Shown here one piece after another: positions 1 through 24,318 of a stretch of DNA of 24,318 bases (position 1 is the stretch's first letter; every line of letters starts with the position of its first letter). A program made the position numbers and the translations under genes. Origin of the DNA: a virus; IMG/VR virus record IMGVR_UViG_3300033571_020729, positions 1 through 24,318 of that record; one strand, given 5' to 3'. The notes under the pieces are model-generated. The model worked only from the letters and a program-made list of their open reading frames with translations. It was not told the DNA's origin and made no database searches.

Positions 1-489
1 TCGCCCGAGCCGATCCCTCCCCCGTCTGCAAAGCCGGTCGAGGGTTTGCGTCAGCCCAGGCCGTTGAACGAAGAAACGGCCCTGGCGGCTCTGGTCCGTT
101 ACGAGGCAGGCGAGTTCATCACGGATATTTGCCAGTCTTACGGCATCCCGCACGCCGAGTTCCGCAAGTTCGTGAAAGCCAACCCGGACCTGGCCAAGGC
201 TTTTCGGGAAGGCCGCCAGTACCACGGCGCGTTTCACGGCGAGGCCTCGGCCAAAATCGGCATCCGGGCCGGTGAAATGTGCAAGGACGGTGCCGGCAAC
301 GCGGTCATGCTCTCGGCCCTCAAGATGGAGCGCGAAGCGCACGACCGGGTGGCCCACCTGACCTCGGACGACTGGAACGACGACATCCGCAAGGTGGACG
401 CGCAGAAAGCACTCCTCGACCAGACTGGCGTTCTGGACATCGTTCTTTCGCCGGACATCTTTACCTCTCCTTCCACCCCCGGGGAGTAA
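1..489 (+). CDS. Terminase small subunit (5' end cut by window)
   Basis: Probable DNA-recognition subunit of the packaging terminase. The reading frame is open to the first base of the window, with a proline-rich stretch ahead of the first candidate start (TTG at 46), so the true start is probably outside. The visible protein begins with a helix-turn-helix-like segment (about residues 8-45 counted from the TTG: an ETALAAL helix, ITDICQSYGIP, then EFRKFVKANPDLAKAFREGR), the layout seen in phage small terminases. It then has a helical middle and an acidic tail. It lies directly upstream of the large terminase, the usual place. The assignment rests on this helix-turn-helix pattern and position; sequence conservation in this family is low. 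Confidence 0.7.
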   Translation, partial: SPEPIPPPSAKPVEGLRQPRPLNEETALAALVRYEAGEFITDICQSYGIPHAEFRKFVKANPDLAKAFREGRQYHGAFHGEASAKIGIRAGEMCKDGAGNAVMLSALKMEREAHDRVAHLTSDDWNDDIRKVDAQKALLDQTGVLDIVLSPDIFTSPSTPGE

Positions 490-532
490 CGGGCGCTACC
501 GAACCCACGACCCCCGACCCCCGCCCCCCCTA

Positions 533-560
533 CCCCCGCCCTTACCCAGAGCGGGGGTTT
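533..560 (+). terminator. Hairpin between terS and terL, T-tract merging into a promoter
   Basis: CCCCCGC (533-539) pairs with GCGGGGG (551-557) around an 11-nt loop, followed by TTTCTGTT. The short T-tract is weak for an intrinsic terminator, but it leads straight into the extended -10 motif at 558-570, as at three other intergenic sites in this window. Confidence 0.55.
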
Positions 561-570
561 CTGTTACCTT
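558..570 (+). promoter_or_regulatory. Extended -10 promoter motif for large terminase
   Basis: TTTCTGTTACCTT contains TG, one base, then TACCTT (565-570), ending 9 nt before the terL ATG at 580. Transcription from here would give a leader of only about 3 nt. There is no Shine-Dalgarno sequence between the motif and the ATG. No convincing -35 box is seen (TTACCC at 542-547, 17-nt spacing). It belongs to the shared late-promoter family described in the findings. Confidence 0.5.
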
Positions 571-579
571 ACGGCCAAC

Positions 580-2040
580 ATGCTAGTCCGAAAAGCCCAA
601 CCGCACGAGAGCCCGTTCACCCCGGCCGGTCCAGGCCAAGCCGCTGTCTGGAACGACAAAACCAGCCGCTACCTCATGGTTTTCGGCGGCTGGGGTTCGG
701 GCAAGTCCTACATGGCGGCGTCGTGGCTGCTCGACCTCCACACCCGAAACTCGTTCTGGCCCAAGGGTCACCCACGGGCCGGGCAACTGACGGGCATCGC
801 CTCGGCCACCACGGCCCCGACTTACGACCTCCTCGGCAAAATCAACATCCCGTACCTGCTCTCTGCGGCGGAGCGCATGGGCCTCAAGGCCGTTTTCAAG
901 AAGTCGTGGGGATCGTACCAGTCGGTCATCCACCTGCCGCAACTTTCCACGCCGGCCAGGCCCAGCCTGATTTTCTGCGTCTCGCTCGACAACCCCGAGC
1001 GCACAACCGGCTGGGAAGCGGGGGCAATCTGGTCGGACGAAATGAGCCGCGTCAAAATAAACGAGGCCGATCCAAAGGCGAATTCGTGGCTCCAGGTCAA
1101 GGGCCGCTTGCGCGGCGAGGTGGCGCACCGCCAGGCGCTGCTGGCGACCATGACCCCGGAAGGCTCGAAGTCCTACATGGTGCGCGTGGCCAACGAGCCC
1201 CAGGAGGGCCAGCGCGTTTTCACCATGCCGACCAAAGAAAACCCGGCCGTGGCCGAGTTCTACAAGTCGATGCTCGAAACCCTGCCGCCGGAAGTCGCGG
1301 AGCAGTACCTCTCGGGTGTGCCAATCGAGTCCAACAACACCTCGGTCTATTATGCCTTCGACCGCAAGAAGCACCTGACCCCGGACGCCAAACTGGACTT
1401 CAACTCGCAGAACCCGATCACCCTCACGGCCGACTTCAATGTCAGTCCGGGGATGCACCTGTACCTCGGGCAGTTCCACCCAGAACGGGGCGGCGGGGAG
1501 TTCGTCACGGCCCACCAGGTGTTTTTCAAGGGCCTCGACCTGCCGACAGTCATGGACAAGGCCTGCGAACTGCTCAAGTCCCTGCAAGGCGGTTCGTGGA
1601 AGCACCACGCACCATTGGAACTTTTCGGCGACCCGGCCGGGTCGGCGCGGAGCCTCGCCACCGGGCAGTCGTGCCACCAAATCATGCGAATGGCCTGCGA
1701 AAAGGCCGGGATACCTTACCGGGTCCGCATCAAGGCCAGCCACGACCCGGTGACCGACCGAATCGCGGCGGTGAACTTCGCGCTCAAAGACGGCAACGGC
1801 CAACCGCACTGGTTCATTCACCCGTCCTGCGACCGATTGATTGCCGACCTCGAACAGATGTTTTACGGACCGGACGGCAAGCCGGACAAATCGAACCTAG
1901 CGCTCTCTCACGCGAGCGACTCCGAGGGCTACCGAATCGCCTACCTGCGGCCGGTGCATGTGGCCGCCGTTCACAAAGAAGACCGGGTTACGACCTCGAT
2001 GCCGAAAATAATCACGCCGGAAGGCGGAGGCTGGGCGTAA
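580..2040 (+). CDS. terL: Terminase large subunit
   Basis: ATP-driven DNA packaging motor and headful or site-specific nuclease, acting at the portal of the empty head. Visible motifs: Walker A GGWGSGKS at residues 36-43; Walker B with catalytic Glu in AIWSDEM at 149-155; a coupling-like motif LLATMTPEG at about 187-195. An RNase H-like nuclease follows, with Asp285 in TADFN, Asp351 in LFGDPAG and a candidate third acidic residue at Asp447 (HASDSEGYRIAY). At 486 residues the length is normal for the family. The ATG at 580 is the only start that precedes the ATPase with a short N-terminus. A weak hairpin and promoter motif lie just upstream, and a longer hairpin follows the stop codon. Confidence 0.95.
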   Translation: MLVRKAQPHESPFTPAGPGQAAVWNDKTSRYLMVFGGWGSGKSYMAASWLLDLHTRNSFWPKGHPRAGQLTGIASATTAPTYDLLGKINIPYLLSAAERMGLKAVFKKSWGSYQSVIHLPQLSTPARPSLIFCVSLDNPERTTGWEAGAIWSDEMSRVKINEADPKANSWLQVKGRLRGEVAHRQALLATMTPEGSKSYMVRVANEPQEGQRVFTMPTKENPAVAEFYKSMLETLPPEVAEQYLSGVPIESNNTSVYYAFDRKKHLTPDAKLDFNSQNPITLTADFNVSPGMHLYLGQFHPERGGGEFVTAHQVFFKGLDLPTVMDKACELLKSLQGGSWKHHAPLELFGDPAGSARSLATGQSCHQIMRMACEKAGIPYRVRIKASHDPVTDRIAAVNFALKDGNGQPHWFIHPSCDRLIADLEQMFYGPDGKPDKSNLALSHASDSEGYRIAYLRPVHVAAVHKEDRVTTSMPKIITPEGGGWA

Positions 2041-2050
2041 ATCACTACCA

Positions 2051-2076
2051 AAACCCCTACCAAACCGTAGGGGTTT
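2051..2076 (+). terminator. Perfect 10-bp hairpin between terL and portal gene
   Basis: AAACCCCTAC (2051-2060) pairs perfectly with GTAGGGGTTT (2067-2076) around the 6-nt loop CAAACC. The A-run and T-run make it terminator-like in both directions. Its 3' T residues are also the first bases of the promoter motif at 2074-2086, so terminator and promoter share sequence. Confidence 0.65.
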
Positions 2077-2086
2077 CTGGTACACT
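2074..2086 (+). promoter_or_regulatory. Extended -10 promoter motif giving a leaderless portal mRNA
   Basis: TTTCTGGTACACT: TG, one base, TACACT (2081-2086), followed by exactly 6 nt (TAAGAA) and then the portal ATG at 2093. With normal sigma70 geometry the first transcribed base would be the A of the ATG. No Shine-Dalgarno sequence is present and no good -35 box is visible. An extended -10 can work without one. Confidence 0.6.
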
Positions 2087-2092
2087 TAAGAA

Positions 2093-3541
2093 ATGCCCTA
2101 CAAACCCACCGGAAAACCGAACGGTCGCCCGCCCAAGTCCGCAGCCACGGGGATGCAGACGACAGGCAAAATCGGCACTTCTTTTGCCTCCGGCGTTTTG
2201 CCGGGCTGGGGCGACACCGAGCCGAACATCACGATTTACCGTCGCATGAGGAAAGACCCGACCCTGGCCATCGCCCGCATCGCCAGCCAGGCCCCGGTCA
2301 AGCGCCTTATGTCCCGTGCGACTTTTCTCGGCGACCCGGCCAAGGCCCAGTTCATTGCCGATACGCTCTCGCCGGATCTTCGCCGGGCGCTGGTGCGCGA
2401 CTGCGCCGGCTTCGGCGTTGATTACGGCTACCAGGCCCACGAAATCGTCTGGGGGATCGCCCCGCTCGACGGCAAGCGGTGGGTTCCGATTGACTTCAAG
2501 CCGCTGCTGCCGGAAATAACCCAGCCGGTCTTGGACGATTACACGGGCGTCATCCGCTGCGTCAAGAACAAGGGCTACAAAGGCCCCGAGGTGATTCTCG
2601 AACAAGGCGATTTTTTCTGGTTCTCTCACGCTTCCGAAGCCCGCAGCCCGTTCGGCTCGCCGCGCATGGAAAACTGCCGTGTGGCTTGGAATGCCTGGGA
2701 AAAATGGTTCTTCAAGTTGGGCCAGTATGTGAACAAGGTGGCCGGCGTCACGCCGATGGTCGAGTACCCCACAGGTACGGGCCGTGATGAATTGGGGAGA
2801 GTTGTGGATAACTTCGATGTGGCCAACGCAATGCTTGCCCGCCTCGGGTCCGGCCACGGCGTTGCGATGCCGAACACGCTCGCGGCATGGGCTGCCGAAC
2901 TGGCTCAAAAAGGCGTGGATGTGGGCAAAATCCCGGCCTGGAACATCAAGTTCTTGGAGGCGTCCGCGCACGGCCAGGACTTGCTTGGGATTGGCGAAAA
3001 ACTGGATGTGTACAAGTTGCGGGCGTACATCACCCCGGAACGGTCGCTCATCGAGGCCAAGCACGGCTCCAAGGCGGACAGCGGTTCGGCCGTGGATATC
3101 TTGACGGAAATGGCCTCGGATGTCGCGCACGAAATCGTCGATGCCGTGAACAGGCAAATCATCCCGGAAATCTTGGCCAAGAATTTCGGCGAGGAGTACC
3201 GCGACGCGGTGAAGATGCAGATCCCGGCCGGCGAGGGCGACGAGAGCAACGCCATGCGGACGGCCCTGGACAAGTTGCTGGCCACGCAGCCGGGCGTGGA
3301 CGCGCTGCTCCAGGCCATCGACCTCGATGCCTCGGCGGACATGGCCGGCCTGCCCCGCAAGAGCGGCGAGAGCCTCAACACACGCGCCACGGACGCGGTG
3401 GACTACCACCGCAAACAGGCCGAGAAAACAGCACAAAAAACCGCAGCGGCCGGCGGCTCCGTCAAGCCCCCCGCGCAGGCAAAACCCCCGCAGAGCGGAA
3501 CCCAGAACCCGAATTCCAGCCGCCAGGCTGGCGGTAAATGA
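2093..3541 (+). CDS. Portal protein
   Basis: Forms the dodecameric ring at one head vertex through which DNA enters and leaves. The 482-residue protein lies between terminase and the protease-scaffold gene, the canonical portal position. It has a basic, low-complexity N-terminus, an alpha/beta stem and wing region (about 45-280), and a long C-terminal helical segment. In that segment HGSKADSGSAVDILTEM and DAVNRQIIPEILAKNFG resemble the DUF935 / Mu gp29-type portal. The tail beyond about 440 is rich in Ala, Lys, Gln and Pro and probably disordered. The stop codon overlaps an ATG (ATGA at 3538-3541). Portal function is well supported by order and length; the exact family is an inference from remembered patterns. 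Confidence 0.85.
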   Translation: MPYKPTGKPNGRPPKSAATGMQTTGKIGTSFASGVLPGWGDTEPNITIYRRMRKDPTLAIARIASQAPVKRLMSRATFLGDPAKAQFIADTLSPDLRRALVRDCAGFGVDYGYQAHEIVWGIAPLDGKRWVPIDFKPLLPEITQPVLDDYTGVIRCVKNKGYKGPEVILEQGDFFWFSHASEARSPFGSPRMENCRVAWNAWEKWFFKLGQYVNKVAGVTPMVEYPTGTGRDELGRVVDNFDVANAMLARLGSGHGVAMPNTLAAWAAELAQKGVDVGKIPAWNIKFLEASAHGQDLLGIGEKLDVYKLRAYITPERSLIEAKHGSKADSGSAVDILTEMASDVAHEIVDAVNRQIIPEILAKNFGEEYRDAVKMQIPAGEGDESNAMRTALDKLLATQPGVDALLQAIDLDASADMAGLPRKSGESLNTRATDAVDYHRKQAEKTAQKTAAAGGSVKPPAQAKPPQSGTQNPNSSRQAGGK

Positions 3542-3579
3542 CGCACACCGGATCGAACTCAAGGTACAATGGAGACACC

Positions 3580-4731
3580 ATGACCGACATTTCTTGCTTT
3601 CCTCCCGAAGTTCAAGCCAAAATCACCCGCGACGAGCAGGGCGTCCCCCGACTCCGCATGGCCAAGGAAATCCTGCGCGAGGGCATCTACAAGCACCCCG
3701 TCAAGAAGTGGACCTGGCGGGTCGATTCCAAACTGCTGAACCAGTTGGCCACGACCGGAAATAAGATGGTCCAGGCCGGAATCGACCCCGAAATCACCGT
3801 GAACCATTCCGCATCGGTGGCCTCGAACATCGGGTACATCAAAGATTTTTATGTGTCCGGCGACACGCTCATGGGAATCCACGAATTGATTGGTGCCGAC
3901 AGCATCGCCCTCGCTCTGAAAAACAAGAATTCCTCCGTGGAATTCGATGAAAACTTCAAGGACGGCTCGGGCAAAGCCTGGGGCCCGGCCGTTACTGCAA
4001 ACAGTATCGTTTTGCAGCCCGTCATGAGCAACCAAAAGGGGTTCAAAATCGCCGCTTCACTGAAGGGGCTTGACGCCGCGAAAGATGGTTGTTATCATTT
4101 TGCCATGCCTACCGAAACCAAAAAGCAAGAAGAATCGGAAACCCCCGCCCACGAGGCAGCCGAAACCCCCGCTTACGAGACGGCGGAACACACGGCGACC
4201 AAGCACGCTGAACTCATGCGGGCCCACGGCGAACTGGCCAGGAAGCACGCTGAACTGTCCAGCCACTACGCCAGCCTCAAGGACAGCCACGAACAGGCCA
4301 AGAACAAGTTGGCCGAAGTCGAACGCTCCAAGGCTGAAATGGAAGCGGCCCACAAGGAACTCAAGAAGAAGATGTCCTTGGCCGAAGACACCTCGGAAGC
4401 CTCCGTCGAACTGTTCAACGAACGCGCCGAGAGCGTGACCGAGCGCCTCCTGTCCCTCAAGGGCAAGCGCGTCGAACTCACCCCGGCCCTCATCGAAAAA
4501 CTGATTCCGGCCCTGACCACCGGCGAAGGGCGCAAGTTCATGCTCTCTCGCGTGTCGGCCGAAGTCGATTCTCCCGCCAAGACCCTCGTGGCCGCTCTGG
4601 CCTCGGAGGCCAAGGATCGCATCAGCACCGGCCTGCAACTGTCTCTGAACGACGACGGCAGCGTGCAAACCGATTCGATTCTGCCGGACATGCTGGCCTT
4701 GGTGAACAAAAAGAAACCCGGCGACCGCTAA
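3580..4731 (+). CDS. Prohead protease fused to scaffolding protein
   Basis: 383 residues in two parts. Residues 1-165 resemble Mu gpI-type prohead proteases: a conserved His76 (ITVNHSAS), a beta-rich core GYIKDFYVSGDTLMGI, and candidate nucleophile Ser119 in NSSVEF, followed by DGSGKAWGPAVTANSIVLQPV. From about 176 the protein becomes highly charged, Glu/Lys/Ala-rich and coiled-coil-like (about 190-280), typical of a scaffold that the protease later digests. Start: the ATG at 3580 has GGAG 5 nt upstream. An in-frame ATG at 3538 that overlaps the portal stop is the alternative and would add 14 residues. TACAAT at 3565-3570 could be a -10 box. An internal start (4105) probably yields scaffold alone. 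Confidence 0.82.
   Translation: MTDISCFPPEVQAKITRDEQGVPRLRMAKEILREGIYKHPVKKWTWRVDSKLLNQLATTGNKMVQAGIDPEITVNHSASVASNIGYIKDFYVSGDTLMGIHELIGADSIALALKNKNSSVEFDENFKDGSGKAWGPAVTANSIVLQPVMSNQKGFKIAASLKGLDAAKDGCYHFAMPTETKKQEESETPAHEAAETPAYETAEHTATKHAELMRAHGELARKHAELSSHYASLKDSHEQAKNKLAEVERSKAEMEAAHKELKKKMSLAEDTSEASVELFNERAESVTERLLSLKGKRVELTPALIEKLIPALTTGEGRKFMLSRVSAEVDSPAKTLVAALASEAKDRISTGLQLSLNDDGSVQTDSILPDMLALVNKKKPGDR
4070..4098 (+). promoter_or_regulatory. Internal promoter for a scaffold-only transcript
   Basis: TTGACG (-35, 4070-4075), a 17-nt spacer and TATCAT (-10, 4093-4098) preceded by TG plus one base (extended -10). This near-consensus sigma70 promoter lies inside the protease-scaffold gene. 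The next ATG, at 4105 and in the same reading frame, is 6 nt beyond the -10 box, so the predicted mRNA begins at that ATG. Confidence 0.72.
4105..4731 (+). CDS. Nested scaffolding protein (internal, leaderless start)
   Basis: In-frame with the larger gene; codon 176 of the fusion is the ATG at 4105. The product would be 208 residues (MPTETKKQEESETPAHEAAE at its start): a charged, Ala/Glu-rich, coiled-coil protein without the protease domain. It would serve as the internal scaffold on which capsid subunits assemble. Nested scaffold genes inside protease genes are known in phages, for example lambda Nu3 within C and Mu Z within I. The evidence here is the strong internal promoter placed exactly before this ATG and the position of the start at the protease-scaffold domain boundary. 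No Shine-Dalgarno sequence precedes it, which fits a leaderless mRNA. Confidence 0.68.
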   Translation: MPTETKKQEESETPAHEAAETPAYETAEHTATKHAELMRAHGELARKHAELSSHYASLKDSHEQAKNKLAEVERSKAEMEAAHKELKKKMSLAEDTSEASVELFNERAESVTERLLSLKGKRVELTPALIEKLIPALTTGEGRKFMLSRVSAEVDSPAKTLVAALASEAKDRISTGLQLSLNDDGSVQTDSILPDMLALVNKKKPGDR

Positions 4732-4787
4732 GTCGCAACCCTTCCCCTTCCTAAACATCAGAAACCCCCCACTTTAGAGGAACTCCC

Positions 4788-5492
4788 ATGTCTTACGGCT
4801 ATATCGGCGGCCTTCCCGGCGTCCACACTCAACTTGCTGCTGGCTACCAGTCTGCTGTCATCCAAAAGCCGGAATTCCTGGTCGGCGGTGGCATCATCGA
4901 CGGCACCTTGACCTACGCCATCAACAATGGCACCGACAACCTGGTCATCCTGGCCGGCACACTCATGAAGCAGAACGCTGCTGGTGCCTTCCAGCCGTTC
5001 ATCCCCGCCAAGACCACGGCCTCGGCCCTGTCCAGCGCCACCACCGTCACCGTGGGCGTTGCCGGTGCCCAGGCGATCTACCGCGCCTTCGGCTCGACCG
5101 GCGCGGGCACCCTGACCGCCCTGACCACCGGCTCGTATGTGACCGTCACCGTCACCGCCATCGACCTCGTGGCTGGCACCCTGACCTGCTCGGCCTTGTC
5201 GGCTGCCTTGGAGAACGGCGCTCCGCTGCTGTTCGGCACCGTGACCGCTTCCAACGCTGGTGGCGTGCTGGCCTTCACCGGCGACAGCATCGGCGTCTGG
5301 GTGTCTGACTTCCCGAACACCATTGCCAACCCCGGCGTTGGCCAGGCGACCTCTTGGGGCGCTCCGGTCACCGGCGGCTTCCTCGGCTTCAACCGCATCG
5401 ACAACGCGCCCACCACGGCCTCGTCCATCCAGGCCTTCAAGACCTTGGTGCAGGCCATGATGCCCCGCATGGACATCAACCAGACCTTCTAA
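4788..5492 (+). CDS. Probable head decoration protein
   Basis: 234 residues rich in Ala, Gly, Thr and Val with alternating beta-strand patterns (SATTVTVGVAGAQA, GSYVTVTVTAIDLVAGTLTC). It lies between the scaffold and major capsid genes, where lambda-like phages encode the trimeric decoration protein (gpD) that stabilises the expanded capsid. The segment GGGIIDGTLTYAINNGTDNLVILAGTLMKQ, with a beta-barrel-like pattern, fits that fold. It is longer than lambda gpD (about 110 residues), suggesting an extra domain. The start is supported by GAGGA 6 nt before the ATG. Similarity to any named family is not certain, so the function rests on position and composition. Confidence 0.55.
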   Translation: MSYGYIGGLPGVHTQLAAGYQSAVIQKPEFLVGGGIIDGTLTYAINNGTDNLVILAGTLMKQNAAGAFQPFIPAKTTASALSSATTVTVGVAGAQAIYRAFGSTGAGTLTALTTGSYVTVTVTAIDLVAGTLTCSALSAALENGAPLLFGTVTASNAGGVLAFTGDSIGVWVSDFPNTIANPGVGQATSWGAPVTGGFLGFNRIDNAPTTASSIQAFKTLVQAMMPRMDINQTF

Positions 5493-5554
5493 GCCTTCAC
5501 CGGCCCTCCTGACCAAAACAAACCCCCCGCCAACCCTTCCACGGAACCACCGCC

Positions 5555-6643
5555 ATGAAAAGCATGTATCAGATTCTTTCGTCCAAGAACCTCACTGGCC
5601 TCATCACCAGTGTCCAGGGTGGCGTTCCCACCGACATCCTGCCCGAGGCCTTCTTCTCTCTGAAAGAAGGCACCACGGGTGACTATGCCACCTGGCATGT
5701 CAAGCAGAACACCCGTCAGGTCGCCCGCCGCGCCGAGTACGGTGCTGCCGCCCCCGAGCGCGACAACCTGGGCCTCCAGGAACTGCCGGTGAAACTGCTG
5801 CACGCGGTCGAGAAGAAGACCTACTCGCCCACCACCATCATGAACCTCATGAAGCCCGGCACGATGCAGGCCGACAAGATGGGTCGCGCCGAAGTCGCTC
5901 GCCAGTCCGAAGAATTCGCCCGCTTGTTCTTGAACCTGCGTGCTGCCTCGGTGTACTCCTTCATGCGCTCCGGCATCATCTACTTCGATGCCAGCGGCAA
6001 CCTGCTTCCGTCCTCCACCGGTGCCACTTTCAGCATGGACCTGGGCGTCCCGGCCGGCAACAAGGGCAACTTCGGCGGCATCTTCTCGGCCAACTGGTCG
6101 GTCGCCACCACCCCCATCGCCGCGCAGATCGAAGCCTTGCAGTTGGACTGCCGCAAGAACACTGGTCGCCAACTGACCACCGCCTACTACGGCAAAAATG
6201 TGTTCAACACCGTGTTGAAGAACAACGATGTGATTTCGCTCCTGCGCTCCAACAACATGCTGGCCTACGCCACCACCAACCGCAAGTTGCCTGACGGCTT
6301 CCTCGGCATCGACAAGTGGCTCCCGGTCAGCGGCGCGTTCTTCGCTGATAAGAACAATGCCGCCACCGAGTTCTTCGCTGGCGACTACATCGGCTTCACC
6401 CCGACCCTCGACTCCAGCCTCTACGGCATCGTGGAAGGCACCTACCCGGTTCCGAAGTCGGTTGGCTCCGTGGCCAGCGACGGTGCGACCGCCGAAGACC
6501 TGTTCGAGGAAACCCAGGGCATGTTCTCTTACGCCACCGTGAGCGCGAACCCTCCCCGCATCGAGCATGTGGCCGGCGACACCTTCCTGCCTCTCCCCAA
6601 GGTTCCGAGCGCGTTCTACATGGGCACGATCAACGGCAACTGA
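5555..6643 (+). CDS. Major capsid protein
   Basis: 362 residues, after the scaffold and decoration genes. The N-terminal and central pattern fits the lambda gpE family of HK97-fold capsid proteins: VPTDILPEAFF, then TWHVKQNTRQVARRAEYGAAAPE, a helical LMKPGTMQADKMGRAEVARQSEEFARLFLNLRAASV, and later strands TAYYGKNVFNTVLKN and KWLPVSGAFFADKNNAATEFFAGDYIGFTP. Codons are strongly biased to C-ending forms and the gene is highly GC3-rich, as expected for the most abundant virion protein. Only a weak GGA lies upstream of the ATG, so expression may depend on coupling or on a distant promoter. The N-terminus looks complete; whether it is cleaved by the protease cannot be seen. Confidence 0.88.
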   Translation: MKSMYQILSSKNLTGLITSVQGGVPTDILPEAFFSLKEGTTGDYATWHVKQNTRQVARRAEYGAAAPERDNLGLQELPVKLLHAVEKKTYSPTTIMNLMKPGTMQADKMGRAEVARQSEEFARLFLNLRAASVYSFMRSGIIYFDASGNLLPSSTGATFSMDLGVPAGNKGNFGGIFSANWSVATTPIAAQIEALQLDCRKNTGRQLTTAYYGKNVFNTVLKNNDVISLLRSNNMLAYATTNRKLPDGFLGIDKWLPVSGAFFADKNNAATEFFAGDYIGFTPTLDSSLYGIVEGTYPVPKSVGSVASDGATAEDLFEETQGMFSYATVSANPPRIEHVAGDTFLPLPKVPSAFYMGTINGN

Positions 6644-6670
6644 TAAGGCATCTGGAAAACCCAAACAAAG

Positions 6671-6695
6671 CACCTTGCGAAAGCAGGGTGTTTTT
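6671..6695 (+). terminator. Intrinsic terminator after the major capsid gene
   Basis: CACCTTGC (6671-6678), the stable GAAA tetraloop, then GCAGGGTG (6683-6690) and five T residues. One G-T wobble is present. The stem can be extended outward by the AAAG upstream and the TTTT downstream. It is the best-formed rightward terminator before the end of the module and overlaps the promoter for the next gene. Confidence 0.75.
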
Positions 6696-6703
6696 GTTAT
6701 GCT
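6675..6703 (+). promoter_or_regulatory. Promoter embedded in the terminator, leaderless connector mRNA
   Basis: TTGCGA (-35, 6675-6680) lies within the 5' arm and loop of the hairpin. A 17-nt spacer leads to TATGCT (-10, 6698-6703), with TG plus one base just upstream (extended -10). Exactly 6 nt (CCCTGC) separate the -10 box from the ATG at 6710, predicting a leaderless mRNA. Terminator and promoter therefore use the same 33 bp. Confidence 0.7.
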
Positions 6704-6709
6704 CCCTGC

Positions 6710-7240
6710 ATGTCCAGCAACTACATCACCCGCGCAGACATCGAGAACGAAGTCGGCATCGACAATGTTTTCGTCTGGGCCGACCTTGACAACACCCAGG
6801 ATGCCGTCAAGATCGCCGCACGAATTCAGCGGGCCATAGATGTCGCCTCGGACTATGTGGACGACCGCCTGCGAACTTCGGTGTATGCGGTGCCTCTCAC
6901 TTCGGTCGGAGGCACTCTGTACTCCTTCAACAGCATCGTTGCCCGCTTTGCCGCCTCTTGGCTCTACGGGAGCCGTGGGCTGCGGGACGGAGATAAGACG
7001 GCCGACCGGGTAAAGGCCTTCCGCGAGGACGCCCAGACCGAACTGGAGGAACTTTTGTCGGGCAAAATCCATATCGCTGCCGTCCGGCGCACTGTTGGCG
7101 GTGTGGAGATCCCCCGTGTCGGTGGCGGCGTGCGCTTCCCGTTCAGCGTACTTCGCGGCGAAGGGTTCAACGGGTGGCCCGCTGGCGTGCCCTCCGCAGA
7201 CGGTCAAAATGCCGGTGCGTTCTCCGCCTCTTGGACCTAA
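6710..7240 (+). CDS. Head-tail connector protein (DUF1320 / Mu gp36-like)
   Basis: 176 residues. The start SSNYITRADIENEVG and the following helices (AVKIAARIQRAIDVASDYVDDRLRTSV, VARFAASWLYGSRG, AFREDAQTELEELLSGKI) match the pattern of DUF1320 / Mu gp36 and of gp6-like head-completion proteins, which close the portal ring and make the joint with the tail. Its position directly after the major capsid gene agrees. The C-terminus (GVEIPRVGGGVRFPFSV) is likely exposed. No Shine-Dalgarno sequence is present, in line with the leaderless promoter. The next gene starts 3 nt after the stop. Confidence 0.72.
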   Translation: MSSNYITRADIENEVGIDNVFVWADLDNTQDAVKIAARIQRAIDVASDYVDDRLRTSVYAVPLTSVGGTLYSFNSIVARFAASWLYGSRGLRDGDKTADRVKAFREDAQTELEELLSGKIHIAAVRRTVGGVEIPRVGGGVRFPFSVLRGEGFNGWPAGVPSADGQNAGAFSASWT

Positions 7241-7243
7241 CCC

Positions 7244-7777
7244 ATGTCAGAAGGCTCAATCCTACCTGTCAGCACGGACCCGCTGTCGCAAGTCTATTCG
7301 GACTTCTGCGACGCGCTGTTCTCGCACCCTCTGGTGGCCGCTGCCGTTCGCCCAGGTAACAGGATTCGGTTCGATGGGAAAAACCCCGAGCCGATGAAGT
7401 ACAACAAATCCACGGCGGACTGCCCGGAACTTTCGGTCCACCTGCAAAGTTACTCCGGCGGCAGTCAAAAGGACGCCAACCGCCAGGACTCAACGATCAC
7501 CTTCATGCTCCGCGTCGATTCGGGAGAGCAGAGGGCCAACCGAGGCGTCCTTCCGGTCTGGTACGCCTGCATCAAGGCCCTGGTTGCAATGCGCGGAGGC
7601 CGAGACCCAATCAACGGAAAAGACATCGGCGGAGAGGGCGTGGTCGTGAGGATTAGCCAAGCCCCGGAAGGATTCGCCACATTAACGGACATGGGCCAGA
7701 CCGACGGCATCAAGAGTTGGAGCAGTTATTGCCGCGTCATCCTGACCCTGCGTTTCGGTATTGACAACATGCCGTAA
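7244..7777 (+). CDS. Probable tail terminator or minor head-tail protein
   Basis: 177 residues of mixed alpha/beta character. The N-terminal helix PLSQVYSDFCDALFSHPLVAAAV, the middle strands CPELSVHLQSYSG and STITFMLRVDS, and the C-terminal beta segment SYCRVILTLRFGI recall phage tail terminator proteins (lambda gpU / Mu gp37 type), which cap the tail tube. The position between the connector and tail tube genes fits. There is no Shine-Dalgarno sequence: the ATG follows the previous stop after CCC (TAACCCATG), suggesting termination-reinitiation. No signature motif fixes the family. Confidence 0.5.
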   Translation: MSEGSILPVSTDPLSQVYSDFCDALFSHPLVAAAVRPGNRIRFDGKNPEPMKYNKSTADCPELSVHLQSYSGGSQKDANRQDSTITFMLRVDSGEQRANRGVLPVWYACIKALVAMRGGRDPINGKDIGGEGVVVRISQAPEGFATLTDMGQTDGIKSWSSYCRVILTLRFGIDNMP

Positions 7778-7789
7778 AGGCCATACAAT
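7761..7789 (+). promoter_or_regulatory. Near-consensus promoter for the tail tube gene
   Basis: TTGACA (perfect -35, 7761-7766), a 17-nt spacer and TACAAT (-10, 7784-7789). The -35 box lies in the last codons of the preceding gene. The predicted start site is near 7796, giving a leader of about 42 nt that contains the GGAG ribosome-binding site of the tail tube gene. This is the closest match to sigma70 consensus on the rightward strand. Confidence 0.75.
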
Positions 7790-7837
7790 CCCGGCAATCC
7801 CCCACCCAATCACCCCCCGCTCTTTCTGGAGACTCCC

Positions 7838-8326
7838 ATGCCCGCAGGCGTAATTACCGCATCGAACGCACTCATCAAAATCGGCAATGTCGTGGACGAC
7901 GCTTTTGCCACGGCCGACGCCGGCCTTTTGACCATCTCGGACTGCGCTGCTTGGAGCATCAGCGAGACCGGCGAAATCAAGGCCTACCGTTCCTGCAACA
8001 CGGCCGGCTTCAAGCGCAAACTGCTGGGCGGGCGTGACTTCAAGGGCACCCTCAAATACTTCTTCAATGAGGGCGATCCGGTCACCGATACCGTTCGAGC
8101 CGGCACCAAACTCCTGTTCAAGTTGTACTTGGACCAGACCGCCAACCCCTCGAACTCCAGCGGCACCCACGAGGACACCTTCTACATCTGCCCGGCCATC
8201 GTTTCCGATGTCAAGGTGGACGCGAACATCGACGGCGGCGATGTGATCCCCTGCGAAATTTCGTTCGAGGGCAATGGCACCCTGTACTACCCTGGCGATA
8301 CCGTTCCTGCCAGCATCCCGGCCTAA
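7838..8326 (+). CDS. Major tail tube protein
   Basis: 162 residues, predominantly beta with a predicted tail-tube-like layout: DAGLLTISDCAAWSIS, a strand IKAYRSC, FKRKLLGGRDFKGTLKYFFNEGDPV, then AGTKLLFKLYLDQ and strands around VDANIDGGDVIPCEISFEGNGTLYYPGD. The last segment resembles the closing strands of tail tube and minor tail families. A strong dedicated promoter (7761-7789) and a good GGAG 6 nt upstream of the ATG imply high expression, as expected for a protein needed in many copies. The gene precedes the chaperone and tape measure genes, the usual order. Confidence 0.75.
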   Translation: MPAGVITASNALIKIGNVVDDAFATADAGLLTISDCAAWSISETGEIKAYRSCNTAGFKRKLLGGRDFKGTLKYFFNEGDPVTDTVRAGTKLLFKLYLDQTANPSNSSGTHEDTFYICPAIVSDVKVDANIDGGDVIPCEISFEGNGTLYYPGDTVPASIPA

Positions 8327-8383
8327 CAGATAGCGCAGGAAGCGGCGGCAACCGCAACCGGCAAAAATAAAACCACGAGGTTT

Positions 8384-8419
8384 CCCTCCTACCCTTGCCG
8401 GGGACAGTGAGGGTTTTTT
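8384..8419 (+). terminator. Weak hairpin with six-T tract after tail tube gene
   Basis: CCCTC (8384-8388) can pair with GAGGG (8409-8413) across a 20-nt loop, followed by six T residues. A smaller hairpin, AAACC/GGTTT, sits just upstream at 8370-8383. The T-tract merges into TTTTTGTTTATCT (8415-8427), a member of the promoter family. The stem is weak and the call is mostly by analogy with the three better sites. Confidence 0.4.
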
Positions 8420-8427
8420 GTTTATCT
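8415..8427 (+). promoter_or_regulatory. Late-promoter-like motif before the morphogenesis gene
   Basis: TTTTTGTTTATCT resembles the shared 13-nt motif, but the -10 hexamer (TTATCT) lacks the conserved A at its second position. The following 12 nt include CCGGAG, an SD sequence for the ATG at 8440. It may be a degenerate promoter. Confidence 0.35.
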
Positions 8428-8439
8428 CCCGGAGCAGAT

Positions 8440-8916
8440 ATGCCTGTCACCCTTGACGAGTACGAAAGAGCCTTCTCGGATGCCGCTAACCTGCAAGGGA
8501 TGCAAGGGGCCGGGGAAGCGTACCTCCAAGGGATGTGGGTACGGGCCAGAAATCAGGGCGATGGAGATTGGCCTCCGCTGTCGGAGTACACCCCTGCCAA
8601 TCGCAGGGCTCGTCCGTTCAGCCGCAGCCCAATCCTGTCTGACAGTGGCTCTCTTATCGAGGCCCTCCTTCCGGGCGCTCCAGGGCACCTGGTAGAGCCT
8701 TCAACCGAGGGGTGTCTGGTGGGGTTCTCTAATGACCCACACCCTACGGCGACCGAGGAAGGCGCTGACACCTACGGCCTACTGGCCCGTCGCCACGCGC
8801 TAGGCCAAGGAAACCTGCCAATCCGAACCATCTTGGTCGAGCCTGTCGGACCCGTCTTAGAATCAATCGTCGCAGGCGCAAATACCCGAATCAATTCCGT
8901 CCTCTCAACCATTTAG
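8440..8916 (+). CDS. Phage virion morphogenesis protein (Mu gpG / HK97 gp10-like)
   Basis: 158 residues. The pattern SPILSDSGSLIEALLPG, then CLVGFSNDPHPTATEEGADTYGLLARRHALGQGNLPIRTILVEP, matches the virion morphogenesis family, in which a completed strand core is followed by an (I/L)P.R motif near the C-terminus. Such proteins finish the tail or the head-tail joint. The start at 8440 is chosen because CCGGAG lies 6 nt upstream; an in-frame ATG at 8395 would run through the hairpin. In many phages the equivalent gene precedes the tail tube gene, so its place after it is slightly unusual. Codon use is less GC3-biased than that of the capsid genes. Confidence 0.6.
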   Translation: MPVTLDEYERAFSDAANLQGMQGAGEAYLQGMWVRARNQGDGDWPPLSEYTPANRRARPFSRSPILSDSGSLIEALLPGAPGHLVEPSTEGCLVGFSNDPHPTATEEGADTYGLLARRHALGQGNLPIRTILVEPVGPVLESIVAGANTRINSVLSTI

Positions 8917-8927
8917 GAAAAAGTCCC

Positions 8928-9350
8928 ATGTCCGTCATGTCCCCGGCCACCGAAAAAACAACCATCAACGGCATCGAGTATATACTCGGAGCCTACACTA
9001 TCGGCAACCTCGAAGGCTTCTGCGAATGGTGCCGCCAGAGCCGCGCACGCGACCTCCTGGGCGTCAAGGGCATCGACCCAGACGAGGCCACCACCAAGCA
9101 GCGCCTGGAGGTACTGAACGAGGTTCCTGCCGTCATGTTCGGCGATGCTGTTTCCCAGTCCTACTGGAACACCCCGACCGGGATGGCTCGGTTCGTGTGG
9201 TGCTGCATCAAGTCCACCAACAAGGGCACCTTCTCCCAGTTCTCAAAGGCCATAGGGCAGGATGTCGGGGGCCTGGGCGACGCGATGGTCTTGGCCTTTC
9301 GCCTCGCTTCCCCAGTCGAAGGGGAAGAAGCAGCGGAAGCAAACGCCTGA
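8928..9350 (+). CDS. Tail assembly chaperone, short form
   Basis: 140 residues, located between the tail tube and tape measure genes where lambda-like phages encode gpG. The protein is largely helical (IGNLEGFCEWCRQSRARDLLG, TTKQRLEVLNEVPAVMFGDAVSQSY, PTGMARFVWCCIKSTN) and ends in an acidic, Ala/Glu-rich tail, like other short chaperones. The start is supported by AGGAAAAAG upstream of the ATG. The 3' end overlaps a second open frame (to 9528) that is probably joined by ribosomal frameshifting. A perfect 14-bp palindrome, CGAGTATATACTCG, lies at 8975-8988 in the coding sequence. Confidence 0.68.
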   Translation: MSVMSPATEKTTINGIEYILGAYTIGNLEGFCEWCRQSRARDLLGVKGIDPDEATTKQRLEVLNEVPAVMFGDAVSQSYWNTPTGMARFVWCCIKSTNKGTFSQFSKAIGQDVGGLGDAMVLAFRLASPVEGEEAAEANA

Positions 9351-9528
9351 CGAATGGTTCCGCGAGCAGAAGTGTAAAAAATCAGGCAAGGATGGGCTCG
9401 ACTTAGACGCACTAATTGCGCGTCTCGCTGTTACAATCCCGTGGGCAACCCTGCCTCGGGTCAAGGGCCTTACCGTAGCCCAAGCGTTCGCCCTGCTAGA
9501 GGCCCAAAACCCGGACCCTGACGACTAA
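8928..9528 (+). CDS. Tail assembly chaperone, frameshifted long form
   Basis: The second frame, open through 9262-9528 and ending in QTPDEWFREQKCKKSGKD...LDALIARLAVTIPW..., has no good ribosome-binding site of its own and sits where lambda-type phages encode the T extension of GT. From the first frame it is reached by +1 (or -2) slippage. The best slip site is GGGG at 9321-9324, where the tRNA on codon GGG (9321-9323) can move forward one base and still pair with GGG. TCCCC at 9309-9313 is a second option. Slipping at GGGG would give a 199-residue product. The long form would bind the tape measure during tail assembly. The span given covers both frames. Confidence 0.6.
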
Positions 9529-9546
9529 CCGCCTACCCCAACAGCC

Positions 9547-12492
9547 ATGTCCACGAATGTCCCCATCCTCGGCGCAACCGTCAAATTTGACGCAGATCTT
9601 AAGTTGTTCACGGACAAGGTGAGTGAGGTTAGGTCGATCATTGACGGCCTAACCGGAAGTGCGGCGAAGGTAATTCCGTTCGATCCCAGCATGGCCGAGA
9701 ACGCTCGCGCCGCTGCGGCCTCAATCGAGCAGATGTCCAAGGCCTTAGACAAATCAGACTTTGCCACGAAGATGAAGTCGATGGCCCCTCAACTCATGGA
9801 GATAAAGAGGGAGTTCGACGCGGTTGCGGCCAGCGCAGAAACTGCCGGCGCGAAGATGTCTGCCACTTTTTCGGCCGCTTGCGCCAAGGCAAAAGAACTA
9901 AGCCTAGACCTCAAGGCCGTAAAAAGTGAAATGTCTGGAATTTCCTCCGGTGCGGAAGAAGTCGGAGCAAAGATAGCGTCCGCGTTTTCTGCCGCAGGAG
10001 CGCAGATACGGGCTGTTGGGCAGGAACTTTCCAAACTGATAGAGTCCTTGAAGGCAAGCCTAAATGCCATCATGGCGAGCATTGCGGAAGCCACGAGCAA
10101 GTACGAGGAACTTTCGTCCAAGGCAGCGGCAGCATCGAAAAAAGTGGTGGAGGAGAACTCAAAAGCGCAAACCAAATCCGCTTCTGATTCAGCGTCTTCT
10201 TTGGACTCCGTAATAGGAAAGTGGTTTAGTCTATCCGCAGCCATCAAACTGGCTAGGATAGCGATTGAGGCGTTTACGGACTCCACCAAAAGGGCGTTTG
10301 AGATATATCGGGCATCTGCCAAGTTCGGAATCAATGTGCAGGAGTTGCAGTACCTTTCCATTGCAGCCAACGATACCGGCTTGAATTTGACCGAACTAAG
10401 TAACGCCCTGCGTTACATGGAAACCAACATCGGCAAGGCGCAGACGGGTGTGAAACTGGCCGTCTCCAATTTGGCATTGCTCGGGTTCACGGCACAGGAC
10501 TTGAAGGGAAAACTGCCGGAAGAACAGTTGGCCATGTTGGCTGACAGTTTTGTTGGCATTGAAGATCCTGCCCGCAGGTCTGAAATAGCAATGGCAATTT
10601 TCGGCCGCCAAGGCGCTAACATAATACCTTTGCTATCTCTCGGAGGCACCACTCTCCGTGAGATGTCCATTCGGGCAAAGGAACTTGGGTCCACCTTGGA
10701 CGAAAAGGCCCTTAAAGCCCTAAAAAATGCACAAGTAGCCGGCCTAGAACTGCACATAGCACTAGGAAACCTAGCCAGCAACCTATCTACTTTTTTTGCC
10801 GGGTCTGTTACGGATGCCACGAAAGTGATGACTGAATTTTCGGCGTCCTCCACTAGGGCTCTTGAGTCCTATAACAAGTGGGGCAAGACGGATAGTGTCA
10901 TGGGAAAGATATTCCTTACCATCGACAACTTGAAAGTTCTTACTGGGGCGTGGACTGACTTTTTTAAGGTGACGCGAGTAATCCCTGCCCTGATTGAATT
11001 CGGTTTGACCGGCACCATCAAGTCAAACACGCTAGCGGCACTGGAAAATATCGGAGCCGTGTACCGGATGACTGACGCTCAAGCGGCAGCAGCAGCGCGG
11101 GCACAGGCGAAAGCGGATGCCGTAGCCGCGTCCTTGAAAAACGAAGCCCTGGCCAATCAAAAATTCCAGGAAGTTCTCGCAGAGGGCGCTCGGCACGAAG
11201 CGGAGATCGAAAAAGAGCGCGAGAAGTTTAGGAAGCGCAAAGATATGAGTACGGCATCGAGTCAGTTGCAGGCTGAACTGGAAGGTATCGTGCAATGGCG
11301 CAAAGAGGCTATTGTGGCAGCCGAAGAAGCAGCCAAGCGAGAAGGGATGCTGGCGAGAGAGAAAGGTGCCGAGGAGTGGAAGGTAGCCCAGATCGTTAAA
11401 GACCGGCTGGACAAAGAAACCGCCTCCGTCAATATGAAAACGATGGAGAAGGCTGCCGCTGCCGAAGCCTTTAGGACCGAACGGATGGCGATAGAGGCCA
11501 GAGAGAAATCGGAAGTGACCCTAAAAAAACTGGAAGACGATGCCGCTGCCGGCAGACTCGCTTCCGCAAGGGAACACCTCAAAGAGGTGCAGGCCGCCAA
11601 CATCCCTGCTGACATCCAGGCTGCAAAGGCCTTGGTCGAAGCGGCCGGCCGTAAGGACGCCAATGACGAACTGAAAAAAGCGCAAAACTATTTGGCCAGA
11701 ATCGCGGGCTCTTATCAGGACCAAGTGGATGCCCTCGTGGAACTCCGTGGGTATCAGACGGACGAGGAAAAATCCCTCGCGGCCCAAGTTGTCGCAACCC
11801 GCATGTTGGCTGACGACACCAAGAAATTGGCCCAAGAAGAAGAAACTCGCAAAAAAACCATCGAGCAGATATTCGAGCGCGAGCGCGAGGCCCTCGCCAA
11901 CCTGGGCAAGTCCCAAGCCCAGTTGAATGTCCTCAAACTGCAAGCGGTCGGAGCAACCGAAAAAGAGGTGGCTGCGTTCCAAGCCCTTGCCGATAAGCAC
12001 GACCGAGACGCCAAGGCTCTTTCGGATAGGAAGAAAGAAGAACAGGACGCCAAGAGCCTGCTAGAGTCGGCCATGACCAAGGAAGAAAAACTCGCCGAAA
12101 GTATAGCCCAAGTTCGTCGATTCGAGGCAGACCAAATCTACACCAAGGAGCAAGCCCAGAGGGTCATCAATAGCCTTTTGGAGAAGGAAAACAAACTCCG
12201 AAAGGAAACGGTCGGTATGTACTCCGACGGCCTTTCCTTGGTGCGGGCAATGTCTGCTGCCGGTTTGGCCGACGAGAAGACCGGCAGGGCTGGTGGCCGC
12301 TTCGGCGGTGTCGTCCCCGTTCCGGTCCCGGCACCGATGCCTCCTGCTCCTGCCGGCCTCCCCGGCGTGGTAAACTCCGTCATGGATCGCATTGCCACCC
12401 TTAACGAAGGCATCCTGGCCATCCTCTCTCGCTGGGACACGGACGGCATCAAAATCAAGTCGCTTCCGCCCATCACCGCCACTTACGCCTAA
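9547..12492 (+). CDS. Tape measure protein
   Basis: 981 residues, the longest gene here, following the chaperone pair. It sets tail length and fills the tail lumen before ejection; at the usual 0.15 nm per residue it predicts a tail of about 145 nm. Residues 1-230 are helical and Ala/Ser/Lys-rich. Residues about 232-420 match the tape measure core (ASAKFGINVQELQYLSIAANDTG, then RSEIAMAIFGRQGANIIPLLSLGG). About 510-900 is charged coiled coil. The end is Pro-rich (PVPVPAPMPPAPAG). No Shine-Dalgarno sequence is evident. Codons such as ATA, CTA and AGG, rare in the head genes, are frequent in the first two thirds, suggesting separate ancestry. Confidence 0.9.
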   Translation: MSTNVPILGATVKFDADLKLFTDKVSEVRSIIDGLTGSAAKVIPFDPSMAENARAAAASIEQMSKALDKSDFATKMKSMAPQLMEIKREFDAVAASAETAGAKMSATFSAACAKAKELSLDLKAVKSEMSGISSGAEEVGAKIASAFSAAGAQIRAVGQELSKLIESLKASLNAIMASIAEATSKYEELSSKAAAASKKVVEENSKAQTKSASDSASSLDSVIGKWFSLSAAIKLARIAIEAFTDSTKRAFEIYRASAKFGINVQELQYLSIAANDTGLNLTELSNALRYMETNIGKAQTGVKLAVSNLALLGFTAQDLKGKLPEEQLAMLADSFVGIEDPARRSEIAMAIFGRQGANIIPLLSLGGTTLREMSIRAKELGSTLDEKALKALKNAQVAGLELHIALGNLASNLSTFFAGSVTDATKVMTEFSASSTRALESYNKWGKTDSVMGKIFLTIDNLKVLTGAWTDFFKVTRVIPALIEFGLTGTIKSNTLAALENIGAVYRMTDAQAAAAARAQAKADAVAASLKNEALANQKFQEVLAEGARHEAEIEKEREKFRKRKDMSTASSQLQAELEGIVQWRKEAIVAAEEAAKREGMLAREKGAEEWKVAQIVKDRLDKETASVNMKTMEKAAAAEAFRTERMAIEAREKSEVTLKKLEDDAAAGRLASAREHLKEVQAANIPADIQAAKALVEAAGRKDANDELKKAQNYLARIAGSYQDQVDALVELRGYQTDEEKSLAAQVVATRMLADDTKKLAQEEETRKKTIEQIFEREREALANLGKSQAQLNVLKLQAVGATEKEVAAFQALADKHDRDAKALSDRKKEEQDAKSLLESAMTKEEKLAESIAQVRRFEADQIYTKEQAQRVINSLLEKENKLRKETVGMYSDGLSLVRAMSAAGLADEKTGRAGGRFGGVVPVPVPAPMPPAPAGLPGVVNSVMDRIATLNEGILAILSRWDTDGIKIKSLPPITATYA

Positions 12493-12497
12493 CTGCC

Positions 12498-13454
12498 ATG
12501 CCTTCAACCGGACTACCGTTCCCCACAGTTTCCACCTCCGAGGCCATCGCCACCGGCACGAGCAACCTGGGCGGGTTCGTGAACGCCCAGGGCGACCAGG
12601 TTCCGTATTTCAACGATGTGGACGGCTCGTATACGCAGACGGCCTCCAGCGAGTTCGGAAGCAATAAGGCACAGCGCAAGGTGCTTTGCAACTGGGTGGA
12701 CAAGGACCAGATGATTAAGGTATTTCTCGGCTATGTGGACTCCGGTGGCGTGATGCACTACCCGGACTTTTTCCCGGGCACGAACATGTACTGCCAGAGT
12801 ATTTCGGTCTCAGGCTACGGCAAAATGACCGTGGACGATAACGGCGTTTTGCAGTACACCGCAGCGGAACTGACCCTTGACTACACCGGGCAAGCCATCC
12901 CACAAGAGGAGGGCTCGCCGATCACCTTGTACGACGAGGAAATCAGCACCTCGGAAAACACCTACGCCTTAAGCACCCAGAAGGTGAGGCGCGGCGGCTT
13001 TACACGGAACCTCTGGTACTGGGTGGACTCTGGAAAACCCGTGCCGGAAGGTATGCCCATCGCAGCCATGCGCGAAATCGTGCTGGATGTGAAGTTGCAC
13101 TTCTACCGGCGCAAGACCCTGAACTCGGCCCTTTTTGCCAACACGGGCCTCATCAATTCCGACACGGTGACGATGCTGACCACGGGGATCGTTTTTCCCG
13201 CCGAAACCCTGCGATTCGGCACGACGACCTACCGACGCTCGGTGCAGTCCGGCACGGACAACTTCTACGACTTCACCGTCCACCTCCAGCAGCGTGTGGC
13301 ACGGGCCAACGACGATACCGGAGCCATCAGCGCGGTATCGTGGAACAAGTTCTTTAACCCCGAATCCGGGCAGTACGACAGTATCACCGTGGACGGTGGG
13401 CCGTACTTGCCTTTCGGCACGCCCGTTTCCTTCTCCTTCCTCTCGACCCTCTAA
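12498..13454 (+). CDS. Distal tail or baseplate protein, unassigned
   Basis: 318 residues, directly after the tape measure gene, where distal tail proteins usually lie. It looks all-beta: FNDVDGSYTQTASSEFGSN near the start, a Tyr-rich GYVDSGGVMHYPDFFPGTNMYCQSISVSGYGKM, ITLYDEEISTSENTYALSTQKV in the middle, and a region (about 180-318) with FYRRKTLNSALFAN and DFTVHLQQRVARAND. I do not recognise a named family. The gene begins 5 nt after the tape measure stop without a ribosome-binding site, so reinitiation is likely. A structural role in the tail tip is inferred from position. Confidence 0.55.
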   Translation: MPSTGLPFPTVSTSEAIATGTSNLGGFVNAQGDQVPYFNDVDGSYTQTASSEFGSNKAQRKVLCNWVDKDQMIKVFLGYVDSGGVMHYPDFFPGTNMYCQSISVSGYGKMTVDDNGVLQYTAAELTLDYTGQAIPQEEGSPITLYDEEISTSENTYALSTQKVRRGGFTRNLWYWVDSGKPVPEGMPIAAMREIVLDVKLHFYRRKTLNSALFANTGLINSDTVTMLTTGIVFPAETLRFGTTTYRRSVQSGTDNFYDFTVHLQQRVARANDDTGAISAVSWNKFFNPESGQYDSITVDGGPYLPFGTPVSFSFLSTL

Positions 13455-13457
13455 ACC

Positions 13458-13979
13458 GTGCAAAATCCGCTATCCCAGTACAAAAGGCCGGAAAAGAATC
13501 TGCCGGTATCGGCGGACCTGCACGCGGCCGTGTACGACCTGCTCTCCAACTGGTTCAAGGGCCAGGTGACGCAGCCACCCCAACCGCAGAAGTTCCGGTG
13601 GGTGATTTTGACCGGGGCCACCGTGCAGGACACCCGCGAAGTAGGAAGCACCACGACCGATGTGAGGTGGAGTTACACTTGGGTCGAGGCGTACTTTGAT
13701 TCGGCTTACGGCGTGTTCAAGCCGATGACTGACGGCGAATCAGACAGCACCACTGACGGCGAGGCCACGAATGTCAAGGAAGACCTCAACCTGGCCGGCA
13801 ACATCTTGTGCGGGGTTTACGACTTTTCGGCCGATCCGTTCCTGTCCAACCCAGACATCAAACTCCAGCCGGTGGCGAACACGGTTGTTCAGTTGTGGGA
13901 GGTCGTGGATGACGACACCGGGGTAATCCAGTACCGCTTCGATGTACTCAACGGAGTGCAGGGTCCATGTGCAGCCTAA
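13458..13979 (+). CDS. Minor tail protein, unassigned
   Basis: 173 residues, beginning with GTG 3 nt after the previous stop (TAAACCGTG). A basic, Pro-rich N-terminus (QYKRPEKNLPV) leads to FRWVILTGATVQDTREVG, WSYTWVEAYFDSAYGVFKPMTDGESDSTTDGEAT and a beta-rich C-terminal half. The protein keeps good amino-acid content to its end and overlaps the next gene by 13 nt. No known family is recognised; a tail-tip role is inferred from its neighbours. Confidence 0.5.
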   Translation: MQNPLSQYKRPEKNLPVSADLHAAVYDLLSNWFKGQVTQPPQPQKFRWVILTGATVQDTREVGSTTTDVRWSYTWVEAYFDSAYGVFKPMTDGESDSTTDGEATNVKEDLNLAGNILCGVYDFSADPFLSNPDIKLQPVANTVVQLWEVVDDDTGVIQYRFDVLNGVQGPCAA

Positions 13980-14188
13980 CCCTCTTTGAGTCTAGGGAGC
14001 CTGTCTGCCGGTCTTGCCGGTTCTGCGGAACCGATGTGCGCGGCAAGAAGATGATCCGGCGAACCGATTTCTCGGTCAAGTGCATACCTGCCCAATGCAA
14101 CTGGTACTGCATAGCGGACGAAAAGGCCCAGTGCCCCTTGAGTAAATGGCCCGTTTCTGATACCCTACCTGCACCCCCAGGAAACTGA
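13967..14188 (+). CDS. Small cysteine-rich protein, possible zinc-binding
   Basis: 73 residues that overlap the preceding gene by 13 nt and end 2 nt before the next ATG. Cysteines occur as CRSCRFCG (a CxxC plus CxxCG-type knuckle), CIPAQCNWYC and AQCPLSK, so a metal-binding or disulfide-linked fold is plausible. The overlap, spacing and residue pattern support a real gene. It is the first of three Cys-rich proteins (also 14611-15624 and 15615-15908). The coding region contains the promoter candidate at 14138-14166. No family is recognised. Confidence 0.6.
   Translation: MCSLTLFESREPVCRSCRFCGTDVRGKKMIRRTDFSVKCIPAQCNWYCIADEKAQCPLSKWPVSDTLPAPPGN
14138..14166 (+). promoter_or_regulatory. Promoter for the distal structural genes
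   Basis: TTGAGT (-35, 14138-14143), 17-nt spacer and TACCCT (-10, 14161-14166). The segment TTTCTGATACCCT (14154-14166) is a full match to the shared late motif TTTYTGNTANNNT. The predicted start near 14173 leaves a short leader that contains AGGA 8 nt before the ATG at 14191. This is the only member of the family that keeps a ribosome-binding site and no hairpin. Confidence 0.62.
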
Positions 14189-14190
14189 AC

Positions 14191-14592
14191 ATGTCCAACA
14201 CCAATTTCTCGACCACCTCAAGCACCCAGACCATCACCCTTGCCTCTGGCGTGGAGACGGTCGTGGCCTCCTTTACCGACCTGTCTCTCGCCAAGAGCAT
14301 CTACCTCGCGGTGAAGGTGACGGCCGGCGATGATTTGACCGCCTTCAAGATGCAGGTGCGGTACGGCCCTGACTTCGATTGGCAGGACTACCTGGATTCC
14401 AACGACTGGACCGGCACCAACAAGCCGGCCCAGCACCTCTGGGCGTCCGGCAACCCGGCCAGCCTCTCGGCGGGCGAGGGGGCAGAAGTCCAGGCCCAGA
14501 CTCTCGGCTTCGTCGAGGCCCAGTTCCTCGCCACCAACGCCGGCAGCGGCACCAGCACCATCCAGATCGCTGCCCGCGCCATCCAAAAGTAA
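14191..14592 (+). CDS. Small beta-rich virion protein, unassigned
   Basis: 133 residues with a Ser/Thr-rich start (SNTNFSTTSSTQTITLASGVETVVASFTD) and a pattern of short strands (SIYLAVKVTAGDDLTAFKMQVRYGPDFDWQDYL, QTLGFVEAQFLATNAGSGTSTIQIAARAI). This looks like a compact beta-sandwich, common in tail-associated and decoration proteins. AGGA precedes the ATG and a promoter lies upstream. No specific family is recognised; a structural role is inferred from composition and place. Confidence 0.5.
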   Translation: MSNTNFSTTSSTQTITLASGVETVVASFTDLSLAKSIYLAVKVTAGDDLTAFKMQVRYGPDFDWQDYLDSNDWTGTNKPAQHLWASGNPASLSAGEGAEVQAQTLGFVEAQFLATNAGSGTSTIQIAARAIQK

Positions 14593-14610
14593 ACCAGGCC
14601 GAGGGACACC

Positions 14611-15624
14611 ATGCTGACAGCCCTGTTCTGCTGCTGCGGCGCTGCCCCACCGCCGGTTTGTTGCGTTTTGCCGCCAGAACACCTGGACTTGACATCGTAT
14701 GTTTGGAGCGGCTACGACATCCCTTACGAGGACGCTTTGTACACTTGGTCGGAGATGTTCCCCATCCCGAATCTGGCGGACTACATTCTGGCCAATCCTG
14801 ACAGCCCGTATGCGGTGCCGTGCGAAGAATCGCCGTTTTTCTTTCCAACCATCGGCTTTGACACCTACCGTTATCTGACCAGCACGACCATCCCGGTCGG
14901 CGCGTATGCACAGCAAACGCAGCGGATTGTGCTGCTTATCAATTGTGACGGCAACGACTTCTGCGTCAATGGCCAATGGTACTACGGCCCAGCGCAGATG
15001 TTCTTTGCGGATGAGGATTGGAACCCGGTAACGCATATCGACAATGTGCCCAAGATGGAAACCAGTGGCTGCGTTTTGCTCATGAGTAGCGACCTTGGCA
15101 TCTATTGGGAACCGCCAGCCAACGCCGACTTCCTGCCGAGTTACTGGCAATCGCATTGCCCGTCTTGCACCGGCAACGGGCGGTATTTGTTTACGGCGTG
15201 TGACGGCACGGGCGGCGGCGACATCATTGCGGAATTCCCCCTGTCGCTTGGGATCGAACTCGGCAGCGTGTACCGTCTGACGCTCAATAGCGAATTTGAG
15301 GGCTGCTACACGGCCACCTCTGACGCCAGCGCGGAAGTACCCGTGGCGGCGGTGACGGCAGCCAGCCTTCGCGCAAGTTGCACAGACGGCGACTGCAATC
15401 CGTCCCCTTGCGATGGCCCCCCGTACAACTACCGGGTCGCGTACTGCATCGACCCAACCACCCCGGTCGGCTACTACCCCAGCGCGGACATCCTTGCCTC
15501 TGGGTATGTATTCCGCGAAGTCGGCACCGAATTCCCGCGCTACATTGTGCTGGACTGCGAACCGTATGGTGAATTGCCGATTGTGTTCCTGCCTATGGGA
15601 ATCGAGGAAACCTCATGCCCGTAA
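14611..15624 (+). CDS. Cysteine-rich structural protein, unassigned
   Basis: 337 residues with about 19 cysteines, starting with a CCC cluster and a further CC (MLTALFCCCGAAPPPVCC). Later knuckle-like pairs include HCPSCTGNGRYLFTACDG (a DnaJ-like CxxCxG element), CTDGDC and SPCDGPP. The rest is beta-rich and aromatic (DIPYEDALYTWSEMF, QWYYGPAQMFF). GAGGG precedes the ATG. Many residues look positioned for disulfides or zinc, unusual for a phage tail protein. It overlaps the next gene by 10 nt. No family is recognised; a fibre- or tail-tip-associated role is inferred from place. Confidence 0.5.
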   Translation: MLTALFCCCGAAPPPVCCVLPPEHLDLTSYVWSGYDIPYEDALYTWSEMFPIPNLADYILANPDSPYAVPCEESPFFFPTIGFDTYRYLTSTTIPVGAYAQQTQRIVLLINCDGNDFCVNGQWYYGPAQMFFADEDWNPVTHIDNVPKMETSGCVLLMSSDLGIYWEPPANADFLPSYWQSHCPSCTGNGRYLFTACDGTGGGDIIAEFPLSLGIELGSVYRLTLNSEFEGCYTATSDASAEVPVAAVTAASLRASCTDGDCNPSPCDGPPYNYRVAYCIDPTTPVGYYPSADILASGYVFREVGTEFPRYIVLDCEPYGELPIVFLPMGIEETSCP

Positions 15625-15908
15625 CTTTGCCACAATTCAAGGCCGGCATCGCCTGCGCGGACGGCAAGCACCCCAACAGCGCGTGCAACGCCTGCCGCAA
15701 GGTCGGGCCGGACTATGACGCCTGGAGGCTGGCAAACGCTGGCGCAGCCCAGTTCGAGTGCCCTCACGGCTACCGGATGGGCAAGCATGTGCAACTTCGT
15801 GGCCTGGGTGACGCCATCGAGCGCGTGACACAAGCGGTCGGAATCAAGCCTTGCGGAGGCTGCAAGCAAAGGCGTGATAAACTAAACGAACTTGTCCCTT
15901 TCGAGTAA
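15615..15908 (+). CDS. Small Cys-rich phage protein with CGGC motif
   Basis: 97 residues. The C-terminal GIKPCGGCKQRRDKLNELVPF is a pattern found in short phage proteins near tail and fibre genes (C-GGC-xRR..LN). An N-terminal cluster CADGKHPNSACNACRK and ECPHGY completes a possible zinc site. GAGGA lies 6 nt upstream of the ATG. The gene overlaps its upstream neighbour by 10 nt and ends 3 nt before the tail fibre start. The biochemical role of such proteins is not established as far as I know. Confidence 0.6.
   Translation: MPVTLPQFKAGIACADGKHPNSACNACRKVGPDYDAWRLANAGAAQFECPHGYRMGKHVQLRGLGDAIERVTQAVGIKPCGGCKQRRDKLNELVPFE
15875..15883 (+). promoter_or_regulatory. Possible extended -10 before the tail fibre gene
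   Basis: TGATAAACT is TG, one base and TAAACT. The predicted start near 15890 leaves about 22 nt to the ATG at 15912. There is no -35 box at normal spacing and the T-tract of the main family is missing. Low-confidence candidate. Confidence 0.35.
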
Positions 15909-15911
15909 CCC

Positions 15912-18173
15912 ATGCCATACACTTCCTACTACGGTACACCCGCCAACACCTTCGCTGGCATTTCTCGGCCCTCCACCGCTCCGGTCGCCAGCGGTGCCTT
16001 GGCCATCTACACCTCGGACACCAACTTGGCCGACTTCGCAGCCTCGCGGGTGCCGTTCTGGAGTGGCGCAACGGCCTACTCGACCGTGGGCCAGCAGGTG
16101 GTGTACAACAACCAACTCTGGGCGGTGGTGGCCGCCAGTACGGGCGTCGCGCCCGGCACAGATTCGAGCAAATGGGCTTTGCTCGGAACGGGCGGAGGCG
16201 GAGGCGGCGGGGCCATCGGCCTCATCGGTTACTACCGCACAGATACGACACTGACCACCACCCCTACGGCAGGAAAGGTAACTTGGGACAACGCGACCCA
16301 GGCTTCCTCCACGCACCTCTATGTGAACAAGGACGACGACCAAGGAACTGACCTCAAAGTGTTTTTTGATCTCGTTGCCTCCGGCGATACCTTGCTTTTG
16401 CAGGACCAAAGCGACAGCGCGAACTTCCAATTGTGGACGGTGACGGCAACGCCAACCTACACCTCGGGCGTGTTTGACTTCACGGTCTCTCTGACTTCTT
16501 CCGGCGGCACCGGAACGACCAATCTGCCGAACAATCACCAGGTGTTCCTCTACACCAAGCGCGCGGCGGTTCCGGCAATTCCTACCGGCCAGATAGCCTT
16601 CGGCGGAACAACCGCCTTGACTTCATCGGCAGACTTCACCTTTGACAACGCCACCAGCCGCTTCATCCAGACGGCAACGGTGACGACCTCGACCGCAGCC
16701 GCGCATCGTCTGTCAGTTACTTTTGACGGTGTTGGCGTGGACATGGCCGGGTATGTCTTCAACGGCACCATGACCAACTACGGCCAAAACACCGTCTTTG
16801 CCAAGTGGCAGACGAACGACGGCATCATCAGGGCGCAGATTAAGTATGATGGCTCGGCGTCCTTTGGCGTCAATTCCAAATTGGCGTGGTCTGACGGCGA
16901 GGGTGGCCTTGTGGCTTTGGGCACCCCGATTGTCGAGCCGACCGTCAGCGCGACACCTGGCAATATGATTTTGTGGGCCAAGGCGTCCACTGGTCGCTTG
17001 CGAACCATGAGCGGAACCGGCAACACGGTGTCCGATGTGGCCTACACCAGCGACCTTGCCAGTTACATTCCGACCAGCCAGAAGGGCGCGGCCAATGGCG
17101 TTGCTCCTTTGGACTCCGGCGGAAAGGTAAGTACCACCTACCTGCCAGATGCGGTGTTGGGAGCGGTCAAGTACCAAGGCACTTGGAACGCAACCACCAA
17201 CTCGCCCACGCTCTCGAACCCGCCAACCAGCGCGGACGCTGGCCACTACTACATTGTTTCCACCGGCGGCACCTTTGCAGGGATCTCTTTCGCGGTGGGT
17301 GACTGGATCATCGAAGACGGCGGTTCATGGAGCAAGGTGGACAATACCGACACGGTGGTTTCAGTTTTCGGCCGGATAGGAACCATCCTGGCCGTGGCTG
17401 GGGATTACGCGGCCAGTCTCATCACCAACGACAGCAGCGTGGTCGGCACCTATGTCAAGGACGCCCTGGACACGCTCTTGACTGCCATCGGCCTCAAAGC
17501 GCCAATTGCCAGCCCGACCTTCACCGGCACGGTAACCATCCCCGCAGGCGCGAGCATTGCCGGCTACCTGACAACCTCGCTCACTTCGGCTTACATCTTC
17601 GTCGGCAACGGCTCGAACTCCGCGACCGGCGTGGCTATGTCAGGGGACGCTACCATCGCCAACACGGGCGCCCTCACGCTGGCCAATACGACCGTTGCGG
17701 CAGCGTCCTATGGTTCGGCGTCCAGCGTGGCCACCTTTACGGTGGACAGCAAAGGCAGGCTCACGGCGGCTTCCAACACAGCAATCTCCATAGCGTCCAG
17801 CGCGGTTAGCGGTTTGGTCAAGGGCGCGACCTCAAACCAGATAATCAAAGGCAATGCGGCAGGCTCCTACGCCGCCGTCACCGGCACCTACTCGGTGGCC
17901 ACGACTGACGCCAACTCCTACCTGCAAATTGGCTCCGGCACCTTCACCGTCACCATCCCGTGCGACACCTTGGGCGCGGCGTTGGAGGCCAATTCGTGCA
18001 TCATGATTCCGTGGCGCAAAATCGGCACGGGCACCACGACCTTCGCAGTCAGCGGCTCCGGCGCTACTTTGACGCTACTTGGCGGTGGCACCCTGGGCAC
18101 GGCCACCACGGGTTCCTCGGGCGTCATCTGCATCGAATCCACGACTGTCGCCACCATCACCGGAACAGCCTAA
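15912..18173 (+). CDS. Tail fibre / receptor-binding protein
   Basis: 753 residues, Ala/Thr/Ser/Gly-rich. Residues about 48-92 (WSGATAYSTVGQQVVYNNQLW... SSKWALLG) resemble a CBM5/12-type carbohydrate-binding unit. A seven-Gly hinge occupies 94-100. SQKGAANGVAPLDSGGKV at about 387-405 and the following YQGTWNATTNSPTL...FAVGDWIIEDGGSWSKVDNTD module are typical of phage tail fibres, as are VVSVFGRIGTILAVAGDY, IASPTFTGTVTIPAG and VATFTVDSKGRLTAAS. It would bind the host surface, probably as a trimer. It starts 3 nt after the previous stop without a ribosome-binding site (TAACCCATG) and ends in an overlap, TAATG, with the next gene. Confidence 0.82.
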   Translation: MPYTSYYGTPANTFAGISRPSTAPVASGALAIYTSDTNLADFAASRVPFWSGATAYSTVGQQVVYNNQLWAVVAASTGVAPGTDSSKWALLGTGGGGGGGAIGLIGYYRTDTTLTTTPTAGKVTWDNATQASSTHLYVNKDDDQGTDLKVFFDLVASGDTLLLQDQSDSANFQLWTVTATPTYTSGVFDFTVSLTSSGGTGTTNLPNNHQVFLYTKRAAVPAIPTGQIAFGGTTALTSSADFTFDNATSRFIQTATVTTSTAAAHRLSVTFDGVGVDMAGYVFNGTMTNYGQNTVFAKWQTNDGIIRAQIKYDGSASFGVNSKLAWSDGEGGLVALGTPIVEPTVSATPGNMILWAKASTGRLRTMSGTGNTVSDVAYTSDLASYIPTSQKGAANGVAPLDSGGKVSTTYLPDAVLGAVKYQGTWNATTNSPTLSNPPTSADAGHYYIVSTGGTFAGISFAVGDWIIEDGGSWSKVDNTDTVVSVFGRIGTILAVAGDYAASLITNDSSVVGTYVKDALDTLLTAIGLKAPIASPTFTGTVTIPAGASIAGYLTTSLTSAYIFVGNGSNSATGVAMSGDATIANTGALTLANTTVAAASYGSASSVATFTVDSKGRLTAASNTAISIASSAVSGLVKGATSNQIIKGNAAGSYAAVTGTYSVATTDANSYLQIGSGTFTVTIPCDTLGAALEANSCIMIPWRKIGTGTTTFAVSGSGATLTLLGGGTLGTATTGSSGVICIESTTVATITGTA

Positions 18174-19636
18174 TGTACATTCCAATTTACAACATCTCCT
18201 CAACGGTAATTCGCACCTATCGGTGGGACTTGTCGGCTGTCGCAGGCGTGCAGGACGGGCAAGGCACTTGGAATACGACCAACACCTATTTTACGAATGA
18301 CGGCGGTGCCACCCGCATTCCTTGGGTGCCGGGCAGCATTGCCCAATTCGGGGGTGGCGTCAGCGGTACGGCGGCCGGCAATATCATCACTGGAACGCAG
18401 ACCTGCACAGGCCTTATTTTCAACACCCCGTTTGCGGGGGCGTACACCTTTGGCGGTGGCACTATTGCTTTCATCGGCGCTTCGTTCATCGAATGCAATT
18501 CAGCCACAGGCATGACCGGCTCGGGCGTCCTAAGCGGCGGAACCATCACAGTGCGCGGCACGGCCATCTTTACGATTGCCGGAAGTTCAGCGGCTAACAG
18601 CATCGACACTCTGAATGTCGTGGCTGGCGCTCGCGTGGATTTCACCACGGCCTTCACGGTCAAACTCCCTACCTCAAGCCTGACCGTGGAAGGCACGGTC
18701 AATTTCGCGGCAGCGACATCTGCTACGACCATCAGTTGCGTTATCTCCGGGGCAGGGACAATAGGCTCCTCGAACGCCTCTGGCGGGTCCAGCGACATGA
18801 CGGTGTTGGCCAACAATACCTTCACCGGAACCTGGACCCATACCGGGACTGGCAACCTTCGCATTGGCAACGGCAGCGCGGCGACTGGTGATGTGGGCAC
18901 ATGTTCGCTCGTCCTCAACGCTCCGGCCATTTTCCAGCGCGTGGCCACATGGACACTGACCGCCAATGTCAGCGGCACCGGCACGGCGACCCTAAGCAAC
19001 GGCGACATGACCCTGACCGGCGCATGGACGGCAGGTGCAATCTCCATATCCTCCGGCACCACAATCCGCATCGGCGCAGGCGGCACGGTTGGCTCATGCT
19101 CGGCCAACCTTTCAAACGCAGGCGCCAAGGTTTTCAACCGCAGCAACGCCTACACCTATCCCGGCGTCATCAGCGGTGCCGGCACGGTCACGCATTCCGG
19201 CTCAGGCACCTTGACCTTCTCGGCCAATCAGACCTACACCGGCACAACCACGATTAGCGCAGGCCCATTGCGCCTTGGCGGTACGCTGGCGGCAACTGCC
19301 GTCACCGTGGCCAATGTCGCAGGGGCATCCATCGGCGCAAGTACGGCCGCAACCCGCACCATCGCAGGCTCGGTCACATTTGCCGGCTCCAACGCCGCGC
19401 TCGATGTCCAGACCAACGGCAGTACGGTTGCCAGCCGTTTGACCGTCACGGGTGGCGTGGTGCGAGGGGGAGCAAAAGTAAATGTTTTGGGCGCACTGAA
19501 CGCCGGGACTTACATTATAATCTCGGGGGCTTCCGGTTCGTCTTCGGGCTCCGAGTTCACCATCGGAACCAATCTTAGCGGACGGACTTGCACCTTCTCG
19601 ACAGTCTCGGGCGTAACCACCATGACCGCTTCCTAA
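18173..19636 (+). CDS. Fibre-like protein with autotransporter-type beta-strand repeats
   Basis: 487 residues. The start at 18173 is taken because its ATG overlaps the fibre stop (TAATG); the frame extends further upstream only as a shadow of the fibre gene. The N-terminus (GTWNTTNTYFTNDGGATRIP.. SIAQFGGG) and repeats such as GVISGAGTVTHSGSGTLTFS then ANQTYTGTTTISAGPLRLGG match the PATR/TIGR02601 autotransporter-associated repeat, which stacks into a right-handed beta-helix. At least three related segments occur (around residues 190-235, 275-330 and 330-375). There is no signal peptide or autotransporter barrel, so it is likely a virion adhesin, possibly borrowed from bacterial surface proteins. 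Confidence 0.68.
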   Translation: MYIPIYNISSTVIRTYRWDLSAVAGVQDGQGTWNTTNTYFTNDGGATRIPWVPGSIAQFGGGVSGTAAGNIITGTQTCTGLIFNTPFAGAYTFGGGTIAFIGASFIECNSATGMTGSGVLSGGTITVRGTAIFTIAGSSAANSIDTLNVVAGARVDFTTAFTVKLPTSSLTVEGTVNFAAATSATTISCVISGAGTIGSSNASGGSSDMTVLANNTFTGTWTHTGTGNLRIGNGSAATGDVGTCSLVLNAPAIFQRVATWTLTANVSGTGTATLSNGDMTLTGAWTAGAISISSGTTIRIGAGGTVGSCSANLSNAGAKVFNRSNAYTYPGVISGAGTVTHSGSGTLTFSANQTYTGTTTISAGPLRLGGTLAATAVTVANVAGASIGASTAATRTIAGSVTFAGSNAALDVQTNGSTVASRLTVTGGVVRGGAKVNVLGALNAGTYIIISGASGSSSGSEFTIGTNLSGRTCTFSTVSGVTTMTAS

Positions 19637-19651
19637 CCCGAACCCCCTCAC

Positions 19652-19987
19652 ATGACCACCACCCTCGCAGAAAACGCCATCACGCTCGATTATCCCGCCA
19701 TCGCGGCCATCGGCTCGGGTCTTTTGGGGTCAATTGTGGCCTTCGTCTTGTGGCTCTGGCACCACTTCAAAAAGACCGACAGCCAGAAGGACCAGCGCCT
19801 TCAACGGCTTGAGGAGCGCATGGACATGTTGGAAAAGGCCATATCCGGCCAGTCGCAGTTCGTTTCGGCGGTTGTGGGCGCGTCCAGGGCGTCCGACACC
19901 GTGGCGTCGAAAGTGATCCACGACCTCCATCGCCAGTACAAGCCCACGGACCGTACCGGCACCTACCACCCAATCCAGGGAGAGTGA
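19652..19987 (+). CDS. Single-TM coiled-coil protein, candidate holin
   Basis: 111 residues. One hydrophobic segment (about 15-36, PAIAAIGSGLLGSIVAFVLW) is followed by HHFKK and a heptad-rich coiled coil (KDQRLQRLEERMDMLEKAISG), then a polar tail. The layout resembles XhlA-like holin-associated proteins. It lies between the fibre genes and a larger membrane protein at the end of the structural module, a common spot for lysis genes. The stop overlaps the ribosome-binding site of the next gene (GGGAGAGTGACATG). Holin, antiholin or another membrane role cannot be separated by sequence. Confidence 0.5.
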   Translation: MTTTLAENAITLDYPAIAAIGSGLLGSIVAFVLWLWHHFKKTDSQKDQRLQRLEERMDMLEKAISGQSQFVSAVVGASRASDTVASKVIHDLHRQYKPTDRTGTYHPIQGE

Positions 19988-19988
19988 C

Positions 19989-20768
19989 ATGGGAGACGAG
20001 TACTATCACCACTACGGCCGCAAACGCCGCAAGCGTCAGAGCAACCCTATCCAAGTGGCGTTCGTGTTGATTCTCCTGACCGGGGCAATTGCCTTGGCCT
20101 TTATGGTGGCCTTGGGTTGTCAGGCGGCCCCTGGCCCGCTACCCAAACAGCCCGAACTGCCGGCCAGTGTCTCTCCGGCCGTCTCCCAGAACGCAACCGC
20201 GCTCGACCGGGCCGGCGAGGCGATCAAGACCATCCCCGCGCAGGCCGATGCAGCCTCGCTGGCGGCTCCGGCCGTCAAACCCCAAGCCGAGGCCATCAAA
20301 GCCGCCGCGAGCGTAGCCGGGGCAGCCGTAGGCGACGCCAAGGCCCACAGCGCGACCGTGGCGGCCGGCATTGACGACCGCGACCGCGCCCTCTCTGCCC
20401 AGAAGTACCTGCTCGACGAGCAGGCCAAGGCCCTCAAAACCGAGACCGTTCGGGCCGACAAGGCGGAAAAGGCCTTGGAAGACCGGGCCAAGGATCGAAT
20501 CGAGTGGCTCCTCACCCTGGGCGGTTTCGCGCTCATCGCCATATCCCTCGGCCTAGCCTACATGCTGTTCCAGGCCGGCAGCGTGGTACGGGCCCTTGGC
20601 GTAATTTCGGCCGGTGTGGTTCTCGGATCTGCGTGCTTCACCGCAGCCGTGTACCTCGACACCATCCTGACCGTCGGGTGCTGGGCGCTCGGTGCGGCGG
20701 CTTTGATTGGGCTGGTTGTTGCCGCTCTCCACTACCGAAAGCACTTCAAAAAGGCGCAGGTGAAGTAA
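19989..20768 (+). CDS. Four-TM protein with coiled-coil middle, lysis candidate
   Basis: 259 residues. A very basic N-terminus (YGRKRRKRQ) is followed by TM1 (about 21-43) ending in ALGC at 41-44, which resembles a lipobox but with Ala rather than Leu/Val/Ile at -3. A long Ala-rich helical region (60-168) follows. Then TM2 (172-194), TM3 (199-222) and TM4 (226-248) end in a basic tail (HYRKHFKKAQVK). The topology suggests a membrane protein with a periplasmic or cytoplasmic helical domain, possibly spanin- or holin-related. GGGAGAG lies 4 nt before the ATG. No family is recognised. Confidence 0.5.
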   Translation: MGDEYYHHYGRKRRKRQSNPIQVAFVLILLTGAIALAFMVALGCQAAPGPLPKQPELPASVSPAVSQNATALDRAGEAIKTIPAQADAASLAAPAVKPQAEAIKAAASVAGAAVGDAKAHSATVAAGIDDRDRALSAQKYLLDEQAKALKTETVRADKAEKALEDRAKDRIEWLLTLGGFALIAISLGLAYMLFQAGSVVRALGVISAGVVLGSACFTAAVYLDTILTVGCWALGAAALIGLVVAALHYRKHFKKAQVK

Positions 20769-20784
20769 CAACGGGATTCAAAGC

Positions 20785-20815
20785 AAAACCCCCTTCCTCG
20801 CGGTTGGGGGTTTTT
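20785..20815. terminator. Bidirectional terminator between convergent modules
   Basis: AAAACCCCC (20785-20793) pairs with GGGGGTTTT (20806-20814) across a 12-nt loop, with a fifth T after it. It is a strong terminator for the rightward module and, with the A-run on the other side, for the leftward genes. The element GGGGTTTTTCGG occurs twice (20807 and 20822 areas), so the region may have been duplicated. Confidence 0.85.
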
Positions 20816-20837
20816 CGGTCTGGGGTTTTTCGGCCTG

Positions 20838-21485
20838 TTAGGTCTTCCGGTAATCGAGCCCCTTAGCCTCCGGCGACAGCCAGCGCACGCGGCTGGGCGG
20901 CGTGGTGCGCGGCACCGGCCAAGGCTTTTCTGACCCCTCGAAGCAATCGCGCAGGGCCAGGCCCTTAAAACGGCGGTTCTGAACGCGACCGTAGGGGATG
21001 CCCATGTATTCGCACGCCCTTCGGATCGACTCGAAGGCCAAGGCCGCAGAGCCTTCGCCGATGACCACCTTGCAGCCTGCCGGCACATTGCTAGTTTTGC
21101 CGACCTCCAGCCGGTAGCGCAACGCGCCCCTAGTGAGGCCGGTCGCAAGGCAAGCCTCGTGCATCGAGTCGTATTTGACGCCGCCATACTCCACGGTGCC
21201 CTTCAACCGGCCAGGCCAACGGCAGGCGTCCAGCGGGATACCGGCTTTTAGGCGGTGGCACAAGGTACTATCTGGCAGTCCAAGCGCACGAGCAGCGTGG
21301 CCTCGGCTGGGATAGGTGACGCCGTTAAAGGTCACCGGCTTTCTCGCCTTTTCGCGGGTGATACCGACCTTGGCGTCTAGTGGCAGTCCTTTGCGGAATC
21401 GTGTGTATGCGGTCTTGGCGGAGATGCCAAGGGCTTTTGCAGCGGCGGGGATTGAGGGGTATCCGTCAATCTTGTACTTCAACAT
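20838..21485 (-). CDS. Tandem NUMOD1-like helix-turn-helix protein
   Basis: 215 residues. Four units with the pattern (Y/F)xS...A...LGI....xxRxK.G occur at about 9-33, 58-82, 105-129 and 151-175, spaced 46-49 residues. They resemble the NUMOD1/IENR1 modules that give homing endonucleases their DNA grip. No GIY-YIG or HNH nuclease motif is present. This suggests a sequence-specific DNA-binding protein, perhaps a regulator, or a relic of a homing endonuclease. The start at 21485 is chosen because GGAGGT lies 6 nt upstream; a longer frame exists but has no such signal. The gene overlaps the end of its upstream neighbour (GTATGTTGA). Confidence 0.75.
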   Translation of the reverse strand: MLKYKIDGYPSIPAAAKALGISAKTAYTRFRKGLPLDAKVGITREKARKPVTFNGVTYPSRGHAARALGLPDSTLCHRLKAGIPLDACRWPGRLKGTVEYGGVKYDSMHEACLATGLTRGALRYRLEVGKTSNVPAGCKVVIGEGSAALAFESIRRACEYMGIPYGRVQNRRFKGLALRDCFEGSEKPWPVPRTTPPSRVRWLSPEAKGLDYRKT

Positions 21486-21808
21486 ACCGGCACCTCCATC
21501 GCCGCCTCGACCAGCGCGTGAAGCAGGGTCGAGCCCCTGCCGCTGCTGCGCCAGTCGTGGACATACCAACGCTCATTCACGCAGGTAACGATCTTGGCGT
21601 TGCCCTTGCGGCACATCCATTCGAGCAGATAGCCGGACATCATGGACTCGACCGCATCATCCTGGGGAATGCGAACGCCTTGGCATGAGTTGAGCAGCAG
21701 TCTCCAGTAGCCGATGGGCAGGCATTCGCCGCACAGCCAGGGCGGTTTAGCGGTCGGGTGCTTGGCGTACAGGGGCGCGGTGAGGTCGTAAAGTTCTTGT
21801 GCCGTCAC
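21479..21808 (-). CDS. Small protein of unknown function
   Basis: 109 residues starting at GTG (21808), with AAGGA 8 nt upstream. The sequence has LYAKHPTAKPPWLCGECLPIGYWRLLLNSC, then CVNERWYVHDWRSSGRGSTLLHALVEA. The C-terminal part resembles the common phage segment in which a Trp/Tyr-rich strand precedes a helix, but I do not recognise a family. The four Cys residues could bind metal. It is the first gene after the promoter at 21859-21887 and overlaps the tandem HTH gene, so the pair is co-transcribed. Confidence 0.6.
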   Translation of the reverse strand: MTAQELYDLTAPLYAKHPTAKPPWLCGECLPIGYWRLLLNSCQGVRIPQDDAVESMMSGYLLEWMCRKGNAKIVTCVNERWYVHDWRSSGRGSTLLHALVEAAMEVPVC

Positions 21809-21848
21809 GGGGAGTTCCTTCGAGGTGAGGGGGTGGGGTAGAATTCAC

Positions 21849-21870
21849 TACTAGGTACATCATACCCTTA
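21849..21870. promoter_or_regulatory. Operator-like element, copy B
   Basis: Plus strand: TACTAGGT, five bases, then ATACCCTTA. It matches copy A (23875-23896, opposite strand) at 17 flanking positions, with only the 5-nt centre different. The halves TACTAGGT and TAAGGGT (reverse complement of the right end) form an imperfect inverted repeat, as expected for a dimeric DNA-binding protein. Confidence 0.65.
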
Positions 21871-21887
21871 CTGAATCTCCGCGTCAA
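21859..21887 (-). promoter_or_regulatory. Leftward promoter B with operator-like element
   Basis: On the minus strand: TTGACG (complement of 21882-21887), 17-nt spacer and TATGAT (complement of 21859-21864). The predicted start is near 21852, about 44 nt ahead of the GTG at 21808. A near-palindromic 22-bp element at 21849-21870 covers the -10 box and is shared with promoter A. Confidence 0.78.
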
Positions 21888-22362
21888 GTACCTCGCGCAC
21901 TTTTTTCCAATACCCGACCGTGGCCGATTTGCGGTGCCCTTTCGGGCCACCGTTCCACCGGCGGGCAATGCCCTGGGCGGACCAATCTCTCGTGCGCTCG
22001 GCCCAATAGATGGAGTAAATCACGAACATGCGGCCGGAGAGTTTTTCCGAAAGCGCGTCCGAGGGGTGGTACTTCTTCTCGCCCAGGATGCGGTTCACCT
22101 CGTTCACCATGCTCGGGCGGATCTGATACTGGCCCAGGGCCTTCTCGCGGGCGTAGGCTTCCTCGGCCTGCTTGACGGTGACGGGGCGCTCGACCTGGCG
22201 CACGGCGTCGCGGACGCCGTACACGAGAGCCACCGAGCCGGAGCCGTCCTCGGAGCCGGCGGCTTTGGCGGAGGCGTCAGCCGCACGGGAAGAAACGGCC
22301 ACCACGGCAGAGACGGCCAACAGGGCGGTCGAGGCGATAACGGTCGCGGTCAGTGCGTTCAC
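21868..22362 (-). CDS. Secreted lysozyme-like endolysin
   Basis: 164 residues from GTG at 22362; a GTGA overlap with the upstream gene supports this start. Residues 1-30 form a signal-like or SAR-like segment (TATVIASTALLAVSAVVAVSSRAADA). The core shows GQYQIRPSMVNEVNRILG at 77-94 and IARRWNGGPKG at 132-142, then VGYWKKV, a known pattern in phage lysozyme/transglycosylase-fold proteins. The likely catalytic Glu is Glu58 (RQVERP), aligned by pattern only. It would degrade peptidoglycan after export. It is transcribed from the leftward operon, away from the candidate holins in the rightward one. Confidence 0.75.
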   Translation of the reverse strand: MNALTATVIASTALLAVSAVVAVSSRAADASAKAAGSEDGSGSVALVYGVRDAVRQVERPVTVKQAEEAYAREKALGQYQIRPSMVNEVNRILGEKKYHPSDALSEKLSGRMFVIYSIYWAERTRDWSAQGIARRWNGGPKGHRKSATVGYWKKVREVLDAEIQ

Positions 22363-22538
22363 GGGATTTCTTTCTGAAAGAGGGAAACAACGGCGTCCAA
22401 CGCTTCGGCGTGTTTTCGGTGCAGGATGCCGTAAACGCCGCCCTCGGCGACGGAGCCCAATCGGGACCACTCGTCCACCAGCGGCTTCAAGGCAGCGCAC
22501 CACTCGGCATCGCGGTCTTTGATTTCTCGGCTGCTCAC
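22359..22538 (-). CDS. Very small protein, unassigned
   Basis: 59 residues starting at GTG (22538), with AAGGAG 6 nt upstream, the best ribosome-binding site in this operon. The product is helical and charged (EIKDRDAEWCAALKPLVDEWSRLG...YGILHRKHAEALDAVVSLFQKEIP). It overlaps both neighbours by GTGA-type overlaps. No function is recognised. It is too well placed to be a shadow, although the longer frame that runs upstream is Arg/Pro-rich and non-coding. Confidence 0.65.
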   Translation of the reverse strand: MSSREIKDRDAEWCAALKPLVDEWSRLGSVAEGGVYGILHRKHAEALDAVVSLFQKEIP

Positions 22539-22717
22539 GGTTTCTCCTTGGCTTTTTCGGCGGCCTCTGCCGCTTCGGCGGCTTCGATCCGGGCCCAGAT
22601 GCTTGCCGATGCGTTGTTGCGGAGGGCCATCTGTATCGCGGCGGCGGTAAAGGCCTCCTCTTGGCGGGAGGCCAGGTCGGTCAGGTCGGTGAGGCGGTCG
22701 GGGTCTGTACCGTTCAC
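22535..22717 (-). CDS. Very small helical protein, unassigned
   Basis: 60 residues starting at GTG (22717), with AAGGA upstream. The product is a single predicted helix region with an Ala/Glu repeat (IEAAEAAEAAEKAKEKP), preceded by RLTDLTDLASRQEEAFTAAAIQMALR. The gene lies between the resolvase gene (stop 9 nt upstream) and the 59-residue gene (GTGA overlap). No family is recognised. Confidence 0.6.
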   Translation of the reverse strand: MNGTDPDRLTDLTDLASRQEEAFTAAAIQMALRNNASASIWARIEAAEAAEAAEKAKEKP

Positions 22718-22725
22718 TGGGTTCC

Positions 22726-23256
22726 TTAGCAGCCCCAGAGGGCCAGGCCGACTGCATCAGCGGCGTCGGCCCAGGCAGTCTTGGGTAAATTGAACATGGG
22801 AGTCTTGGGGTAGCAGTAGGACGGTCCCTGCTCGAACGGAATCCCCAAGGCCTTGAAGACCCGGCCTTGGTGGATCTCTTTCGGAACCGACCCCTTCCAT
22901 ATCTTAGGCAAGGGGTTTTTGACCTCGGCAGCATAATAAGTCGCAATCGCCAACGCTGCACCGGACACCACCGAGAGATTGGCTATGTCCTGGGGCTTGG
23001 CCCGGTTGGTCTTGCCGGTGTAGGTCAAGTCCTGGCCCTCGGCCACGAACCGGCCTGGCGGGTAGGCCAAGAACATCTCCGGCAGCCCTCGGGCCACCGC
23101 CGCCACCATGCCCAATTTAACCGATTCGGGGTTGCCTGCGGCCCTAAAAAACCGGACCGTCACCAAGGACGGAGGGGAGGTTCTCCGGTCGAGGATCGCG
23201 CAGGCGCAGTCGCGGAGGTCGGGGTCCAGGCCGTAGGTGTAGGGGGAGGTACTCAT
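22726..23256 (-). CDS. RuvC-like Holliday junction resolvase
   Basis: 176 residues with an RNase H-like pattern: Asp11 in YTYGLDPDLRD (strand 1), Glu73 in FVAEGQDL, and Asp164 and Asp167 in the C-terminal ADAADAVGLALWG. The pattern of acidic residues, the basic KTNRAKPQD and KIWKGSVPKE segments, and the length fit phage RuvC-like resolvases, which cut branched DNA before packaging or during recombination. The start is set by an ATGA overlap with the upstream gene. Catalytic roles are assigned from the family pattern, not tested. Confidence 0.75.
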   Translation of the reverse strand: MSTSPYTYGLDPDLRDCACAILDRRTSPPSLVTVRFFRAAGNPESVKLGMVAAVARGLPEMFLAYPPGRFVAEGQDLTYTGKTNRAKPQDIANLSVVSGAALAIATYYAAEVKNPLPKIWKGSVPKEIHQGRVFKALGIPFEQGPSYCYPKTPMFNLPKTAWADAADAVGLALWGC

Positions 23257-23456
23257 GCCTCCACCCAGGTCAGAATTTCATCTTCGAGCCTGTTGGCCTT
23301 GTCTAGGGCCTGGCGGGCGTAGAACCGAAAGTCTCCGGCCTCGTCCGTGCGGCCGGCACGCTCCAGCCACTCGGCGTGTTCCTTGCGGGTGGCGGCCAGT
23401 TCAACAGTCTCGCGGAACTCCCGGACAAGGGAGGTCAAATCCTTTTGGGCTGACAT
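23253..23456 (-). CDS. Small helical protein, unassigned
   Basis: 67 residues. Helical and charged throughout (SLVREFRETVELAATRKEHAEWLERAGRTDEAGDFRFYARQALDKANRLEDEIL). GGAG lies 8 nt before the ATG and the stop overlaps the next start by ATGA. The leader between this gene and its upstream neighbour consists mostly of four exact 18-bp repeats. No family is recognised. Confidence 0.65.
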   Translation of the reverse strand: MSAQKDLTSLVREFRETVELAATRKEHAEWLERAGRTDEAGDFRFYARQALDKANRLEDEILTWVEA

Positions 23457-23470
23457 GGTAATCTCCGGTA

Positions 23471-23560
23471 GGTGTTCGGACCGAGGCAGGTGTTCGGACC
23501 GAGGCAGGTGTTCGGACCGAGGCAGGTGTTCGGACCGAGGCAGGTGTTCAGACCGATTCC
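23471..23560. repeat. Four exact 18-bp direct repeats plus one diverged copy
   Basis: The unit GGTGTTCGGACCGAGGCA occurs four times without a gap (23471-23542). A fifth copy, 23543-23560, has GGTGTTCAGACCGATTCC. Each exact unit contains the interrupted palindrome TCGG-A-CCGA. The fifth copy overlaps the last codons of the upstream gene, and its one A for G change supplies the gene's stop codon. Confidence 0.95.
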
Positions 23561-23832
23561 AGGTAGTAGGCCACCGTGCGGGAGCCTTCCTCGGTGACGC
23601 GACGCAGGCGGGTGCCCTTGGGCAGGGGCAGGCGGGGCAGTTTGTCGTACACGCGGACGGCGATCCGGTTCAGTTCCGTGGACCAGTCCTCGGTCTCGGG
23701 GATGGCAAACTGGAGAGTGTCGCCAAGTTTGAGTTTGGTGATGCCGTCAAAGATGCCGTGGTAGCGCGAGGTGATGCCCTTGCGCTTGGCGTCGATGTCG
23801 AGGGGGAACGGGTAAATGGCTTTGATTTTCAT
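23548..23832 (-). CDS. Small protein of unknown function
   Basis: 94 residues beginning MKIKAIYPFPLDIDAKRKG, mostly beta-like, with a basic middle (DKLPRLPLPKGTRLRRVTEEGSRTV). It is the first gene of the operon after promoter A. The start at 23832 is chosen because the frame further upstream overlaps the promoter and operator. No ribosome-binding sequence is apparent: the bases before the ATG are C-rich. The stop codon lies inside the diverged fifth 18-bp repeat. No family is recognised. Confidence 0.6.
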   Translation of the reverse strand: MKIKAIYPFPLDIDAKRKGITSRYHGIFDGITKLKLGDTLQFAIPETEDWSTELNRIAVRVYDKLPRLPLPKGTRLRRVTEEGSRTVAYYLESV

Positions 23833-23874
23833 GGGGGGTGTTGCGGGTTGGGGTAAAAGGTAGGGTGAGAGGAA

Positions 23875-23896
23875 TAAGGGTATTGTACACCTAGTA
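23875..23896. promoter_or_regulatory. Operator-like element, copy A
   Basis: Minus strand: TACTAGGT, five bases, then ATACCCTTA. It is the same element as copy B (21849-21870), but it lies in the opposite orientation relative to its promoter. The -10 hexamer occupies its centre, so a bound protein should block or recruit RNA polymerase. Confidence 0.65.
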
Positions 23897-23910
23897 CGCG
23901 GAGCGGTCAA
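23882..23910 (-). promoter_or_regulatory. Leftward promoter A
   Basis: On the minus strand: TTGACC (complement of 23905-23910), 17-nt spacer, TACAAT (complement of 23882-23887). The predicted start is near 23875. The leader of about 43 nt leads to the ATG at 23832. The -35 box includes the stop codon of the preceding gene. The operator-like element covers the -10 box. Confidence 0.78.
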
Positions 23911-24236
23911 GCCTGGAACCACTCCGACCACCAGACCTCGAACTGGTCCGGGGTCTTGTTCGGCTTGTCGCCCATGAGCATGACGGTGTTCCAGTACCGT
24001 AGCCGCTCCTTAAGGGGGCAGGCCTTCTCCAGCGCGAGAACCAGGACCGTGCCGAGCGGGTGTCCGGCCTTGCCTGACCGGGTGAGGCTGTCCCACTCCG
24101 GCGGCTTGAAGTCGGCCAGGGCCACAGGCCACGACCAGTTGTTGCACTCGGCCCAGGCCTCGGCCTGCCGGTACTCGGTCAGGGAGGCCACACGCCCCAA
24201 GAGAGCGGCAATCAGGATTGGATCGGTGGGGGTCAT
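23907..24236 (-). CDS. Small protein of unknown function
   Basis: 109 residues. Rich in Trp (AWAECNNWSWPVALADFKPPEWD... FEVWWSEWF). AAGGA precedes the ATG, and the ATG overlaps the stop of the upstream gene (ATGA). The stop codon is part of the -35 box of promoter A. No family is recognised. Confidence 0.6.
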   Translation of the reverse strand: MTPTDPILIAALLGRVASLTEYRQAEAWAECNNWSWPVALADFKPPEWDSLTRSGKAGHPLGTVLVLALEKACPLKERLRYWNTVMLMGDKPNKTPDQFEVWWSEWFQA

Positions 24237-24318
24237 TTGGGTTCCTTCGCTGCCGCGATGCGGTGTTCACACAAGGTACGGTGGGCGGCGTAGGATTCTT
24301 GGGCGGGGGTGGCGAGAA
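24233..24318 (-). CDS. 3' end of a further leftward gene (cut by window)
   Basis: On the minus strand the frame is open from the right edge to TGA at 24233-24235, giving 27 residues ending TLCEHRIAAAKEPK. The stop overlaps the next start (ATGA), the same coupling seen in the rest of the operon. Too little is visible to name it. Confidence 0.5.
   Translation of the reverse strand, partial: LATPAQESYAAHRTLCEHRIAAAKEPK

Follow-up and report, generated by a model that had tools for sequence, protein, structure and literature searches.

Do the short gaps between the late genes of this phage hold elements that end one message and begin the next at the start codon itself? An initial annotation of the window, the whole 24,318-nt stretch of viral DNA analysed here, had proposed that five copies of a 13-nt pattern, TTTYTGNTWNNNT, are terminator-promoter chimeras giving leaderless late mRNAs.

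A motif at late-gene boundaries

A pattern search of the window located all five copies where they had been placed (558, 2074, 6691, 8415 and 14154) and a sixth at 2614, inside the portal gene, that had not been listed. All are on the plus strand; the minus strand carries no copy, and the reversed pattern is likewise absent from the window. Across 300 dinucleotide shuffles of the late region, the mean is 0.08 copies and no shuffle has more than one, compared with the six observed. Overall, scans of the window for sigma70 promoters and terminators gave no excess over shuffles; only position relative to gene starts is informative. Ten matches to TGNTANNNT lie within 1-20800; for three of them the gap to a start codon is exactly 6 nt, and for one it is 9 nt. 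The annotated spacings are also exact: 9 nt to the terL ATG at 580, and 6 nt each to the portal ATG at 2093 and the connector ATG at 6710.

Table 1. Late-region features and candidate regulatory elements in the window
Feature	Position	Strand	Details
Intrinsic-terminator-like hairpin	532-558	+	ACCCCCGC / GCGGGGGT, 11-nt loop; after small-terminase-like gene; sequence, RNA fold
T-tract fused to extended -10 box TGT TACCTT	558-570	+	9 nt before terL ATG 580; pattern search
Large terminase gene terL	580-2040	+	486 aa, no SD; PHROG phrog_2, 1.4e-16
Terminator-like hairpin	2051-2076	+	AAACCCCTAC / GTAGGGGTTT; after terL; 2041-2100 folds at -21.4 kcal/mol
T-tract fused to extended -10 box TGG TACACT	2074-2086	+	6 nt before portal ATG 2093
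Mu-type portal gene	2093-3541	+	PF06074, 1.3e-15
TACAAT box	3565-3570	+	Protease/scaffold-like gene has alternative ATG 3580 after 9 nt, with a GGAG SD; not in initial annotation
Near-consensus promoter TTGACG-17-TATCAT	4070-4098	+	Inside 3538/3580-4731 ORF; no terminator; not in initial annotation
Nested leaderless scaffold gene (predicted)	4105-4731	+	208 aa, long coiled-coil helix; single-sequence model
Major capsid protein E gene	5555-6643	+	PF03864, 7.7e-9; phrog_29; ends just 5' of fused element 6671-6703
Terminator hairpin	6671-6690	+	CACCTTGC-GAAA-GCAGGGTG; after capsid gene; fold -26.7 kcal/mol for 6650-6720
T-tract fused to extended -10 box TGT TATGCT	6691-6703	+	6 nt before connector ATG 6710
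Mu Gp36-like head-tail connector gene	6710-7240	+	PF07030, 1.3e-8
Consensus promoter TTGACA-17-TACAAT	7761-7789	+	Before 7838 gene; ~42-nt leader, SD GGAG; not in initial annotation
Weaker terminator with poor -10-like TTATCT	8391-8427	+	Hairpin 8391-8414 after 7838 gene; box 12 nt from ATG 8440
TTTCTGATACCCT with TTGAGT 17 nt upstream	14154-14166	+	24 nt before ATG 14191; SD CAGGA; ordinary promoter candidate

Hairpins had been assigned to the first four sites. Those at 2051-2076 and 6671-6690 are strong and that at 532-558 is good, whereas the one at 8391-8414 is weaker. The first three have the form of intrinsic terminators: each is a G+C-rich stem-loop lying 3' of a stop codon and followed directly by a T-tract. 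The loop at 6671-6690 is a C-GAAA-G tetraloop of the GNRA type. At two of the three fused sites (558 and 2074) the T-tract is a short TTTCTG. Because this is a weak tract, termination there may be partial.

The boxes at these sites and at a fourth, described below, have TGN directly 5' of TANNNT, as in extended -10 promoters (TGTTACCTT, TGGTACACT, TGTTATGCT and TGTTATCAT). Compared at a spacing of 17 nt, the fused sites match the -35 element at 3/6, 2/6 and 4/6 positions and the site ending at 4098 at 5/6; no good -35 element is present at 558 or 2074, and for 6691-6703 the sequence 17 nt upstream of the box is TTGCGA, which falls within the hairpin. The window also carries four near-consensus TTGAC-17-TANNNT promoters, which makes use of a sigma70-type enzyme plausible. 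The predicted transcription start for terL is 577, which leaves 3 nt ahead of the ATG; for portal and connector it is the A of the ATG.

The annotation had also described the terL, portal and connector starts as lacking a Shine-Dalgarno (SD) sequence. This is so at 580, 2093 and 6710, and also at 4105; 8415 is followed by GGAG and 14154 by CAGGA. When an SD is defined as an anti-SD duplex of -4 kcal/mol or lower, none of these four starts has one, whereas 12 of the remaining 17 late starts do (Fisher p = 0.09). The 6-nt spacing between box and ATG predicts leaderless mRNAs at 2093, 4105 and 6710, with the spacing at 580 being 9 nt.

The 8415 site (ATG 8440) is probably not leaderless, because the GGAG at 8431-8434 overlaps the predicted +1; this SD and the poor box rule it out as a leaderless site. 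The 14154 site has no hairpin and is ruled out as a chimera. Thus, the initial observation is largely right and partly confirmed, and its interpretation, a hairpin terminator fused to a promoter that starts at the next ATG, is partly supported, applying to three of the five sites (558, 2074 and 6691). The structure model of the 7838 protein is of no use (pLDDT 32), and so a "tail tube" label for it would rest on gene order.

A predicted internal promoter in the protease/scaffold-like gene

The predicted promoter at 4070-4098 is stronger than the sites listed in the annotation. It consists of TTGACG at 4070-4075 and the extended box TGTTATCAT at 4090-4098, and is followed after 6 nt by an in-frame internal ATG at 4105. 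This ATG, the A of which is the predicted +1, lies at the likely protease/scaffold boundary. In a single-sequence model of the 383-aa protein, residues 202-291 form a helix, with a block pLDDT of 87-91 over most of its length. The predicted coiled coil lies downstream of the internal start (Met176), as in nested protease-scaffold genes. For the upstream part, 3580-4104, no Pfam match and no protease domain were obtained, and the structure model is of low confidence.

In phages Lambda (C/Nu3) and Mu (I/Z), the 3' portion of the protease gene also encodes an in-frame scaffold. The scaffold predicted here is nested in the same way, and the portal and connector are also Mu-type. However, a promoter is predicted here 6 nt before the internal ATG, and we know of no such promoter described for the classical nested cases.

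The design in other phages

To find close relatives, the terminase, portal and capsid proteins were compared with viral contigs and phage records; only terminases matched, at 26-28% identity, and there was no portal or capsid match. The motif is absent from the 60 nt before terL in the five distant viral relatives, which at such identity are too remote to bear on conservation.

Spacing was also compared in two scans of viral contigs. Among the matches listed, after clustering, 23 of 66 hairpin-fused boxes lie 6 nt before an ATG, compared with 7 of 100 boxes without a hairpin (Fisher p = 7e-6), although these counts include related phages and are thus not independent events. The sharp 6-nt peak is confined to hairpin-bearing boxes among the matches listed.

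A set of 78 homologous capsid-to-glycosyltransferase junctions was chosen only by the glycosyltransferase protein. A hairpin lies close upstream of a box at 64 of them, although the flanks have diverged. The box is 5-7 nt from the ATG, with no SD, at 31 junctions; at 29 others, 21-29 nt separate it from the start and an SD is present. The fused element would have two outcomes, predicted leaderlessness being one; about half of the homologous junctions appear to keep terminator and promoter with a longer, SD-containing stretch. At the corresponding junction of the cultured Pontimonas phage phiPsal1, the order is hairpin, TTTTTTTGTTACCCT, 6 nt and ATG, and this ATG, at record position 6979, is the annotated start of the glycosyltransferase gene. 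A capsid gene lies upstream of the element in at least five scan clusters, in phiPsal1 and in the window.

The compact fused design seems to recur in many unrelated phages. A scan of bacterial and archaeal contigs totaling 257 Gb found 15 matches to the strict pattern, with mixed spacings, compared with a chance estimate of ~7; chromosomes thus do not commonly use the strict form. The spacing peak and the conservation at junctions selected by protein strongly support the core idea.

Proposed mechanism and relation to known systems

From this anatomy we infer termination, initiation, leaderless translation and regulation as follows. Between several capsid and packaging genes, one element of 40-60 bp seems to end the upstream message and start the next at, or within ~3 bases of, the AUG. 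At 532-580, 2051-2093 and 6671-6710, the stem-loop and short T-tract would act as an intrinsic terminator, and the last T of the tract would double as the T of the TG in an extended -10 promoter recognized by the primary sigma factor of the host. With a start point 7 nt past the box, transcription would begin on the ATG or 3 nt before it, so that the mRNA of the downstream gene would be leaderless (for terL, near-leaderless) and lack an SD. From a fourth predicted leaderless promoter, at 4070-4098 and without a terminator, a nested scaffold message would begin at 4105. The late region would thereby be cut into units with promoters of their own, and the end of one such unit, notably, would follow the major capsid gene. 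In readthrough RNA the start codon would be internal, preceded by a hairpin and lacking an SD; such RNA should be translated poorly, making each gene dependent on its own promoter. We consider it likely that compact terminators joined to extended -10 promoters produce (near-)leaderless mRNAs and separate transcription units in this manner.

The hairpins might instead be ordinary bidirectional terminators of a compact genome, with T-rich ends that mimic a -10 element by chance, and the late genes a single operon that is transcribed from promoters farther upstream and needs no SD sequences for translation. T-tracts do favor TG..TA..T, the 8415 site fits this account, and the starts at 9547, 12498 and 13458 in the window have neither SD nor box. 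However, the 6-nt peak is confined to hairpin-bearing sites among the matches listed, and a box is present at 64 of 78 junctions with diverged flanks, including SD-led ones. Moreover, the site at 4070-4098, with no terminator, has a -35 element and the identical 6-nt spacing. We therefore regard this account as unlikely.

It is decidedly improbable that the promoters are real and the hairpins do not terminate, functioning as RNase-blocking 3' ends, as leader structures on longer transcripts or as an activator DNA site that replaces the -35 element. The short T-tracts at two of the three sites favor this possibility, as does the location of the dyad where a class II activator would bind. However, the stems vary among phages in sequence, length and loop, yet remain paired, as expected of an RNA structure; most positions show several Watson-Crick pair types, in a count that extends only while pairs hold and so favors pairing. 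UUCG and GAAA loops at some sites, and long T-runs directly 3' of the stem at many homologous sites, also weigh against this possibility. A last alternative accepts the fusion but has initiation a few bases upstream, or at varied positions, giving leaders of 1-6 nt. The 9-nt spacing at terL and the 5- and 7-nt gaps among homologous junctions are compatible with it, but the gap is exactly 6 nt at 28 of the 31 leaderless-type junctions, and we judge it very improbable.

If the fused terminator and leaderless promoter is the correct reading, then promoter, terminator and start codon form one module of 40-60 bp, by which phages that use host RNA polymerase could set separate levels for capsid and neighboring genes. 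The module could be found from sequence alone, and thus would improve annotation of start sites and operons in uncultured phages. Direct tests are possible in the cultured phages phiPsal1 and BillNye, a Streptomyces phage with its candidate site at 73461-73483. Among the homologous junctions, starts of the leaderless type and SD-led starts alternate cleanly in evolution, with one conserved promoter upstream of both.

The initial annotation knew of no phage promoter family with this design. Our literature searches, with most subscription papers beyond reach, similarly found no description of a fused terminator and leaderless promoter. The parts are known, and the fused module looks undescribed. 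Thermus phage P23-45 has leaderless messages. The middle and late genes of that phage have extended -10 promoters that work without a -35 element, a likeness to the late genes here, and its factor gp39 shifts the host enzyme; the available part of the report describes no terminator fusion (PMC7403470). No gene for such a factor was identified in the window in the course of the analyses above. Cluster O mycobacteriophages such as Corndog have leaderless SigA-type promoters, and the list of phage terminators includes ones with TTTCT or TTTGT after them; in the portion of that report available, promoters and terminators are separate, with no fused element (PMC4351075).

Single-molecule assays established that, after intrinsic termination, RNA polymerase can remain on the DNA, diffuse and reinitiate nearby (PMC6978380, PMC6978322). 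A more speculative and rather doubtful extension is that the fusion is a functional coupling: after releasing the capsid mRNA at the T-tract, host polymerase would remain bound to the DNA and pass to the nearby -10 element. The recurrent module (hairpin, TGNTANNNT, 6 nt, ATG) would then be a phage device of repeated evolutionary origin. With the -10 element only a few bases away, output of the downstream leaderless gene would be tied to upstream traffic. Recycling was demonstrated on other templates, whereas here terminator and promoter would be fused; if so, these junctions would provide a natural setting in which to ask whether RNA polymerase is recycled locally after termination.

Promoter-like boxes and late genes of the window

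The window, a viral fragment of 24,318 bp, carries a late gene array on its plus strand (see table). Among viral contigs and phage records, the closest terminases are only 26-28% identical, and no relatives of its portal or capsid were found.

Late genes of the window
Gene	Position	Strand
Terminase-like gene	First of late array, before terL	plus
terL	Start 580	plus
Mu-type portal	Start 2093	plus
Protease/scaffold-like gene	Start 3538 or 3580, end 4731	plus
4788 gene	4788	plus
Capsid protein E	Start 5555	plus
Mu Gp36-like connector	Start 6710	plus
Further head and tail genes	Between connector and tape measure	plus
Tape measure	Start 9547	plus
Tail genes	After tape measure	plus

The 13-nt motif TTTYTGN plus -10-like box, whose repetition the initial annotation considered unlikely to arise by chance, is indeed non-random, with six plus-strand matches versus 0.08 in shuffled sequence; neither minus-strand matches nor the reversed pattern occur in the whole window. 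The proposed gaps between box and start are confirmed (6 nt at 2093 and 6710, 9 nt at 580). Fusion to a hairpin had been claimed for four sites, and good hairpins lie directly upstream at 558, 2074, and 6691. The site at 8415 is ruled out as a leaderless fused site by its poor box and GGAG Shine-Dalgarno (SD) sequence, and 14154, which has an SD and is without a hairpin, is likewise rejected as a fused site. The starts 580, 2093, 4105, and 6710 lack an SD (0/4 with an SD, versus 12/17 other late starts; Fisher p = 0.09), a contrast that is suggestive rather than conclusive.

TGNTANNNT occurs only 10 times on the plus strand of the first 20.8 kb. In three cases the gap from its end to a start is exactly 6 nt (2093, 4105, and 6710), and in one it is 9 nt (580). 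By our own estimate, which leaves out the internal start 4105, the chance that two of nine boxes would precede any of 23 starts by exactly 6 nt is ~4e-5.

The strongest box of the set (4090-4098, with TTGACG at 4070-4075 and a 17-nt spacer to TATCAT) had escaped the initial annotation. It resides within the protease/scaffold-like reading frame, 6 nt before an in-frame ATG at 4105. In a structure model, this ATG is followed by a long helix (residues 202-291, block pLDDT 87-91 over most of it), as would be expected for a scaffold; a domain search of the N-terminal part recognized no protease domain before the helix. The near-consensus promoter exactly 6 nt before an internal ATG, coupled with the helix, suggests a predicted nested scaffold gene that would be read from a leaderless promoter of its own (4070-4105).

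A consensus promoter also absent from that annotation, TTGACA-17-TACAAT at 7761-7789, presumably drives the 7838 gene, with a predicted leader of ~42 nt that includes an SD. A fused element lies at the end of the capsid gene and a weaker terminator at the end of the 7838 gene. We infer that the late region consists of separately promoted units: one from scaffold to capsid (4105-6643), one with the connectors from 6710 on, one with only the 7838 gene, and then the remaining genes.

A strong terminator at 20787-20830 closes the rightward late genes and faces the leftward genes. For the latter, near-consensus minus-strand promoters are found at 21887-21859 (TTGACG-17-TATGAT) and 23910-23882 (TTGACC-17-TACAAT). 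Each overlaps a related AAGGGTAT..TAC..CTAGTA sequence in opposite orientation, possibly a shared operator. In the leader of the minus-strand gene starting at 23456, an 18-bp unit (AGGTGTTCGGACCGAGGC) is repeated in tandem about five times (~23467-23552).

Recurrence in other genomes

Scanning viral contigs for GGGGTTTCTGNTANNNT with an ATG 3-12 nt downstream produced at least 111 stretches. Where a matching hairpin is present, gaps cluster at 6-7 nt and real reading frames open there; a further scan, using another T-tract, gave a like result among the matches listed. Among these, the 6-nt gap is found at 23/66 hairpin-bearing versus 7/100 hairpin-free sites (p = 7e-6, with related sites clustered). 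In 10 of the records the strict form is single-copy, which makes the several copies of the window unusual.

In five scan clusters (L029, L033, L111, L153, and L203), the element follows a major capsid or capsid-type structural gene, and in the window and the cultured Pontimonas phage phiPsal1 it follows a capsid gene. Elsewhere, it lies ahead of recombinase, primase, oxygenase, or sigma-like genes; thus, the module is not restricted to capsid genes. The cultured Streptomyces phage BillNye has one copy, among tRNA genes.

Five of the 15 chromosomal matches of the strict pattern (L127, L129, L133, L135, and L136) are in Patescibacteria-type genomes, which may also use compact terminator/leaderless promoters. 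At L148:330, L151:13477, and L206:7802, terminators with different stems have in common a conserved loop containing GGATCCGCCTC.

Capsid-glycosyltransferase junctions

Several first-scan loci come from phages related to phiPsal1, in which the element separates the capsid gene from a glycosyltransferase gene. In phiPsal1 it reads hairpin-TTTTTTTGTTACCCT-TTAGGC-ATG, where this ATG is also the gene start given in the annotation. From the best 80 viral loci, chosen by glycosyltransferase protein only and many of them related, 78 junctions were evaluated, phiPsal1 included. A hairpin lies close upstream of the box in 64; six of the others lack the box and eight a qualifying hairpin. The 64 comprise 31 with the box 5-7 nt before the ATG and no SD (exactly 6 nt in 28), 29 with the box 21-29 nt before the start and an SD, usually GAAAGG, and four otherwise arranged, three of which (L261-L263) have an additional hairpin and CGCTATGCT, with a gap of exactly 6 nt to the ATG. 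On these counts, the conserved part of these sequences is the terminator-promoter fusion, and predicted leaderlessness is one of two translation-start modes behind it.

The dyad could be a protein-binding DNA site rather than an RNA hairpin. However, in a set of 21 different hairpins carrying a GCGTAG loop, the majority of them from these junctions, most positions of the stem show several kinds of Watson-Crick pair, in a count that extended stems only while pairing held. This covariation supports the RNA hairpin.

The L269-L298 junctions have terminator loops with GCGTAG(G) in common, complementary to CCTACG of the SD leader (CCTACGAAAGG) in many of these genes. This may be coincidental, or the loop may interact with the leader in readthrough RNA.

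Proposed function and known parts

The anatomy, spacing, recurrence, and covariation of the element are established. The RNA hairpin would end the upstream transcript, and the box would initiate the next as a leaderless message; readthrough RNA would presumably be translated poorly. Single-molecule studies have documented reinitiation close to the site of termination (PMC6978380, PMC6978322), which would allow a coupled hand-off from terminator to adjoining promoter.

Leaderless phage promoters (PMC4351075) and phages relying on extended -10 promoters (PMC7403470) have been described previously. The hairpin would work like a known intrinsic terminator, and the box like extended -10 leaderless promoters that are already known. 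The apparent novelty is the fusion of terminator and leaderless promoter into one recurring module.
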